DNA of 64,000 nt from an uncultured bacterium (GTDB lineage Bacteria > Cyanobacteriota > Vampirovibrionia > Gastranaerophilales > Gastranaerophilaceae), in contig CANENE010000006.1 in NCBI GenBank assembly GCA_947428835.1, positions 1 to 64,000 of the forward strand, written 5' to 3'. Positions 1 through 64,000 of the stretch are shown piece after piece; positions within the stretch are counted from its first letter, which is position 1; every line of letters starts with the position of its first letter. The translations under genes and the position numbers were made by a program. Under the pieces are notes generated by a model, which saw nothing but the letters and a program-made list of their open reading frames with translations, was not told where the DNA came from and did no database searches.

Positions 1-971
1 CTGATAATCCTGCTTCCATGGCTAATTGGTATCCAATAAATTCTACAGCCTCAACGGGGTTGATGCTTTGCGACGACTTTACGTCAAGTGCCTCGGCATC
101 TCGGTGCACCTACGCGGCTAGCTGCCCCGGCTCCTACAATGGCAGCTGCCACCCGGGCCACGTGTGGGCACAAAGTGGCAGTGGCAGTTCTGCACAGGTT
201 AGATACCTGTATAGTGGTACTTGGTATGAACTTACCCATAATAAGTCGTATGCCTTTGGCGTCCGCTGTGTGCTTGATACTATAGATGATACTATTGAAG
301 AAATAACCTGTCCCGATAACTGCAAAACCTGCTCAAACAGTGAAACCTGCACACAATGTAACGATGGTTTTATATTGGATTCGGGTAAATGCGTTAAAGA
401 ATCTGTCCCAAAAACAGTCACACTTTCAGGTACAAGCACAAAAGTAACCCAATATAATATGGGAGATGACCCGGATTACCCAAGAGAAGTCATAGAAGCA
501 AAAGCAGGTATAACTTTTGTACCTGTCGGAACCACTTGTTCGGGTGAACTATGCTGCTGGTATGGAGTAACCGCTGTCGGAAGTACATGTACAAATGTAG
601 GTAATATATATTCAGGATGCAATAGAACAGTATGCAAATGGTATGCTGCAAAAAAGATATGTGAATCACTGGGTGAAGGTTGGAAACTTCCTGATACATC
701 TAATTCTATGGCTAATTGGTATCCTGCTAATTCTAAAGCGGCATCAGGACTAATGCTTTGTGACACCTGGGCGTCTAGTGCCTCGGCCTCTAAGTGTGCC
801 AGCGTGGCTAGCTGCCCTGGCTCTTACACTGGTAACTGCCTCCCGAACAGCGTGTGGGCTCGCAGTGAGAGCGGTAGCGCTGCCCAGTATAGGGACCTGA
901 ATGGCGGTACTTGGTACGAGGGTACCTACGATAAGTCGACCGCCTTTGGCGTCCGCTGTATTAAAGAATAA
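1..971 (+). CDS. Surface-type protein with two lectin-like (FISUMP-like) modules, 5' end outside the window
   Basis: The reading frame is open to the left edge (codons run from base 3), so the ATG at 18 is internal. Two copies of a module start MANWYP (18 and 708) and end AFGVRC (about 269 and 959), the ending typical of FISUMP and other C-type-lectin-fold domains. Between them is a Cys-rich stretch (CPDNCKTC...CTQC, about 309-400) and a segment leading to AKKICESLGEGWKLP, the usual entry of this fold. Conserved residues between the copies are interrupted by scattered strongly different ones, and most of those codons end in C or T. The module tips are much richer in G and C than the rest of the gene. 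No enzyme motif is visible. Role in surface binding is inferred; the codon pattern suggests a diversified binding face. Confidence 0.75.
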   Translation, partial: DNPASMANWYPINSTASTGLMLCDDFTSSASASRCTYAASCPGSYNGSCHPGHVWAQSGSGSSAQVRYLYSGTWYELTHNKSYAFGVRCVLDTIDDTIEEITCPDNCKTCSNSETCTQCNDGFILDSGKCVKESVPKTVTLSGTSTKVTQYNMGDDPDYPREVIEAKAGITFVPVGTTCSGELCCWYGVTAVGSTCTNVGNIYSGCNRTVCKWYAAKKICESLGEGWKLPDTSNSMANWYPANSKAASGLMLCDTWASSASASKCASVASCPGSYTGNCLPNSVWARSESGSAAQYRDLNGGTWYEGTYDKSTAFGVRCIKE

Positions 972-1008
972 ATTAAAAAACAGGTTTCATGTTATTTTTT
1001 GTGTTAGT

Positions 1009-1038
1009 GGTGGCGGTTATTATCGCCATCCTTTTTTT
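1009..1038 (+). terminator. Rho-independent terminator
   Basis: Stem 1009-1015 / 1024-1030 (GGTGGCG with CGCCATC, one G-T pair), loop GTTATTAT, then seven T at 1032-1038. It lies 38 bases after the stop of the lectin-like gene. Confidence 0.75.
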
Positions 1039-1048
1039 AGCTTTCACT

Positions 1049-1225
1049 GGATTGCCACGGCATATTAAAATATGCCTCGCAATGACATACTCTGCACTTT
1101 AATTTAAACATTCGTCACCCTGAACTCGTTTCAGGGCCTGACCAGGTTTGTGATAAGACATAAAATCCATCATTACATACCAACACATCAGATGCGCAAA
1201 CAAGTTCACTTTGGCGTATTTGTAC
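1049..1225. repeat. Composite palindromic intergenic repeat (REP-like)
   Basis: Two parts. The first (1049-1085) has outer GGATTGCC / GCAATGAC and an inner perfect hairpin GGCATATT-AA-AATATGCC (1059-1076). The second (about 1112-1225) contains the palindrome CCCTGAACTCGTTTCAGGG and then about 80 bases that recur, inverted and imperfect, at about 57420-57535. Related units are at 55779, 56121, 56170, 56704, 56763 and 57364. From 1226 to 1469 I see only AT-rich DNA and no gene. Confidence 0.75.
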
Positions 1226-1469
1226 ATTAATTTTTAATTTCCCTTAACAATCCTTCATAAACCCATCAAAACCCAACTACAACGCCGCATAAATTTATTA
1301 AGAAACTTTAAGAACATGTTCAAAAATTAAAACTCAACTTCACATTTCTTAATAAACCCCTTGAAATCCATGGTTACAGATGATATATTAAATATATCTA
1401 GTGTATATCATTAAATTAGTTGTATCCCTGTTAGTATTTCGCATATATGAGTAGTTATGAGGTATTATT

Positions 1470-2273
1470 ATGAAAAATTTGTCTTACAATCTTAAACCGG
1501 TTAATGAAAATGAACTTATCCTAAAAGCCAAGCAAGGCGATATTTCGGCTCGAAATAAAGTTATTGAAATGAATCTTTCTTTAGTTAAAAAAATTGCAGC
1601 AAAATCTATCCAATCAAGTGCACTTACAACATCTGACCTTGTTCAGGAAGGCACATTAGGTTTAATTTATGCTATTGAAAAATTTGACCCGAGCTTAGGT
1701 TATAAATTTGCAACTTATGCTGGCTGGTGGGTCAAGCAAGCGATGTTTAAGGCAATTTCCGAGCAATCGTATGCTTTTAATATCCCTGTTTATATTCAAG
1801 AAACTCTTTCCAGATACAAAAAAACCAAACAGCAAATGGAACAAATAAGCCAAAAAGAAGCAAGTAAAAAGGAAGTCGCCAAAAAAATGAATATGACGGA
1901 AGAAAAAATTGATACATTTTTAAATGCTTATACAAAAGCCCTTTCTATTGAACAAGGCACAAGCATTACAGGCAACAAAGAATTGAGCTTATCTGAAATT
2001 ATTGAAGATGAAAAGCAAAATGTAGAAAAAACCGTTGTTTCAAATGAACTCAAAGAAGATATCAAAAGAGCGCTTGAAAATTTAAAAGAAAAAGAAAAAA
2101 CTGTGATTGTTTTAAGATTTGGTCTTGAAGATAAGAAGAAACAGACTCTTGAACAAATCGGAAACGGCTGGGGCGTTACAAAAGAATGCATCCGCCAAAT
2201 TGAAAAACGCGCATTAAATAAAATAAGAAGTCTTGATATTGCACAAAATAATTTAATTTCCTACATAAGATAA
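1470..2273 (+). CDS. RNA polymerase sigma-70 family factor (RpoD/group 2-like)
   Basis: Directs RNA polymerase to promoters. The 267-residue protein keeps region 1.2/2.1 (about 12-50), region 2.2-2.4 with DLVQEGTLGLIYAIEKFDP and the YAGWWVKQAM promoter-melting segment (about 57-95), region 3 (about 110-165), and a region 4 helix-turn-helix (about 205-262: LRFGLED, then TLEQIGNGWGVTKECIRQIE). It lacks the long acidic 1.1 region of housekeeping RpoD, so it is probably a short primary-like or alternative factor. The start has a TGAGGT ribosome site at 1457-1463. It ends in a hairpin that also covers the start of the next gene. Confidence 0.9.
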   Translation: MKNLSYNLKPVNENELILKAKQGDISARNKVIEMNLSLVKKIAAKSIQSSALTTSDLVQEGTLGLIYAIEKFDPSLGYKFATYAGWWVKQAMFKAISEQSYAFNIPVYIQETLSRYKKTKQQMEQISQKEASKKEVAKKMNMTEEKIDTFLNAYTKALSIEQGTSITGNKELSLSEIIEDEKQNVEKTVVSNELKEDIKRALENLKEKEKTVIVLRFGLEDKKKQTLEQIGNGWGVTKECIRQIEKRALNKIRSLDIAQNNLISYIR

Positions 2274-2296
2274 TTTTATTGTAAAATTATCTTATG
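2264..2296 (+). promoter_or_regulatory. 14-bp hairpin covering a stop codon and the next start codon
   Basis: CATAAGATAATTTT (2264-2277) and AAAATTATCTTATG (2283-2296) are perfect inverted copies around ATTGT. The left arm holds the sigma stop codon and the right arm ends with the ATG of the lyase gene. There is no T run after it, and no clear Shine-Dalgarno for the ATG. It may couple translation of the two genes; that is inference. Confidence 0.6.
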
Positions 2297-3547
2297 GAAA
2301 ATTATGAAATTAATCAAAACATTGTAGATATAGCTGAAAATAGCCTTTTTGAAACATTTAGAAAGCTTGATAGGCTCGCTGAATTCAACCAAAAAAAAGT
2401 CTTGGATGCTTTTAAAAAAAATAAAATCGGCGAAGAACATTTCTATACAGTTACAGGCTACGGCCACGATGATATAGGAAGAGAAGCTTTAGATAATGTC
2501 TTTAAAGATGCCTTTAAAACAGAAGCTGCAATTGTCCGCCCTCATTTTGTTTCAGGCTCACATACAATTGCCTGTGCTTTGTTTGGAGTTTTAAGATACG
2601 GGGATAAATTAGTTTCAATTGCAGGCGAACCTTATGATACCATGCAGCAAATCATAGGTTCAAGAAGAGATGACGACTTTGACACAAGTCTGATGGGCCA
2701 TGGCATCTTGTATGACGAAGTCCCTTTAAAAGATGATGATGTTGATTATGAAAATATTGAAAAATACTTAACCCCCGACACTAAAATGGTTTTAATTCAA
2801 AGGTCTAGAGGCTATTCCTTAAGAAAACCATTGAATATTTCAGATATTGAAAGAATAATAAAAATAGTTAAAAATAAAAACCCCAAAATTTGCTGTTTTG
2901 TAGATAATTGCTACGGCGAATTTGTGGAATACAAGGAGCCAACCGAAGTCGGGGCGGATTTAATTGCAGGAAGCCTCATTAAAAACCCGGGCGGCGGGAT
3001 AGTAGAAGCAGGTGGCTACATAGCAGGAAAAAAAGAATATGTTGATAAAGCAGCTCGAAGACTCACAGCCCCGGGAATAGGCTCTGAAGGAGGAGCCATG
3101 CACAATACTACAAAAACTATGCTTCAAGGCTTTTTTATGGCACCAAGTATCACAATCGGGGCTTTAAAAGGAGCGATTTTGGCTTCAAAAGTATTTGAAG
3201 ATATGGGTTTTAAGACTTTTCCAAAATCAAACGATAAAAGAACGGATTTAATTCAAACCATAAAATTAAATAGCGAAATTGAGCAGCAGGCTTTTTGCAA
3301 AATGATTCAGCACAATTCCCCTGTTGAAAGCTATTTGACTCCAATTCCGGATACCGTTCCAGGCTACGATTGCAACCTTTTAATGGCAGGAGGAAGCTTT
3401 ATTGAAGGAAGCACAATAGAACTATCAGCGGATGGCCCCTGCCGCCCTCCATATGCAATATATCTGCAGGGAGGCTTAAGCTATTATCACGTTAAAATTG
3501 CGCTTAAAGAAATCGTTGAAGAGCTCAAAAATTTAAATAAAAAATAA
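2294..3547 (+). CDS. PLP-dependent methionine gamma-lyase family protein (aluminium resistance type)
   Basis: A 417-residue fold-type I PLP enzyme of the Met_gamma_lyase / YnbB family. Visible family features are GYGHDDIGREALDNVF near residue 55, VRPHFVSGSHTIACALFG (about 80-98), the DNCYGEF strand (about 205), and the likely Schiff-base lysine in GSLIKNPGGG (about residue 230). The family is annotated as aluminium resistance or carbon-sulfur lyase; its substrate is not settled. Full length for the family. Start ATG 2294 lies in the 3' arm of a hairpin only 21 bases after the sigma gene, so the two are probably one transcript. Confidence 0.88.
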   Translation: MENYEINQNIVDIAENSLFETFRKLDRLAEFNQKKVLDAFKKNKIGEEHFYTVTGYGHDDIGREALDNVFKDAFKTEAAIVRPHFVSGSHTIACALFGVLRYGDKLVSIAGEPYDTMQQIIGSRRDDDFDTSLMGHGILYDEVPLKDDDVDYENIEKYLTPDTKMVLIQRSRGYSLRKPLNISDIERIIKIVKNKNPKICCFVDNCYGEFVEYKEPTEVGADLIAGSLIKNPGGGIVEAGGYIAGKKEYVDKAARRLTAPGIGSEGGAMHNTTKTMLQGFFMAPSITIGALKGAILASKVFEDMGFKTFPKSNDKRTDLIQTIKLNSEIEQQAFCKMIQHNSPVESYLTPIPDTVPGYDCNLLMAGGSFIEGSTIELSADGPCRPPYAIYLQGGLSYYHVKIALKEIVEELKNLNKK

Positions 3548-3562
3548 TAGCTAAATAAATGG

Positions 3563-4477
3563 TTAGCCTAAACTATTTGAAAAAAGTACAACAGAAGATA
3601 AAATATCTTCAAAATCCTCTGATAGGGCTTTAGCGAATTCCTGCGGGTCAATTTGAGTTAAAACAACGGCAGTAAGCTCCAATGGCAATTCTTGAATCAT
3701 AGGAATTAAAAATTCAGGTTCAAGTGTCGACATCATCTTAACTTTATCTGCTTTTGTAAGCATCTCCATTGGTTTAACAAGGTCTTTTGCTTCAAAAAGA
3801 TAGACAAAATCAGGTTTTTGCTCAACAATTCCTGCGATAAGTCCGATTTTGCTTTCTCTTTCCATTGAAGTTATAAATTTATTAAAATCCTTATCTTCCA
3901 AATTATGAAGGTGCTCTAAGTATTCATCTCTTTTTTTATCTTTCATTTCAACGCCATAAGCATAGACCATGATTTTTTCTAAAGCCTTTTGATCAAGTGT
4001 TTCAAAGTATTTTTCAGAGTATCTTCTATCGACATCGGGCTGCTCCAGGAATTTATTCATTGCATCATTTTCCATAAGAGCAAGAACATCAACAAGAGCA
4101 AACTGTTCAAAAACCATATTTGCAAGGGTCTCAATCGGAAGATTTTTAGACATCATAATAAGTTTTTCATCTGTAAAGAAATTAAGCCCCATTGCAAGCT
4201 GTTCTTGAGTTAAAAGAGGCAAGAAATTATCAAGGTCTCCTTCAGACATATTTTGCAAAATGATATATTTATTTTCCCAATTAGAAAGCTTGAATATCTC
4301 TAAAAGCTTATCAGGGTCTGAAAGTATTTTTTTATAATCCTGCGCTTTGGTATTACCTTGAGCGGCTTCCATTTTAAGGATTTCTTCAAGGTCCGTATTT
4401 CCGTATTTGGCAATCTTTTGCAAGGAAAGCCCAAAAAAGCGGTTTAATAATGTAAAATCTACATTCAGTTGAATCAT
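3563..4477 (-). CDS. All-helical protein, MgtE-N/FliG-like superhelical repeats, function unknown
   Basis: 304 residues, no signal peptide and no membrane segment. The sequence is a series of short helices (for example MSEGDLDNFLPLLTQEQLAMGL, then FFTDEKLIMMSKNLPIETLANMVF) with the look of the MgtE intracellular N domain or FliG middle domain, where such repeats make a curved scaffold. This resemblance is by eye. The gene is convergent with the lyase gene and is followed leftward only by 15 bases. ATG at 4477 is preceded on its strand by GAGAAATATC, a weak ribosome site. No function is proposed beyond a cytoplasmic scaffold or regulator. Confidence 0.7.
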   Translation of the reverse strand: MIQLNVDFTLLNRFFGLSLQKIAKYGNTDLEEILKMEAAQGNTKAQDYKKILSDPDKLLEIFKLSNWENKYIILQNMSEGDLDNFLPLLTQEQLAMGLNFFTDEKLIMMSKNLPIETLANMVFEQFALVDVLALMENDAMNKFLEQPDVDRRYSEKYFETLDQKALEKIMVYAYGVEMKDKKRDEYLEHLHNLEDKDFNKFITSMERESKIGLIAGIVEQKPDFVYLFEAKDLVKPMEMLTKADKVKMMSTLEPEFLIPMIQELPLELTAVVLTQIDPQEFAKALSEDFEDILSSVVLFSNSLG

Positions 4478-4590
4478 TGATATTTCTCGGTTTTTATCCT
4501 AAAAAGTGAGCATAAAAAATATACTCTATAATAATATAAAGTATATTTTTCTTCTTTTATTTATATAATTTTAAAAAATTTTACAATTAT

Positions 4591-5787
4591 TTACTTAATT
4601 TTTGAATACCAATTAATTACTTTGTTAGCTTCTTGGGCATCACAACCCAAAACATCAAACATATTTTGAATAAAAACAGTAGAATAACTACATGTTGAAA
4701 TTTTTCTGATTTGCTCAGGCGTATAATTTTTTTCTATCATATCTAATACTTTCTTTGTATCGCCATTTTTTGCACTATGAGTAAGTAATCTTTCAATTTG
4801 TTCATCAGATAATGCTTTAATAATTTCCGGATTTGCTTTTTTAAGAGCATTTATGCGCGCTTTTGAAGGTTCACCATAGCTGACTAAGTTGCGGTTATTT
4901 TGTTTTATTGCTTTTAATCTATCTCTATAATTGCTTGAACGTAATAAAGAATCTGCTTCTTTTTGTGCTTGCTCTTTAGCTCTCTGCGCTTGTTTCTCTG
5001 CTGCTTCTTGAGCTGCTTGTTGCTTGGCCAGTTTTTTAGCTTGTATTTTTTCAACTTCATATCCTGTAAGCAAATCTGCTTCGGTATAACCTGCTTTTTT
5101 CGCTGCCAAGCTTTCGGCATTAGCATCTGCCATTAATTCTTCAATTCTATTTTGTTCTTTTATATTTTTAGGCACAAAATCTTCGCTACCATATTTAAAG
5201 CCTTCTTCAAACTGTTCTTTGGCCAGTTTCTCTGCTTCTTTTTGGGTTTTAATTAATAAGGCTTTATTTGCACCTTCTTGTTGCAATTGTAAAATATCAA
5301 TATTTTCTGTTTTTCCGTTTACGGTTTTTTGAACGGTTGTCAATATATTTTCATCGCCTATAGTTTCATAATTAAAGACTTTTTCAAATCCGTCTTTACC
5401 TGCTTTTGTAGATTTTTGAACAAGCCCGTCTTTATATTCCAAGATAATTTCGCCGCCATCTTTAAGAGTCTTTTTGACCTTGCCTGTAAATAGCTCTTGG
5501 GCAGCATCTTGGGCGGCATCAGAACCTTTTTTAACATAGGCAATACCATCTTTAGTAAAATCTATAACATCGCTTATTTCAGGCACTTTACCTTTTTTGG
5601 CAAAATAAATGATTCCGCCTCCGATTGCAAGCGCTGCTGTTGCAATTCCTGCAATTTTTAAGTATTTTTTATAATCGTGTTGTTCATTAGTATTTTCAAT
5701 AGCTGCAGGCACTTGCTCGGGTGCTTTTTCAGCGGGTTTATTTTGAATATGGGCTGCATTTGCTGCACTTAAATTATCAATTGTCAT
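4591..5787 (-). CDS. Single-pass membrane protein with coiled coil, lineage-type unknown
   Basis: 398 residues: a polar N terminus rich in Ala, Pro and Glu (1-42), one membrane segment (about 45-63, YLKIAGIATAALAIGGGIIYF), a beta-rich part (GGEIILEYKDGLVQKS, about 112-130), and a long charged Ala/Lys/Gln/Glu coiled coil (about 190-300) followed by a helical tail with two cysteines. ATG at 5787 has AGAGAGGATA upstream, an acceptable ribosome site. The plan (disordered start, membrane segment, then an EYxDG segment) resembles the 340-residue protein at 14697-15719. Function unknown. Confidence 0.75.
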   Translation of the reverse strand: MTIDNLSAANAAHIQNKPAEKAPEQVPAAIENTNEQHDYKKYLKIAGIATAALAIGGGIIYFAKKGKVPEISDVIDFTKDGIAYVKKGSDAAQDAAQELFTGKVKKTLKDGGEIILEYKDGLVQKSTKAGKDGFEKVFNYETIGDENILTTVQKTVNGKTENIDILQLQQEGANKALLIKTQKEAEKLAKEQFEEGFKYGSEDFVPKNIKEQNRIEELMADANAESLAAKKAGYTEADLLTGYEVEKIQAKKLAKQQAAQEAAEKQAQRAKEQAQKEADSLLRSSNYRDRLKAIKQNNRNLVSYGEPSKARINALKKANPEIIKALSDEQIERLLTHSAKNGDTKKVLDMIEKNYTPEQIRKISTCSYSTVFIQNMFDVLGCDAQEANKVINWYSKIK

Positions 5788-5975
5788 ATTATCCTCTCTT
5801 AGCTTATTTTAAATATATTTCAATAACACATATTTATTAAAACGCGGTAATAGATAATCATGACATAATTTAGATGCTGCTTTTCCCTTCCATTCTATTC
5901 TATTAGGGATTATCAGAGGGTTTTAGGTAATTGTAAATTTTTTAAAAAATTGTTACATTTCTTTATGATGTTTCT

Positions 5976-7223
5976 TTATGGTATGTCTTTGTGGGTGAAT
6001 TTTTTTTCGCCTGTTGTATAAGGAAGAACGATATTGTTGGAACCATACAATTTATATTTATAAATTGTAAGCCCTTCTAATCCTACAGGGCCTCTTGCGT
6101 GGGTTTTATTGGTTGAAATGCCGACTTCCGCTCCAAAACCGTATCTGAAACCATCTGAAAACCTTGTGGAGCAATTTGCAAACACACTTGATGAATCAAC
6201 AAAATTCATAAATTTTTCGATATTTTCACTGTTTTTTGAAATGATTGCATCCGTGTGGCCTGAGCCGAATTGATTGATATGTTTAATAGCATCATCAATA
6301 CTTTCAACAACTTTTAAAGATAAAATTTTATCTCCGTATTCTGTTTCAAAGTTTTCGGGATTTTCTATAATTTCAATTCCTGCAATTTTTAAAGCTTCTT
6401 TTAATTTATCAATATCTTTAAAATCTTTATGAATAAGCAAAGTTTCAACAGCATTACAAGCGCTTGGATATTGGGTTTTAGCATCAATTATAATTTTTTT
6501 GGCATCTTCTAATTCGGCACTTTCGTCTAAAAATATATGACAAATGCCGCTGCTATGACCCAAAACAGGGATTTTTGTATTTGATTTAATATATTGAACA
6601 AGCTTATTTGAGCCTCTTGGGATAATTAAATTAATATAATCATCCAAATTTAGCATTTTAGAAACATCATCTCTGTCATAAATCAGATTAATCGTATTTT
6701 TCGGATAATTACAAGCAAGAAGTGCTTCATCAACAATATGGGCAAAAATTGTATTTGTGTGATTAGCTTCTCTTCCGCCTTTTAAAATCCCTGTATTGCC
6801 TGATTTTATAAGCAAAGATGCAATTTGGCAGAAACAATCAGGTCTTGCTTCAAATATTACACCAATAACACCGATTGGCGTACTTACTTTTTTTAAAATA
6901 AGCCCGCAGTCAAGTTCTTTTTGCCAAATTATGTGATTTACAGGGTCATTTAGTTTTGTTAAATCCAAAATTCCTTCAACAAGGGTCTTAAGCTTATTTT
7001 CATCAAGTTTTAATCTGTCAAAATTGGCTTTGGATAGTTCCCCTTCTTCAACCATTTTTTTTGCAATATCTAAATCAAGCTTATTTGCTTCAAAAATTTC
7101 TTGTTTTTTTTCATTGATGAGGGCTGCAATTTTCGTCAAGGCGGTATTTTTTTTATCATTATTAAAATACATCGTTTCAATATAAGCATTTTTTGCAGCT
7201 TTTGCAATTTCTTTAATATTCAT
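5976..7223 (-). CDS. proA: Glutamate-5-semialdehyde dehydrogenase
   Basis: Second step of proline synthesis: NADPH-dependent reduction of gamma-glutamyl phosphate to glutamate semialdehyde. 415 residues, the family length. Visible: GVIGVIFEARPD, the Rossmann-type GNTGILKGGREANHTN, IPRGSNKLVQYI, and the catalytic cysteine in YPSACNAVETLL (about residue 255), with GFGAEVGISTNKTHARGPVGLEGL at the end. It follows proB by 17 bases on the same strand, as expected for enzymes that hand over a labile intermediate. Confidence 0.97.
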   Translation of the reverse strand: MNIKEIAKAAKNAYIETMYFNNDKKNTALTKIAALINEKKQEIFEANKLDLDIAKKMVEEGELSKANFDRLKLDENKLKTLVEGILDLTKLNDPVNHIIWQKELDCGLILKKVSTPIGVIGVIFEARPDCFCQIASLLIKSGNTGILKGGREANHTNTIFAHIVDEALLACNYPKNTINLIYDRDDVSKMLNLDDYINLIIPRGSNKLVQYIKSNTKIPVLGHSSGICHIFLDESAELEDAKKIIIDAKTQYPSACNAVETLLIHKDFKDIDKLKEALKIAGIEIIENPENFETEYGDKILSLKVVESIDDAIKHINQFGSGHTDAIISKNSENIEKFMNFVDSSSVFANCSTRFSDGFRYGFGAEVGISTNKTHARGPVGLEGLTIYKYKLYGSNNIVLPYTTGEKKFTHKDIP

Positions 7224-7240
7224 TATTTTTGCCTCAAATT

Positions 7241-8365
7241 TTATATAAGAACCAAATTGTCTTTGATTATAACGTCATCATCATATTTATAGCCTAAAAT
7301 TTCGCAGATTTTATCCGAATGACAGCCTCTAATTTTTTCTATATCATCCGATGAATAGCAGGTTATTCCTCTTGCAAATTCTCTATTTTCGCAATCTACA
7401 ATAGAAACTATTTCACCGGATTTAAAGCAGCCTTTAACGTCTGTTATACCAATTGAAAGGAGGCTTTTTTTGTTTTCTATAATTGCTTTTTTGGCACCGT
7501 CATTGACTTGAATTTCACCCATAATATTTGTTGCATAAGCAATCCAGCGTTTTTTATGAGAAAGATTATCTGTCGGGCAAAAAAGAGTCCCGACATTTTC
7601 ATCAAAAACATTTTTTATGATATTTGGGGTTTTACCGTTTACGATTTTAGCATACAGGCCGCTTTGGGTGACAACTTTTGCACCAATAAGCTTTGTTATC
7701 ATACCGCCTCTGCCTCCTAATGACGCGCCTGTTGCAAGTTTTTCAATTTTTGAAGTAACTTTTTCAACAACTCTAATCAATTTAGCATCAGAAAATTCTT
7801 TTGGATTTTTATCATAGAGCCCGTCGACATCAGATACCATCACAAGCAAATCAGCATCAAGCTTGCTTGCTACAATTGAAGATAATTTATCGTTATCCGA
7901 AAAAGCAGCGTGCTCAAGTTCACTTGCAGATGTTGCGTCATTTTGATTGATTATTGGAATAATTTTGTTTTCTAAAAGCTTATTCAAAGTAAGCCTTAAA
8001 GAAAGATACTTTTTGCGGTTTGAAAAATCATCTTCGGTTAAAAGAATTTGGGCTGTATTTATCCCGTATTTTTCAAATCCATCTTTCCAAATGCCCATAA
8101 GAAGAGGCTGTCCGATACTTGCTGCAGCTTGTTTTAAGGTTGTTGCATCGTTATCTTCTACTTTGAGCTTGTTTTTTCCAAGGGCAACAGCGCCTGATGT
8201 CACTATTAAAATTTCTTTTTCCTGCTTAAAAAGCCAGGTTATATCTTCTATAAAAGAATATATATGGGAAAGCGAAATTTCGCCAGTATCATTTCTTAAA
8301 GTATTTGTACCGAATTTAAAAACAATTCTTTTAGCATCTTTCACGTCTTTCAATTTGTTTATCAT
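7241..8365 (-). CDS. proB: Glutamate 5-kinase with PUA domain
   Basis: First step of proline synthesis, phosphorylating glutamate with ATP. The amino acid kinase domain (about 1-260) shows KRIVFKFGTNTL, IVTSGAVALG, NQNDATS and VSDVDGLYDKNP, and GGRGGMITK. A PUA domain follows (about 280-365), as in the long bacterial form that is usually feedback-inhibited by proline. The start codon overlaps the stop of ald by four bases (ATGA type), so ald, proB and proA are translationally linked. Confidence 0.97.
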   Translation of the reverse strand: MINKLKDVKDAKRIVFKFGTNTLRNDTGEISLSHIYSFIEDITWLFKQEKEILIVTSGAVALGKNKLKVEDNDATTLKQAAASIGQPLLMGIWKDGFEKYGINTAQILLTEDDFSNRKKYLSLRLTLNKLLENKIIPIINQNDATSASELEHAAFSDNDKLSSIVASKLDADLLVMVSDVDGLYDKNPKEFSDAKLIRVVEKVTSKIEKLATGASLGGRGGMITKLIGAKVVTQSGLYAKIVNGKTPNIIKNVFDENVGTLFCPTDNLSHKKRWIAYATNIMGEIQVNDGAKKAIIENKKSLLSIGITDVKGCFKSGEIVSIVDCENREFARGITCYSSDDIEKIRGCHSDKICEILGYKYDDDVIIKDNLVLI

Positions 8366-9498
8366 TTTAATTTAAAACCCACTAAAAGTTCTATCTGCGT
8401 ATAATCAAGCTCATGCGCATTTGCAACAGCTTCATTTGTGGTTTCTCCATTGAAAGTATTAACGCCGGCGAGCAAATCGGGATTTTCTTTGATTGCTTCA
8501 ATGGTTCCTTTTTCTGCAAGTGCTTTTAAATAAGGATACATTGCATAAGAATAAGCATATGATGCAGTTTTTGGAGTTGCAGAAGGAAGGTTTGGTATAG
8601 CACAGTGCAAGATACCGTATTTTTCAAATGTCGGGTTTTGATGAGAAGTTATATTATCAATTGTTTCAACATTTCCGCCTTGATCAATTGCAACATCTAT
8701 TATAACGGAACCTTTTTTCATTTTTTTGACCATATCTTCGGTAATGATTTTTGGCGCAACTTCACTGTGTTTTAAAACACAGGTAATCAAAAGGTCAGCT
8801 TTGGGAATTTCCTGTTCGAGTTTTGCATGATTTGAATAGTGGGTTTTAATAGATGTTGCCCAAATATTATCTAATTTTACAAGTTTATTCGGGTCATTAT
8901 CAAATATTGAAACATCAGCACCCATGCCAATTGCCATTCTGGCTGCATTAGCTCCTACTGTTCCTGCGCCGATTATTATAACTTTACCGGGCTGCACCCC
9001 GGGGACTCCCGATAACAATACACCCGAACCACCTTTATGAAATTCAAGGAAATTTGCACCCATCTGAATAGCTAAGCGCCCTGCAACTTCTGACATAGGA
9101 ATTAAAAGAGGCAGTGTACCGTCTGCTCTTTCAACAGATTCTGATGCTATTGCAGTAACTTTTTTCTTTAAAAGCTCTTTAGTTAGTTCACAATCGACTG
9201 CCAAATGCATATAGCAAAATATAACAAGGTCGGCTCTAAAATATTGGTATTCTTGCTTTTGAGGTTCTTTAACTTTAACAATTATTTTTGAATTATCCCA
9301 AACTTCCTTTGTTGATTTTGCAACTGTAGCACCGTTTTCAATATATTCTTCATCGCTAAATCCGGCTAAAACCCCTGCTCCTGATTCAATTAAAACACTG
9401 AAACCATCTGAAGTTAGCATTTTAACTACATCAGGGCTCATAGATACCCTTGTTTCGCCTTCTTTAAGTTCTTTTACAACACCAAAATTATATTTCAT
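8362..9498 (-). CDS. ald: Alanine dehydrogenase
   Basis: Interconverts alanine and pyruvate plus ammonia with NAD. 378 residues, slightly longer than the usual 371. The N-terminal half has GVVKELKEGETRVSMSPDVV and the substrate-side KVKEPQ and YMHLA motifs. The NAD domain has VIIIGAGTVGANAARMAIGMGADV (GxGxxG, about 168-195) and ends with AIPNLPSATPKTASYA. ATG 9498 has GGAAAG upstream. Sits between rsfS and proB in a five-gene leftward operon, which suggests shared control of amino-acid nitrogen metabolism. Confidence 0.95.
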   Translation of the reverse strand: MKYNFGVVKELKEGETRVSMSPDVVKMLTSDGFSVLIESGAGVLAGFSDEEYIENGATVAKSTKEVWDNSKIIVKVKEPQKQEYQYFRADLVIFCYMHLAVDCELTKELLKKKVTAIASESVERADGTLPLLIPMSEVAGRLAIQMGANFLEFHKGGSGVLLSGVPGVQPGKVIIIGAGTVGANAARMAIGMGADVSIFDNDPNKLVKLDNIWATSIKTHYSNHAKLEQEIPKADLLITCVLKHSEVAPKIITEDMVKKMKKGSVIIDVAIDQGGNVETIDNITSHQNPTFEKYGILHCAIPNLPSATPKTASYAYSYAMYPYLKALAEKGTIEAIKENPDLLAGVNTFNGETTNEAVANAHELDYTQIELLVGFKLK

Positions 9499-9522
9499 TT
9501 TGCTTTCCTTATTTTGTAAATT

Positions 9523-9909
9523 TTAGTTTTCGTACATACTGTATTCTTTGGATAGTTCAAGCCAGCTTTCGCGATTCAATGTCAACGCGTGTGACCAAAA
9601 TTTTTCTATTTTATAATTTTCTCTTTGTTCAGATGTCATTATATGAACAACAACATCGCCATAATCTAGCAAATTCCATTTATTTAGCTTTTCTATTTCT
9701 TCCCCGATTGGAATTCTTTTGAAAATATCTTTTATCTTTTTTCTCACTGTTTCAGTAAGCCCGCGCACAAGGGTATTTGATGAGCCTGTTGCAATTATAA
9801 AATAATCAGATAACGAGCAGACATTTTTTACATCTAAAATAACAATATCATCTGCTTTGCTGTCATCTAAAATCCTTGCTATTGCTGAAGCCAGTTTAGT
9901 TGTTTCCAT
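9523..9909 (-). CDS. rsfS: Ribosomal silencing factor RsfS (Iojap family)
   Basis: Binds ribosomal protein uL14 and keeps subunits apart during starvation. 128 residues covering the whole domain: ADDIVILDVKNVCSLSDYFIIATGSSNTLVRG, then WNLLDYGDVVVHIMTSEQRENYKIEKFW, the family signature. Follows the PSP1-domain gene by 15 bases and precedes ald by 24 bases on the same strand. Confidence 0.95.
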   Translation of the reverse strand: METTKLASAIARILDDSKADDIVILDVKNVCSLSDYFIIATGSSNTLVRGLTETVRKKIKDIFKRIPIGEEIEKLNKWNLLDYGDVVVHIMTSEQRENYKIEKFWSHALTLNRESWLELSKEYSMYEN

Positions 9910-9924
9910 TAAAATATTTTTTCC

Positions 9925-10839
9925 TTATATATTTCCTGTTGTAGAATTTTTATCATCTTCAAGCGATTTAATGTCGATGTTTTCGTCTTCCTGATAATTC
10001 AAATTATTTGATATATCAATATCAATATTAACTTCACCATCTATCATTTCAATATCACGCTTTTCGTATTCTTTGATTTTGCCGTCTTCTAATTTAACAT
10101 CAACTGATTTTTTAAGAAAATTAACCATAAAAACTTTTCCGATGCCATCAGGGGTCATAACACCCGAACCTACAGGAGGAAGTGATTTTGCAGCATCGAT
10201 GTAGTTTTTGTATTCATAATTAAGACAACACAATAACCTTCCGCATCCTCCTGTGATTTTGCCCGGAGTAATCGGAATTCCCTGGTCTTTTGCAAGTTTT
10301 GTATTAACTGCCTCAAATTTCTTTAAAAATCTGCAGCAGCAATAATTTTCGCCGCAAATTCCCTGGCCTTGAAGAATGGAGGTTTCATCTCTTACGCCAA
10401 TGTGTCTCAAATCAATCCTGACTTTTTTAAATTCGCGTGTTAAATCTTTCAAAAGCTCCCTGAAATCAACTCTTTCAGGTGCTGTATAATAAAATGTGAT
10501 TTTTTTTCTGTCGAATGTGTATTTTGCTTTTGTAAATTTCATGACAAGTTTGCGATTTTTGGCAAATTCCCTGCATTTATAAAAAGCCTGAATTTCAAGT
10601 TCCTGCTGTTCTTTATAGGTTTCCATATCGTCTGGCGTCATAATGCGCACTACAGAAAAAGGTTCCGGCTGATTTTTTTCCCAAATTTTTTGTATTGAGG
10701 AATTTACAATAAATGCTCTATGGACTTCTTCGCCTTTATCCGTGCGCACAAGTATATATTGACCGTCTTTAATATTTGCATTATCAGAGACTTTTAAAGG
10801 GTGGAATTGATTTTTAATTACGCGTATTGCAAATTTCAT
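9925..10839 (-). CDS. ricT: PSP1-domain regulator, RicT/YaaT family
   Basis: In Firmicutes, RicT acts with RicA and RicF in an iron-sulfur complex affecting RNA processing and sporulation; in this lineage the role is unknown. 304 residues: PSP1 domain (about 60-150), then the cysteine clusters CGENYCCC (about 160-168) and GGCGRLLCCLNYEY (about 197-212), which fit Fe-S binding. The acidic tail after residue 265 is not part of the conserved domain. First gene of the leftward ricT-rsfS-ald-proB-proA run; the 89-base gap to the divergent GGDEF gene should hold both promoters. Confidence 0.9.
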   Translation of the reverse strand: MKFAIRVIKNQFHPLKVSDNANIKDGQYILVRTDKGEEVHRAFIVNSSIQKIWEKNQPEPFSVVRIMTPDDMETYKEQQELEIQAFYKCREFAKNRKLVMKFTKAKYTFDRKKITFYYTAPERVDFRELLKDLTREFKKVRIDLRHIGVRDETSILQGQGICGENYCCCRFLKKFEAVNTKLAKDQGIPITPGKITGGCGRLLCCLNYEYKNYIDAAKSLPPVGSGVMTPDGIGKVFMVNFLKKSVDVKLEDGKIKEYEKRDIEMIDGEVNIDIDISNNLNYQEDENIDIKSLEDDKNSTTGNI

Positions 10840-10928
10840 AAAATTATTATATCAAAAAAACACATAATATAAATTAATTTTGTTTAACATACTTTGAAAA
10901 ATTTGTCATTTTAGGTATAATAACTATT

Positions 10929-12530
10929 ATGTCATTTGAAGAAAATTTCACTTTAGAAAACCGCATAAAATACCTTGACATGATGTTTGAATTGAGCACC
11001 ATAGCAAACCAAACAGACGATATATATGGACTTTTGGAAAAATTAAAAGGTTTTATTTCTTCCCTTATTTCATCCGATAATATAACTTTTTATCTTTTAG
11101 AAGATAATAATTTTAAATGCGTTAATCAAAATAATCTTTCAAATACGGAATACTTTGAATACGACGCAACCATAACACCTTTTTGGGATGCAGTTAGTAA
11201 AACAAAGCTTACTGATATGAAAGACCATACTAATTCTATTTTTTATAAAAGCTTTCTTGAAAACCACAATCTGACAGGGATTGGCGCAACTCATCTTAAA
11301 GTATTTTTTGATGAAAAACTTCCGGTTTGTTTTTGTTTCATAAAAGAAAATTCTCAAAAGCCGATTACAAATGAAATTTATAAAAATTTAGATAAAGCAT
11401 TTGACTATATTGAACCTATAATCATCAAACTGCACAAAAAAATCAAAAAAAACGAACAAATTGCAGATTTACAAAAATCCCTGCATAATATTTCAATTCT
11501 ATATAATATTTCCCAGGCGGTTAATTTTATTGATGACCTTAAAAGACTTTTACAGGTTATCATCCAAAAAGCAATTGCAACACTTGATGCTGAAAAAGGC
11601 TCTCTGATGCTTTATGATTATGCTCAAAACGCTCTGCAGGTTAGAATTGTAAGCGGTCTTAAAGATAAAAAACTTGAAGAAAGCATAAATAATGGCGCCT
11701 ACAATTGCGCTAAAATCAAAGCAGGCGAAGGTATCGCAGGAACCGTATTTTTAGAGCGCAAACCAATTATTACAAACTTAGGTTCTGCTGATCCCAGATT
11801 CATCGTTAAAGAAGTCTTAAGCAACACCAAATCCCTTCTTTGCGTTCCTTTGGTGGCCAAAGGAGAAGTCATAGGCGTTATAAACATTACAAACAAAAAA
11901 GATGGCAAGCTCTTTAATCAAAAAGACCTTGAATTTATGACATCTTTGGCTAACCAAGCGGCTATTGCAATTGATAACGCTAAATTATACGAACTTGCAA
12001 CAAAAGATGGCATGACAAAGCTTTATATTTATCGTCATTTTTGTACATTGCTTGAAAATGAAATAAGAAGATGCAAAAGATACAAAAGAGACATGTCTCT
12101 TGTTATGCTTGATATAGACAATTTTAAAAATATAAATGATACTTATGGCCATCTTACAGGCGACACTATCTTAAAAATGCTTGCAAGCACTCTTCAAAAT
12201 TCTATTCGTACAATCGATATTGCAGCACGCTACGGAGGCGAAGAATTTATTGTAATTCTGCCTGAAACCAACAAGGATGACGCTGTTGTTATTGCAGAGC
12301 GTATCAGAAAAAATATTTCAGAAATTTCAGTTAAAGTAGGTGACGGACAAATGCTGTCTCCCACAGTTTCTGTTGGAATTGCCCAATATATTGTAGATGG
12401 AGCTGATGGTAAAGAACTGATTAATTCTGCCGATACCGCTCTTTATCATTCAAAAAGAAACGGCAAAAATACTGTTTCAATTTTCTACTATCAAGGCTGC
12501 AAAATCGCAGATGTTTCTAATTTGAATTAG
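10929..12530 (+). CDS. Diguanylate cyclase with two GAF-type domains
   Basis: Makes c-di-GMP from two GTP. 533 residues: an N-terminal GAF-like sensor (about 15-170), a short helical linker, a second clear GAF domain (about 190-350, with EKGSLMLYD, AGEGIAGTVFLERKPI and SLLCVPLVAKGEVIGVINITNK), then GGDEF (about 362-525). The active site reads RYGGEEF, an allowed variant. The RTID sequence five residues before it matches the RxxD product-inhibition site, so the enzyme is probably active and feedback-controlled. No membrane segment, so it is cytoplasmic. A related GAF-GGDEF protein lies at 49127. Confidence 0.93.
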   Translation: MSFEENFTLENRIKYLDMMFELSTIANQTDDIYGLLEKLKGFISSLISSDNITFYLLEDNNFKCVNQNNLSNTEYFEYDATITPFWDAVSKTKLTDMKDHTNSIFYKSFLENHNLTGIGATHLKVFFDEKLPVCFCFIKENSQKPITNEIYKNLDKAFDYIEPIIIKLHKKIKKNEQIADLQKSLHNISILYNISQAVNFIDDLKRLLQVIIQKAIATLDAEKGSLMLYDYAQNALQVRIVSGLKDKKLEESINNGAYNCAKIKAGEGIAGTVFLERKPIITNLGSADPRFIVKEVLSNTKSLLCVPLVAKGEVIGVINITNKKDGKLFNQKDLEFMTSLANQAAIAIDNAKLYELATKDGMTKLYIYRHFCTLLENEIRRCKRYKRDMSLVMLDIDNFKNINDTYGHLTGDTILKMLASTLQNSIRTIDIAARYGGEEFIVILPETNKDDAVVIAERIRKNISEISVKVGDGQMLSPTVSVGIAQYIVDGADGKELINSADTALYHSKRNGKNTVSIFYYQGCKIADVSNLN

Positions 12531-12614
12531 ATTTTTGATTTTTAAAAAGCGAAGTATTGTCGCAAGGCTTTATTAAGCCGCAACAAACCAAGGTCTAAAG
12601 TTTTTTAAAACTAT

Positions 12615-12821
12615 CTAACCTCCGCAAACTTTACAAGGGATGCCGCCTTTGGCTTTTGCTTTTTGTTTGTCTATTTTGATGCAATTAACTGTGCACTGTT
12701 TTGCCCATTTGCAGGTCAGTTTGTGGAATTTGCCTGTTTTTGTGTTATACATTACCATCTCGGCCATTGCAAGTGATTGCGCTAAAAACAATATTGATAT
12801 AAGTACTGAAATCTTTTTCAT
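12615..12821 (-). CDS. Small exported Cys-rich protein (Ada-like metal-binding fold likely)
   Basis: 68 residues with a clean signal peptide (1-20, MKKISVLISILFLAQSLAMA). The mature part reads NTKTGKFHKLTCKWAKQC...AKAKGGIPCKVC, the spacing seen in short Ada-type zinc-binding modules found at the ends of secreted nucleases (TGxxYHxxxC ... PCxxC). Four to five cysteines could hold a metal outside the cytoplasm. Ribosome site GGG followed by TAAAAATG on the minus strand. Function unknown. Confidence 0.72.
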   Translation of the reverse strand: MKKISVLISILFLAQSLAMAEMVMYNTKTGKFHKLTCKWAKQCTVNCIKIDKQKAKAKGGIPCKVCGG

Positions 12822-12916
12822 TTTTACCCTTCAATTCAAACAGCTATTGCTTTATAATAGCATAATTTTTGCAAATTATATTGATAAAGAATATAATTAA
12901 GAAAAAAGGAAATATT

Positions 12917-14071
12917 TTGGAAAATAGAATTTTAAAATGGCAAAAAGACGGTTTAATCACAGAAGATGCTTCAAGGCAGATGCTTGCTGAAATTAAAGAA
13001 GAAAAAATTAAGCTGAGAAAAACAAGAATTAATATTACAATCTATACAATTGCTGCAATCCTTTTAGGGCTTGGTGTTATAACATTTATAAGTGCAAATG
13101 ATTGGATATTGGAGCTTTTAAATTCAAATAGATTCTTAAAAATTATTTTAATGTCTTTAGTTACCTTCGCTTCTTTTATGGGTGGAGTCAAACTTAAAGA
13201 AGAAAATAAAAAATTTCCTAAGCTTGCAAATGCTCTGATTGTGCTTTCTTCGATATTAATTGGTGCAACATATAGCGTTATAGGGCAGATTTATAATATT
13301 AATGCCAATAGCTCGCTACTAATGTTTATTTGGCTTTTGAGTATTTTACCTTTAGCATATATATTTAAAAGTTATGCAATTAATGTTCTTTCAATAATAT
13401 TGATGATTTTAACTATTATATTTTTCTATGGGGAATTGTCGCTGGATAAGTTTTTGGTTTGGACTATTTTTATTCCTGTGATGTGCGGGTCATTGCTTTA
13501 TACGGTTGCAAATATACCGGTTGTATTGAATAAATATAATGATTTTTCGCTATGCTATAAAATCGTCGGTTCTGTTGCGATTTATTTTACGCTTATTGTA
13601 TTAACCTGCAGTGTCGAAAAATCATATCAGATGCTATCTTTTTATTATTTAGCGCCGGTTTTGGCGGTTATTGTTCTAAATGTATTGAATTATGCATTTA
13701 AAAAAGATGGCAAAGAAAACGACCTTCTTTATAAAGAAAGTTTTGCAGGCATTATATTGCTTTCATTTATGCTTGCTGCGCTTTTAGCACCTGTTATAAA
13801 CAGCTCTTTTGTGATTTTCTTAGCTAATGTTGCAATTATTGTGCTTGTGGCATTTGGGTTTAATTACGGGTATAAATTTGAAAACGAAAATATCATAAGT
13901 GTGGCAAATTGGATGTTGACTATTTATGTAGCTGTAAATTATTGTCGCTGGGGCTGGAATTATATGAATAAATCATTGTTTTTTATTTTTGGAGGAGTGG
14001 TGCTTTTAGTACTTGGAATGTATTTGGAAAAGAAGAAAAAAGCTCTTGCTGGTTTGGGAAAGGAAGGCTAG
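12917..14071 (+). CDS. DUF2157 multi-pass membrane protein
   Basis: Starts best at TTG 12917: AAAAGGA lies six bases upstream, and the protein then begins with the usual DUF2157 opening (ENRILKWQKDGLITEDASRQML). The upstream ATG at 12869 has no ribosome site. After a cytoplasmic helical start there are about ten hydrophobic segments. The family is an inner-membrane protein of unknown role. It is followed two bases later by a GDYXXLXY-domain gene, a pairing found in many bacteria. Confidence 0.87.
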   Translation: MENRILKWQKDGLITEDASRQMLAEIKEEKIKLRKTRINITIYTIAAILLGLGVITFISANDWILELLNSNRFLKIILMSLVTFASFMGGVKLKEENKKFPKLANALIVLSSILIGATYSVIGQIYNINANSSLLMFIWLLSILPLAYIFKSYAINVLSIILMILTIIFFYGELSLDKFLVWTIFIPVMCGSLLYTVANIPVVLNKYNDFSLCYKIVGSVAIYFTLIVLTCSVEKSYQMLSFYYLAPVLAVIVLNVLNYAFKKDGKENDLLYKESFAGIILLSFMLAALLAPVINSSFVIFLANVAIIVLVAFGFNYGYKFENENIISVANWMLTIYVAVNYCRWGWNYMNKSLFFIFGGVVLLVLGMYLEKKKKALAGLGKEG

Positions 14072-14073
14072 AT

Positions 14074-14592
14074 TTGAAAGAAAATATGGAAAAATCAGCA
14101 AAAATTATAGTTATTTTTTGGTTTTTGATAATTGCGCTTTTCACAATTTCGCAAGAAATTATTTTGCAGAAAGGAAGAGAAGTTTTATTAAAGACAGTGC
14201 CTGTTGATCCAAGGGATATTACAAGAGGAGAATATGTTAATTTGAGCTATGAAATTTCTCGCTTGCCAAGCTACAAGGAAAATTTTCATTATAATGATAC
14301 GGTGTATGCTAAATTAGATGTTGATAGCAAAAATATTGCAAGCGTTTCAAAATTTGAACAAACAAAGCCACAGCTTGGAAACCTTTTTATAAAAGGAAAG
14401 GTGACAAGATGCAACGGTTTTAGCACAAGCACTAAAGATAAATGTATAAAATTTGGGATAGAAAGCTATTTTGTAAAAGAAGGCGAAGCTAGGAAGCTTG
14501 AATATGCCCTTCAAAATAAAGATTGGGGATACGCAAGAGTTGTTATAGATAAAAACGGTAATGCTGTTTTAATAGGGGTGGAAGGAAGGTAG
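14074..14592 (+). CDS. GDYXXLXY-domain membrane-anchored protein
   Basis: 172 residues with one membrane segment (about 9-27) and then the motif DPRDITRGEYVNLSYE (about 46-61), which is the GDYXXLXY signature with E for D. The family is the normal partner of DUF2157 proteins; its biochemical role is not known. TTG at 14074 is chosen over ATG 14086 because AAAGGAAGG at 14059-14067 is correctly spaced for the TTG. Translation is likely coupled to the DUF2157 gene. Confidence 0.85.
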   Translation: MKENMEKSAKIIVIFWFLIIALFTISQEIILQKGREVLLKTVPVDPRDITRGEYVNLSYEISRLPSYKENFHYNDTVYAKLDVDSKNIASVSKFEQTKPQLGNLFIKGKVTRCNGFSTSTKDKCIKFGIESYFVKEGEARKLEYALQNKDWGYARVVIDKNGNAVLIGVEGR

Positions 14593-14696
14593 TTTTCGTT
14601 AATACAAATTGTAACAACTGTATTAATATATCAAGATAAAAGGCAAAAAAATTAATGTTTTTATTTTTTATATTTATGTATAGGTAAAGGAATTTT

Positions 14697-15719
14697 GTGT
14701 CAGATATTCAACCGATAAATAATCAAAATAAAGCTAATTTGTTAGCTTCAAATAATCTTATAGTTAAAGATAAAGTTATTGGTAATTATGTAAATAATGG
14801 TGCCGTTGATAATAAAGCAGTCAAAGACGGCGATACTGTTACTATTCCTTTATTAAATAAAGAAGTTAAAAAACGAACGGCTGTCATTGTTGCAGGACTT
14901 GCAGCTATCGGTACAGCAGCTATTGGTGCTTTTGCAATAATTAAACATGCAAAAACTCCAAAAAAGCTTGATGATTCTCTAGAAAAAACAGTAAAAGAAG
15001 GGTTAAATGCGCTTTCCAACAGTATAAAAAAATTGGATAATGAAGCAAATGAAGCATCAAAACGAGCAGAAAATCTGTGGAGAAATAATATAGAAGCATA
15101 CAATAAAGGTACAGAAACAAGAACAGACGGTACATTAATTAGAGAAATTACACATTTTGGCGATGAAATGCTTGAATATGCTCAAGATGGAAAAACTGTT
15201 ACCAGAAAAACAACATTATTATTGGGTAACCCTGGTGAAATTGAAGAATATGTAGGAACCGATAGAAAAAATATTCTTGAAATGGACATGGCTGCACCAA
15301 GAGCATATACCGAATACGAAAAATTACAAGATGGCACTTGGAAGCCAATTAAAGTAACTGAATTCTATCCAAAAAAACGCTTATTATATTCAAAATTTAA
15401 AGAAAATGCCGATTTTGATTTTTCTTTGTCTGAAAATCTTGCTACTTACTGGCAAGATAGCAGCAAAGAAGTAATGAAAAAACTTGATTATAAGCCAAGT
15501 TTTTATTATACCGATATAGAAATACCTGCACAATACCAAAGCAAAAGTGGCTTTATGGTTTCTGATTATATTAGTGATTCAAAAATAGAACCATTTGCTT
15601 CCTTTATTGAAGATGGAAAAATTAATACCACTAGAGAATTTTTAAAACGATTTAATATTGACCAGTATGAATCAAGCAGTCGAAAAGCATTGGATATAAT
15701 ACGCTCATTTAGATTATAA
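14697..15719 (+). CDS. Single-pass membrane protein, lineage-type unknown
   Basis: 340 residues from a GTG start with AAAGGA upstream. A polar Asn/Lys-rich N terminus (1-58) is followed by a membrane segment (about 59-82, TAVIVAGLAAIGTAAIGAFAII), a short coiled coil (about 95-135), and an extracytoplasmic or cytoplasmic beta-rich part with repeated tyrosine-rich strands (GDEMLEYAQDGKTVTRKTT, then EYEKLQDGTWKPIKVTEFYP), which looks like a text-repeat antitoxin-type or MORN-like strand pattern. It resembles the protein at 4591-5787 in plan. No catalytic motif seen. Confidence 0.75.
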   Translation: MSDIQPINNQNKANLLASNNLIVKDKVIGNYVNNGAVDNKAVKDGDTVTIPLLNKEVKKRTAVIVAGLAAIGTAAIGAFAIIKHAKTPKKLDDSLEKTVKEGLNALSNSIKKLDNEANEASKRAENLWRNNIEAYNKGTETRTDGTLIREITHFGDEMLEYAQDGKTVTRKTTLLLGNPGEIEEYVGTDRKNILEMDMAAPRAYTEYEKLQDGTWKPIKVTEFYPKKRLLYSKFKENADFDFSLSENLATYWQDSSKEVMKKLDYKPSFYYTDIEIPAQYQSKSGFMVSDYISDSKIEPFASFIEDGKINTTREFLKRFNIDQYESSSRKALDIIRSFRL

Positions 15720-16080
15720 GATGATATTGTAATAAAATACAAATATTATCATATAAAAAGATTTTAATAAATTAAAATTTATTTAATTAAACTAATTTTT
15801 CAGCATATTAAGTATTTCAAAAATTTTATTTTCGTCATTAATTATAATTGCGCAGCAACTATTTGTTTTATGGAAATAAAATTTTTGCACGCTTTTTGAT
15901 AAATTTTGTACTACGTTATTTCTGATGATAGAATACCAAAGAAGGCTTATAAGATATTAATTGATTTTTGATATTACAATATATATTTGTTACTTTTTCA
16001 TTTGTGTTTGACAAGTGGAGAATAAATGATTTACCAAGCTTTCACTTCACATATGTTATTATCAAAATAAAATCAAATAA
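15720..16080. other. Gap without a confident gene
   Basis: AT-rich DNA. On the minus strand, about 15797-15957 is open for some 54 codons and reads like protein near its end (NSCCAIIINDENKIFEILNML), but it has no start codon and a stop just upstream. It may be a gene remnant or chance. Nothing else seen. Confidence 0.35.
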
Positions 16081-16478
16081 TGGAGATGGCGAGAGTCGAA
16101 CTCGCGTCCGAAATGATATCAAAAGAACCTCTACATTCATAGGCACTTTTGTCTTGGATTATGACCGGAAAATTGCCGCAACCAATCAAAACCCAAAGTT
16201 AATTTTAAAGACTAACAACTTCATCTGACTATTGCTTGACGCGCATCATCAGATGAAAACGCGCGCTGTACTTGCATAATTGACCTCATCAGCCGGCAAG
16301 TTGGGCTAACGAAGTGGTTGACCTGCGTCTTACGCAGCAGCTCTCATAGAGAAAGCTTCTCTAGCGTCAACGATTTTGCCATTATTAGCGTTTATTTTTT
16401 TGAAAAGTTTAACAAGTTATTCAGCTTGAAATGCAGCCCTTGTGATAAGCTTCACCCCGTCGAAACCATTTCATCCCC
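16081..16478 (-). ncRNA. ssrA: Transfer-messenger RNA (tmRNA)
   Basis: Rescues stalled ribosomes. The 5' end reads GGGGATGAAATGGTTTCGAC (from 16478 leftward), and the 3' end carries the tRNA-like GGACGCGAGTTCGACTCTCG arm and CATCTCCA ending at 16081. GGGGATG and CATCTCC pair as the acceptor stem. CCA is not encoded. The resume codon GCT is at 16389-16387 and the stop TAA at 16332-16330, giving the 19-residue tag ANNGKIVDAREAFSMRAAA. ANN at the start is the cyanobacterial pattern; AAA at the end fits a ClpXP-type degradation signal. Length 398, one piece, not permuted. Confidence 0.96.
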
Positions 16479-16505
16479 ATATTTAATTTTCAAAGAACTT
16501 TTAAT

Positions 16506-16533
16506 ATTATAACATAGCGATTTTATTCAGCAA
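16506..16533 (-). promoter_or_regulatory. Likely ssrA promoter
   Basis: On the minus strand TTGCTG (16533-16528), 16-base spacer, TATAAT (16511-16506). A start near 16499 would leave about 20 bases of leader before the mature tmRNA end. The -35 overlaps the end of the LysM gene. Confidence 0.6.
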
Positions 16534-17392
16534 GCAGATTGCGCATCATTTTTTCGATAGGAGTTGTGTCTATTTCATCTAAATGAAGTTGGGATGAAAT
16601 ATATTCAGGGTATCCTGTCACATCATCAAGATGAATTGTACCTCGGTCTTTATCTTTAGCACCACTATAGGTATCTACAAGTTGATAATATGCTTGAAAT
16701 TCTGTTTCATCAAGGAAGCCGTCATCATTTCCCATAGCTTCATCAATTACATTGAACACAGCTTGTGCTTCAAGGTAAACATCAGTCAGCATTTGAACAG
16801 CTTCATCTTTGCTATATAGTCCCGATTTAACGAATTCTTTCATATCATGAAGTGCCCCTTGGCTTGCAAGTTCGTCTGAAATATATTCTTTGAAACTTAC
16901 AAGATTATCTCCGTTGCCGTCCTTTTGCGCAACTTCGCCTTTACCAAGTTTTAAGGTTTGCTCATCATATTCTTTATCATTGGAAGCATCTTTGCCTTCC
17001 ATGAAATCAAAAGTCTCTCCGATTTTGTCGGTCAGGATTTCATACGTTTTAAAGGCATCTTGCCCTTCTTTATCATAATCCCCCTGTGCGAATTTTTTCA
17101 TGTTAATTGCGTGTTTCTTTTGCCAATTATTAAATTCGCTAAAAACATCCCCATTATCTTTGGCAGATTGTTCTTTTTTGTCTTTGCTGTTATTTTGTTT
17201 TTCAAAAATGCTTGAACTATCAGGAAGAGTAAGTTTGCTTCCGGCATTTATTTTATTCGGATCATCTAAACCGTTAGCTTCAGCAATCTTGTTTACTGCT
17301 TTTTGAATATCGGCATTTGACATATCTTTTCCGTATTGTGCTTTTGCAATATTCCAAAGATTGTCACCTGTATTAATTGTATAATCGCCCAT
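16523..17392 (-). CDS. LysM-domain protein with EF-hand-like calcium loops
   Basis: 289 residues. The N-terminal LysM domain (about 3-56, YTINTGDNLWNIAKAQYG ... INAGSKLTLP) binds peptidoglycan-type glycans. After a low-complexity linker there is a helical part with three acidic loops: KDGNGDNLVSFKEY (about 155), GNDDGFLDETEF (about 220), and DKDRGTIHLDD (about 247). These look like EF-hand loops, complete or nearly so. No signal peptide is visible, so export would need another route. Function unknown; a wall-associated calcium-responsive role is speculation. Confidence 0.8.
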   Translation of the reverse strand: MGDYTINTGDNLWNIAKAQYGKDMSNADIQKAVNKIAEANGLDDPNKINAGSKLTLPDSSSIFEKQNNSKDKKEQSAKDNGDVFSEFNNWQKKHAINMKKFAQGDYDKEGQDAFKTYEILTDKIGETFDFMEGKDASNDKEYDEQTLKLGKGEVAQKDGNGDNLVSFKEYISDELASQGALHDMKEFVKSGLYSKDEAVQMLTDVYLEAQAVFNVIDEAMGNDDGFLDETEFQAYYQLVDTYSGAKDKDRGTIHLDDVTGYPEYISSQLHLDEIDTTPIEKMMRNLLAE

Positions 17393-17578
17393 TTTTTTCT
17401 CTTGATTTTTATCTACTTTGTATATACTTAATAAACAAATTTTCTATATTTAAATTGCTAAAAAATATAATTATTCTTAATATTTTGTTACAAATAAAAA
17501 TTATTCGAAGATTGCCAAAAAGACCAATTAATGTTTTTTAATCAAGCAAATATACTTTAAATACAAAGGAGAACAAGG

Positions 17579-17881
17579 ATGTTTGTAGAATTAAATGACA
17601 ATAATTTTAAAAATGAAACAAAACAAGGTTTAAAGCTTGTAGATTTTTATACAACCTGGTGCAAATACTGCAATAATCAGCAAAAGGTCTTAGAAGAGCT
17701 AAGTGATAATGGTTTTTGGATAGGAAAATTAGACTGCGACAAACATGCCCAAATTGCACAAGAATATGGTGTAAGCGGCTTTCCAAGTTTTATACTTTTT
17801 AAAAACGGCCAAATAGCAGCTCAATTTGCGGGTTATCATACAAAAAACCAGCTTTTGGATAAACTTATATCATATGTATGA
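17579..17881 (+). CDS. Thioredoxin-fold protein with WCKYC active site
   Basis: 100 residues, full thioredoxin fold: VDFYTTWCKYCNNQQKVLEEL (about 22-42), then GVSGFPSFILFKNG with the cis-proline. The classic WCGPC is replaced by WCKYC, which should alter redox potential and partner choice. No signal peptide, so cytoplasmic. ATG 17579 has AAAGGAGAACA upstream. It stands alone between divergent and unrelated genes. Confidence 0.92.
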   Translation: MFVELNDNNFKNETKQGLKLVDFYTTWCKYCNNQQKVLEELSDNGFWIGKLDCDKHAQIAQEYGVSGFPSFILFKNGQIAAQFAGYHTKNQLLDKLISYV

Positions 17882-17987
17882 TTTTTATTTCCCTTTGTAA
17901 AAAAAAAGTGCTATAATACTTAAGAAACTAGCAAATTTTATTGTGTTTTTGTTTTATATAATTGTGTTGTAAGGAGATATAAACCTA

Positions 17988-18197
17988 ATGATTTCGTCTG
18001 TTCAAAGCCAAGCATTATCTTTTGGTGTGTCTAATCCCCATGCTCTTTCTGCAAGGGAATCTTATGATAAAAAAATTGAAGCTAACGACAAAATCGCAGC
18101 AAGTGCAAAACCCTTTAATGCCGCAACTAATTCTGCACCTGTAGTTCCTATCTCACTTCAAGGTAACACAGGAAACAATCTTGATATTATCGCATAA
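17988..18197 (+). CDS. Small protein with N-terminal LSFG motif, unknown
   Basis: 69 residues with an excellent ribosome site (AAGGAGATATAAACCTA before ATG). The N terminus MISSVQSQALSFG fits the short F-x-G type start seen in other unknown proteins of this window (36053, 63454, 19273, 53318). The rest is Ala/Asn/Ser-rich and probably disordered. Function unknown. Confidence 0.72.
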   Translation: MISSVQSQALSFGVSNPHALSARESYDKKIEANDKIAASAKPFNAATNSAPVVPISLQGNTGNNLDIIA

Positions 18198-18210
18198 ATA
18201 ACAAAATCAG

Positions 18211-18432
18211 TTATTTTATACGTTTCAAAATATAGTCATCTAAAAGCTTGTATTCCTTTAGAAGTTCTTCTGTGTCCTTTTTTAGTCTGGTTCCTTTGTA
18301 TCCAAGCGTTCTAAGGACTTGCAGGAGTTTTCTTGAATTTATCTTATATTCTCTTCTTCGAAAGAATACAGCTATGTGCTTTGATGTTGCTTGTTTATCT
18401 GTCTTGCTTTGATTGTCTACACGTACTTTCAT
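18211..18432 (-). CDS. Small basic protein, unknown
   Basis: 73 residues, strongly basic, with helical stretches (SRKLLQVLRTLGYKGTRLKKDTEELLKEYKLLDDYILKRI). Could bind nucleic acid. No strong ribosome site upstream of the ATG, so it is less certain than its neighbours. Its stop is 13 bases from that of the convergent small gene. Confidence 0.5.
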   Translation of the reverse strand: MKVRVDNQSKTDKQATSKHIAVFFRRREYKINSRKLLQVLRTLGYKGTRLKKDTEELLKEYKLLDDYILKRIK

Positions 18433-18550
18433 ATGGCAAATATGATTTTAAACTACAATTCAAATTTTTATAAAAATTGTAATACATATAAATTTTATTG
18501 TCAATAATAATAGTAAATAACTATCTATGTTTTTTGTAATTTAAATTTGT

Positions 18551-19237
18551 TTATATTTTCCTTACTATACCTGCAACTTCAATATCAATCGGGTATGTGA
18601 TTTTATTATTTTTTTCATTTCCTTTAACGATAAAAATTTTTGCCAAAGCAAATTGATTAACCAAACCGCAATCATCTGTGAAGGTTAAATCCTTTGCATT
18701 TTGTGCAAGTTCGTGCGCTTTTTTTATTATCTTTAAATCAAAGGCTTGGGGAGTTTGTGCACGCATATAGAATTTTCTGTTTGGAATATTTTGAACAATA
18801 TTATTTTCATCAATTTCAACTAATGTATCAACAGATTCTATTGCAGTGCAGATGGCTTTATATTTATCGAGTGCTAAAATACAATTTTCAATTATTTGGC
18901 TATCTACAAAAGGCCTTGCAGCATCATGAATTAAAACCCCGGCTTCTTTTTCGTTGATTGCCATAATTCCGTTATAAGAGCTATCTTTTCTTGTTTTTCC
19001 ACCTTTTAGGACCTTGGTTATTTTCTTATAGCTGTTTTTTAAAATAATTTCTTTAGATAAATCAATATAATCAGGATTAGTGACTAAGATAATTTCATCA
19101 ACAAGTTTATGATTTTCAAAAGCTTCTATAGCGTGTTCAAGGATTGTTTTTCCTTCAATTTTTACAAATTGCTTTGGTACATCTAATCCAAATCTTTCAC
19201 CGCTTCCGGAAGCTAATATAATTGCTATTGTTTTCAT
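18551..19237 (-). CDS. ispD: 2-C-methyl-D-erythritol 4-phosphate cytidylyltransferase
   Basis: Third step of the MEP isoprenoid pathway, joining CTP and methylerythritol phosphate. 228 residues, family length. Visible: IILASGSGERFG and PKQF for nucleotide binding (about 6-26), VLIHDAARPFV (about 100-110), RAQTPQAFD, and FTDDCGLV (about 180). The first loop reads ASGSGER, with S for the more common A, which is tolerated in the family. Single gene, with a short divergent gap to 19273. Confidence 0.95.
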   Translation of the reverse strand: MKTIAIILASGSGERFGLDVPKQFVKIEGKTILEHAIEAFENHKLVDEIILVTNPDYIDLSKEIILKNSYKKITKVLKGGKTRKDSSYNGIMAINEKEAGVLIHDAARPFVDSQIIENCILALDKYKAICTAIESVDTLVEIDENNIVQNIPNRKFYMRAQTPQAFDLKIIKKAHELAQNAKDLTFTDDCGLVNQFALAKIFIVKGNEKNNKITYPIDIEVAGIVRKI

Positions 19238-19272
19238 ATAATATCCTTTTCGTTTGATTATATCATAAGGTA

Positions 19273-20076
19273 GTGTTCAAAAAATGTTCAAAATTTTTTA
19301 TCAGCATACTTATAAATTTACCAAACATCGTTGGACAAGTTACATTGCAAATACAAAATATAAAACCAAATATATATAATATTTTTTCAAAAATCAATTT
19401 CAAAGGTGCAAAAAATATACAACCGGCACCTGATTTTGAAGATAATTATAGAAGATTTTCAAATACTCAAAGAAATTCAAGAATTTGTGAAATTGATTTT
19501 CAAAAACATAATGCTTTTAAGCTTCCTGTAAATTTTCGTCGGGACGGAGACAGTTATTATTTTTTAAATTTATTTAATTCAAACATTGAAAATCTTAAAT
19601 TTAATCAGAAAAATCTTGCAGCAATTGATGCAGATTATACGCTGCAAGGCTGCATAGTATCTGATAAAGGCTACACGAATGGAATCTTAGATTGTATAGC
19701 AGTACTTTTATACAATGATGAAAAAGGGTATTTATTTCATTTAAACAGCTATAGTTATGAACAGCCGAAATATCTTAAAGAAATGCAAGGAGCTTTTGAA
19801 GATGCGATTTGTGATTTGGAGGAAGGCGGAAAATCCTGCCGCTGTTTCCTTTTTGGAGGAGTAGAAGAAATATCAGAAAAGCTTTATGAAAATATTTCAA
19901 AAGCCTTAGATGAATTTGATATTAAAAAAGACGAAGCGGTTTTTTCTAATGGCAACAACTCTTATTCCATATATTTTGATATAGATGAAGGAATAATTTT
20001 ATCTGATAATATGCACGCTTTTAAATCTAAATATGACCTTGAAAAAAGGTTTAATAAGGTGAATATTTCGTCTTAA
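19273..20076 (+). CDS. Unknown protein with INFKG motif, possibly CheD-like fold
   Basis: 267 residues from GTG 19273; the nearby ATG at 19284 is in another frame. A hydrophobic start is followed by KINFKG at about 40-45, the lineage-type F-x-G motif. The part from about 105 to 245 (LDCIAVLLYNDEKGYLFHLN ... CRCFLFGGVEEI) recalls CheD-type glutamine deamidases in order and spacing (cysteine, then histidine, then an FGG strand), but the match is weak and by eye only. Convergent with the glycosyltransferase at 20091. Confidence 0.6.
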   Translation: MFKKCSKFFISILINLPNIVGQVTLQIQNIKPNIYNIFSKINFKGAKNIQPAPDFEDNYRRFSNTQRNSRICEIDFQKHNAFKLPVNFRRDGDSYYFLNLFNSNIENLKFNQKNLAAIDADYTLQGCIVSDKGYTNGILDCIAVLLYNDEKGYLFHLNSYSYEQPKYLKEMQGAFEDAICDLEEGGKSCRCFLFGGVEEISEKLYENISKALDEFDIKKDEAVFSNGNNSYSIYFDIDEGIILSDNMHAFKSKYDLEKRFNKVNISS

Positions 20077-20090
20077 TTTATCAATAGTGA

Positions 20091-21929
20091 TTATTTCAAA
20101 CACTCTTTGTACATATCTTTGTACCCTTGCGCCATGACTTCCCAGCGTCTTTTTTTAAAGATTTCTTTTGCGTTTTTCTTTCCTTGTTCTCTGATGTATT
20201 CAAGATTATCTTTACACCAGTTAAAAGCTTCAATATATGCTTCAACTGTCCTTTCTTGAACAAGATATCCGTTTTCTTTGTGTCTGATTAATTCAGGTGC
20301 AATTCCAACTTTATTTGCTACAGGAAAACAACCACAAGCCATTGATTCAATTAAAGGCAATGGGTCTGCTTCATGTTGTGAGGCTACAACATAAACATCA
20401 TTTGCATTATAAAAATCAAGTAATTCTTCATGGGGTAAATTAGATGCCAGATTTAATTTAAACCTGTGTTTTGCTGCCGGGATAATTATATCTTCAACTC
20501 CTTTTAAAGTAAGCTTAATATTTCCTGCCCAGCAAATAGAAAATTCCCCTTTTCTTTCTTCTTTATAGTAGAATTTTTCGGGCGAATATCCTTTTCCTAT
20601 TAAAAATACTCTAGGATGAACATCTTTTAATAAATTATATAGAATTTGAGATGGGCAGCTTACATATTTAGCTTCATCCAAATAGCGCCTTGAAAATTCC
20701 AAAGGTGTGCAAGGCCCATATACCTTTTCAAATTGCCATTTATGAGATGATACTTGTTTTATTACTTTGCGCTTTGGAAATTTAAATTTTTTGTAATATG
20801 GTTCATCCCAAAAGAATACATGTAATAAATCATATTTTTTGGGTTTTAATTTTGGTTTATCAACCACAAATTTAATATCAACCAAAAAATCTCTATCAAG
20901 ATATTTTTTAATTTCCATTGCACTATGATGATGCGCCCAGTTTGGCCTGTCACATAGAAGACAGATTTTTGGTAATTTTATTTTCTTTCTTTTTGTAAAA
21001 TAAAATTTAAAGAGTCTTGAAATGTGTTTGGCAAAATTATTGCTGCTATAAGCTTTTGAAACTATATCAATCCATTTATCAGTCATAGCTTTTGTGCTAT
21101 AGTTATCTTTCAATATTTTTCTGCATTGATTAAAATCGAAATCAAATTTGATTTCACCTGATTTTATTTTTTCGATTTTTTCGTTCCAATCTTCATCATC
21201 TTTTACAATAAATTCTTTTGGATAATTTAAAAATTCAGCAAGTCTTACATATTCAGGAATATCGCTTATTAAAGCAGGAATGCCCAAATAAAGTGTTTTT
21301 AGCATTCTGCAATTATCTTTTGCAAGTCCCTGGGGATTTTTTAATTGAGGAAGTACAACCAAATCAAATTTTTGTATATTTTTGTCTACTGTATCTAACG
21401 ACCATTCAATGTCACCGTTTTTTGTAATAGTAGTAACATTTCTTATATTTTTAAATTTCAGAATTTTATAATTAACGGAAGTTCCAAACCAGCCGATTTT
21501 AGGGTTTTTTAAATCATATTTTCCAATAGGCATATCTTCATCTATAACGTCAGGGGTACCGTCTAAAACCCCTATATTGTCATTATATTTAAGATATTGT
21601 TCCTTCATATATTGGCAGCTTGTAATTGTAAAATCCGAATTTATAACAAAATTCAAACGTTCATCTAAAAATAAATCATCTATATCAAATATGATAAATT
21701 TATTGCTGAACATATATCTGAAAAATTTTTTTGCCAAAAATGAATAAGCGCTTTTTTGAAAAACAATAATATCAGCTTTTGCCAAATTTTCGTTTATTGA
21801 TACATCATATCCTCTTTTGATTAATTCCTGTGCTATATTATAGACTCTTATTCTTGTTGAACCTGTATTTTTATCGGTTGATGTATAAAAAACAATTTTC
21901 TTTCTTTTTAAATCCGGATTTTTATCCAT
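20091..21929 (-). CDS. Two-domain glycosyltransferase (GT4-type), fusion
   Basis: 612 residues made of two glycosyltransferase-like halves. The first (about 1-305) closely resembles the whole 307-residue protein at 28019 (STRIRVYNIAQELIKRGYDVSINENL, FDIDDL, KIGWFGTSVNYKI, LKTLYLGIPALISDIPEY). The second (about 310-612) is GT4/GT1-like: FLIGKGYSPEKF, SICWAGNIKLTLKGVEDI, then the donor site HEADPLPLIESMACGCFPVA. It probably adds sugars to a surface polysaccharide from the cytoplasmic face. Last gene of the leftward arm of the glycan island (25870 to 20091). Confidence 0.88.
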   Translation of the reverse strand: MDKNPDLKRKKIVFYTSTDKNTGSTRIRVYNIAQELIKRGYDVSINENLAKADIIVFQKSAYSFLAKKFFRYMFSNKFIIFDIDDLFLDERLNFVINSDFTITSCQYMKEQYLKYNDNIGVLDGTPDVIDEDMPIGKYDLKNPKIGWFGTSVNYKILKFKNIRNVTTITKNGDIEWSLDTVDKNIQKFDLVVLPQLKNPQGLAKDNCRMLKTLYLGIPALISDIPEYVRLAEFLNYPKEFIVKDDEDWNEKIEKIKSGEIKFDFDFNQCRKILKDNYSTKAMTDKWIDIVSKAYSSNNFAKHISRLFKFYFTKRKKIKLPKICLLCDRPNWAHHHSAMEIKKYLDRDFLVDIKFVVDKPKLKPKKYDLLHVFFWDEPYYKKFKFPKRKVIKQVSSHKWQFEKVYGPCTPLEFSRRYLDEAKYVSCPSQILYNLLKDVHPRVFLIGKGYSPEKFYYKEERKGEFSICWAGNIKLTLKGVEDIIIPAAKHRFKLNLASNLPHEELLDFYNANDVYVVASQHEADPLPLIESMACGCFPVANKVGIAPELIRHKENGYLVQERTVEAYIEAFNWCKDNLEYIREQGKKNAKEIFKKRRWEVMAQGYKDMYKECLK

Positions 21930-21946
21930 TTTATACCTATGCTATT

Positions 21947-22858
21947 CTATTTCGCCGGTGTTATTTTATTTATTATACCATCAATAAAATTTGCAAACTT
22001 GGATTTTATATGGGGTTTATGTCCTAAACGAACATAATTATAAAAATATTCGCTTAATTTGTCTCTTGCAATGAGTGTTTTTGTTTCTATATCCGTATTT
22101 TTATCAACAAATTTAACGTGTTTATCGCTAAATGAGCCCCTAAACAAATGATATGCTACTTCCCTTCCTTGATAACTGTATGCTTGAGTTCGAACTTCAT
22201 ATGAATGCTGGCCGATTTTTTTGGCTAATTCTTCAACAGGCTTTCCGACAAACGCTGTAAAGTTGCTATCGTCATTTTCGTTTGATAGGGCTTGCCTTAT
22301 TTTATAGCCGACATCATAGCTATAGTCTTTTTTATCTTTGAATGTTGTTTTGCATTCATTTCTTGCCCAATCGGACATATCGGCACAGCAATCCAGGTGT
22401 TGTATTAATTTTAAAGGATGAGCAGCACCCCAAAGAGCAGGGAACTTTGGATGACCTAGACCCACTCCATAGATATAGGGAGCACCAACTGCGACCTTGC
22501 CTTCTTTTAAAAATCCTTCAAGAAATTTCAGATGATTTTTGATACAGAAGAAGAAATCAGGATCTTCAGCCAGGAAATATTCGCTTTGAGCCATTTTGAG
22601 TGCAATAGTAAGCCCTTGACCGTGTTGATTTGAATCAATCAAATCAATTGGTTTATTGTAGACAATTTTTATATTATTCCATTTTTCGTTATATGGTTTG
22701 GTGAGTTCTTCTAATTCATCTTTTTGAAAAGGATTTGAATTATCAACAATAATTATCTCAAATTCATTCGGGTCATTGAATTCATATAAAATCTTTAGCT
22801 GCCATTTTAGATATACGGCTGTTTTATAATTAACGAATGCAACTGTCCATTTTTTCAT
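21947..22858 (-). CDS. Family 2 glycosyltransferase
   Basis: 303 residues. GT2 features: WTVAFVNYKTAVYLKWQLKIL, FEIIIVDNSNPFQ (about 30-45), and an acidic metal site in AEDPDFFF (about 97-104). The C-terminal part is helical and family-specific; no membrane segments, so a peripheral cytoplasmic transferase. Overlaps the acyltransferase gene upstream by 29 bases, a sign of one tightly packed operon. Confidence 0.88.
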   Translation of the reverse strand: MKKWTVAFVNYKTAVYLKWQLKILYEFNDPNEFEIIIVDNSNPFQKDELEELTKPYNEKWNNIKIVYNKPIDLIDSNQHGQGLTIALKMAQSEYFLAEDPDFFFCIKNHLKFLEGFLKEGKVAVGAPYIYGVGLGHPKFPALWGAAHPLKLIQHLDCCADMSDWARNECKTTFKDKKDYSYDVGYKIRQALSNENDDSNFTAFVGKPVEELAKKIGQHSYEVRTQAYSYQGREVAYHLFRGSFSDKHVKFVDKNTDIETKTLIARDKLSEYFYNYVRLGHKPHIKSKFANFIDGIINKITPAK

Positions 22859-23546
22859 CTTGGTTTTGTTCCTTTAAATACTTATCAAGTGTAGCTATTA
22901 TTTTTGCGGGATTTCCTGCAACTATGACGTTTTTTGGAAATGATTTTGTAACAACTGAGCCTGCTCCTACAATTGAATTTTCGCCCAAATGAACTCCTTT
23001 TAAAATCATAGAATTAGAGCCAATCCAGCAATTTTTTCCAATGACAACTTTTGCACTTTTAACCCTAACCCCCCCCTCTTTGCTATTTGGAAGAAGCCAT
23101 CTTTTATTGGGGTCAATATCGTGGAAATTTGAATCCATAATTGTAACGTTGAAACCAAACATCGTATCATCGTCTATAAAGACTCCGCCTTCATCGCCTT
23201 CGCCTTCTGCAATAATTGTTAGATTATTATTTACAAAAATGTGTTTTGCAAATTCAATTGTAGTATTGGGGTTTCTTGCTTCAAGGTAATTTGGCTGATA
23301 AAAATCAGGTGAAGTATCGCCTCCAAAGTTGTTGTTTCCGCCAAATATAAATTTTCCTTTACCTTTGAATATAGTTGGCACTCTAAAAACAGGATTTCCA
23401 ATGATTTCAACTTCATCAGACAGTATATTTTTTGCCCAAAATATATTGAACCACTGATAAATTGAAGCTATTTTTGAACGAAAGGTTTTGTGTTTTTTAA
23501 ACCATTGTTTAATTTTTGCCATATTTTTCCCTGTATTCTTGTTCAA
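22830..23546 (-). CDS. Left-handed beta-helix O-acetyltransferase (CatB/WcaF type)
   Basis: 238 residues with hexapeptide-repeat texture in the C-terminal two thirds: VVIGKNCWIGSNSMILKGVHLGENSIVGAGSVVTKSFPKNVIVAGNPAKII. The likely catalytic histidine is in MDSNFHDID (about 147). Acetylates a sugar of the surface glycan using acetyl-CoA; the acceptor is unknown. Overlaps both neighbours. Confidence 0.88.
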   Translation of the reverse strand: MNKNTGKNMAKIKQWFKKHKTFRSKIASIYQWFNIFWAKNILSDEVEIIGNPVFRVPTIFKGKGKFIFGGNNNFGGDTSPDFYQPNYLEARNPNTTIEFAKHIFVNNNLTIIAEGEGDEGGVFIDDDTMFGFNVTIMDSNFHDIDPNKRWLLPNSKEGGVRVKSAKVVIGKNCWIGSNSMILKGVHLGENSIVGAGSVVTKSFPKNVIVAGNPAKIIATLDKYLKEQNQDEKMDSCIR

Positions 23547-24078
23547 GCAGGCTCATGATATTGTAGTTTTTGTATTTTCCGTCTCTTAAGATACTTTCGC
23601 GCCAGGTGCCTTCATAGATAAAGCCCATTTTTTCATACAAAGATATGGCTCTTTCATTATCTTCAAGAACATATAGATAGAGCCTGTGCATATTCATATA
23701 ATCAAAGCCGTATTTAAATATCAAACGATATAGTTCTTTTGCATATCCTTTCGATTGAAATTTAGGGAAAATATCTCCTCCAACACACATGGACCTGTTT
23801 ATCAAATCAATGTCTGTTATTCTGGCGCATCCAAGAACGGTTACGTTTTCAAAATTTCCTGCAGAAGATGAGCTATCGGTTTTTGTCATTTCAAATGCCA
23901 TATAGCAACGTTTTGAATCGGATATAAGCCCTTCAAACCATTTTTGCTGTTTTGTATCATTTAAAAGACAAAATGTTCCAAGAAATTTATTTACATTTTC
24001 ATCTTGTCTGAGTTCTTTGAGCCAGTTAAGGTCTTCTTTTTCAATAAGCCTTAATCTAAAGCCATCATTTTGAATCAT
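23509..24078 (-). CDS. GNAT acetyltransferase (RimJ/RimL-like)
   Basis: 189 residues, full GNAT fold: FRLRLIEKEDLNWLKELRQDENV at the start, GGDIFPKFQSKGYAKELYRL for the acetyl-CoA pyrophosphate loop (about 113-130), and RLYLYVLEDNERAISLYEKMGF (about 143-165). In this setting it is more likely to acetylate an amino-sugar of the glycan than a ribosomal protein. Overlaps the next gene by 38 bases. Confidence 0.88.
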   Translation of the reverse strand: MIQNDGFRLRLIEKEDLNWLKELRQDENVNKFLGTFCLLNDTKQQKWFEGLISDSKRCYMAFEMTKTDSSSSAGNFENVTVLGCARITDIDLINRSMCVGGDIFPKFQSKGYAKELYRLIFKYGFDYMNMHRLYLYVLEDNERAISLYEKMGFIYEGTWRESILRDGKYKNYNIMSLLEQEYREKYGKN

Positions 24079-24109
24079 TTTGTCTCCTTGTAATATTTAT
24101 TTTTTGGGT

Positions 24110-24733
24110 TTATTTTTTAGCTTCGAGTCTAAAATCTCTATTAAATCTTTGGCCATGGTAATTTGGATTTTTTATTTCTATTTCTTTATATCCCAATTTT
24201 TCAAGCTCACATTTTAAATGCATTGCTGACCAACCGAATTGATAAGTAAAATATTTGACTTTGTTTTTGTGCTGATTTAAGTCAAATGCGTAAATGGCGC
24301 GAAGCGCTTCAAGATATGCTGAATAATTTTGTTCACTATTTAGTGAATCTATATCAACAATATTTAAAGCAAGCTTTTTTATATCAGGGATTTCCACAGT
24401 CAGCATTCCACCTTCTTCAAGAAGGCTATAACAGTCTTTTAAAAAGTCTAAACTTTCATGAAATCTAAGATATGAAAGTCCGTGGATAATTTTGATATTT
24501 TTTATTGAATTATTTTTGAAATGGTTTTTGATATTTACCATATTCATAATCAAATCAATTTTATTTGATTTATTTGTATCAATATTTATCCAGCCTTTTT
24601 CATATAGGTGGCCTGCGCATAAATGCAAATTGAGTTCTTTTTTCTTCAAATATGAAAACAGCACATATAATTTTGTATATAAAATATTGTTTTTAAATAG
24701 TATATTTGCTGATTTTCTTAGAAATTTTTTCAT
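24110..24733 (-). CDS. SAM-dependent methyltransferase
   Basis: 207 residues, type 11 methyltransferase plan: LHLCAGHLYEKGWINIDTNKS (motif I region with LCAG for LGxG, about 36-56), IKIIHGLSYLRFHE (motif II, about 81), LLEEGGMLTVEIPDI (motif III, about 104-118). Likely methylates a sugar or lipid-linked glycan intermediate. Follows the DegT aminotransferase by nine bases. Confidence 0.82.
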   Translation of the reverse strand: MKKFLRKSANILFKNNILYTKLYVLFSYLKKKELNLHLCAGHLYEKGWINIDTNKSNKIDLIMNMVNIKNHFKNNSIKNIKIIHGLSYLRFHESLDFLKDCYSLLEEGGMLTVEIPDIKKLALNIVDIDSLNSEQNYSAYLEALRAIYAFDLNQHKNKVKYFTYQFGWSAMHLKCELEKLGYKEIEIKNPNYHGQRFNRDFRLEAKK

Positions 24734-24742
24734 TATAAACCC

Positions 24743-25870
24743 TTATTTTGCATATTTTATAACTTTTTCTGCTATATATTCTCTTTGTTCTTTGGTTACC
24801 CACCAGCCGACAGGTATACAAAGATGGGTTTTATTGAATTGTTCAACACCCGGAAGATTTGTTTTAAATTCAGCAAACATAGAGTGGGTGTCGTTTCTGG
24901 CGTGGACTTTTGATGCCATGATATCGAGCTCTTTTAATTTTGACATCAATTCGTCTCTGTTATTGATGTGGATTGTATACAGCCAATAAGAAGATTTGCC
25001 GTCCGGGTTTTCTAATAACGGTGTAACATTTGGAGCATCTTTAAATGCTTCATCATAAAATTTTGCATTTTCTCTATGCTTAGATATAATTTCAGGAAGG
25101 TGTTTGAAATTGGCATTGCCGATAACGGCACAAATGTCATTCATGTGAAATTTGTATCCTGCTTCAGGAACGTCAATTTCGCATCTTAAATCTATACCTT
25201 CTCTTATGGTTCTATCTATTCCATACCATTTAAGCAGTTTTGCTCTTTCAAAATCTTTTTCGGATTTCATCCACAATAAGCCGCCATCAACTGATGTTAT
25301 GTGTTTTATTGCCTGCAGAGAATTCATTGAATAATCTGAATGATTGCCGAATTTTTGACCTTTGTATTCCATGCCCATAGCATGAGCGCCATCTTCTACT
25401 GTTTTAATTCCGGCTTCGTGGGCGATTTTATTTATTTTTTCTATATCACAGGGATTTCCGCCCCAGTGAACCATTGTGACTGCTTTTGTATGTTTTGTAA
25501 TTTTTCTTTCGATATCTTCAGGTGAAATTGAACCTGTGATAGGGTCAACATCTGCCCAAACAATTTTTGCGCCGTTGCTTAAAATTGGCGTATTTGTTGC
25601 AGTACAGGTAATGGGCGTTGTGATTATTTCATCTTCATTTGAATTATAATAGCCTTTGTAGTCGTTTTGATGCAGCGCCATATGATATGCAAGATGCAAG
25701 CCTGATGTTCCTGAGTTTAATGTAACAAGTTTGTCGTTTCCTGTATAGGCTTTTAGGTTTTCTTCAAATTCCTGAACCTTAGGACCTTCTCCTATCCAGC
25801 CGCTGTGTATTGTTTCCAAAAGAGGTTCATCAATATCTTTTGATATATAAACTTTAAACAAAGGTATCAT
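24743..25870 (-). CDS. DegT/DnrJ/EryC1/StrS sugar aminotransferase
   Basis: 375 residues. PLP-dependent transfer of an amino group to a keto-sugar nucleotide. The Schiff-base lysine is in MNSLQAIKHITSVDGG (about residue 190); also seen are LVTLNSGTSGLHLA (about 53-66) and VEDGAHAMG (about 156). First gene of the leftward glycan arm, directly after the candidate invertible promoter. Ribosome site AAAGGAGAATTAA before ATG. Confidence 0.93.
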   Translation of the reverse strand: MIPLFKVYISKDIDEPLLETIHSGWIGEGPKVQEFEENLKAYTGNDKLVTLNSGTSGLHLAYHMALHQNDYKGYYNSNEDEIITTPITCTATNTPILSNGAKIVWADVDPITGSISPEDIERKITKHTKAVTMVHWGGNPCDIEKINKIAHEAGIKTVEDGAHAMGMEYKGQKFGNHSDYSMNSLQAIKHITSVDGGLLWMKSEKDFERAKLLKWYGIDRTIREGIDLRCEIDVPEAGYKFHMNDICAVIGNANFKHLPEIISKHRENAKFYDEAFKDAPNVTPLLENPDGKSSYWLYTIHINNRDELMSKLKELDIMASKVHARNDTHSMFAEFKTNLPGVEQFNKTHLCIPVGWWVTKEQREYIAEKVIKYAK

Positions 25871-25923
25871 TTAATTCTCCTTTTCATTTATATTTGCCTG
25901 CTATATTTGATTAAATATTTTTT

Positions 25924-26051
25924 GTCTGCAACATATTATCTAAAAAGGTGCTGTCAGACTATTTGTTGATTTTAAACGAATTTTTTCATTTTTCCCACGC
26001 TAATTATACCACATACATAGAAAAGTCCATATTAGATAATATGTTTCAGAC
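25924..26051. repeat. 20-bp inverted repeats around an 88-bp segment (candidate invertible promoter)
   Basis: Left repeat GTCTGCAACATATTATCTAA (25924-25943); right repeat 26032-26051 is its inverse with one mismatch (A for C at the sixth base). Similarity extends a few T-rich bases outward. The 88 bases between (25944-26031) hold a leftward promoter. The element sits between the two divergent arms of the glycan island. No open reading frame inside. Confidence 0.75.
26003..26029 (-). promoter_or_regulatory. Leftward extended -10 promoter inside the inverted repeats
   Basis: On the minus strand: TGGACT (26029-26024), 15-base spacer, TATAAT (26008-26003) preceded by TGG, giving the extended -10 TGGTATAAT. 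Predicted start near 25996, reading through the left repeat toward 25870. Inversion of the segment would point it to the gene at 26124. Confidence 0.6.
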
Positions 26052-26123
26052 GAAAATACAAAAGATATTGAGGATATAAATTCAAAATATAGTATCCGAC
26101 TTTGCAGGAATTTGGAGAAAAGT

Positions 26124-27257
26124 ATGAAAGTTCAATTGTTTAAACCAAAATATAGAGTTGAAGAATGTCTAAAAGAAATTCGAGAATGCCTTGAAATCGG
26201 ATGGACAGGCCTAGGCTTTAAAACAGTTAAATTTGAACAAGCTTGGATAAAATATACAGGGTTAAAATATGCCCATTATCTAAATTCTTCAACAGTCGGA
26301 TTAGATATGGCAGTTGAAATTTTAAAGATGGAATATGGTTGGAATGATGAAGATGAAATTATAACAACACCTGTTACATTTATATCAACAAACCATGCGA
26401 TTTTAAGAAACAAGATGAAACCCATTTTTGCAGATATTGATAATTCGCTAAATTTAGACCCTAAAGACGTAAAAAAGAAAATTTCAAACAAAACAAGAGC
26501 AATAATGTTTGTGGGGCTTGGGGGAAATACCGCAAATTTGAAAGAAATAGAAACAATTTGCAAAGAACATAATCTTAAATTGATATTAGATGCTGCACAT
26601 ATGGCAGGAACTAAATATACAGATGGCAGTTTACCGGGCGCAGACGCTGATGCTATTGTTTATTCTTTTCAGGCTGTAAAAAATTGTCCGACAGGTGATA
26701 GCGGTATGATTTGTTTTAAAGAAAAGAAACTTGACGATATTGCAAGGAAAATGTCCTGGCTTGGAATAAATAAAGATACCTATGCCCGCTCTACAAATAA
26801 AGATGGTGCCTATAAATGGAAATATGATGTTGAATACCTAGGCTACAAGGCGCATGGTAATTCAATTATGGCGTCACTTGGATTAGTTGGTTTAAAATAT
26901 TTAGATCAAGATAATGCCTATAGAAGAAATTTAGCAAAAATTTATGATAAAGAATTTGAAAATTGTGAAAATATTAAACTTATCTTAACGGATAAAGATT
27001 GTATTTCTTCGCGCCATTTATATCAAATTCTTGTTCCAAAAAGAGAAGATTTGATATCAAAATTAAATGAAAATGAAATATACCCCGGTGTTCACTACCT
27101 TGATAACACCGAATATAGAATGTATTCTTACGCTAAAGGCACCTGCCCTTTTGCAAAATATGTATCAAAGCATATTTTATCTTTGCCTTTGCATCTTGAT
27201 ATCAAAGAAGAAGATGTGAAAAGAATTGCAAAAATAGTAAAAGAAAATGTTGTGTAA
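26124..27257 (+). CDS. DegT/DnrJ/EryC1/StrS sugar aminotransferase (second copy)
   Basis: 377 residues from ATG 26124, chosen because TGGAGAA lies just upstream; an in-frame TTG at 26112 is less likely. Same family as the gene at 24743 but only distantly alike. Key sites: HYLNSSTVGLDMAV (about 52-65), LILDAAHMAGT (about 154), and YSFQAVKNCPTGDSG with the PLP lysine (about 184). First gene of the rightward glycan arm. Has no convincing promoter of its own in the gap, which matters for the switch hypothesis. Confidence 0.92.
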   Translation: MKVQLFKPKYRVEECLKEIRECLEIGWTGLGFKTVKFEQAWIKYTGLKYAHYLNSSTVGLDMAVEILKMEYGWNDEDEIITTPVTFISTNHAILRNKMKPIFADIDNSLNLDPKDVKKKISNKTRAIMFVGLGGNTANLKEIETICKEHNLKLILDAAHMAGTKYTDGSLPGADADAIVYSFQAVKNCPTGDSGMICFKEKKLDDIARKMSWLGINKDTYARSTNKDGAYKWKYDVEYLGYKAHGNSIMASLGLVGLKYLDQDNAYRRNLAKIYDKEFENCENIKLILTDKDCISSRHLYQILVPKREDLISKLNENEIYPGVHYLDNTEYRMYSYAKGTCPFAKYVSKHILSLPLHLDIKEEDVKRIAKIVKENVV

Positions 27258-27273
27258 TTAAAAGGAGAAAAAT

Positions 27274-28035
27274 ATGAGGATAAAAATAATTCAAAATATT
27301 ATTGATAAAATAAGAAACAAAAAGACAAATAAAATTGAAGACGGGCCCTTTGTTTTTGACAGAAAAACGGTATTATCTGAAATTCACAATATCTTGAAGC
27401 CTAAATTATATTTAGAAATAGGTATTCGAGACGGCTTTTCGTTGACTTGTGCAAATGATGAAACTGATATCATAGCAGTTGACCCAAATCCCATAATTGC
27501 TTATAAGCTTCCTTCTAAAACCAAAATCTATAAAGAAACCAGTGATGATTTTTTCAAATTGCACGATATTAAATCAATATATAACCAAGAAACAGACTTA
27601 GCTTTTATTGACGGTATGCATTTATTTGATTTTGTATTGAGAGATTTTATTAATGTTGAAAAAAATTCCAAAAAAGATTCTGTTATTTTATTGCATGATA
27701 CAATTCCTATTGATGCGCCATCTGCTACAAGAATCTCTACCGAAAAAAATTTAAAGTATTGGTCCGGTGATGTGTACAAAATAATGTTAATTTTGAAAGA
27801 ATTCAGACCTGATTTGGAATTAATTAATTTAAATGTTCCAAAAACAGGTTTATGTATTGTTAAAAACTTAAATCCAAATTCGACAGTTTTAAAAGACAAT
27901 TACGACAAAACTATTGAAAAATATATGAATTATTCTTTTGACTATATTCAGGAAAGAAAAAATGAAATATTAAATGTCAAAAATATTACACCTGAAAACT
28001 ATAAGGAAACATTAAGTGATGTTTTTAGAAAATAA
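27274..28035 (+). CDS. Class I SAM methyltransferase (Methyltransf_24-like)
   Basis: 253 residues. LYLEIGIRDGFSLTCA (motif I, about 46-61), IIAVDPNPII (about 67-76), and DLAFIDGMHLFDFVLRDF then VILLHDTIP (about 108-150) are the family's signature for O-methylation of sugars or small molecules. AAAGGAGAAAA ribosome site. Overlaps the next gene by 17 bases. Confidence 0.87.
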   Translation: MRIKIIQNIIDKIRNKKTNKIEDGPFVFDRKTVLSEIHNILKPKLYLEIGIRDGFSLTCANDETDIIAVDPNPIIAYKLPSKTKIYKETSDDFFKLHDIKSIYNQETDLAFIDGMHLFDFVLRDFINVEKNSKKDSVILLHDTIPIDAPSATRISTEKNLKYWSGDVYKIMLILKEFRPDLELINLNVPKTGLCIVKNLNPNSTVLKDNYDKTIEKYMNYSFDYIQERKNEILNVKNITPENYKETLSDVFRK

Positions 28036-28939
28036 AAAAATAGCATTTATAACCGCAGGTCATGAAAATATAGGCTCTACCAGGCAAAGGGTGTATAGAA
28101 TATCAAAAGAATTAATAAAAAGAGGCTATAGTGTTTCAATAAATGAAAATTTAAAGCAGGCTGATATTTTGATTTTTCAAAAAAGTGACTATAAGTTTTT
28201 AAAGAAAAATTTTTTTAAGTACTTATTTTCTAACAAATTTATAGTCTTTGATGTAGATGATATGTATGTTGGCAATTATTTGAAGCTGGTAAAATATTCT
28301 GATTTAGTAATTGCAGGATCTAAATATTTGGCGGATTTTTATAAACAATACAATCAAAATATATCAGTGTTGGATGATGCCCTTGATGTTACTGATGAAA
28401 ATATTGAATTGAAGAAAAACTTCAATTTGAAAAATCCTAAAATCGGTTGGTTTGGAACAACGAAAAATTTGCCGATAGTAGAAAATCTACATATAAATAA
28501 TTTGAAAACAATCACACGTGATGGAGACATTGAATGGAATAGAGAAACTGTTGATTATGATATTCAAAAGTTTGATTTAATGTGTATTCCACAGGAAAAA
28601 ACGCCTGTCGGTTTATCTAAAGGCAATTGCAGAATGCTAAAAGCACTTTATTTAGGTGTTGCTGTTCTTGCAAGTGATATCCCTCCATATATCGAACTTG
28701 CCGAATTAATTAACTATCCAAAAGAATTTATCGTAAAAGATGGTGAAGACTGGAATAAAAAAATAGAAAAAATAAAATCCGATGAAATTAAATTTGAATT
28801 TGATTTTGTGCAAGCTCGAAAGAAATTATTTGATATCTACAGTATATGTTCAAGAACTGATTTTTGGCTAAAAATAGTTGATGAGTCTTACAAAGAAAAA
28901 AATATTTCTCAACATATTAAAAAATTGCTTCATTTGTAA
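28019..28939 (+). CDS. Glycosyltransferase-like protein matching the N half of the 612-residue transferase
   Basis: 306 residues. The body (STRQRVYRISKELIKRGYSVSINENL, FQKSDYKFL, FIVFDVDDMY, KIGWFGTTKNL, GNCRMLKALYLGVAVLASDIPPY, NYPKEFIVKDGEDWNKKIEKIKS) matches the first half of the protein at 20091 nearly end to end. It lacks the C-terminal GT4 half, so it either works alone or with another transferase. ATG 28019 is used; a GTG three bases earlier is possible. The duplication sits one in each arm of the island. Confidence 0.82.
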   Translation: MFLENKKIAFITAGHENIGSTRQRVYRISKELIKRGYSVSINENLKQADILIFQKSDYKFLKKNFFKYLFSNKFIVFDVDDMYVGNYLKLVKYSDLVIAGSKYLADFYKQYNQNISVLDDALDVTDENIELKKNFNLKNPKIGWFGTTKNLPIVENLHINNLKTITRDGDIEWNRETVDYDIQKFDLMCIPQEKTPVGLSKGNCRMLKALYLGVAVLASDIPPYIELAELINYPKEFIVKDGEDWNKKIEKIKSDEIKFEFDFVQARKKLFDIYSICSRTDFWLKIVDESYKEKNISQHIKKLLHL

Positions 28940-28977
28940 AAACCTTTCTTCTTTTTTGTAAAGAAAAGGAGAAAATT

Positions 28978-29532
28978 ATGAATTATGTTGAACCAATCAG
29001 AAAAAAGAAAGATATTAAAAGCATTGAAAGTTATTTATCTAAGTCAAGCAAAAGAGACCGCCTGATTTTTGTTTTTGGAATTAATACAGGCCTTAGAATA
29101 TCTGATATTTTGGCGCTTGATGTATCAGATGTAAAAGAAAAAACATATATATCAATCAAAGAAAAGAAAACAGGAAAATATAAAAAAATTCCTTTAAATA
29201 ATAAACTAAGAAAACTAACAAAAGAATATTTAAAAGATTATTCGTTAATTAAATCAAACACTCCTTTGTTTCTTGGAGAAAAAGGCAAAAGACTGCATCG
29301 CTCTATAGTTTATAGATTTTTAAATGAAGCGGCGCAGGTTCTTAAATTAAATATTGGTGCAGTGGGGACTCATACAATGAGAAAAACTTTTGGCTATCAT
29401 CACTATAAGCAATTTAACAATATTGCTTTATTGCAAAACATACTAAATCACAGCTCGCCTTCCATCACTTTAAGATATATTGGAATATCCCAGGATGAAA
29501 TTGATTATTCTTATTCTAATTTTGAATTATAG
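28978..29532 (+). CDS. Small tyrosine recombinase (integrase family), catalytic domain only
   Basis: 184 residues, about half of a normal integrase: the core-binding N-terminal domain is essentially absent. All catalytic residues are present: R in GINTGLRISDIL (about 41), K in KKTGKYKK (about 66), HTMR (about 136-139), H in LNHSSPSIT (about 160), and Y in LRYIGIS (about 170). AAAGGAGAAAATT ribosome site. Last gene of the rightward glycan arm, 38 bases after the previous gene. A minimal invertase of this type could act on the 25924-26051 repeats; that link is inference. It may also be an integrase relic. Confidence 0.88.
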   Translation: MNYVEPIRKKKDIKSIESYLSKSSKRDRLIFVFGINTGLRISDILALDVSDVKEKTYISIKEKKTGKYKKIPLNNKLRKLTKEYLKDYSLIKSNTPLFLGEKGKRLHRSIVYRFLNEAAQVLKLNIGAVGTHTMRKTFGYHHYKQFNNIALLQNILNHSSPSITLRYIGISQDEIDYSYSNFEL

Positions 29533-29539
29533 GGTTAAC

Positions 29540-30559
29540 CTAAATTCCATAAAATTCTCTATACCATTGAACGAAATTATGAACACCAACTTCGACATCA
29601 ATTTGAGGTTTAAAGTCAAAAGTTTCATATAAATCCGAATTATCTGCTTCTGATTTTACAACTTCGCCCGGTTGAATAGGCATAAAATTAATAATTGCTT
29701 TTTTGCCGATTTCTTTTTCCATAAGTTCAATATAGCGCATAAGTTCGACAGGGTGCGAATTTCCTATATTATAAATTTTAAAAGGTGCAACGCCGCTTCT
29801 GGATGGATCGGGAACCGCTGCATTTCTATCCCAATCAGGGTCAGGCGTTGGAACATCTCCAAGCAGAACCTTGCAAACACCTTGCGCTATATCTTCAACA
29901 TAAGTAAAATCTCTTATCATTTTGCCGTTATTAAAGACATTAATCGGTTTTCCTTCAATAATATTTTTAACAAAGATAAACAAAGCCATATCGGGTCTGC
30001 CCCAAGGGCCATAAGCATTAAAAAATCTTAAGCCTGTTGTCGGTATTTTAAATAAATGTGCATAAGAGTGGGCTATAACTTCATTTGCCTTTTTTGTTGC
30101 GGCATAAAGGCTCAATTGATGATTGCATCCATCTGTTTCATCCCAGGGCATTTTATTGTTTGCTCCATAAACAGAAGCAGTTGAAGCAAATACGAAATGT
30201 TCAACCTCGTTGTTTCTGCATTGTTCTTCGAGGTTTACAAAGCCGATTAAATTAGAATCAACATAGGCATAAGGATTTTCGAAGCTATAGCGGACCCCTG
30301 CCTGTGCTGCTAAATTTAAGACCCTTTTGGGTTTGTGCTGACTAAAAACACGCCCCAAATTTTCTCTATCAATTAAATCAATTCTTTCTTCAATGAAATT
30401 ATCAAATTTATGAAGGTTTTTAAGACGGGCTTCTTTTAAATTAACGTCATAATAATCATTGACGTTATCTATTCCGATAACCGTATGGCCATCTTTTAGA
30501 AGTTTTAGGGCAACAAAATGCCCGATAAAACCTGCTGTTCCTGTGACAAGTAATTTCAT
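29540..30559 (-). CDS. NAD-dependent sugar epimerase, UDP-glucuronate 4-epimerase type
   Basis: 339 residues, extended short-chain dehydrogenase: TGTAGFIGHFVALKLL (about 6-21), IGIDNVNDYYDVNLKEARL (the signature of UDP-glucuronate epimerases, about 29-48), FASTASVYG and the YAATK catalytic pair (about 125-157), then GLRFFNAYGPWGRPDMA. Converts UDP-glucuronate to UDP-galacturonate, most likely using product from the dehydrogenase gene beside it (one base apart). Confidence 0.92.
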   Translation of the reverse strand: MKLLVTGTAGFIGHFVALKLLKDGHTVIGIDNVNDYYDVNLKEARLKNLHKFDNFIEERIDLIDRENLGRVFSQHKPKRVLNLAAQAGVRYSFENPYAYVDSNLIGFVNLEEQCRNNEVEHFVFASTASVYGANNKMPWDETDGCNHQLSLYAATKKANEVIAHSYAHLFKIPTTGLRFFNAYGPWGRPDMALFIFVKNIIEGKPINVFNNGKMIRDFTYVEDIAQGVCKVLLGDVPTPDPDWDRNAAVPDPSRSGVAPFKIYNIGNSHPVELMRYIELMEKEIGKKAIINFMPIQPGEVVKSEADNSDLYETFDFKPQIDVEVGVHNFVQWYREFYGI

Positions 30560-31315
30560 TTATTTATCCTCTCCTCTAAAAGCTATATTTAAAGGCTGCA
30601 TTTCTTTTAAAAGATTGTGGATAGGAAGCCCTTCGGTCATTTTAGTGAGTGCATTAACGTCTTTCGGGAAACATTTTCCGCCATAGCCGAATTTGCCGTC
30701 GGGCCCCGGTACACTTGTGTGGGGAGCATTAATATAGCCGCTTAATAAAATACCTTCTTGTATTTTTCTATAATTTGCTTCCATTTTTTCGCAAAGATTA
30801 TAAATTCCGTTGAAGTAGGTAACTTTCAAAGCACCAAAGACATTATGGGCGTATTTTGTAAGCTCTGCTTCAAGGGAAGACATTGTGATAAATTTTTTGC
30901 CTGTGAATATTTTTTTAAGAAGCTCAACTTCTGCAGTAAAAATCATCGGCTGTGAACAAAAATCCTGATAAGCTGTTCTTTCTGTGAGAAATTCCGGCAT
31001 AAAGTGAACCTTGCGATTGCATTCTATTGATAATTTTTTGCTCGTTTCGGGAAGTATGGTTGTTCTTATAAAAATCGGCTTATCGGGCAGGTTGCAGATA
31101 ATTTCTTTTAAAAGAGTCAAATCCTGGCTGCCGTCTGCTTCTGTTGGTATATGAATGCTGATAAAAATAATATCAGAGCTGCTCAAATCATCATTATAGC
31201 CTTTATAAGGGTCACTTATTAAAAGATCAATATTTGGATTATGCTCTTCAATCCAACGTTTTAGTGCACCTCCGATAAAGCCGCATCCGACTATTCCAAC
31301 TTTAATATTACCCAT
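30560..31315 (-). CDS. Short UDP-glucose/GDP-mannose dehydrogenase-like protein
   Basis: About 251 residues from the ATG at 31315 (earlier in-frame ATG at 31327 is possible). Rossmann start VGIVGCGFIGGALKRW, VISIHIPTEADGSQDL-like segment (ISIHIPTEADG), the central helix domain with LTKYAHNVFGALKVTYFN, and catalytic cysteine in GYGGKCFPKD (about 215). The C-terminal UDP-binding domain of normal 400-450-residue enzymes is missing, so it is a naturally short form or has lost the domain. Next to the epimerase, suggesting UDP-glucuronate supply. Confidence 0.82.
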   Translation of the reverse strand: MGNIKVGIVGCGFIGGALKRWIEEHNPNIDLLISDPYKGYNDDLSSSDIIFISIHIPTEADGSQDLTLLKEIICNLPDKPIFIRTTILPETSKKLSIECNRKVHFMPEFLTERTAYQDFCSQPMIFTAEVELLKKIFTGKKFITMSSLEAELTKYAHNVFGALKVTYFNGIYNLCEKMEANYRKIQEGILLSGYINAPHTSVPGPDGKFGYGGKCFPKDVNALTKMTEGLPIHNLLKEMQPLNIAFRGEDK

Positions 31316-31319
31316 ATTT

Positions 31320-32546
31320 TTATTCATTCTCCCAATTTTCAATAACATAATTATAATATTCTAATAATTTTTGTGCAATCTTTTGCGGGCTTAGGTTTTC
31401 GGTTCTTTGATATGAAGCAAGCTCTACCCCCCCCTTGTCATCTTTAGATAGTTCCATAAGTTCAATAATTTTTTCTTTCAGGCTATTGCTATCACCTGCT
31501 TTGGCTAAAAATCCGCTGACTTTATCATCTATCAATTGCGAAAAATTGCCTTCGGTTCCAATTACGATTTTTTTAAGTCTCATTGCTTCAACGCAGGCGT
31601 TTGAAAAATTTTCGATTAAAGATGGCATCAAAACCCCATAAGAATTTTCAATTACAGGATATAGTTTTTCATGAGGGACAGAATTAAAATGCAAGATTCT
31701 GTTTAAATGTTTTTCGGCTTTTTGTTTAATAAAATCAACGTAATTTGGCTCACTTGGCAAATCAATTGTTTTTCCGATTAAAACCAAATAAAGGTTCGGA
31801 TATTTTTCAAAGATATCTTTGATACACAGCGCTATTTCTTTTGCACCTTTTAATCTTTTTATTGTTCCAAAAAACAACAGATATGGGTTATTTGAGGTCT
31901 TGTATTTAATTTCATCTAAAATTGATGTGTCAAATTCGATGTCCTCATTATCATAGGGGGATTCGATTATTTTTATTTCTTTTTTTTCATTCAAATCTTT
32001 TTTGATAATATCTGCAATGTGTTTTGAAGGCCCGAAGATAAATTTTTGGTTTTTGATTTGCTGCGTTTCAAAGGTGATTTCGTTTTCATTTATGGAATCA
32101 TAATATTTTTGAGAAACTTTTGCCCAGGAAGAAATTCTAAGACAGCAAGGTATATCTTTTAAAGGAGAACGGCCAAGACCAAGGCAGCTTGCATATTGGA
32201 CAATATCAATTTTTGCTTTTTTGTTTTCTTCTTTTATAAAATCAGGCAATGTTTTGGTACAAAAATAATTTAATTTTATTTCTCTTCTTTGAATACCTTT
32301 TAAAAAGCACCAAATAATTTTTTTAAAAAAAGTTTTTTTGAAGCCGCTGTTTGTATTTAGAAAATGAACATTAATACCTTTGAAATTGAAGTGTTTTTCA
32401 ATATCATCTTTAACAATTACATCTATGTCGTGGCCAAGGTTTTTTAGGGCAATTGTTATTTTATAAAGATAATTTGCAAGGCCTCCGTCAATAACTTTTA
32501 ATGTATTTGGATTAATATATTCGCTTGTAACAAATAATATTCTCAC
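31320..32546 (-). CDS. Family 4 glycosyltransferase
   Basis: 408 residues, GT-B fold: RILFVTSEYINP and DGGLANYLYKITIALKNLGHDIDVI at the start; YLLFFGTIKRLKGAKEIALCI and YLVLIGK in the second lobe; then HEKLYPVIENSYGVLMPSLIENFSNACVEAMRLKKIVIGTEG, the donor nucleotide site. Probably first gene of the leftward transferase-dehydrogenase-epimerase operon. No signal or membrane segment. Confidence 0.92.
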   Translation of the reverse strand: MRILFVTSEYINPNTLKVIDGGLANYLYKITIALKNLGHDIDVIVKDDIEKHFNFKGINVHFLNTNSGFKKTFFKKIIWCFLKGIQRREIKLNYFCTKTLPDFIKEENKKAKIDIVQYASCLGLGRSPLKDIPCCLRISSWAKVSQKYYDSINENEITFETQQIKNQKFIFGPSKHIADIIKKDLNEKKEIKIIESPYDNEDIEFDTSILDEIKYKTSNNPYLLFFGTIKRLKGAKEIALCIKDIFEKYPNLYLVLIGKTIDLPSEPNYVDFIKQKAEKHLNRILHFNSVPHEKLYPVIENSYGVLMPSLIENFSNACVEAMRLKKIVIGTEGNFSQLIDDKVSGFLAKAGDSNSLKEKIIELMELSKDDKGGVELASYQRTENLSPQKIAQKLLEYYNYVIENWENE

Positions 32547-32705
32547 TTTTATTTTCTTCCAAATAACTTATTTCATACCAATTTCTTCAAATTTTATGTT
32601 ATCATAAAAATTACATATAATGTAAACAATGATGATTTACTTGCTTATTTTTGTTATATATTTGAAAATAGAATAATATTTGAATTATTTTTTAAAGGAG
32701 GAGTT

Positions 32706-33122
32706 ATGATAGGATTTATCGGGAACATTATCGGATTTTTGTTTTTCTGCTTGATTGTTTATTTGATTATTTATAGCATAAAAACCCATCCGGAAAAATT
32801 CGAACTTGAAGAAGGCGAAGAAATTATTGAAATTAAAAAAGGAGATTATTGGGTGCCTGAATTTATGTGGAAGGAATCTCAAAACTCGGGCGAAATTGCT
32901 TTTACAAACAAAAGAATTATGTTTAAAGGGATGTTTATAAATTCTTCCGATAAAAATATAAGCATTCCATATAGTGAAATTGCTTCAATCAAAAAAGCTT
33001 TTGTAATGATGTTTCCTGTTGCTTTTATAGTGACTACAAAAGATAATCAAAACTATAAATTTGCAATTATGAAACGCGACAAATATATAAAGCTTATAAA
33101 TGATTTAGCACAAAGCAATTAG
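32706..33122 (+). CDS. Membrane-anchored PH/GRAM-like protein
   Basis: 138 residues: membrane segment at 3-25, then a bacterial PH-like domain (about 50-135) with GEIAFTNKRIMFKGMF, IPYSEIASIKKA, FIVTTKDNQNYKFAIM. This strand order is typical of the bPH or GRAM fold. AAAGGAGGAGTT ribosome site. Unknown role at the inner membrane face; ends at a strong terminator. Confidence 0.78.
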   Translation: MIGFIGNIIGFLFFCLIVYLIIYSIKTHPEKFELEEGEEIIEIKKGDYWVPEFMWKESQNSGEIAFTNKRIMFKGMFINSSDKNISIPYSEIASIKKAFVMMFPVAFIVTTKDNQNYKFAIMKRDKYIKLINDLAQSN

Positions 33123-33129
33123 TAAATTA

Positions 33130-33156
33130 AAAGAGCCTTATAAAAGGCTCTTTTTT
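33130..33156. terminator. Bidirectional Rho-independent terminator
   Basis: Perfect 10-bp stem AAAGAGCCTT / AAGGCTCTTT with loop ATAA, flanked by A and T runs. Lies between the convergent PH-like and MBL genes and can serve both. Confidence 0.92.
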
Positions 33157-33171
33157 AATACGATTAATAAT

Positions 33172-33918
33172 CTAAAATTCAAAAATATCGCCTGTGCAGA
33201 CTTCCTTTATTTCAAAATATCTTGAAAGAAATATCTTAGAATTCAAATCGCAGCAGTGGGCAGGATAAAGAGTTTTAATATTATCTTTTTGCAATTTATC
33301 AGTCAAAATAAAAAGCTCTTTTTGGTTTTTATTTAATAAATGCATTCCTCCAAAAACAGTTTGGATTTTATCGCAGTTTGTAATTTTTTTAGCGTATTTA
33401 ATTATATTAATAGTTCCCGAGTGGCTGCAGCCTGTGATAATTATAAGCCCTTTTGAAGTTTTATAAGCAAGGGCAGAATCATCAATATCATCTGAATTAT
33501 TATTTTCAATTTGCCCCAAAAAACACAAATCATCCGTTATCCAAAAAGGAAGTTTTGTTAATTTCAGATTAAATTTCTTTTCAAGTTCAGCTTTTGAAAT
33601 CGGACATCCGTATTGACTTTTATCTGTATCAATTTTTTCATCAAAAATATTTGGATGGGCGATCAAATTTATATTTTTATTAGCCTGCAGATATCTAAGA
33701 CCGCCTGTGTGGTCGTTGTGGCCATGGGAGAGGATAATATCGGTGATTTTGTTTGAATCAATATTAAGTTTTTCGGCATTTTTTATAAAAACATCTGAAT
33801 AACCGCAATCAAAAAGAAGCTTTTTATCCAAATGTTCAATATATAAGCTGAAAGCAGGTTCTGATAAAAGATAGTTATCAATTTTTGAATTATTATCAAC
33901 CAAAACAGTGATTTTCAT
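33172..33918 (-). CDS. Metallo-beta-lactamase-fold hydrolase
   Basis: 248 residues from the ATG at 33918 (ITVLVDNNSKIDN start; an earlier in-frame ATG lies at 33933). The zinc site is DIILSHGHNDHTGGL (HxHxDH, about 62-76), with GCSHSGTINIIKYA (about 165) and a final PAHCCD. This is the 7,8-dihydropterin-6-methyl-beta-ribofuranosylaminobenzene-phosphate synthase-like subgroup, whose natural substrate is mostly unknown. Cytoplasmic. Confidence 0.88.
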   Translation of the reverse strand: MKITVLVDNNSKIDNYLLSEPAFSLYIEHLDKKLLFDCGYSDVFIKNAEKLNIDSNKITDIILSHGHNDHTGGLRYLQANKNINLIAHPNIFDEKIDTDKSQYGCPISKAELEKKFNLKLTKLPFWITDDLCFLGQIENNNSDDIDDSALAYKTSKGLIIITGCSHSGTINIIKYAKKITNCDKIQTVFGGMHLLNKNQKELFILTDKLQKDNIKTLYPAHCCDLNSKIFLSRYFEIKEVCTGDIFEF

Positions 33919-33989
33919 AATTTTATTATACATAAAATTTTTTCAATATATAATTAATTAAAGATATGAATAAACTGTCAGAGGGAAAA

Positions 33990-34766
33990 ATGGTTTGTAA
34001 GAATTCCAAAAAAGAATCAAAGCAAAATAAGCAAATAGTAAGTGAAGTTAACAACGATTCTCAATCTGAACCTGCTGAAACAATTGAAGCAGCAACAGTG
34101 GCAACGACTGCAGCTGAAGTAATTGAAACAGCAGTTGAAAATGATGCCAAAGATGATATAGACGAAGAAAATAATAAAAATGAAGTCCATGATTCTTCCG
34201 ATGATGTAAAAGAAATTATTGAAGAAATTAAAGAACAAAAGGAACAAAAAGAAGAAAAAACCTGTGATGAAACTATAGAAAAACCTGCTGATGAGACCCA
34301 AAAAAAGACTTTAGATGAAGCAATTAAAGAAGCGGCGCAAGAAATTGCACAAGAGAAGGCGCAAAAACAGGCTATAGAAGAAGAAAAGCAAGATATTGAA
34401 ATTGTTGATGAACAAAATAGTGAAAATTATGAATTAATAAATGAAATTAAGAAGTATTATATCAAATATAAACCATATATTTGGGCTGTTGGAACAACTT
34501 TGGTTTTGGTTTTGATTGTTACATATTTTCTGTTTTTAAGTTATGCTCCAAATACAGATGCAGTTATCAGAAGCGAAGATATTACAACTGTTAGAAAAAC
34601 AATTTATCATAGCAGACGTGATTTTAGCGACAAAAATGACGACTGGGAAAATTTGGGTAAACCCAATAGAGATTTGCAATTAGATAGTTTTGACAAGCGC
34701 TTTAGCGAATTTATGGCAAAATATCTAAATAATGACGAAGTGAATTTTAAAACTCCAAAAAATTAA
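33990..34766 (+). CDS. Membrane protein with long acidic low-complexity N terminus
   Basis: 258 residues from ATG 33990, which has GAGGG four bases upstream; the ATG at 33966 has no such site. About 150 residues of Glu/Lys/Ala/Gln-rich sequence, probably disordered or coiled coil, then one membrane segment (about 172-192, YIWAVGTTLVLVLIVTYFLFL) and a short charged tail. No known domain. Could be a cytoplasmic tether or an envelope spacer. Confidence 0.72.
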   Translation: MVCKNSKKESKQNKQIVSEVNNDSQSEPAETIEAATVATTAAEVIETAVENDAKDDIDEENNKNEVHDSSDDVKEIIEEIKEQKEQKEEKTCDETIEKPADETQKKTLDEAIKEAAQEIAQEKAQKQAIEEEKQDIEIVDEQNSENYELINEIKKYYIKYKPYIWAVGTTLVLVLIVTYFLFLSYAPNTDAVIRSEDITTVRKTIYHSRRDFSDKNDDWENLGKPNRDLQLDSFDKRFSEFMAKYLNNDEVNFKTPKN

Positions 34767-34767
34767 A

Positions 34768-35895
34768 TTAATCTTTTAAGTCATTATACAAATTCATAAG
34801 TTCATTGAATTTTGTATTAAATTCATCTTCTTCAAATCCTTCGGAAGTTTGGCTAAAATCTTTGTAGCTTCTATCCGAAGTTATAAATTTCTTTAAATAT
34901 TGCCCGTCATTTGATTTTTCAATTATTTTGTTTAAGACTAATTCACGTTGAACAAGAGAATTTTCCGGGTCTCTTCTAACATCTTTGGTCAGATACTTCC
35001 AAACATATCCTTCGGTTGCCCAGGCATATATCTCTTCATTTATTGAATCTTCGGTATCAATATGAACACTTCTTCCTGCAATAAGAGCGGCGAGCGCTTC
35101 AACAGGCGCATTGATGTGTTTTGTATCTACATATATATGAAGAGTATCATCCATAAGCCAGCCTAAAGCATCAAAGTTTTTATATTTTTTGTCTACTTCT
35201 GTAAGCTTTTTAAATTCAACTACAACAGGTCTAAAATATGGGTTGTTTCCGCTTATGATATCATAAGGAAGGGCTAAAGGGCAGGTTTTTAATAAATCTA
35301 TTGCCTGATTAATCAGAGATAATTTATCTATATTGCCTGTTTTAGGGGTTTTTTGTTTTTTGGTATTTTTTGCTTTTTTTAATTCAGCTGCGTTTATTGT
35401 ATCTTCACCTTGTACAATTGCATTTTCTTCGGTTATAGCTTCATTTGTTATAACTTCATCTTGAGAATTTACAACAGAATCTCTTACGGCTGATTCCATC
35501 ATAGCAGTTTGCGAGATTTCTTCCTCTTGGTTTATTTGGCAGACATTATTGTGTAGCGAGCGTACAGCACTTGTGCTTTTGAAAGATTTCATTTTTGTTG
35601 AATTTTCATAGGCAAAGAAGTTTCTTTCGTTGGATTTTGAATATGCCTTGCAGCTCAAAACAGCAGTTAAGTTTTTTGTACAATCAGATTTTAGCCAGCA
35701 AATAGTGCTTTTATCCGAATAATTAAATCTTGCTCTATAATAGACATAGTTTTCAGTAGTTCTGATAGATGAATTATCTAAAAATACCTGTGCATCTTTG
35801 TTGTTTGATGCAACATCTTGCCATTGTGCTTCGCAAAATGCATTTTGAAAAATAAAACAAGCTCCGACAAGTATTATATATAATAACTTTTTCAT
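34768..35895 (-). CDS. Exported protein of unknown function, degenerate peptidase-like C half
   Basis: 375 residues with a signal peptide (1-21, ends AFC then EAQWQDVA). The N-terminal mature part (about 22-120) has four cysteines and the look of a surface-adhesion or DUF4198-type beta domain (QWQDVASNNKDAQVFLDNSSI). A linker follows, then a helical C-terminal part where PVEALAALIAGRSVH and NEEIYAWATEGYVWKYL recall metallopeptidase helices, but no HExxH is present. Convergent with the acidic membrane gene, one base apart. Confidence 0.72.
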   Translation of the reverse strand: MKKLLYIILVGACFIFQNAFCEAQWQDVASNNKDAQVFLDNSSIRTTENYVYYRARFNYSDKSTICWLKSDCTKNLTAVLSCKAYSKSNERNFFAYENSTKMKSFKSTSAVRSLHNNVCQINQEEEISQTAMMESAVRDSVVNSQDEVITNEAITEENAIVQGEDTINAAELKKAKNTKKQKTPKTGNIDKLSLINQAIDLLKTCPLALPYDIISGNNPYFRPVVVEFKKLTEVDKKYKNFDALGWLMDDTLHIYVDTKHINAPVEALAALIAGRSVHIDTEDSINEEIYAWATEGYVWKYLTKDVRRDPENSLVQRELVLNKIIEKSNDGQYLKKFITSDRSYKDFSQTSEGFEEDEFNTKFNELMNLYNDLKD

Positions 35896-36052
35896 TCTTT
35901 AAACCCCTAATTCCATATTTTGTATTTATTTTACTATAAAATGCCAATTTATTAAAATTGTTAAAATTTGCTTAACTTTTTTATGATTTTTGTCAATTAA
36001 GAGCTTGTTTGGGTTTTATTTATGAGAAATTATCTTAAGAAAAGCTGAACAA

Positions 36053-37069
36053 ATGAATGTAAATACGATTGCATTATATAATTTTAATCAAAATTTGAAA
36101 CAAACTTCCTATGGCAGAAATAATCTTAATTTTAGAGGCATTGATTTTTCTTATTCGGATTTAAATGTTATTAAATCTGAAAATATGGAAAAAGAAATAA
36201 AGCTGCAAATTGCTGCTAAAAAGCAATTTGAAAATCTGATAAATAAAAAAGGAAGATTAACAAAAGAAGAATTTGAAAATATAGGAAAATATAAAAAACA
36301 GATATTAAATTTGGCATATCAAAAAATTCAACGGGAAAATGAAATAACAGGTTGTATGCCGCCAAAAACCGCTTGCGATTTTGCCCTCGCCCTAAAGAAA
36401 TTTTTGGATGAAAATAATCCCGAAGGCTATAAAATTATATCTATAGGTACAAGTCCTGATATTATTGCAAATGCTATAAAATATTTAGGGGCGGATGTCG
36501 CTTATGTTCCTGTAAGCTCATTGAGACTTATATCTTCTAATAATTGCGTAAATAATACTATTAAAGATATAGAACATTATCCTAATTTAAAGAAAGTTTT
36601 AAAATATCTTGAAAAAAACGGCATAAATAAAGATATAGACAAAAAAGATGAAAAAATAGTTATAATGGATATAACCCATAAAGGAAAGACTTTGAAAAGA
36701 TTTGCAAATTTATTGAGCGATTATATGGGTATTGATTCTGATAAAATTTTGCAAATTGACCTTACAAAAACATTAAATAAAATAGATGCCGATAATCAAA
36801 AAGATTCAGATAAAAGTATTTTTGAAGATAAGGCGGTTTTTAATTATACGGTAGCAGAAGCAGACGGAAGAATAGGCAAGCTGTCTTCTACCCCTCATTT
36901 TGACATCTTAGATGACAGCAGAAATGATGAAAGTAAAGGCCATATCAAATCAGAAGGCAAAACAGATGAAGAGTTGTTTGAAGCGTTTGAAAATTATTTA
37001 AATCCTCTTGCAAGAGCATATAATATGCTTATTTATAATGAGATTGATAAAATGATTAAGTCATTATAA
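36053..37069 (+). CDS. Unknown protein with LNFRG motif and phosphoribosyltransferase-like strand pattern
   Basis: 338 residues. The N terminus carries LNFRG at about 25-29, as in other unknown genes here. The middle has YKIISIGTSPDIIANAIKYLGADVAYVPVSSLR (about 126-160) and later EKIVIMDITHKGKTLKRFANLL (about 200-222). The second segment resembles the PRPP loop of type I phosphoribosyltransferases (DDxxxTGxT) with D-I-T-H-K-G-K-T; this is a by-eye remote match. Four bases of its end overlap the convergent rubredoxin-type gene. Confidence 0.65.
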   Translation: MNVNTIALYNFNQNLKQTSYGRNNLNFRGIDFSYSDLNVIKSENMEKEIKLQIAAKKQFENLINKKGRLTKEEFENIGKYKKQILNLAYQKIQRENEITGCMPPKTACDFALALKKFLDENNPEGYKIISIGTSPDIIANAIKYLGADVAYVPVSSLRLISSNNCVNNTIKDIEHYPNLKKVLKYLEKNGINKDIDKKDEKIVIMDITHKGKTLKRFANLLSDYMGIDSDKILQIDLTKTLNKIDADNQKDSDKSIFEDKAVFNYTVAEADGRIGKLSSTPHFDILDDSRNDESKGHIKSEGKTDEELFEAFENYLNPLARAYNMLIYNEIDKMIKSL

Positions 37070-37669
37070 TTTTACAAAATCACTTGCAGGATGTTTGCAC
37101 AAGGGGCAAATGAAGTCATCCGGCAAAATATCGCCTTTGTATTCATATCCGCAAATGATGCATCTATAGACATTTTGATTGGTAGATGTCTGCGGTTTTG
37201 GTTTTATATTTTCAAAATAATACGCATATGTTGCAGATGGAACATTGTTTAAAATTTCAGTTTCATTGGGTTTGCAGATAAATAGGATGTGGCTGCCTAA
37301 ATCTATTTGTTTTTCAATATCAGCACAAATGTATGAGTTGGTTCCTTTTGTGATTGCAAGGGTTCCGTTTGATGTTCTTTTGTAGTCATCGAATGTTTTA
37401 AATTTGTCTGTGTCAATTCCTGAACAGAAACCAAATGCTTTGAATAGTTCAAAGTCTGCTTCTTCATTTATTATTGAAATAGTGCATTTTTTAGTTTCTT
37501 GTATCATTTTGCAGGTATAGTTGGCTTTGTTGGCTGCAAAGCTGATGTTTAAAGGATTTGTTGCCAGCTGTACTGCCGTATTTATGATACAGCCATTGTC
37601 TTTGCCGTCTTTGTGCGCAGTTAAAATAAATAATCCGTAACTGATTTTTTGAAAAACCTTAGTGTCCAT
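37064..37669 (-). CDS. Flavin reductase-rubredoxin fusion (high-molecular-weight rubredoxin)
   Basis: 201 residues. A flavin reductase-like FMN domain (about 1-150, YGLFILTAHKDGKDNGCIINTAVQLATNPL) is joined to a rubredoxin (about 165-201) with CIICGYEYKG and CPLCKHPASDF, the four iron ligands. In clostridia such proteins pass electrons from NADH to flavodiiron oxygen or NO reductases. It points to an anaerobe that deals with oxygen exposure. Confidence 0.92.
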   Translation of the reverse strand: MDTKVFQKISYGLFILTAHKDGKDNGCIINTAVQLATNPLNISFAANKANYTCKMIQETKKCTISIINEEADFELFKAFGFCSGIDTDKFKTFDDYKRTSNGTLAITKGTNSYICADIEKQIDLGSHILFICKPNETEILNNVPSATYAYYFENIKPKPQTSTNQNVYRCIICGYEYKGDILPDDFICPLCKHPASDFVKL

Positions 37670-38196
37670 ATCAGCCCCTTTGTTCTTAAATAAATAGTTT
37701 ATTAAGATATTATAAAAAGCAAAAGCTTTGAAATCAAATATTTAAAATTTAAAAATATTTCGGCTTCTAAACATTTGAATCCAGAGGTATTTCGAAGGTG
37801 TCATTTTTAGATTGTTACAAATTTTTAAGTTTTTGTAAAAATTTTCTTCATAAGGATATATAGTCCAAAGTGGTTTTTGTGCAGCTGTAAAAGGATGCTT
37901 AGTTGTTTGAGGCTTAACTTTTGTTGTTTTGGTTTGAATTGAAAATGCTGTTTAATACATTTTTTTCTTAATGCAGATGCAGATTTTAAAAAATCAACTT
38001 TTTTACAAAAATTTACATACTCCTAGAGTCATGCATTCATCATGATTTTAAGAATCTTGTCCCTTTGAAATCAATGTTTTTTATTTACTTGCCCCTTGAA
38101 ATACCAGTAAAATATGTTATCTTGAATATATAAATATTTTATTTACTCTTGTCAATTAAATATTTATAGCCGGTATTATATAAATAAGGAGAAATT
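37670..38196. other. Long intergenic gap, no gene seen
   Basis: About 530 AT-rich bases without a supported gene on either strand. Near its right end TTGTCA (38149-38154) and TATTAT (38174-38179), 19 bases apart, may form a weak promoter for the gene at 38197, which has AAGGAG upstream. Confidence 0.45.
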
Positions 38197-38625
38197 ATGA
38201 CTTATAACGAAGCAGATCATCCAAGAGATGAAAAAGGAAGATGGACTTATGCAGGAGGTACAAAAAGTAAAGAAAACACAGATAATTATAATGAACCAAT
38301 AGATGGCGTATTTAAACTCGAAGCAGAAATAAACGAATATCAACAAGAAACCCCTGCTCGTATATTGCATGGAAATTCTTTTGAAAAAATGCAAAAACAA
38401 AAAGTTGAAAACGAATATAAAAATATATTATTAGATACGTTAGATAAACTTACAAGTCCTGCTCAAGTATTGTATTCAAATGTTCAACAATTGGAAAAAA
38501 TGGTGAAAGAAAATCATCTTGAAAAGAAATTAAAACAAAACTTATCTAATGCAAATTCCAAAGTTAAATCTTTAGCAAATAATTCTATTGTTTGGGGAAA
38601 AGAAAAAAGGGAAAGAAATATTTAA
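38197..38625 (+). CDS. N-terminal part of a frameshifted HPRDEKGRW protein
   Basis: 142 residues with a good ribosome site (AAGGAGAAATT). The start NEADHPRDEKGRWTYAGG is the motif often found at the N terminus or linker of phage head-morphogenesis and polymorphic-toxin-type proteins. The frame stops at 38625 just where the next open frame takes over (overlap 38588-38625). Reading through would need a +1 shift or removal of one base, probably in the A4/A6 runs near 38597-38609. So this is likely one ~350-residue gene that is broken, phase-variable, or mis-assembled. Confidence 0.65.
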   Translation: MTYNEADHPRDEKGRWTYAGGTKSKENTDNYNEPIDGVFKLEAEINEYQQETPARILHGNSFEKMQKQKVENEYKNILLDTLDKLTSPAQVLYSNVQQLEKMVKENHLEKKLKQNLSNANSKVKSLANNSIVWGKEKRERNI

Positions 38626-39271
38626 GAAAACGATAGACACTCTTCCTGTGGACGTGACAGCGAAACTTGTTGGAAATACGTATATTAGCCCATTAAATAA
38701 AATTGGAAAAACATTTCTTGGCGAAGATGCAGCAGGAATGCTCGACATATCTCATGAAAATATTAATGATAAAAGTTATCTTGAAAGTGTTTTTGAAATT
38801 GATAATTATAAAGATAAAAGATTTGAAAAATATCAAAATTATTTGAAAGATAAATTATCACAACAATTTAAACATTACGGAACAAATATTGATGATATTA
38901 AAGGTTATTATTTCGGTCCGAATTCCAAAGCAAGTCAAAATATGGCTGATGATATTTATATGCAAAAATATGTAAAAGATAATAAGGAAGGATTTTTAAA
39001 TAATAATCTGAAAAAAACATCTGTTAATTTTAAAACGGGAAATATGTATTATGCTCATCACCTTGCAGATGTAATAGATTATCAATTTGATTCTGATGGT
39101 AATTTAGAACTTATTATATCTGATACTAATGATTTTAACGAAAACGATGAAAATAAACTTGTCAGGGCAGGCGATATTGCAATGAAAAAAGATTGGTTAA
39201 AGCCAAAATTTGTAATAAAACATGCTATAATTCCAAAAGAAAATCTTGAAAAATTATGGGGCAAATATTAA
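38588..39271 (+). CDS. C-terminal part of the frameshifted HPRDEKGRW protein
   Basis: 227 residues in the +1 frame relative to the previous part, with only a TTG and no ribosome site, so it is probably not translated independently. Mixed alpha/beta with YYFGPNSKASQNMADDIYMQKY, YYAHHLADVIDYQFDSDGNLELIISDTNDFN; the C terminus could be an enzymatic or structural domain but no known catalytic motif is seen. Followed five bases later by a membrane protein, an arrangement reminiscent of toxin and immunity genes; that is inference. Confidence 0.6.
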   Translation: MFGEKKKGKEIFKKTIDTLPVDVTAKLVGNTYISPLNKIGKTFLGEDAAGMLDISHENINDKSYLESVFEIDNYKDKRFEKYQNYLKDKLSQQFKHYGTNIDDIKGYYFGPNSKASQNMADDIYMQKYVKDNKEGFLNNNLKKTSVNFKTGNMYYAHHLADVIDYQFDSDGNLELIISDTNDFNENDENKLVRAGDIAMKKDWLKPKFVIKHAIIPKENLEKLWGKY

Positions 39272-39275
39272 ATTA

Positions 39276-39890
39276 ATGACAAAGAATAGTGTTAAAGAAA
39301 TAATTTTATTTATTATTAAATCGGCAATATTTTTGTGGATTGTAAAAAAACAATTTTTTAATTGCATAGCTATATTGCTTTTTTTAATGACTTTAATTGG
39401 TGAAGTTATTATAACATCTGAAATATTATCTTTAATTTTATTTTATATTACATTTGTTGTTGCACATTACCTTTATATAGTTTTTTCATACTTTACAGCT
39501 AAAAAATTGGGACTTGTGAGATTTATTGACAAGTCCCCAATTTGGCTTGTTGTTTTAATTTTGATTGTATATGAAGTAAGTTTAACCATATCATTTCCTA
39601 TAAATACAAGTCATGAGCCAATTGATTTATATTTAATTCACGAATGGAAGAGAATAATTTTAAATATTTTGGTATATATGAAATATGGTGATGGTTTTAT
39701 TTATACTTTTATTGCATATAAAACAACAAGATTTTTAATTCATAAATATCCTAAACTATCCTTTTTAAAGAGATTTTATTTTCTTAAAAAATTTGAAGAT
39801 ATAGTTACTTTTAAAAATATTATTACAATAATAAAAAATTGTTTTTATAAATTTATTAATTGGTGGAAAAAAAGTTTCAGATGGTATTAA
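39276..39890 (+). CDS. Multi-pass membrane protein, possible partner of the preceding gene
   Basis: About 204 residues from ATG 39276. Four to five hydrophobic segments (first ones about 7-45 and 45-75, next about 92-110), then a basic helical tail with many Phe, Lys and Tyr. No family recognised. Starts five bases after the frameshifted gene, so the two are transcribed together. A membrane immunity protein is one possibility. Confidence 0.65.
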   Translation: MTKNSVKEIILFIIKSAIFLWIVKKQFFNCIAILLFLMTLIGEVIITSEILSLILFYITFVVAHYLYIVFSYFTAKKLGLVRFIDKSPIWLVVLILIVYEVSLTISFPINTSHEPIDLYLIHEWKRIILNILVYMKYGDGFIYTFIAYKTTRFLIHKYPKLSFLKRFYFLKKFEDIVTFKNIITIIKNCFYKFINWWKKSFRWY

Positions 39891-39963
39891 AACTAAACGC
39901 AGCAAAGTTATACAAGATGTGGATTGTAGTATTTTTTGCAAGATTTACTTTCAAAATAAAAAA

Positions 39964-41004
39964 TCAGCCCTGTTTTGACTCTTGTTCTAATTCTGAGTTG
40001 TCTTTAAATCTTTTTTCTATATTTATAAAAATATTGTTCGGAAGGTTCAAATCAAGCTCATCATTGGTCCAAGTAGTATTATAGTTGCCATTCGGATGAA
40101 GTTTTGGGTAAAGCGGGTTTGTTGTAGTGTCGGGAACCCCATGGAAACGTCTTTTAATCCTTGTGCCGTTTGGTGTGTATGCTAACAGATAATTTCCTTT
40201 TTGTTCCCAATCCAGCCCGTTTAAATAATCCCACATTTGTTCATCTTCGCAAGTTTCATTATAGTTGGAATCAAAATACATAATAAGACTTCTGCGTCCA
40301 AAATCTTTTGCATATTCTTCAAAATGTTTAAATTTTTCAAAAGTTAAACTTTCATCACCCGGCATTTTAATATTAATCTTGTCTTTAAAAGGACGCCAAG
40401 AGTCAATTTCTTGATCCGTCCTACAAGTTAATTGCACCCAATCGAAGTTTGGAACAATTTTACTTATAACTTCTTTGTTTCTGCCGTTTGTAGAAATAAG
40501 AATATCAAAACCATTTTTATGTGCCAACTGTGCAATTTTATTCAAGTGCCCGGCACCTGCCATAGTAGGCTCACCACCTAAAAGCATTATTTCTATTTTT
40601 GGTTTTTCACCATAATTTTCTTCCCATTTATCTGTTACTTCATTTTTTAAAAGTGTAAAAAACTCATCAACTTTATCTAAACTTACAATTTCATCAGATT
40701 TATTTACAAAGTCATCTACACAATGAGGACAATGCATATTGCAACTATGCGTTACAAGAACGTCGGCAATTAGCTCGGGTGTTTTATGTGTCTTTGAAGT
40801 ATCTGTTTTAACTTTTTCAACATTGTTAACATTAATTTTATTGCCAAACGAAATTAACTTTTGCTGTCCTAATAAATACCAATTAGTCTTAGTTTGTGTA
40901 ACAGCAGAAGTTTTAAAAGATTGTTGTGAATGTACATCAAAATTTTTATGTTGATTAAAATTGATTTTATTATATTGTTGAGTATTAATGGGTGTGATAA
41001 GCAT
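39964..41004 (-). CDS. Radical SAM protein
   Basis: 346 residues. The cluster motif CNMHCPHC (CxxxCxxC, about 90-97) is followed by LGGEPTMAG (about 137-145) and ISTNGRNKEVI, both standard for SAM binding. No SPASM cysteine cluster at the C terminus. An unusual N-terminal 75-residue extension (INTQQYNKINFNQHKNFDVHSQQSF) is Asn/Gln-rich, like the F-x-G type starts of other unknown genes. Substrate unknown; no precursor peptide recognised nearby. Confidence 0.87.
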   Translation of the reverse strand: MLITPINTQQYNKINFNQHKNFDVHSQQSFKTSAVTQTKTNWYLLGQQKLISFGNKINVNNVEKVKTDTSKTHKTPELIADVLVTHSCNMHCPHCVDDFVNKSDEIVSLDKVDEFFTLLKNEVTDKWEENYGEKPKIEIMLLGGEPTMAGAGHLNKIAQLAHKNGFDILISTNGRNKEVISKIVPNFDWVQLTCRTDQEIDSWRPFKDKINIKMPGDESLTFEKFKHFEEYAKDFGRRSLIMYFDSNYNETCEDEQMWDYLNGLDWEQKGNYLLAYTPNGTRIKRRFHGVPDTTTNPLYPKLHPNGNYNTTWTNDELDLNLPNNIFINIEKRFKDNSELEQESKQG

Positions 41005-41207
41005 TATTTATGTTCTTTCATAAATCCGGGTAACATTGAATATAAAAAAGCAAAAAAATTTTTTTTGCTTATGTTCTATCAAAGTGATACATAATCTGAT
41101 TTTTGTTTTTGTCAAAATATTCAACTTGACAAGATACTAAAGATATACTAAGAAACTCTGCAACATTTTTATAATAATAGTCGGGGTTTTTGCGGGAAAA
41201 ATTTAAA

Positions 41208-41242
41208 TTAAAAGGAGATAGCTTATTGCTATCTCCTTTTAA
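41208..41242. terminator. Perfect 15-bp hairpin, terminator of the tRNA gene
   Basis: TTAAAAGGAGATAGC (41208-41222) and GCTATCTCCTTTTAA (41228-41242), loop TTATT. On the minus strand it follows the tRNA 3' end directly and ends in a T-rich run. Confidence 0.85.
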
Positions 41243-41243
41243 T

Positions 41244-41317
41244 TACGCCCGGCGCGATTCGAACGCGCGACCCTCTGCTTAGAAGGCAGATGCTCTATCC
41301 AGCTGAGCTACGGACGC
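41244..41317 (-). tRNA. tRNA-Arg (anticodon TCT)
   Basis: GCGTCCG acceptor, TAGCTCAGCTGGATAGAGC D arm, anticodon arm TCTGC-CTTCTAA-GCAGA giving TCT (reads AGA), GGGTC variable loop, GCGCG-TTCGAAT-CGCGC T arm, CGGGCGT acceptor 3' strand and A discriminator. CCA not encoded. 74 bases. Confidence 0.96.
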
Positions 41318-41349
41318 ATATATCTTTTATTCAATTTTCACTTCCTATA

Positions 41350-41428
41350 ACTTCAGCTAGATAGAGCATATGATGCTGTCTTTCTATCGAAAGCTGTCGC
41401 TTTCTTGGCAGCTGAGCTACGGACGCAT
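41350..41428. pseudogene. Rearranged tRNA-Arg fragments
   Basis: A 20-base direct repeat of the tRNA 5' end (41300-41319) recurs at 41409-41428, 109 bases upstream on the minus strand. Between them CAGCTAGATAGAGCAT (41354-41369) repeats the D arm in the opposite orientation with one mismatch. No complete second tRNA can be folded. Confidence 0.7.
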
Positions 41429-41533
41429 AAACCTTTTGAGCAAGTCTAAAAGCATAAATAATATGCTAAAAGCTTACACCTCAATAATATCAAATAAACA
41501 AATCTTGGCAAGCAAAAAATTACCAAATCAAAA

Positions 41534-43234
41534 CTAAATTGGAATTTCTATTCTAAAAACTGTCTTATAATCCCCGAAATTCTCACCTTCAAGACTTTCA
41601 AAAGAAAGCACACCTTTATGCTTTTCTATAATTTTTTTACAAATTGCAAGCCCAAGCCCTGTGCCTTGCCCCTTTTTCTTCGTTGTAAAACCTGCATCAA
41701 AAATTTTATTTTTATTTTTTGTCGAAATTCCTTCCCCGTTATCAAAAATTTCGACTCTTAAAAAATCACCTTCTATGTACGTTTTAAGCTTAATTTTTCC
41801 CACATAATCGGAATTTTCAGCCTTAATATCTTCGATAGAATGAATTGAATTCATCAAAATATTCAAAAAGACCTGATTTAACATATTCGGATAGCAATTT
41901 ACCATCGGATTATTTTCAAATTCTTTTATGATTTCAAAGCCGCGCTTGGTCTTATGGCGGATGAGTTCAAGTGTTAAATCAAGTTCTTTATTAATATCGG
42001 CTTCTTGCTGAATGCTTTCATCAAGCCTTACAAACCTTTTTAAAGATTGAACAATATTACTTATTCTTTTAATTGCTTCTTTATCAATTTTATTGATTTC
42101 TTTGAGCATTTCAATGTTTTCTGTTGTTTGATTTTCAAACATTTTATCCATAATTTCGTTATTTGCGTTAATTGCACCCAAAGGAGTATTTATTTCATGA
42201 GCGACTGATGCTATCAATTGCCCAAGCGATGCCATTTTTTCTGAATTTATAAGCTGCAATTGTGTTTCTTTAAGCTCTTTGATTGCATTTTCAAGTTCTT
42301 CTTTTTTCTGTGAAATTTGATGGAAAAGACTTGCTTGAATAAGAGAAGACGATACAACCATCGAAATCCCAACCAAAAGCTCTCGTTCTAATTCCCCGAC
42401 CTCTTTTTTAGGAGTAAAAATAACGGCTATTCCATAAAGCTGCGAATTTTTCAAAATTGGCATAATAATTCTTGTTGTCGAATTTAAAAGGGGAATACTT
42501 GCGCCATCGTGCTCTTTAAGGCAAGCTTGAATAGAATTTATGCCATTATGCAAATCATCATTTATATTTTTTGGATAAATAACTTTTTCGCCGATTTGAG
42601 GTGTGTAAACTTCAGGATACACATATTTAATTACAAAATCATTTTTAACATACTGCGCAAAATAGCTTTTACTTGCGCCAAAGACGATACTAAGCTCTTT
42701 TAGAGATTTTTCAATCAATGTTTTAATATCAAGCTCATTTTTAATACTGATAGAAATCCTATTCAAAAGTGCCATTTTGACAGCCTGATTTTGCGCTTTT
42801 GAATTGGTGTTAACGAAATTAATATTTTGAATACGCAATCTTTCGTTTTCTTCTTTTAATTTATCAGTCTGCAAATCTTTTGTAATATCATAAAAATAAA
42901 CAATTCTATAACGTTTTACGCTAAATGCTTTAATCATAAAATGATAAAAAACATCTTCTTCTTTTTGATAAGCTGCAAAAGTTGTAAAATTAACTTCTTT
43001 TGTAATAGCGCTTATCACAGGGTTATATGTTCTAACATCTTCCGATTTTAAAAAGCACATCTGATAAGAAAATTTATAGCTTAATTTCTTAAGACAATCA
43101 AACCCTTGTGAATTATTAAATTCGCCAAAAATCTTTTTAAAAGACAAATTATGATATAAAACATCTAACTTTTTATCATAAATAATAATCGGCTCTTCAA
43201 GATTATGATAAAAATTTATTAAAGCGTTGCTCAT
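41534..43234 (-). CDS. Sensor histidine kinase with PAS and GAF domains
   Basis: 566 residues, no membrane segment. PAS-like part (about 8-115), coiled linker, GAF domain (about 160-310), coiled coil, HisKA with phospho-acceptor in LIASVAHEINTPLGAINAN (about 345-360), then HATPase: NQVFLNILMNSIHSI (N box, about 455), VEIFDNGEGIS (G1), GQGTGLGLAICKKIIEKHKG (G2). A cytoplasmic two-component kinase. Its partner response regulator is not in the window. Follows the helical gene at 43242 by seven bases on the same strand. Confidence 0.93.
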   Translation of the reverse strand: MSNALINFYHNLEEPIIIYDKKLDVLYHNLSFKKIFGEFNNSQGFDCLKKLSYKFSYQMCFLKSEDVRTYNPVISAITKEVNFTTFAAYQKEEDVFYHFMIKAFSVKRYRIVYFYDITKDLQTDKLKEENERLRIQNINFVNTNSKAQNQAVKMALLNRISISIKNELDIKTLIEKSLKELSIVFGASKSYFAQYVKNDFVIKYVYPEVYTPQIGEKVIYPKNINDDLHNGINSIQACLKEHDGASIPLLNSTTRIIMPILKNSQLYGIAVIFTPKKEVGELERELLVGISMVVSSSLIQASLFHQISQKKEELENAIKELKETQLQLINSEKMASLGQLIASVAHEINTPLGAINANNEIMDKMFENQTTENIEMLKEINKIDKEAIKRISNIVQSLKRFVRLDESIQQEADINKELDLTLELIRHKTKRGFEIIKEFENNPMVNCYPNMLNQVFLNILMNSIHSIEDIKAENSDYVGKIKLKTYIEGDFLRVEIFDNGEGISTKNKNKIFDAGFTTKKKGQGTGLGLAICKKIIEKHKGVLSFESLEGENFGDYKTVFRIEIPI

Positions 43235-43241
43235 AATAAAA

Positions 43242-43853
43242 TTATAGCTGATTATCTTCTTTTTTGATATAAAGCCCTAAAGCTAAAGGTGCATATGTTG
43301 AAAGCTGGTTTTTAAGCGAGAAAACTTCTTTATTTAAATTATTAACCTGGCTTCTCAGGTTTTCATTTTCTGTTTTTGCTCTGATTAATTCAACAATGAT
43401 TTCATCAAAACCATCCATTTTTTCGCTTAAAATTTCGCTCATTTTAGTAATAATATTATTTTCAAGCGCATCAATTCTTGTATTTATCATTGTTTTGCTA
43501 TCATTAGCATTAAGATTTTCTGAAATCTGATTTCTGTTTTTTGCTTTTTGAAGAAAATTAATTTTTTTATTAGGGCTTGTAAGTTTTTCTTCTATATAAG
43601 AAAAATCATCCTGAGTGTTTTCTTCAACAGTTACACTTTTTGAATACAATTCCTTAACTTTTTTTAACATATTTACTTCATCTTTTGTAAAATATGCATT
43701 GCCCATAGAATCTGTCTTTGGCTTTAAACAAGCCTTTTTACATAAATCAACAACTTGCTCTATGTCGCTATCCAACAGAGCTTCAAGCTCTTCTACATTA
43801 ACTTTTTGTTCTTTTGTATAGTTTTGAACTGTGTTATATAAAGACTCTTGCAC
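43242..43853 (-). CDS. MerR-like DNA-binding head with coiled-coil tail, unknown
   Basis: 203 residues. The first 70 (LDSDIEQVVDLCKKACLKPKTDSMGNAYFTKDEVNMLKKVKELY) look like a MerR-type winged helix (residues in the order helix-turn-helix then F/Y-T-x-D-E/D). A variable linker follows, then a coiled coil (about 118-185). Upstream of the histidine kinase in the same operon, so a transcription regulator or kinase accessory is possible. ATG 43853 has GGGGGAGTTCGTGCA upstream. Confidence 0.7.
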   Translation of the reverse strand: MQESLYNTVQNYTKEQKVNVEELEALLDSDIEQVVDLCKKACLKPKTDSMGNAYFTKDEVNMLKKVKELYSKSVTVEENTQDDFSYIEEKLTSPNKKINFLQKAKNRNQISENLNANDSKTMINTRIDALENNIITKMSEILSEKMDGFDEIIVELIRAKTENENLRSQVNNLNKEVFSLKNQLSTYAPLALGLYIKKEDNQL

Positions 43854-43983
43854 GAACTCCCCCTGGCTTTTTAAAAGTTAAGCTATACTTTATTATAAGA
43901 TATTTTTAAAAAAAGGCAAAATTGTTTCAAAATTTTTATAATCTGTAATATAATTTATATTGAGGAGATTATTTTAAAACACA

Positions 43984-44601
43984 ATGGATAATAAAAAAGG
44001 ACTGTTTATAACGTTTGAAGGAATAGACGGATGCGGAAAAACTACTCAAATGGAGCTTTTGGCATCTTGTCTTAGAAAAAAAGGCTATGATGTAGTTGAA
44101 ACGCTGGAACCCGGCGGATGCCAAATAGGAAAAAGCCTAAGACAGATACTTCTGCATTATGATGGTTTTGTTGCAAATAATTGTGAGCTTTTCCTTTATC
44201 TTGCAGATAGAGCGCAGCACACCAAAGAAGTCATCTTAAAAAATCTGGAACTTGGAAAAATTGTCTTGTGTGACAGATTTGTTGATTCAACTTTAGCTTA
44301 TCAAGGCTATGGCAGAGATGGCGACCTTGAAAACCTTATATATCTTAATAAAATTGCAACAGACAATCTAAAACCTGATTTAACTTTTCTTTTTGATATA
44401 GATATTGAAACATCTCAAAAAAGAATAGGCAAAGTTAAAGACAGACTCGAAAAAGAAAGCTTTGAATTTCACAACAAAGTAAAACAAGGTTATTTAACCC
44501 TTGCAGGGAAAGATAGCAAAAGAATAAAAGTAATAGATGCATCTAAAACTATTGAAGAAATTTTTGAAGAAGTGAGAAAGATAACGGATGAAAACTTATA
44601 A
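43984..44601 (+). CDS. tmk: Thymidylate kinase
   Basis: Phosphorylates dTMP to dTDP. 205 residues: P-loop FEGIDGCGKTTQMELL (about 9-24), LEPGG (dTMP site), LCDRFVDSTLAYQGYGR (about 96-112), and a lid with KRIGKVKDRLEKE. GAGGAGATT ribosome site. Overlaps the first TPR gene by 14 bases, so it heads the cluster up to 50536. Confidence 0.96.
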   Translation: MDNKKGLFITFEGIDGCGKTTQMELLASCLRKKGYDVVETLEPGGCQIGKSLRQILLHYDGFVANNCELFLYLADRAQHTKEVILKNLELGKIVLCDRFVDSTLAYQGYGRDGDLENLIYLNKIATDNLKPDLTFLFDIDIETSQKRIGKVKDRLEKESFEFHNKVKQGYLTLAGKDSKRIKVIDASKTIEEIFEEVRKITDENL

Positions 44602-46294
44602 AAAGCTACTTGTAGCGCTATTTATACTATATACTGTTTCGGGCAATAAAGATGCATTTGCATCAAACTTTCTTTGGGATTTGAAAGTTGGGGAAAACGA
44701 ATACAGACAGAATAATTTCCAATTTGCAAAAGATTATTTTATAAGTTATCTAAACAATAACCCAAATGACAAAGATGCCTACTGGTGGCTTGCAAAAACA
44801 TATAAAAGCTTAAATGACAGCAGATATCTTGCAAATTTCAAAAAAGCTTATGAACTTGAAAACAAAGAGAAAAATCTTGACAAAATAACATTCAATGTCA
44901 AAAATACCGCAAACATTGAAGACTATTTTGATATGGCAACAATGTATTTTGAAAGCGGCAATATCAAAGAAGCGGAATTTTATGCGGATATGATGCTTAA
45001 AATCAACCCGAAATCCTCAAGTGCCTATTATATTAAAGCAGGTGCACTAAATATCAAAGGCGAAGTTGAAAAAGCAAGAGAATATATGGAAAAAGCGATT
45101 ATTTTTAATAATGAGCTTTTATCAACAAACCTTGCCCAAAGTTTAGGAATAGAGACAATTCCTCAATCAGACAAACAAACAGATAACTTAAACGCCCTTG
45201 AAAGCTACTATGAAGGAGATTTATCGCAGGCTATAGCCTATCTTCAAAAAGCAAACGAAAAAGACCCAAATGACCCTGAAATTGCTTCAAAGCTTGTTAA
45301 TTTGATGCTTCAGGACAATATCAAAGAAAATGCGCTCAAAATCCTTGATACTGCAATAAAAGTAAACGAAAACAACGTTACTTTACTTCTTGCAAAAGCA
45401 AATTATTTTGATTTTGAAAATAATAAAAGTGCAAAACATAATACTCTTTTAAAAGCATATAAAATTAACCCCAACAATCAAAATGTTCTAAACGAACTTG
45501 GAAATTATTATCTTGAAAACAAAGATTGGGAAAGTGCCAGAAAATATTTTGAAATCCTGACAAATGTTAATGATGCCTATTTTGAAGGAATATTCGGTTA
45601 TGCTATATGCCTTCTTGAGCTTGGCAGGTTTGATGAAGTTTCTGCTCAGGTTCGAAAATTAAACAAGCTAAATCCTAATGCAAGCGAAATTTCTTATTTA
45701 CTATCAAAAATTTGTTATTATCAGGGAAATTTCACAGAAGCCCTTGATTATATTGAAGAAGCTCTAAGAGAAGATGAAAATCCGAATTATTATCTTGAAG
45801 AAGCCAAATTAAATTATATTCTAAAAAACTACAAAGTTTCGCTTGAAAGCCTGAATGATGCCTTTAATATGCCCTACAGTGCAAATAATGTAAATGAAAT
45901 TAATCATTACTATATAAAAAATTACATTAAATTAAAAAATTATTCTATGGCAAATGAATTTTTAGCAGAACTCAATGAGCAGGATAAAAACGGAATTTTA
46001 TATAAATACTATTTATTTAATATCAGTGTGCTTAAAGATGAACAAGATAGAGCAAACAGTCTTCTTGTCGATATAAAAAGATATAAACCTTCAACTGTAG
46101 AAGAATTTATAGACTTATCAGATATTTTCTATGATTTAAGAGGACTTGATGCCGCTATGAAAATAGTTGATACAGGCCTTAGAAAATATATTGATAACAA
46201 AAGATTATATTTCCAAAAAATTAAATTATATGCGCTTGAAGGCGAATCTGCCAAAAAATCCGAAACCATCAAAAAGTTAAAAAGCATTGAATAG
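44588..46294 (+). CDS. Exported or membrane-anchored TPR protein
   Basis: 568 residues. N-terminal signal-type segment (about 5-25, LLVALFILYTVSGNKDAFA) and then at least twelve tetratricopeptide-like repeats (for example AYWWLAKTYKSL, AEFYADMMLKINPKSSSAYYIKAGAL, AIAYLQKANEKDPNDPEIASKL). TPRs mediate protein binding; no enzymatic part. Role unknown, possibly envelope assembly. Confidence 0.85.
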   Translation: MKTYKKLLVALFILYTVSGNKDAFASNFLWDLKVGENEYRQNNFQFAKDYFISYLNNNPNDKDAYWWLAKTYKSLNDSRYLANFKKAYELENKEKNLDKITFNVKNTANIEDYFDMATMYFESGNIKEAEFYADMMLKINPKSSSAYYIKAGALNIKGEVEKAREYMEKAIIFNNELLSTNLAQSLGIETIPQSDKQTDNLNALESYYEGDLSQAIAYLQKANEKDPNDPEIASKLVNLMLQDNIKENALKILDTAIKVNENNVTLLLAKANYFDFENNKSAKHNTLLKAYKINPNNQNVLNELGNYYLENKDWESARKYFEILTNVNDAYFEGIFGYAICLLELGRFDEVSAQVRKLNKLNPNASEISYLLSKICYYQGNFTEALDYIEEALREDENPNYYLEEAKLNYILKNYKVSLESLNDAFNMPYSANNVNEINHYYIKNYIKLKNYSMANEFLAELNEQDKNGILYKYYLFNISVLKDEQDRANSLLVDIKRYKPSTVEEFIDLSDIFYDLRGLDAAMKIVDTGLRKYIDNKRLYFQKIKLYALEGESAKKSETIKKLKSIE

Positions 46295-46401
46295 TTTTCA
46301 ATTAAATAGATGATTTAATGTGAAGTTTTATGAAGCATAATCTAAATATAATCGTATATTAAATTAGCGATATTTATTACCCCATAAGAAAAGAAAACGC
46401 A

Positions 46402-48021
46402 ATGACAAATGCTCAAATGACACTTGATAGTGCAATTCAGGCACATCAAAGATACTTACTTAAAGAAACAGATGAAGATTTAACATCTGCAATTCAAGGC
46501 TATATAGATGTTATCCAAAATAATCCTAAAGAACAAAGTGCTTATTATCATCTTGCAACTTTGTTACATAAAAAAGGCCAAATTGAAACAACAAGTGCTA
46601 TAGAACAATGCCAAAAGGCCGTTGAAATCAACCCCAATGATGCAAATGCCCATATTTATCTTGGATATTTTCTATCTTTGAACGGTGAATTCGATAAAGC
46701 CAAAAGTGAATTTATGGAAGCAATCAGATTAAAGCCATCATCATCCAGAACACGCTTGGCACTTGCTATTACAATGCTTGAAAAAATCAAATCCGAAACA
46801 GACAATAAATCTATAAAAGACTATACAAATCTGCTTTATTGGGGTCTTACAGGAAGTGTAATGAGCTTGTTTGATAAAGCAAGTATAAAAATGTTTGTAA
46901 AAAATATCAAAGATGACCTAAGCTATGCTAAATACAAAGCAGCAGGTTCATTTTTAGAAAAAATCAAATCCGACAAAAAAGCCTATAACTTATATCTTAC
47001 AAAAGCGGATAATTCTAAAAAATCAATCTCTTTATATGAAAGAATGGCACAAATTGCAATAAAAAAGAAAAGATATGATATTGCTTTTGATTGTCTGAAT
47101 AATATCGTAATTTTATCTGAAAACGACCCAATCAGGCTTGTTGATGCTATTGAATTTGTTGAAAAATATCAAAGCGAAAAAACAGATACCCTGATAGACT
47201 ATTATACGCTTTTAGTAAATAAATATCCCGAAGTTTCAAAATGCTATTATGAACTTGGTCATCTATACCTTAAAAAAGAAGAAAAAATAAATGCTCTAAG
47301 TGCTTTTAAGCTTGCGCTGGAACACGAAAACAATAACCCATACTATCAAAATTCTCTTGCGTATGCTTATGTTCAATTAGAACAATATGATAGCGCCATT
47401 GAATTATATAAAAAAGCTCTTGAAAAAAACCCTGATAACGAATGGTCTTCTATTGTAGCACAGGCTCTTGCTGCTATTTATCATCAGGTCAAAGGAAACC
47501 ACGATGCTGCAATATCTATGCTTCAAAATGCTCTTCTTTTAACAAACAATAAAGCGCAGATTTATGAAGCAATAGCTGATATCTACTATGATACAGAAAA
47601 ACTTGATGATGCTGTTGACTATTATAATTTTGCGCTTAAAGAAGATAGTGAAAACCCCAAATTATATTCCCGTCTTGCTATGGCATATTGGGAAAAAGAT
47701 GAAATCGAAAAAGCAATTATATATTATTCAAAAGCAATTGAACTTGATTCAAGCTATGAAATTGCCTATAATAACCTTGGAGTTGTCTTTTTAGACGGGC
47801 TTGATGATGCCAATCGTGCTAAACAATACTTTAAAACAGCAACAGAAATCAACCCCGATTATACTCTTGCCTGCTTCAATCTTGCAAGAAGCTATGAAGC
47901 TTTAAATGAAAAAATCCAAGCTGCAAAATTATACCAAAAATCCCTTAATCTAAATAAAATTAAAAAAGAACTTGATGATTTGATAATACAAGAAAGACTA
48001 TACAAGCTTTTTGAAACATAA
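46402..48021 (+). CDS. Cytoplasmic TPR protein
   Basis: 539 residues without signal or membrane segment. TPR units throughout, clearest at about 55-115 (AIEQCQKAVEINPNDANAHIYLGYFLSLNGEFDKAKSEF) and 310-520 (YQNSLAYAYVQLEQYDSAIELYKKALEKNPDN, LYSRLAMAYWEKDEIEKAIIYYSKAIELDSSYEIAYNNLGVVFL). The middle 130-230 is less regular. Follows the exported TPR gene by 107 bases. Confidence 0.87.
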   Translation: MTNAQMTLDSAIQAHQRYLLKETDEDLTSAIQGYIDVIQNNPKEQSAYYHLATLLHKKGQIETTSAIEQCQKAVEINPNDANAHIYLGYFLSLNGEFDKAKSEFMEAIRLKPSSSRTRLALAITMLEKIKSETDNKSIKDYTNLLYWGLTGSVMSLFDKASIKMFVKNIKDDLSYAKYKAAGSFLEKIKSDKKAYNLYLTKADNSKKSISLYERMAQIAIKKKRYDIAFDCLNNIVILSENDPIRLVDAIEFVEKYQSEKTDTLIDYYTLLVNKYPEVSKCYYELGHLYLKKEEKINALSAFKLALEHENNNPYYQNSLAYAYVQLEQYDSAIELYKKALEKNPDNEWSSIVAQALAAIYHQVKGNHDAAISMLQNALLLTNNKAQIYEAIADIYYDTEKLDDAVDYYNFALKEDSENPKLYSRLAMAYWEKDEIEKAIIYYSKAIELDSSYEIAYNNLGVVFLDGLDDANRAKQYFKTATEINPDYTLACFNLARSYEALNEKIQAAKLYQKSLNLNKIKKELDDLIIQERLYKLFET

Positions 48022-48052
48022 TAAATAAACCATAGATAAATTGCCGCACCAT

Positions 48053-49126
48053 ATGATTACAATGAAAAGAAAAATAAAAAGAATAATGGAATCAACGGTC
48101 ACAAAAGTAGTGGGCGTTGTACTTATTATAACTTTTGCCTTAAGTGTTATTTTTTGTTTTGATTTTTATGTCAGAGAAGCAAATAAAGTCAAAGGCTATT
48201 GGTGGGTTTATAAAGGCGATAAAGCATTTAAAAAGCAGGATTTACAAGAAGCCGTTAATTGCTATGAATATGGAATAAAGCTTCATCCAAGACATTGGAG
48301 AGCTATGTATAATCTTGCAAATATCTATGTTGTATATGAAGATTATTATTCCGCTTTAATAAATTATGAGCACGCTCTTTTTATCCGCCCCAAGTTTGAA
48401 ATTGCAAGAATAAACTATGCAATAATCCTTTCTGAAACCTATAAAACAGATAAAGCAATTGAGGAATACAAAAAAATAATTTCAACAAGACCAAGTTATA
48501 TCAATATTCCGTTTTTAACGAATGGTAAAAAAGCGCATAATTATAATAGAGGTGTTGCTTATTATAATATGGGACTTGCTTATAGGGCAAAATCCTTGTT
48601 CGCCGGAGTCAACAAAGATACAAGCAGATTTTATCTGAAACAAGCCCTTGAATCTTATGAAGAGGCTTCAAAGATACTAAAAAGCTATAGTGCAAACTAT
48701 AACCTTGCTTTGACTCATCAATTATTAAACAACAATAACCAAGCAGGATACTATTACTGCAAAGCGATGGAAAAAGCTCCCATGCAGTATGAGGCGCATT
48801 TTAATCTTGCAATTTTATTAAATAATATGAAAGATTATAAAAATGCTCAGGAAGAATTTAAAAAAGCGGGGCTTTTATTAGATAGCATTGGAGATAGTGA
48901 AAAAACAAGATATCTCTATGATACCTTATCCGAGGTTAACCAAAAAATTGCCCTTTTTGCACCAAAAGGATATTTTAAGAAATTAAACGAAGAACTGGAA
49001 TCTAAAAATAAATCCACTTATAGGGCAGGAAAGCTTGTTTGGGATACAAAAGATGATGAAGAATTAATTAAAAACTTTAAAATATGTGCCGGTCATGATA
49101 TCTTTATGTCAGAAGGCGAAAAATAA
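48053..49126 (+). CDS. Membrane-anchored TPR protein
   Basis: About 357 residues from ATG 48053 (start uncertain: TTG 48041 and ATG 48062 are in frame and none has a clear ribosome site). One membrane segment (about 18-38, VVGVVLIITFALSVIFCFDFYV) then TPRs on the far side (AVNCYEYGIKLHPRHWRAMYNLANIYV and others). The stop codon is immediately followed by the ATG of the GGDEF gene, so both are coupled. Confidence 0.83.
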   Translation: MITMKRKIKRIMESTVTKVVGVVLIITFALSVIFCFDFYVREANKVKGYWWVYKGDKAFKKQDLQEAVNCYEYGIKLHPRHWRAMYNLANIYVVYEDYYSALINYEHALFIRPKFEIARINYAIILSETYKTDKAIEEYKKIISTRPSYINIPFLTNGKKAHNYNRGVAYYNMGLAYRAKSLFAGVNKDTSRFYLKQALESYEEASKILKSYSANYNLALTHQLLNNNNQAGYYYCKAMEKAPMQYEAHFNLAILLNNMKDYKNAQEEFKKAGLLLDSIGDSEKTRYLYDTLSEVNQKIALFAPKGYFKKLNEELESKNKSTYRAGKLVWDTKDDEELIKNFKICAGHDIFMSEGEK

Positions 49127-50536
49127 ATGGATGTTCAAACACTATATGATTTTATATATTCTTTAACGAATTCTTTCGAGCAGGCGCAAGACAGGCAAAA
49201 TTTAAGTGAAGCTTTTTTAAAAGCCTTGAGCATATTTTTCCCTTTAAAAGAAATTAAAATTTATATGATGGATGAATATTCTTTTGTTCTAAAGGATTTT
49301 ATTAAACCCTGGCAAAATATGACTTCCACTAAGGATTATCAGGATATTAAAAAATGCTTTGATGATTTTTTGGTACAAAAGACAAACTACAAAGTAGATA
49401 AAAATATCTTGTATTTTCCGATTAGAAAGCAGCATAAGACTCTTGGAATAGTTCAACTTATTTCAAAAGAAATTATAAAAGAAGAAGATAAATTCAATAC
49501 AAACGACTTTTTTAAGATTTTTCCTCTTGTAGCATCACAAATTTCGATGCTTATTACAACTCTAAAAAGCAATGAAATGGTGCAAATAGCTTCAAAATTT
49601 CACAAAACTCTTAGAAATATTGCAAAAATTACAGAAACACAATATGAGCTTGAATATATTCTTCCAATTATGGGAGAAATGATAGATGGCTTTGTTTTGG
49701 ACCATTTGATTTATATTTTCTTAAAAAACAAAAACAAAAAAGGCTATAAATTAATTTGGCCAAATAAATGCTCTGATGAAAAAATCTACGAATATTTAGA
49801 AGAAATCAATTCAAAATCATCAACTATAATCAAATCCGATGGTAAAATGGGTATATTTCCTTTAATTGTTGAAGGAAAACCATATGGGGCAATTGTTGCA
49901 TACAATCACTTTGATAAAATTACATCAAAGGAATTATCTTATCTTGAAGAAATAAAATCGCAGGCGCAAATGACTCTTAAAAAAGCAAAAAGCTATGTGG
50001 AAGTTTTGACCCATGCGACAATGGATGCTCTAACAGGTTTTAATAACCGCCATCAATTTGAAAAAAGGCTTAAAGAAACGGTTTCAAGCGCCAAAAGGCA
50101 AAATACTCCATTATGCTGCATTATGTCCGATATTGATTTCTTTAAAAAAGTTAATGACACTTATGGCCACAGTGTGGGTGATTGCGTATTAAAAACAGTT
50201 GCAAAAACAATCAAAAAAGAGCTTCGTGAATACGATATTGCTTCTCGCTACGGAGGCGAAGAGTTTATTTTTCTGCTTCCAAATACAAATATAGAAGAAG
50301 CAAATGTTGTTGCGCAAAGGCTTAGAAAAAAAGTCGAAAAGAAAAAAATCAATATTGAAGAATATAAAATAGAAAACGTAAAAGAAATTTCTGTTACTGT
50401 TTCAATTGGTGTAAGCGAATACCAAAAAACGGATAAAGAACCTGAAATGCTCTATCAGCATGCAGATGAAGCATTATACGAAGCAAAAGAGGGCGGCAGA
50501 AATAAAGTTGTTATTTATAAAGCTAACCAAGCTTAG
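49127..50536 (+). CDS. Diguanylate cyclase with GAF-type sensor domains
   Basis: 469 residues. Two divergent GAF-like parts (about 10-145 and 155-290) and a C-terminal GGDEF domain (about 305-465) with DALTGFNNRHQFEKRL, DIDFFKKVNDTYGHSVGD, and the active site RYGGEEF. REYD five residues before it fits the RxxD inhibition site. Same domain plan as 10929-12530 but distantly related. Ends four bases inside the convergent pseudopilin gene. Confidence 0.92.
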   Translation: MDVQTLYDFIYSLTNSFEQAQDRQNLSEAFLKALSIFFPLKEIKIYMMDEYSFVLKDFIKPWQNMTSTKDYQDIKKCFDDFLVQKTNYKVDKNILYFPIRKQHKTLGIVQLISKEIIKEEDKFNTNDFFKIFPLVASQISMLITTLKSNEMVQIASKFHKTLRNIAKITETQYELEYILPIMGEMIDGFVLDHLIYIFLKNKNKKGYKLIWPNKCSDEKIYEYLEEINSKSSTIIKSDGKMGIFPLIVEGKPYGAIVAYNHFDKITSKELSYLEEIKSQAQMTLKKAKSYVEVLTHATMDALTGFNNRHQFEKRLKETVSSAKRQNTPLCCIMSDIDFFKKVNDTYGHSVGDCVLKTVAKTIKKELREYDIASRYGGEEFIFLLPNTNIEEANVVAQRLRKKVEKKKINIEEYKIENVKEISVTVSIGVSEYQKTDKEPEMLYQHADEALYEAKEGGRNKVVIYKANQA

Positions 50537-51108
50537 TTAGCTTTAAATTGTCTTTTTGAAATCGGAATTATAAATAAATCCTGTCCTAAAGCACCTGTTG
50601 AACCTCTAAATGCATACATTATAAAGCCGCAGGCATTTTCTGTTGTTCTTTGGATATTATCATCTTGAGTGAAATATTCATAGCTGATAACGGAACTTTC
50701 GCATTTAGGATCTAAGAAAAATGCCGCTCTTCCATCAGGTTCAAATTCGGCGCACGAAGCAGCTTCTAAATAATCACTTATGGCATTTGTTGTAATTTTT
50801 ATATTGGAGCAGTCCAAATCTGTCCCTTCCATATATTTTTTATAATAATTTCTCAAATCAATTGAGTTGATTTTTTTATCGCCGTTTGAATCTTTAAGGT
50901 TAACTATATCAGCTGTAGAATGCTTTGCTAATATCTGCTGTAAAACACCTTCGGCTGTAGAATAGAATGTGTGGCTTTTTGTCAAAATCTTTTTTTCTTC
51001 AAAAGTTTTAGATGGCGCCAAATGATAAACCGAAACTATTGCAAAAACACCAAGCACAATAAGTACCATAAGTGTTTCTGCCAGTGTAAAAGCTCTATAT
51101 TGTTTCAT
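50533..51108 (-). CDS. Type IV pilin-like / pseudopilin protein
   Basis: 191 residues. Prepilin-type start RAFTLAETLMVLIVLGVFAIVSVY (about 5-28): the leader ends before F, with E at mature position 5 (FTLAE), the standard prepilin peptidase site. The leader shows A where G is usual at -1. The mature part has four cysteines and low hydrophobicity and would be exposed. Single gene; assembly genes are not in the window. Confidence 0.85.
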   Translation of the reverse strand: MKQYRAFTLAETLMVLIVLGVFAIVSVYHLAPSKTFEEKKILTKSHTFYSTAEGVLQQILAKHSTADIVNLKDSNGDKKINSIDLRNYYKKYMEGTDLDCSNIKITTNAISDYLEAASCAEFEPDGRAAFFLDPKCESSVISYEYFTQDDNIQRTTENACGFIMYAFRGSTGALGQDLFIIPISKRQFKAN

Positions 51109-51191
51109 TTATAATTCTTCCTTTGTTTTATATATCTAATATACATTATTTAAGCCAAAATACCAAATTATTTCTATGATATAATTTTTTT

Positions 51192-51695
51192 ATGGAAAAT
51201 TATATTTCAATCGGTAAAATCACAAATTTTTTTGGTATAAAAGGCGAAGCTAAAGTTGGTTTTGATAACGAAAATCAAATTAAAAAGGCAAAAAAAGTTT
51301 TTATAGGTGATGATAAAAAACTGGAATTTAATATAGTTTCTTGCCGTTTTCATAAGAATTTTGCAATTATAAAATTCAAGGAAATCAATGATATTAATGA
51401 GCTTTTAGAATATAAAGGTTCAAAAATTTATATTTCAAAAGATGACGCTGTAAAAAAACTTGACCACAATGAATTTCTTGTAAACGATTTAATCGGGTTA
51501 AGCGTTTTTTTGGATGACGGTACAAAAATTGGCACAATAGAAAGTGTTTCAGCTTCTAAAGGGCAGGATTTATTAAATATCAAAGGAGGCTTCGGGCAGA
51601 TATCGGCTGTTCCTTTTGTGGATGAATTTTTCCCTGTTGTTGATATTAAAAATAAAAAAATCATAATCAAACCCATAGAAGGACTTTTATCTTGA
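51192..51695 (+). CDS. rimM: 16S rRNA processing factor RimM
   Basis: Assists 30S head maturation around ribosomal protein uS19. 167 residues: N domain ISIGKITNFFGIKGEAKVG (about 4-22), C-terminal PRC-barrel from about 95 (NDLIGLSVFLDDGTKIGTIESV ... AVPFVDEFFPVVDIKNKKIII). Overlaps trmD by four bases, the conserved bacterial order. The usual rpsP neighbour is not present here. Confidence 0.95.
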   Translation: MENYISIGKITNFFGIKGEAKVGFDNENQIKKAKKVFIGDDKKLEFNIVSCRFHKNFAIIKFKEINDINELLEYKGSKIYISKDDAVKKLDHNEFLVNDLIGLSVFLDDGTKIGTIESVSASKGQDLLNIKGGFGQISAVPFVDEFFPVVDIKNKKIIIKPIEGLLS

Positions 51696-52369
51696 GATAT
51701 GATGTTATAACTTTGTTTCCTGAAATTATCCGCTCCTGGGCAGGTGAATCAATCACAAAAAGGGGGGTTGAAAAAGGAATTATTGAAATAAATACCTATA
51801 ATCCAAGAGACTATAGCCTTGATAAACACAAAAAAGTTGATGATACTCCTTATGGTGGAGGTGCTGGCATGGTGCTTGCGTGCCAACCTATATTTGATTG
51901 TTATAGAGATATTGAAAAAACTGATGACTTTGAATTTATTATGCTCACTCCCCAGGGAGAAAAATTTAATCAAAAAATGTCAAAAGAATTGTCATTTAAA
52001 AAGCAAATTATATTTTTATGCGGCCACTATGAAGGATTTGATGAAAGAATAAGGCTTGGATTGAAGCCAAAGGAAGTTTCAATAGGCGATTATGTTTTAA
52101 CAGGGGGCGAACTTGCAAGCCTTGTTATGATAGATAGCATCTCAAGAAACCTTGAAAATTACTTAGGAAAGCAGGCTTCAAGTGATATAGACAGCTTCTC
52201 GGATGGACTAAAGGGGCTGCTTGAATATCCTCAATATACAAAACCAAGGGTTTTTGAAGATATGGAAGTGCCCGATGTCTTATTAAACGGCAATCACAAG
52301 GAAATTGATGAATTTAGAAAGCAAGAAAGCATAAAAAGAACAAAAGCAAGACGTCCTGATTTGTTATAA
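51692..52369 (+). CDS. trmD: tRNA (guanine-N1-)-methyltransferase
   Basis: Methylates G37 of tRNAs with SAM. 225 residues: DVITLFPEII (start), DDTPYGGGAGMVL (about 49-61), LCGHYEGFDERI (about 109-120), and SIGDYVLTGGELAS (about 130-143), the trefoil-knot SPOUT signature. Probably starts at TTG 51692, four bases inside rimM. Confidence 0.96.
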   Translation: MRYDVITLFPEIIRSWAGESITKRGVEKGIIEINTYNPRDYSLDKHKKVDDTPYGGGAGMVLACQPIFDCYRDIEKTDDFEFIMLTPQGEKFNQKMSKELSFKKQIIFLCGHYEGFDERIRLGLKPKEVSIGDYVLTGGELASLVMIDSISRNLENYLGKQASSDIDSFSDGLKGLLEYPQYTKPRVFEDMEVPDVLLNGNHKEIDEFRKQESIKRTKARRPDLL

Positions 52370-52544
52370 AAATTCCTGTTTTCTTTGGGCTGGACCACCA
52401 CCTCCTTGATTTTGTACCGTTGATATTTTTATTATAACAGTACAAGGCTAAAAACTCCCGTTTTTGAGCCAAAGTTTGTAAGGTCATACAAATTTTTAAA
52501 GGTGAAAAAGTGCCTTAAGCAAGTCATAATCTTTATTTTAGCTT

Positions 52545-52573
52545 TTGTAAAATTGAGTTATGTTTGATATAAT
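52545..52573 (+). promoter_or_regulatory. Strong consensus-like promoter
   Basis: TTGTAA (52545-52550), 17-base spacer, TATAAT (52568-52573) with the extended TG (TGATATAAT). Predicted start near 52580. Drives a short transcript containing the hydrophobic peptide at 52655. Confidence 0.72.
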
Positions 52574-52654
52574 AAATTTAAAGGGTAAGCTCCTGCTCAC
52601 TTCCAACCGCCACAGACTTGTTAAGCAGAAATTGAGCGGAAAGGTGGTGATGAA

Positions 52655-52729
52655 ATGCAATTCAGTATAACTGAAAAAGCGCTATTGCTTATCTTATTGA
52701 TAATTATAGCGCTCATAATTGCAAAATAG
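52655..52729 (+). CDS. 24-residue hydrophobic peptide, type I toxin-like
   Basis: ATG 52655 to TAG 52729; preceded by GGAAAGGTGGTGATGAA, a strong ribosome site. The peptide has a short polar start (MQFSITEKA), then a run of Leu and Ile long enough to cross a membrane (LLLILLIIIALII), then AK. The leader from about 52580 carries complementary pieces (GCTC/GAGC, CTGC/GCAG, TTCC/GGAA) that could hide the ribosome site. This plan resembles type I toxin-antitoxin messengers or holin-like peptides. No antisense antitoxin promoter was convincingly found. The rest of the 52370-52859 gap holds nothing else that I can support. Confidence 0.6.
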   Translation: MQFSITEKALLLILLIIIALIIAK

Positions 52730-52738
52730 GGAGTTAAG

Positions 52739-52773
52739 AAGAACCTTGAGAGATTGGACCTCTTGAGGTTCTT
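52739..52773 (+). terminator. Hairpin after the small peptide gene
   Basis: 14-bp stem AAGAACCTTGAGAG (52739-52752) with CTCTTGAGGTTCTT (52760-52773), two G-T pairs, loop ATTGGAC. No long T run follows, so it may be a terminator or a stability element. Confidence 0.55.
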
Positions 52774-52859
52774 TCCCTATATCTATATTATACCCCATTT
52801 ATCGAGAAATTCAATACATAAGAAAGTTATTCTTAAAAACAGTGAAGCATTATTAGTTT

Positions 52860-53195
52860 TTAATCGCTCATACCAAGCAAAATATTGGGTTCAACACCTA
52901 AAACTTTTCCTATGTGATTTAATTCTTCAACTGATAATGTCGCAAGCTCGCCTACTTCAAATTCTTCTACAAAAGCAAGGATTTCATCTTCGCTCATAGT
53001 AAAAATAGGAGAAACATAAGGAATCTCTTCAACAATTTCAGGCTCTTTTTTGACTGTTGAAATCAGCTCCATTTCTTTAAAGACCGGAGTTCTTTCAAAT
53101 ACTTTTGATGGCTTGGATTCTTTTAGAATCTCGTTTCTGAGCATATCTGCAAGTTTTGCTTCATCAAAAATAAAATTGTCATTTCTCATTGCCAT
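52860..53195 (-). CDS. Small acidic protein, unknown
   Basis: 111 residues, acidic, mostly helical (FDEAKLADMLRNEILKES, DEILAFVEEFEVGELATLSVEELNHIGKVLGVEPNILLG). The minus-strand leader has AAAGGTG seven bases before ATG. No membrane segment or known domain. It is followed only by the small-peptide locus to its left. Confidence 0.7.
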   Translation of the reverse strand: MAMRNDNFIFDEAKLADMLRNEILKESKPSKVFERTPVFKEMELISTVKKEPEIVEEIPYVSPIFTMSEDEILAFVEEFEVGELATLSVEELNHIGKVLGVEPNILLGMSD

Positions 53196-53317
53196 TTTGT
53201 CACACCTTTAGTTCGCTTTATACCATGGTTTACGGCATTTTCGACACAAAAATTTAATAATTTTGATAAATATTTAATAATTTTTAACAAAAAGACAACA
53301 ATCCTTTTAATCTAAAT

Positions 53318-54832
53318 TTAAAAATAAATGTAAGGAGGACCTGTCTTGATTTCAAGAAGTATGTTTTCAGCTTCTTGTTTTAATTTTTCCTCATCTTTTT
53401 TATTTTGAAGATTTTGATTGAAATTTTCAATTAAAGGATTAATTGCAGCATCTTTTTTGGCTTTGAAGTTATTTATTTCGACTTCTACCATTTCTTTTTT
53501 CAAATTTAGTTCATTTTTAACATTTTGCTTTTGGACGGTAACTTTTTTAATCGCATCAACAAGATTTTTTGAAAGATAGCCTATAGAAGTTACCAAACAA
53601 AAAGATAAAAACAAATACTTATTAAATTTGTTTTCAGGGTTTAAAATCCAATTATACAAATGCCCTCTTTCTTCATCTATAAAACAATAGTATTGGATTT
53701 TTTCTGCAACTCCGGCAAGAGCTTCGGGAGGAGTTACATAGGTTCTTTCTTTGTTGATTTGTGAAATGGTGCTATCAATTTCAATATCTGTTATCCCTTG
53801 GATTTTTGAAAGATTTTGTTTCATTGCTTCATCGTCCATATTTGAGATTTTAAAAATGTCTGATAGTTTTTTAATTGCTTTTTCTTTATCTTCTATTTCA
53901 ATTGCTTTATTAAGTTCGGCTCTTATGGTGCTATCAGTTGTTTTATCGACAAAAGTTTGAAGATTTTGGATGGTTTTTTGATAGTTTTTAAAAAGAGCAA
54001 AACTAAATGCTGTTGCACCAAGGGCACCTAAAGCAAGCCAAAGTAAGGGTTTTTTGTTCTTAGCTTTTTCTTGCTCCTTTTCATCTTCTGATGTTTTTCC
54101 TGTGAAAGAGATATTATTTTTGATATTTTCAGCTTTGTTTTTATCAAATACGTTTTTAAAATATCTTGAAGTGTTGTTGTATAAGTTATTTACGACATCC
54201 AATTTCCCTGCAAATGAATTTTTTTCAACTTCAATTAATTCCTGTTGAAAATCGTGTTCTATATCAAATTCCTGTTTTTTAATCCAAATTTCTTTTATGC
54301 CTTCAACAAAATTTGAAGCACACAAAGTAAAAGCGCTCATAATACCGACACCAATAAGCCCTAGGATATTTTTTGCATCAGGGTGCCTCAAGGCTCTATA
54401 CATCGCAAGCTGGTGTTCTTCAACTATATTCATACTTCTTGGAATATCAGGAGGAAGAATGAGTCCTTTGGTATTTGCCATTTTTTTGGAATATCCAAAA
54501 AGAGCAAGACTTATTGTCCCAATTATTCCAACCCCGATTGCGCTAAAGGCAATAAGGGGTTTTAGAGTGTTTTTGTAGGAAAACAATTCTTTTTTTTCTT
54601 CATTTTCTTTTTGTTTTGAAATATTCGGACTAAAGCTGTTTTTTGGAAGGCTATAATCTATACTATCCCAGCTGTTTGCTTCTTTGGCTGCAGAATTTTT
54701 GATATATGTATTCATCAAAAAACCGTTTAAGTTTTCCTTTTTTAAAGTTTCTTTGGCTATTTCGCTTGAGGTTTTTTTATGATTCATTTGGTTTTTTAAA
54801 CCGAAGTTATTGGCATTTAATGGCGCTAACAT
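53318..54832 (-). CDS. Multi-pass membrane protein, unknown, second gene of a riboswitch-led operon
   Basis: 504 residues. N terminus MLAPLNANNFG carries the short N-F-G type motif. Membrane segments at about 94-115 (LIAFSAIGVGIIGTISLALF), 158-178 (ILGLIGVGIMSAFTLCASNF), 265-285 (LLWLALGALGATAFSFALF) and 405-425, separated by charged coiled-coil regions. Two stretches recur (helix pairs ending KKVTVQKQNVKNELNLKKE and IKEIWIKKQEFDIEHDFQQE), suggesting an internal duplication. Three bases after the 248-residue gene. Confidence 0.72.
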   Translation of the reverse strand: MLAPLNANNFGLKNQMNHKKTSSEIAKETLKKENLNGFLMNTYIKNSAAKEANSWDSIDYSLPKNSFSPNISKQKENEEKKELFSYKNTLKPLIAFSAIGVGIIGTISLALFGYSKKMANTKGLILPPDIPRSMNIVEEHQLAMYRALRHPDAKNILGLIGVGIMSAFTLCASNFVEGIKEIWIKKQEFDIEHDFQQELIEVEKNSFAGKLDVVNNLYNNTSRYFKNVFDKNKAENIKNNISFTGKTSEDEKEQEKAKNKKPLLWLALGALGATAFSFALFKNYQKTIQNLQTFVDKTTDSTIRAELNKAIEIEDKEKAIKKLSDIFKISNMDDEAMKQNLSKIQGITDIEIDSTISQINKERTYVTPPEALAGVAEKIQYYCFIDEERGHLYNWILNPENKFNKYLFLSFCLVTSIGYLSKNLVDAIKKVTVQKQNVKNELNLKKEMVEVEINNFKAKKDAAINPLIENFNQNLQNKKDEEKLKQEAENILLEIKTGPPYIYF

Positions 54833-54835
54833 TTA

Positions 54836-55552
54836 CTATTCCTTGTTTTCTACTTTGTCGTTCTTGTTATTAAATATTTTTTTAAAAATTTCTTTGAGTT
54901 TTTTGTTTTTTTCGCTTTCATTTTCTTCTTCTTTTTGTTCGCAGAATAAATTGAGAAGAGTTAAAAGCGATTTTTTGGCTTTTTCAAAGCTTTTTTTGAT
55001 ACTTTCTTTAATTTTTTCTTTGATTTCGGTGAATATTTCTCTTGCAAAAGTGAGAATTTTTTGAGAAATATCATTTATAAATCTCAAAGTATTTGAAATT
55101 ATATTTGAGATGAAACTGATTGTATTTGTAATTAAAATTGCAAGTTTTATAACAGGTTTGATTATAAAATTTGAAATGATTTTGAAAGCAAAACTTATTA
55201 TTTTTGATTTAACTTCAAGGTTTTTGTGGATTTCATTTAGCTTATTAATATAATTTTCAAGAGAATTTTTTATTATTTTAAGCTTGTTTTGATGATTCAA
55301 TTCTCTTGTTTGCATTTTTGCATTTTCAAGCCTTAGAGCATCTTCGTTGAGCTTTGCTTTTTTTGCTGCCTGCATCTTAAGCCAGGCTGCCATACATTCG
55401 TTGTAGCTCATTTCACCCGGTTTTCTTGGTTTATTTTTGTCTTTGCTGCCCCCTGCTCCCATACCCGCGCAAATAGGGCAGGTTCCCACAGGAAGCCCGT
55501 GGGGGCATTTGTTGTTTTGACTTTGTTGAATGTTTGTTGCCTGAATTGACAT
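54836..55552 (-). CDS. Unknown protein with CPHGxPxGxCPIC motif and membrane/coiled-coil tail
   Basis: About 238 residues from ATG 55552; an in-frame TTG at 55582 would extend into the riboswitch-like leader and is less likely. Near the N terminus is CPHGLPVGTCPICAGM, a tight four-ligand (Cys, His, Cys, Cys) metal-binding-type motif, then a Gly/Lys linker. From about 95 a long amphipathic stretch includes hydrophobic parts (about 120-160, IISFAFKIISNFIIKPVIKL) and a basic/acidic coiled coil end. First gene of the operon with 53318. Function unknown. Confidence 0.72.
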   Translation of the reverse strand: MSIQATNIQQSQNNKCPHGLPVGTCPICAGMGAGGSKDKNKPRKPGEMSYNECMAAWLKMQAAKKAKLNEDALRLENAKMQTRELNHQNKLKIIKNSLENYINKLNEIHKNLEVKSKIISFAFKIISNFIIKPVIKLAILITNTISFISNIISNTLRFINDISQKILTFAREIFTEIKEKIKESIKKSFEKAKKSLLTLLNLFCEQKEEENESEKNKKLKEIFKKIFNNKNDKVENKE

Positions 55553-55574
55553 AAGCTTTGATTTTTTAAGCAGG

Positions 55575-55712
55575 GCAGACAAAACGAATAGTCATTTTGG
55601 AGTCTTCGCAAAATGAACTATAACACAGTTTTCCGACTATACGGTTGCGGCCCAGCTAAGGAATTTCACCTTAATTTCCTGTAAAATTTAACTATAAGGC
55701 TATTTTATCATA
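55575..55712 (-). promoter_or_regulatory. Cobalamin-riboswitch-like leader
   Basis: On the minus strand the leader contains ACAGGAAATTAAGGTGAAAT then TCC, and GCTGGGCCGCAACCGTA (55656-55640). This follows the cobalamin riboswitch core order GGGAA..GGTGAAAATCC..GCTG.CCCGCAACTGTA with few changes. A hairpin ATAGTTCATTTTG / CAAAATGACTAT (55621-55588) follows. The 3' AGACCTGCC-type ending is only loosely matched (GAAGACTCC), so the class is uncertain. It precedes genes 54836 and 53318. Confidence 0.6.
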
Positions 55713-55739
55713 GAAATAATTTGGTAGTGTAACAAAATG

Positions 55740-55810
55740 ATTAAGGTAGTGGCGTATGCAAACAATAATGCCCACTGTCATACTGAACTTGTTTCAGTAT
55801 TTGAGATGTT
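55740..55810. repeat. Intergenic repeat fragment
   Basis: AATGCCCAC and the palindrome TACTGAACTTGTTTCAGTA (about 55782-55800), a diverged relative of CCTGAACTCGTTTCAGG units at 1121, 56121 and 57508. Confidence 0.5.
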
Positions 55811-55830
55811 AGTGTGCTATAATAGCTTCT

Positions 55831-56142
55831 ATGGATAAATTGTGGGCTGTTTATATTTTAACCAATTATAATAAAATAACTTTCTATGTTGGTGTTACAA
55901 GTAATTTGAAAAAAAGAATATACGAACATAAAAATAAAATGTTTAAGGGTTTTACAAGTAAATATGGTGTAGATAAGCTTGTGTATTATGAACAGGCAGA
56001 TACTGCGCAAAGTGCAATAAGCAGAGAAAAACAGCTGAAACGCTGGCATAGAGATTGGAAAATTAATTTGATAAAGGAAAAAAATCCTCAATTTGAAGAT
56101 TTGTCACAAACCTGGTCAGACCCTGAAACGAGTTCAGGGTGA
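55831..56142 (+). CDS. GIY-YIG endonuclease domain protein
   Basis: 103 residues. VYILTNYNKITFYVGVTSNLKKRIYEHKNK (about 5-35) has the GIY-YIG pair as VYI...YVG with the catalytic Arg and the EH; later YYEQADTAQSAISREKQLKRWHRDWKINLI (about 50-80). Single-domain UPF0213/YhbQ-like. The last 13 residues (SQTWSDPETSSG) are encoded by the palindromic intergenic repeat, so the original end was probably lost when the repeat arrived. Starts at ATG 55831. Confidence 0.87.
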   Translation: MDKLWAVYILTNYNKITFYVGVTSNLKKRIYEHKNKMFKGFTSKYGVDKLVYYEQADTAQSAISREKQLKRWHRDWKINLIKEKNPQFEDLSQTWSDPETSSG

Positions 56143-56205
56143 CGGTTATATAAATTTTTGTGAACAACCGTCATTGCGAGGCACTTTAGTGCCGCGGCAA
56201 TCCAA
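56105..56205. repeat. Two palindromic intergenic repeat units
   Basis: CAAACCTGGTCAGACCCTGA-type unit (56109-56167, ends GTGAACAA) recurs as a direct copy at 57503-57563. The second unit GTCATTGCGAGGCACTTTAG then TGCCGCGGCAATCC (56171-56205) folds as GGCACT/AGTGCC with outer TTGC/GCAA. Confidence 0.75.
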
Positions 56206-56213
56206 GGCTCAAA

Positions 56214-56531
56214 TTATAAGCTTTCTATAAATTTACAAATATAAGATAAGTCTATGCTGTTGAGTGATTTTAGTTTTTTAATTATATAATCCAGTTTTTC
56301 AAAGTCATTATTTGTCATGTTTGAATCAAATTTAAAGAAATATTCAGGTTCAACATTATAAAATTCACAAAGTTTTTCAAGTAAAGCCGGAGAAATAAAA
56401 TGTAGTCCTCTTTCCACCTTGCTTATAGAATTTGGTGACATGTTGATTTTTTCTGCCAATAATTCTTGAGAAAGATTGCGTACTTCTCTTATAGTTCTCA
56501 GTCTTTTTCCTAAAAGTTTTTTGATATCCAT
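56214..56531 (-). CDS. XRE-family helix-turn-helix regulator
   Basis: 105 residues: HTH of the Cro/C1 type (about 5-60, LGKRLRTIREVRNLSQELLAEKINMSPNSISKVERG) and a short helical tail. ATG 56531 lies about 60 bases from a palindromic operator-like site, so autoregulation is likely. Located in the small patch with the GIY-YIG gene and repeats; could be a remnant of a phage or restriction-modification control gene. Confidence 0.92.
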   Translation of the reverse strand: MDIKKLLGKRLRTIREVRNLSQELLAEKINMSPNSISKVERGLHFISPALLEKLCEFYNVEPEYFFKFDSNMTNNDFEKLDYIIKKLKSLNSIDLSYICKFIESL

Positions 56532-56592
56532 ATTCTAATAATGATGTTTTTTGAAAGTTTTTTCCACAACCTACTTGTACTAAAATTGTGAC

Positions 56593-56638
56593 CATGTATA
56601 CTAATACATGTCTAAATTGTTATAAAATTAATACATGT
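56593..56638. promoter_or_regulatory. Operator-like repeats upstream of the XRE gene
   Basis: CATGTAT-ACTA-ATACATG (56593-56610) is a perfect 18-base palindrome, and TAATACATGT occurs again 27 bases on (56602 and 56629). Spacing suits a dimeric repressor. Confidence 0.6.
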
Positions 56639-56699
56639 TAGTAATAATTATAACTGTAAATTAGTTAAAAACGTCAAAACCTTATTATTAGACACCTTG

Positions 56700-56806
56700 G
56701 AGCTGGATTGCTTCGTCATTTTATTCCTCGCAATGACATATGTGCGCTTTGATGTAAATAACCGTCATTGCGAGGAGAACGAAGTTAGATGCGGCACAAT
56801 CCAGAG
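56700..56806. repeat. Two palindromic intergenic repeat units, inverted to each other
   Basis: GGATTGCTTCG...CCTCGCAATGAC (56704-56740) and GTCATTGCGAGGAG...GCGGCACAATCC (56763-56803). Outer bases are the same in both, the inner part differs. Confidence 0.7.
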
Positions 56807-56808
56807 TA

Positions 56809-57024
56809 TTATATTTCTATCTCCATAAAACTAACGCAAACTTTGCATAGATTTTCTTGTACACAATTAAGAACAGGTATCATTTCATATGTTCCTTCTT
56901 CATCTCCATAGTGGCTTAGAAAATATTCTTTAATTAAAACAACTAATGTATGAGCAAGTTCTATATCGTATTGTGCTTTTTTAAATTCTTCTACCTTAAG
57001 ACATTTCTTTTCTTCTTCCTGCAT
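56809..57024 (-). CDS. Small protein, unknown
   Basis: 71 residues, acidic, with four cysteines. The leader AATAAGGAAAATTTT gives a good ribosome site. Helical (KAQYDIELAHTLVVLIKEYFLSHYGDEEG). Neighbour of the XRE regulator; function unknown. Confidence 0.65.
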   Translation of the reverse strand: MQEEEKKCLKVEEFKKAQYDIELAHTLVVLIKEYFLSHYGDEEGTYEMIPVLNCVQENLCKVCVSFMEIEI

Positions 57025-57145
57025 AAAATTTTCCTTATTTGTATTAAAAATATTATTACATTTTTTTATTTTTCTCTACCACCTATGTGGAAGTATATAA
57101 AAAGACTATCCTAAAATAGCAGAAAAAAGTTTGTCATTTAATTTG

Positions 57146-57331
57146 ATGGCGATAAAAGTCATATTTGTAATGTTAAAAGAAGCAAATATTGATAAGTCCC
57201 AATATATGGAATATATAAATAGAATTATCAAAATTGCAAATATTAGCCAAGAAACCTTGAAAGAAAAAGCAAAAGCAAATGCAAAGAAAGGAAGAAAAAA
57301 GGAGATTAAAGAGGAAGAAAAGGAGGAATAA
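57146..57331 (+). CDS. Possible small basic protein, weak support
   Basis: 61 residues (ATG 57146, in-frame TTG 57131). No ribosome site seen. The C-terminal half is Lys/Glu-rich (KEKAKANAKKGRKKEIKEEE) and may be helical. Composition is protein-like but the call is tentative. Confidence 0.35.
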   Translation: MAIKVIFVMLKEANIDKSQYMEYINRIIKIANISQETLKEKAKANAKKGRKKEIKEEEKEE

Positions 57332-57363
57332 CGGCTAGTATTATTATAGACCGATATAGATTT

Positions 57364-57563
57364 TGGAGGTGGATTGCCACGGTCACTGACGTTCCCTCGC
57401 AATGTCGTATTGTAACAACAATGCCCACAATACGCCAAAGTGAACATGTTTGCGCATCTGAGGTGCTGGGGTGTGATGATGGATTTTATGTCTTATCACA
57501 AGCCTGATTAGACCCTGAAACGAGTTCAAAAGTGACGGTTATATAAATTTTTGTGAACAATCA
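57364..57563. repeat. Composite palindromic intergenic repeat (large copy)
   Basis: First GGATTGCCACGGTCACTGAC...CCCTCGCAATG (57366-57402), then about 115 bases (57420-57535) that match 1111-1225 inverted, then the 56109-type tail to 57563. The most complete copy in the window. Nothing else seen between 57564 and 57643. Confidence 0.7.
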
Positions 57564-57643
57564 ATCGTTATTGCAAAAGGCAAGAATTATATTACACAAA
57601 CTAAGGTTGAATTTTTCAAAAAAATGATTAAAAATAAAAAGTT

Positions 57644-58117
57644 ATGAAAAAATTCCTGTTTATAATTATAGCCTTATTATGTTTGAATGTTTATGCCCAA
57701 GCCCTAAAAGGCGGTGTTAATTATGACTACATACCAAAAGGCTTTTTTGGAAGCTGGGGTGTAATTTCAAAACTAAACAGCACAAATAACCCCATACTAT
57801 TCAACAAAGAAAGCAGAGACATTTGGACACTGACAGGTTATGGTAACAAATTAATTCTTCAAAATACCCAAAGCGGTGCAATAAGTGAGATTTTAATTCA
57901 AGATAGAAGTTTAGATAATAAAACCTTAAAATTCACAAGAAAAAAAGTCGTTAAAGAAAACAACGGAAAAACCGTCTATACAGAAATTGTAAGCTTTGTT
58001 TTATCGGGCAGAAATTTTTCAGGCACCGATGATTTTATCGTTGAAAAATATGAAAACAATAAGCTCATTTCAAAAAACAGCGCAAACTACCGCGTGGCAG
58101 GAGTTAAGATAAAATAA
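57644..58117 (+). CDS. Exported protein, unknown
   Basis: 157 residues with a signal peptide (1-18, FLFIIIALLCLNVYAQA). Beta-rich mature part (GFFGSWGVISKLNS, RDIWTLTGYGNKLILQN, VSFVLSGRNFSGTDDFIVEKY) that resembles small lipocalin-like or DUF-type periplasmic domains by eye. Convergent with 58120 with two bases between. Confidence 0.75.
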   Translation: MKKFLFIIIALLCLNVYAQALKGGVNYDYIPKGFFGSWGVISKLNSTNNPILFNKESRDIWTLTGYGNKLILQNTQSGAISEILIQDRSLDNKTLKFTRKKVVKENNGKTVYTEIVSFVLSGRNFSGTDDFIVEKYENNKLISKNSANYRVAGVKIK

Positions 58118-58119
58118 TA

Positions 58120-58827
58120 TTATAAGCTGTTATTCGGTATTGCAAGGTTTCCGCTCACCCTTAAGATAAGGGGTTGTCCTTGTTTAGCTTTATAATGAAG
58201 CCCCGGGGATACAATACCTGTAACAAGTCCGACACCGCCTCCGATTGAGCCTCCTACAATAAGGCCTGTAACAGTGTTTCCTGCTGCAGTACCGATTGCA
58301 GCTCCGATTCCGGAACCTGCTGCACCAATTGAAAGAGTGTAGGCTGCAATTTTTCCTGCTGTTGCCCTTGCACCTTTTTGAAGAAATCTCTTTTTGCCTG
58401 CGATAGATAACGCTACAGGAACCTTTTCGCCATCAGGCATAAGTATGCTTATAAATTCTAAAAATACTTTTGCATTCTTTGAAAACCATTCAGGGTCTTG
58501 CAATTCACTTATTCTTGCAACCAAAGAGGCTTCTTTTGGAATAAGCATAGTGCCTTCTGAAGTCATTATATCGTGATCAAAAGTGAACTGTATATAATCG
58601 CCGTGTTTATAATATTTTGAATTGAAATTTTGTGCAAAATTTACAACAAGATAATTTCCTCTTTGGATGATACTTCCATATGGCGTAACATTTACAAGGT
58701 TATTTCTTTGCTGCTTATTGATTTCTAAATGCTCTATCTGACCTTGATAGCAAAGAGCTGATGCGGATAAAAATCCGCTCATTATACACAAAGATACAAA
58801 TTTCTTTAACATAGCAACCTTCTTCAT
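58120..58827 (-). CDS. Exported glycine-zipper protein
   Basis: 235 residues. Signal peptide (about 1-26, ends SASALC), beta-rich middle (YLVVNFAQNFNSKYYKHGDYIQFTF), then a Gly-zipper membrane-inserting part (about 165-205, AGSGIGAAIGTAAGNTVTGLIVGGSIGGGVGLVTGI). Such zippers mark pore-like or envelope proteins. Start overlaps the STAS-like gene by four bases. Confidence 0.8.
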   Translation of the reverse strand: MKKVAMLKKFVSLCIMSGFLSASALCYQGQIEHLEINKQQRNNLVNVTPYGSIIQRGNYLVVNFAQNFNSKYYKHGDYIQFTFDHDIMTSEGTMLIPKEASLVARISELQDPEWFSKNAKVFLEFISILMPDGEKVPVALSIAGKKRFLQKGARATAGKIAAYTLSIGAAGSGIGAAIGTAAGNTVTGLIVGGSIGGGVGLVTGIVSPGLHYKAKQGQPLILRVSGNLAIPNNSL

Positions 58828-59153
58828 ACTGCAGTAAGCTTTCTTTTAATTAATTCCCTCTTATTATTTAAAAAATCATGTTTATTCAAAAAAGATTTTA
58901 AAAAACCGTTTTTAAGGATGATAATGAGATAACACATAACTTCATTGTTTAAATTAAACAATGAAAACCTGTTGTTTAAAAGACAGTTTATAAATTTTTT
59001 TGATTTTATAGTCTTAACCCTTTTCATATCAAGCCCTACTCTTTTATTTTGTTCTATATTTTTAATAATTTCAAGGCTTAATGCGTCATCTATTACCTCA
59101 TTTAATATAGTTAAGATGATTTCTTTCTTATATATTAACTTATAAATTTCCAT
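58824..59153 (-). CDS. STAS-like small protein, unknown
   Basis: 109 residues, basic, alpha/beta. Strand-helix order (EIILTILNEVIDDALSLEIIKNIEQNKRVGLDMKRVKTIKSKKFINCLL) resembles STAS domains of anti-sigma antagonists, but the conserved D-S-x-G phosphorylation loop is not clear. Upstream and translationally coupled to the glycine-zipper gene. Confidence 0.6.
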   Translation of the reverse strand: MEIYKLIYKKEIILTILNEVIDDALSLEIIKNIEQNKRVGLDMKRVKTIKSKKFINCLLNNRFSLFNLNNEVMCYLIIILKNGFLKSFLNKHDFLNNKRELIKRKLTAV

Positions 59154-59277
59154 TGTCTATCATCCTTAATAACATCTTAAACTGTGGATTTTGGTTTTTT
59201 AATCATTAAAAAGAATGAAGTTTCTATAACTTTTGTATAATTTATGTTAATATAAACTAAAAAAGAGTGAAGAGAAT

Positions 59278-60642
59278 ATGAATATTTTAAGTATTTTAAC
59301 AAACTTTATTAAAAATTCAAAAAAAGAAGTAAATAAAGTGAGCTATAATTTTAATAATCTGCCCGATGGTGTCTTTACGCTCGAATTAGACGGGAAAATT
59401 ATTGACGTTAATGATAAAGCGCTAGAGATGTACAATGCAACACGTTTTAATATCTTAGGCAGATATTTTTCAGAATTTGTTGAAGGCGGAAGTGCAATTT
59501 TAAATAAAGCAATTGAAAATAATTGCGCCATTTGCGCTAAAGCAAAATTTGAAGACATAAGTGAAAATAAACCCAAAGAAGATAAATACTTTGAATTTTC
59601 TGCTTCAAAAAGCCCTGAGACCCAAAAAGCCTTTGTTATCGTCAGAGATGTAACAAATGCCCATAAGGAGCAAAATATAATTAATGAAAAATACACAGTC
59701 GCTAAAAAAATTATAGATGGCAAAAACGATTTTCTAATCGCTTCATCAGGAACAATTTTATCTACTCTTGTTTCAATTTCCGGGTTTTCAAGAGCTCTTT
59801 TAGATGGAATGGGAGGCCCTTTAAGCGACAAACAAAACAAATATCTAAATATAATCAATTCAAGCTCTAAAGATTTAAACTATGACTTAGAAAAGCTTTT
59901 CGCCTTATTTAAGCTTGAATCAAGACAGACAAAATACAATTTTAAAGTTTTTGATTTAATTAGTATGATTAAATCAATTGAAAGAGTCTATCAAAAAGAC
60001 ATCAAAGATAAAAATCTCCAGTTTTCGCTTGACTATGAAAGTCTTTATAGAAGAGATTGCTATTTAGATGGCGAAATTATTGAATATATCTTAAGATGCA
60101 TTATGGATATTTTCCTTCGCTTTGGCGAAATGGGAGCTTGTTCTTTTAATATCGGGCATCCTCCTATAGAGTTTCTTAAAACAAAAGATTTTGAATCAAA
60201 AGAAGATGTAGATTTAGACAACCTCAATGAAGCAAGAATAAGACAAATCACAGAAAACTATGCTCTTTTTGAAGCGAAGCTTCAGGATTTGGTTTTTGCA
60301 CCCGAAGAGCTTGAAAATATCTTTGATTCATACTACAAAGGTCAAACCAAGCGCCCAATCGGACTTAAGGCTACTTTAAATCTTTTAAAACAATACATAA
60401 CCGATTTCAAAGGCGATATTTGGATATATTCAAAATCAGGTTTTGGAACGATGATTACTTTTGTGCTCCCGCTGACTCCCATAGAAGAAGCTAAAAAAGA
60501 ACCGCAAACTACTCTTAAACTTAATGAAGATGCACTTGTCGGGCTTGATACATTATATAGTGAAACCAATCCGAATATTATTCAAATAGAAAATGAATTA
60601 ACTGAAAAAATCGAAAAAAGCGGCGAAAAAGGCGAATTTTAA
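59278..60642 (+). CDS. Histidine-kinase-like protein lacking the phospho-acceptor histidine
   Basis: 454 residues: PAS domain (about 20-130, FNNLPDGVFTLELDGKIIDVND), coiled linker, HisKA-like helices (about 145-215), HATPase-like end (about 240-425). At the H box the usual S-H-E-x-R-T-P-L is ASSGTILSTLVSISGFSRAL: histidine and proline are gone. The N box has no Asn (ILRCIMDIFLRF). Only GFGTMITFVLPL of the later ATPase is clear. It is probably a sensor without kinase activity. One-base overlap with the ABC ATPase gene. Confidence 0.82.
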   Translation: MNILSILTNFIKNSKKEVNKVSYNFNNLPDGVFTLELDGKIIDVNDKALEMYNATRFNILGRYFSEFVEGGSAILNKAIENNCAICAKAKFEDISENKPKEDKYFEFSASKSPETQKAFVIVRDVTNAHKEQNIINEKYTVAKKIIDGKNDFLIASSGTILSTLVSISGFSRALLDGMGGPLSDKQNKYLNIINSSSKDLNYDLEKLFALFKLESRQTKYNFKVFDLISMIKSIERVYQKDIKDKNLQFSLDYESLYRRDCYLDGEIIEYILRCIMDIFLRFGEMGACSFNIGHPPIEFLKTKDFESKEDVDLDNLNEARIRQITENYALFEAKLQDLVFAPEELENIFDSYYKGQTKRPIGLKATLNLLKQYITDFKGDIWIYSKSGFGTMITFVLPLTPIEEAKKEPQTTLKLNEDALVGLDTLYSETNPNIIQIENELTEKIEKSGEKGEF

Positions 60643-61736
60643 TGGCAAAAGTAGTCTTAAAGAATATTTCAAAAAGCTTTGACAAAAAAGAAATTTTAAA
60701 AAATATCAATCTTGAAATAAAAGACGGTGAATTTATCGTTTTAGTCGGAGCATCAGGCTGCGGCAAATCAACACTTTTAAGAATGATTGCAGGTTTAGAA
60801 AGACAAGACAAAGGTTCTATCATTATAGAAAATACCGTTGTTGATAATGTTCACCCTAAAGATAGAGACATTGCAATGGTTTTTCAAAGCTATGCTCTTT
60901 ATCCCCATTTAAATGTCAAAGACAATATTGGTTTGGGTCTTAAAGTAAGACGTGTTGCAAAATGCGAAATTGAAAAAAGAACCAAAATTGCCTGCGAAAT
61001 TTTAAAGCTCGAAGATAAACTTGAAGCAAGACCAAAAGAACTTTCAGGCGGACAAAGGCAAAGAGTGGCATTGGCTCGGGCAATTGTTAGAGAACCAAAG
61101 GTATTTTTGATGGATGAACCTTTGTCTAATTTAGATGCCAAGCTTCGAAGCGAAATGCGCTCCGTTATTAAAAAATTACATAAAAGACTTAAAACAACTT
61201 TTATATATGTAACCCACGACCAAACAGAAGCGCTTACCATGGGAGATAGAATTGTTGTTTTAAATGATGGAAATATAGAACAAATTGATACCGCTAAAAA
61301 TATCTACCAAAATCCTGCTAACACTTTTGTTGCCCAATTTATGGGAACAAATCCGATGAATATAATTGAAGCAAATATATCTGACGGTTTTTTGACATTT
61401 GGAAATGTGTCTTTTTCTACTAAGATGCTGAAATATGAGCTTGATGATTATAATAATAAAAGCGTTTTATTGGGTATAAGAGGCGAAAACATAATTGCTA
61501 AAGATAACCCGAATTATTATCTTGGCATGATTAAATTTACCGCAAAAGTCAATTTTGAAGAAAATTTGGGTTCTTTTAAAAATATTTATTTTAATATAGG
61601 CGACAAAGAGTTCTGCGCAAATGTCGGAAGCGACACCCAAATTGAAGATACTATAGATTTTTCAATAAATCCTAATAATATTTATCTTTTTGATGCAGAA
61701 ACCAAAAAACCCATAGCGAAAATCGAAGCCAATTAG
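60642..61736 (+). CDS. ABC transporter ATP-binding protein, MalK/UgpC type
   Basis: 364 residues. Walker A GASGCGKST (about 36-44), Q-loop VFQSYALYPH, signature LSGGQRQRVALARA, Walker B VFLMDEPLSNLDAKLR, switch H in VTHDQTEA, then the TOBE/OB regulatory domain typical of sugar-importer ATPases (about 240-364). Its permease and binding-protein genes are not here, as happens when one ATPase serves several importers. Coupled to the kinase-like gene. Confidence 0.95.
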   Translation: MAKVVLKNISKSFDKKEILKNINLEIKDGEFIVLVGASGCGKSTLLRMIAGLERQDKGSIIIENTVVDNVHPKDRDIAMVFQSYALYPHLNVKDNIGLGLKVRRVAKCEIEKRTKIACEILKLEDKLEARPKELSGGQRQRVALARAIVREPKVFLMDEPLSNLDAKLRSEMRSVIKKLHKRLKTTFIYVTHDQTEALTMGDRIVVLNDGNIEQIDTAKNIYQNPANTFVAQFMGTNPMNIIEANISDGFLTFGNVSFSTKMLKYELDDYNNKSVLLGIRGENIIAKDNPNYYLGMIKFTAKVNFEENLGSFKNIYFNIGDKEFCANVGSDTQIEDTIDFSINPNNIYLFDAETKKPIAKIEAN

Positions 61737-63274
61737 TTTTTATAAATTTGATTTAGTGCGTTGAATATCGCTTTAACGTTCGCACTTGCAGTAGATGAAT
61801 CTATCGCTCTTCCTATGATTTCATTATTATTGTTATCGAGCATAGATATCATACTCATAGCTCGAGCTGAAGATCCCAGTTCATCACCATCTAGAGAATA
61901 TTGCTTATAATATGAAAGCCTTGTTTCAAATCCCAATTGCTTTAAACCATTCAAGCAGGCATCCAGGGGTCCGTTTCCCTGTCCTATAACTTCTTTTCTT
62001 TCGCCTTTAAAATTAAAGAACAAATCAAAAACATTTTTTTCGATAGGTTTAAATGCCACAAATTCAAAAGCACCTTTAATTGTACAGATATTATCGAAAT
62101 ACAGCTGCAAGACCTCTTTTGGATTTAATTCACCTTTGCTTTCAGCAAGCTGCTTTGCAAAAGGAGTAAGGTAAACAGATTCTTGTATTGTAATCGGGTA
62201 TTTAAGAGCCTTAATAATATCATATATGGCGGTTTTTCCTGATTGAGAAGTAAAGCCTATGGTTTCATCTCCGCCTCTTCCGATTAAGTCAGGATTAATC
62301 GGCCTATAGGCGCCAAATTCCATATCTTTCGTTTTAATAGCGCCATCCTGGTGAATGCCGCTTCTGTGCGCAAGGGCTTCAGGGCCTATTAAGGGAGCTT
62401 TTTCATAGATTTTTACTTTTGACATCTGTGAAATCGTCAAAGCCGTTTCATAGATTTTATCAAGATTAATCCCTGTATCAATTCCGCAATTATGAAGTGC
62501 TACTGCAACCTGATTAAAATCCGTGTTACCTGCACGCTCTCCAAGACCATTCAGGCAGCATTCGAGCTGTCTTGCGCCTTTAAAATATCCCTCAACAGTT
62601 GTTGCTGTCGCCATTCCAAGGTCATTGTGGTTATGAAGAGAAATAACTACATAATCAGGCAGGCTTTTTTTGACCTTTTCAACAAGCTCAAGAAATTTAA
62701 AAGGGCGATATCTTTCAACCGTGTTTGGAAGATTGATTGTTGCTGCCCCTTTATTTACAATTTCTTTTAATACATCAATTACAAAATCAATGTTGCTTGC
62801 GCAATCTCCGAAATGCTCTACTGAAAATTGAATATCTCCTTGTTTGTTGAGTTTTTTTAGTTCCTCTGACGCGTATTCAACAGTATCAATTGCGAGTCTT
62901 GCAACATCATCAGGCTTTTTATTTAACACATATTCCATATGAAAAGGAGACAATGTAATAAATGTATGAATTCTTGGATATTTTGCATTTTTAACTGCAG
63001 CAAGTGCCTTATCTATATCTGATTTATTGCATCTTGCAAGAACGGAAACCCTTGTATCGCCTGCAATATCTGCCAGTTTTGAGCAGCTTTCAAAATCCAT
63101 AGACGAAGATGCCGGAAAACCGATTTCAACAGCGGGGATATTTAATTCTTTTATTTTTTCAAAAATAAAGAGCTTTTCTTTTAAATCCCATGGTTTTTTA
63201 AGAGACTGGTTGCCGTCTCTAAGTGTAATATCGTAGAAAAACGGCTTATCATTTTTATTTTGGCTTCTTTGCAT
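61733..63274 (-). CDS. leuA: 2-isopropylmalate synthase
   Basis: First committed step of leucine synthesis: acetyl-CoA plus 2-oxoisovalerate. 513 residues: DITLRDGNQSLKKP (about 15-28), VISLHNHNDLGMATATTVEG (metal site HxH, about 205-225), GLGERAGNTDFNQVAVAL, SGIHQDGAIK (about 300), and the C-terminal allosteric domain (about 400-513). The active loop reads RDGNQS instead of RDGEQS; N is also seen in some LeuA subgroups. Four-base overlap with the convergent ATPase gene. Confidence 0.93.
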   Translation of the reverse strand: MQRSQNKNDKPFFYDITLRDGNQSLKKPWDLKEKLFIFEKIKELNIPAVEIGFPASSSMDFESCSKLADIAGDTRVSVLARCNKSDIDKALAAVKNAKYPRIHTFITLSPFHMEYVLNKKPDDVARLAIDTVEYASEELKKLNKQGDIQFSVEHFGDCASNIDFVIDVLKEIVNKGAATINLPNTVERYRPFKFLELVEKVKKSLPDYVVISLHNHNDLGMATATTVEGYFKGARQLECCLNGLGERAGNTDFNQVAVALHNCGIDTGINLDKIYETALTISQMSKVKIYEKAPLIGPEALAHRSGIHQDGAIKTKDMEFGAYRPINPDLIGRGGDETIGFTSQSGKTAIYDIIKALKYPITIQESVYLTPFAKQLAESKGELNPKEVLQLYFDNICTIKGAFEFVAFKPIEKNVFDLFFNFKGERKEVIGQGNGPLDACLNGLKQLGFETRLSYYKQYSLDGDELGSSARAMSMISMLDNNNNEIIGRAIDSSTASANVKAIFNALNQIYKN

Positions 63275-63316
63275 AATCTTAATATCCTAAATATGGTTGC
63301 TGCGCAAATTTTTTGC

Positions 63317-63322
63317 TATAAT
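63317..63322 (+). promoter_or_regulatory. Possible -10 for the gene at 63454
   Basis: TGCTATAAT (extended -10 TGC then TATAAT) about 130 bases upstream of the next gene; TTGCTG lies 14 bases before, too close for an ideal -35. Confidence 0.35.
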
Positions 63323-63453
63323 AAATCTTAGTCGAAAAGTTTTAAACATACAATTGAAGAAAAGCTTTTTGTAAAAAAATGTAAAAGCTACAATAAAAAT
63401 AGGCAATATTTTTTATTTAGTGCCATTAAATGACTTGGGTTAGAACAAATTAT

Positions 63454-64000
63454 ATGAAAATAAATTCACTAAATTCAACAAATTCAATTAATGCGCAAGC
63501 AAAACAACCAAATTTTAACGGAAAATTAGCAAATCAAGCTGTTAATTTTATCTCCAAGCATCCTATGTTTGTAACAGGGCTTGCAGGTTCTTCGGTTATT
63601 GCGCAAAAAATTGTTATGTCCGGTTCCGAAGCCACGATTGGTCCTTTAATGGATATAGCTATCGGAAAAGGCATAACTAAAATTACAAACGAACAAGATG
63701 ATAGAACCAACCAAAGTTCAAAAATTCAAGCAATAAGAACTTGCTCTCAATCAGTGGGTGGAACAATAACCGGTGTCTTGATAAGAGCTGCGTGTATTTT
63801 TGGCTCAACTGCTCTTTTAATGAAAGCAGGTCAAAAAGCAGGAGGCAAAATAGCAGAAATTATAAACCCAACTAAAATATCTAAAGCAGTAGACGAATAC
63901 CATTATGTAAAAAATGCTGAAAATTGGGGCAAAACTGTAGGCGGCGCGCTTGCAATTGCTGTTATGATGTTTACCAATTTTGTTATTGATGCTCCTTTTA
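63454..64000 (+). CDS. Membrane protein with NFNG motif, cut by the window end
   Basis: Open from ATG 63454 to the edge (182 codons). N terminus MKINSLNSTNSINAQAKQ, then PNFNG (residues 19-23), the lineage-type F-x-G motif. Hydrophobic segments follow at about 38-58 (PMFVTGLAGSSVIAQKIVMSG region), 103-125 (GGTITGVLIRAACIFGSTALLM) and 165-182 (VGGALAIAVMMFTNFVIDA). Unknown function. Confidence 0.78.
   Translation, partial: MKINSLNSTNSINAQAKQPNFNGKLANQAVNFISKHPMFVTGLAGSSVIAQKIVMSGSEATIGPLMDIAIGKGITKITNEQDDRTNQSSKIQAIRTCSQSVGGTITGVLIRAACIFGSTALLMKAGQKAGGKIAEIINPTKISKAVDEYHYVKNAENWGKTVGGALAIAVMMFTNFVIDAPF

Follow-up and report, generated by a model that had tools for sequence, protein, structure and literature searches.

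A candidate invertible promoter with a linked tyrosine recombinase, set between two glycan operons of a Gastranaerophilales genome

Does the short DNA segment that separates two divergent glycan operons in this genome turn around, carrying its promoter with it, so that now one operon and now the other is read? The window analysed here, a stretch of 64,000 nucleotides, comes from a MAG of Candidatus Gastranaerophilales (Melainabacteria) with a 1.8-Mb assembly. An earlier note on this DNA had proposed a promoter flipped between the two operons by a nearby recombinase. Comparison with related loci supports that proposal: cognate sites lie beside the closest relatives of the enzyme, the segment is found the other way round at one of these loci, and inversions are seen elsewhere in the recombinase family. 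We consider it likely, with a probability of roughly 0.8, that positions 25927-26048 form an invertible promoter, flipped by the recombinase encoded from 28978 and toggling two glycan operons. We infer, working from the sequence, that this particular segment flips, that the recombinase (P0001) flips it, that the promoter fires both ways and that the products decorate the cell surface.

The left arm consists of six closely packed genes on the minus strand, running from 25870 to 20091, and the right arm, which begins only 73 bp past the repeat, ends with the recombinase:

24743..25870, minus strand: left gene 1, DegT/DnrJ/EryC1 sugar aminotransferase, PseC-like, under the PseC cut-off
24110..24733, minus strand: left gene 2, 207 aa, SAM-dependent methyltransferase-like by eye
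23509..24078, minus strand: left gene 3, GNAT acetyltransferase
22830..23546, minus strand: left gene 4, hexapeptide-repeat acyltransferase
21947..22858, minus strand: left gene 5, family 2 glycosyltransferase
20091..21929, minus strand: left gene 6, glycosyltransferase group 1 (GT4-type)
26124..27257, plus strand: right gene 1, second DegT-family sugar aminotransferase
27274..28035, plus strand: right gene 2, Methyltransf_24 methyltransferase
28016..28939, plus strand: right gene 3, glycosyltransferase-like, paralogous to residues 1-307 of the 20091 protein
28978..29532, plus strand: right gene 4, tyrosine recombinase P0001, 184 aa, single domain

The 207-aa product of left gene 2 has no Pfam family match, and more sugar genes follow beyond the right arm (29540-32546). 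The two DegT aminotransferases share 32% identity, and the right glycosyltransferase-like protein matches the N-terminal half of the left GT4 protein at 58% identity, so that the arms resemble alternative versions of one programme. The half-copy looks as though the arms arose via partial duplication. In a test for PseC, and hence pseudaminic acid, the aminotransferases reached 231 and 209 bits, where the cut-off is 423.5; the sugar cannot be named from these scores. The recombinase gene follows the preceding gene of the right arm after 38 bp, with no terminator-like sequence visible by eye between them, implying that it is probably co-transcribed with that arm. When the genus was searched with the left aminotransferase and with the right glycosyltransferase-like protein, no close relative of either turned up, and so no conspecific-like locus at which orientations could be compared.

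Between the arms lie two 20-base repeats, GTCTGCAACATATTATCTAA (25924-25943, plus strand) and GTCTGAAACATATTATCTAA (26032-26051, minus strand), which match at 19 of 20 positions and enclose 88 bases, just as the earlier note had described. The pair is unique in the genome and well beyond chance. No further copy of the arms at up to two mismatches is present in the entire 1.8-Mb assembly, none of 100 dinucleotide shuffles of the window gave two arm matches (expected chance copies, zero), and none of 40 locally (Markov) shuffled windows held an equally good inverted repeat at 40-400 bp spacing. The region is AT-rich in base composition, and neither a terminator scan nor Rfam matching of the repeat found a terminator or family. 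The homology of the arms extends inward to an asymmetric 26-bp site (25927-25952 and 26048-26023), longer than the 20 bases first described. The region contains the following elements:

25927..25952, plus strand: predicted left recombination site TGCAACATATTATCTAAAAAGGTGCT, with outer half-site, centre TTATCTA and 'A'-type inner half-site AAAAGGTGC
25944..26031, no strand: 88-base segment predicted to invert; the homologous segment lies the opposite way in locus L124
26003..26011, minus strand: extended -10 TGGTATAAT, facing left from the B end; TATAAT is similarly placed in loci L075, L076 and L124
26023..26048, minus strand: predicted right recombination site TGAAACATATTATCTAATATGGACTT, with 'B'-type inner half-site TATGGACTT

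The two arms thus differ in their inner half-sites, AAAAGGTGC on the left and TATGGACTT on the right, the 'A' type being matched by AAAGGCGC in L124 and by AAAAAGGTGC in the repeat of L134. Across the 383 genomes of the order, the site pattern was found mostly as single sites within coding genes, little above a control pattern, and pairs of it occurred only at loci with a recombinase. For the 291-bp intergenic region as a whole, the genus offered as closest matches nothing but short, AT-rich similarities due to chance.

The promoter predicted within the segment is the extended -10 sequence TGGTATAAT at 26011-26003 on the minus strand, which faces left as had been claimed; the best plus-strand -10 candidate inside the segment, GATAAT without the TG, is weaker. 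A sigma-70 scan for -35/-10 pairs did not list TGGTATAAT, since no good -35 element lies at 16-18 bp, which is usual for promoters of the extended -10 type. In the window and at L075, L076 and L124 alike, TATAAT stands roughly 6-14 bases inside the B end (TATGGACTT), a placement with a chance of about 3% per locus from base composition. A predicted promoter within the segment is what would be expected of an inverton. Where the earlier note saw no convincing promoter ahead of 26124, a weak candidate, TTGAGG-16-TAGTAT, can be picked out by eye in 26052-26123.

P0001 has a Phage_integrase domain (1.3e-25), and its residues R40, K63/K64, H132, R135, H158 and Y167 are kept throughout a ten-member alignment. 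The domain and the R-K-H-R-H-Y set place it in the tyrosine recombinase superfamily, and the earlier identification of a small enzyme of this kind at 28978 stands. It scores 31.1 and 33.5 bits with the FimB/FimE-type invertase models NF007370 and NF007371, against cut-offs of 221 and 222, and 76 bits in the XerC/XerD test against 335, with the match confined to the catalytic domain. Its closest relatives are three recombinases of 72-76% identity (L075, L076 and L124), encoded in MAGs labelled Candidatus Gastranaerophilales or Candidatus Melainabacteria, and in a maximum-likelihood tree of 108 relatives the four form a clade with support 100/98. Outside the lineage, the best sequence relatives in phage and plasmid collections are full-length matches to small 'site-specific integrases' of about 180 aa, mostly from Bacillota and mostly at 47-50% identity. 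The same genome encodes a second recombinase of the family, with 54% identity (L048, contig C8:75000-93166, at 17289-17852). Its neighbour is a type I restriction cluster in which two HsdM-like proteins accompany one of 582 aa that has N6_Mtase and Methylase_S matches; up to the contig end, no spaced inverted pair was found.

If the repeats of the window are sites for P0001, do its nearest relatives have sites of the same kind? In all three (L075, L076 and L124), an inverted site pair lies directly upstream of the recombinase gene. At L075 it is a perfect 26-bp inverted repeat, TGAAACATAATATCCAATATGGACTT, with a 73-bp spacer, 45 bp upstream of a recombinase 73% identical to P0001, and the right site of the window, TGAAACATATTATCTAATATGGACTT, is identical to it at 24 of 26 positions. 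The L076 pair shares TATCTATTATGACT, while the L124 pair, AAACATTATATCCATAAAGGCGC and CATCTTAATATCCATTATGGACTT, is asymmetric (A/B) like that of the window. The window pair is 2.9 kb, or three genes, from its recombinase, in contrast with the adjacent pairs of the three relatives. The other neighbours at those loci are DNA methyltransferase and restriction genes, not glycan genes: an EcoRI-type methylase with a GmrSD/HNH protein, an N6_N4_Mtase with ResIII, and an N6_N4_Mtase. Four loci therefore share recombinase and sites but carry unrelated cargo, implying that the sites travel with the recombinase rather than with the cargo; by sequence comparison, the repeats of the window are matched to a linked recombinase, as in an inverton.

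Orientation differs among the four loci. At three of them (the window, L075 and L076) the B end is the one closest to the recombinase side, and the promoter points away from the recombinase. L124 is reversed: its A end (AAAGGCGC) is the near one, its B end the distant one, and the promoter points towards the recombinase. A homologous segment thus lies the opposite way in a related species. The alignment with related genomes that the earlier note had suggested thus finds the repeats at all three loci and the segment reversed at one. The idea that the promoter always faces away from the recombinase, true of three of the four loci, fails in L124.

Within the wider recombinase family, both orientations of a segment exist. 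The clearest case is that of L180 and L181, in which the recombinase genes (543/543) and the left (300/300) and right (500/500) flanks are identical, and a 247-bp segment is 100% identical only as the reverse complement. Where bases differ at the outer arm edges, the differences go with the flanks, placing the crossover inside the arms. L177 and L179 agree in their flanks at 281/300 and 466/500 positions, and in segment plus arms at 172/176 as the reverse complement; a third, weaker inversion, between L087 and L140, shows 78% identity over 183 bp, reversed. In these comparisons, upstream-side matches of about 50-60 bp are palindromes and were disregarded. L177 and L179 fall inside a 39-member clade with P0001 in the tree of 108 relatives, and L180 and L193 in a separate clade. 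Over the fetched loci, the 81 kb that lie no more than 400 bp from a recombinase of the family contain 15 inverted repeats scoring at least 18 with 40-300 bp spacing, and the other 596 kb contain 4. The density near recombinases is thus about 27-fold higher, a descriptive figure, since the 400-bp zone was picked after the pattern was first seen. Of the 4 repeats elsewhere, two have the same type of site and follow a recombinase at a distance of some 680 bp. Other branches usually have their repeats immediately downstream of the recombinase gene and ahead of glycosyltransferase, AlgX-like (O-acetyltransferase-related) or restriction/methylase-like genes. No inverted repeat was found near the very conserved orthologous group L157-L176 (57-59% identity to P0001, many genera), so that an invertase role is not shown for every family member.

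Other arrangements were seen within the family. L180 (G106:C19) and L181 (G110:C2) each hold two tandem recombinase-plus-repeat cassettes, 100% identical save for the one inverted segment; by genome label the two belong to different genera, which is a case of recent transfer plus inversion. At each of L059 (76-1387), L092 (5905-7349) and L099 (6001-7275), a single inverted-repeat pair lies between two different small recombinases, an arrangement resembling a two-enzyme switch. In L065 (8576-9235) the recombinase gene is itself enclosed by 28-bp inverted repeats (604 bp segment), so that the enzyme gene would invert too. In L053 (4871-6136) a phage virion morphogenesis gene (Phage_tail_S) is followed directly by a recombinase with an inverted pair, which suggests that some switches ride on prophages. 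Finally, the family member at L085 (799-1383), on a contig labelled Muribaculaceae (Bacteroidota), nests among Gastranaerophilales sequences, reflecting either misbinning or transfer.

How might the switch work? P0001 would bind the two inverted 26-bp sites and invert the 88-base segment between them. In the orientation sequenced, the extended -10 would read left into the six-gene glycan operon (25870-20091); in the inverted state it would read right into 26124-29532, the aminotransferase, methyltransferase and glycosyltransferase set with the recombinase gene last. The cell would thereby toggle between two sugar-decoration programmes, their products presumably at the surface. Since the recombinase would be produced chiefly when the promoter reads right, that state should be the less stable; the bias may yet be modest, as the recombinase-facing state is the one caught in the L124 assembly. 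A further idea is that the toggle limits itself, the right programme making the enzyme that ends it, with a stable left state and the right a transient pulse, and that promoter and recombinase form a module moved between restriction-modification and glycan loci in Gastranaerophilales; this we hold tentatively, at slightly worse than even odds.

Could the repeat instead have nothing to do with inversion? The AT-rich surroundings would suit a chance or structural repeat, such as a terminator or MITE-like remnant, but the pair is unique in the genome where zero copies are expected, matches no terminator or Rfam family, and has conserved counterparts beside orthologous recombinases that already refute this reading, to which we give almost no credence. 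A pair of transcription-factor operators, acting without DNA inversion, is scarcely better placed. A repeat between divergent operons, overlapping the promoter region, is compatible with it; near-identical sites that recur beside orthologous recombinases with unrelated cargo, and repeats of family members that bound segments inverted between relatives, are not readily so, and we regard it as very improbable.

The remaining alternatives concern the fate of the switch and its reach. The window copy may have decayed or become locked, having lost the ability to flip and leaving the promoter to drive the left operon permanently. The unlike inner half-sites might slow or lock switching, the distance of 2.9 kb and three genes between recombinase and sites is unlike the arrangement of the closest relatives, and one orientation is known at this locus. 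P0001 is nevertheless an intact enzyme that keeps every catalytic residue, the arms agree in their outer half-sites and central overlap (19/20), and L124 has the same inner asymmetry yet its segment lies the other way round; a locked switch thus seems improbable, though clearly less so than operators. Doubtful too, but the most plausible of these alternatives, is an ON/OFF switch of the left operon only, with the right arm, under a weak promoter of its own, supplying recombinase in both states. This is a sub-case of the inversion model, so that its probability overlaps that given above. The weak TTGAGG-16-TAGTAT upstream of 26124 could serve such an arm, and the repeats downstream of the recombinase in other branches imply that the promoter need not control the recombinase. 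In L075, L076 and L124, however, the flipped promoter would read straight into the recombinase gene, and the 73 bp between repeat and right arm also favours a switch that toggles both operons.

The inversion model is of a known kind. Gut Bacteroidales and other phyla have well-known invertible promoters at surface-polysaccharide and restriction loci (PMC12632263, PMC11892184, PMC8375218). Like the candidate in the window, the invertons of Bacteroidales comprise a short promoter segment between inverted repeats beside surface-polysaccharide genes, and also occur at restriction-modification loci. The window system differs in belonging to Melainabacteria, in having its own site sequences and one dedicated recombinase per site pair, and in that one putatively switched operon ends with the recombinase gene. 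The earlier note was mistaken in attributing the flipping of Bacteroides capsule promoters to tyrosine enzymes: the classic capsule promoters of B. fragilis are flipped by the serine recombinase Mpi, and tyrosine recombinases act at other surface loci. Coyne 2003 and Weinacht 2004 appear by title among the references of PMC12632263. In E. coli type 1 pili, fimS is served by FimB and FimE, which like P0001 are small tyrosine recombinases (about 200 aa) and which flip a promoter; the similarity of P0001 to the NCBIfam 'tyrosine-type DNA invertase' models is weak (33 bits against a cut-off of 222), and it is not a member. The fim recombinase genes lie outside the switch and have their own promoters. 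PsrA of Streptococcus pneumoniae, which drives hsdS inversions, links a tyrosine recombinase to a phase-variable restriction system (PMC7096588, PMC4948785). L075, L076 and L124 likewise have a tyrosine recombinase at a restriction locus, but PsrA shuffles coding segments, whereas the window system would turn a promoter.

A search of full-text literature, with most subscription papers outside its coverage, for Melainabacteria or Gastranaerophilales together with inversion or recombinase gave nothing relevant; neither a paper on phase variation in Gastranaerophilales nor a description of this mechanism in the lineage was found. The earlier description of an undescribed switch in this lineage agrees with that, but the locus is no one-off: it belongs to a family-wide, recombinase-linked set found also beside restriction-modification genes. 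Gastranaerophilales are common, almost entirely uncultured gut relatives of the cyanobacteria, and the comparison shows many invertible segments linked to recombinases in their genomes, next to glycan and restriction genes. So many such segments predict mixed populations, whose members would differ in surface and in phage sensitivity.
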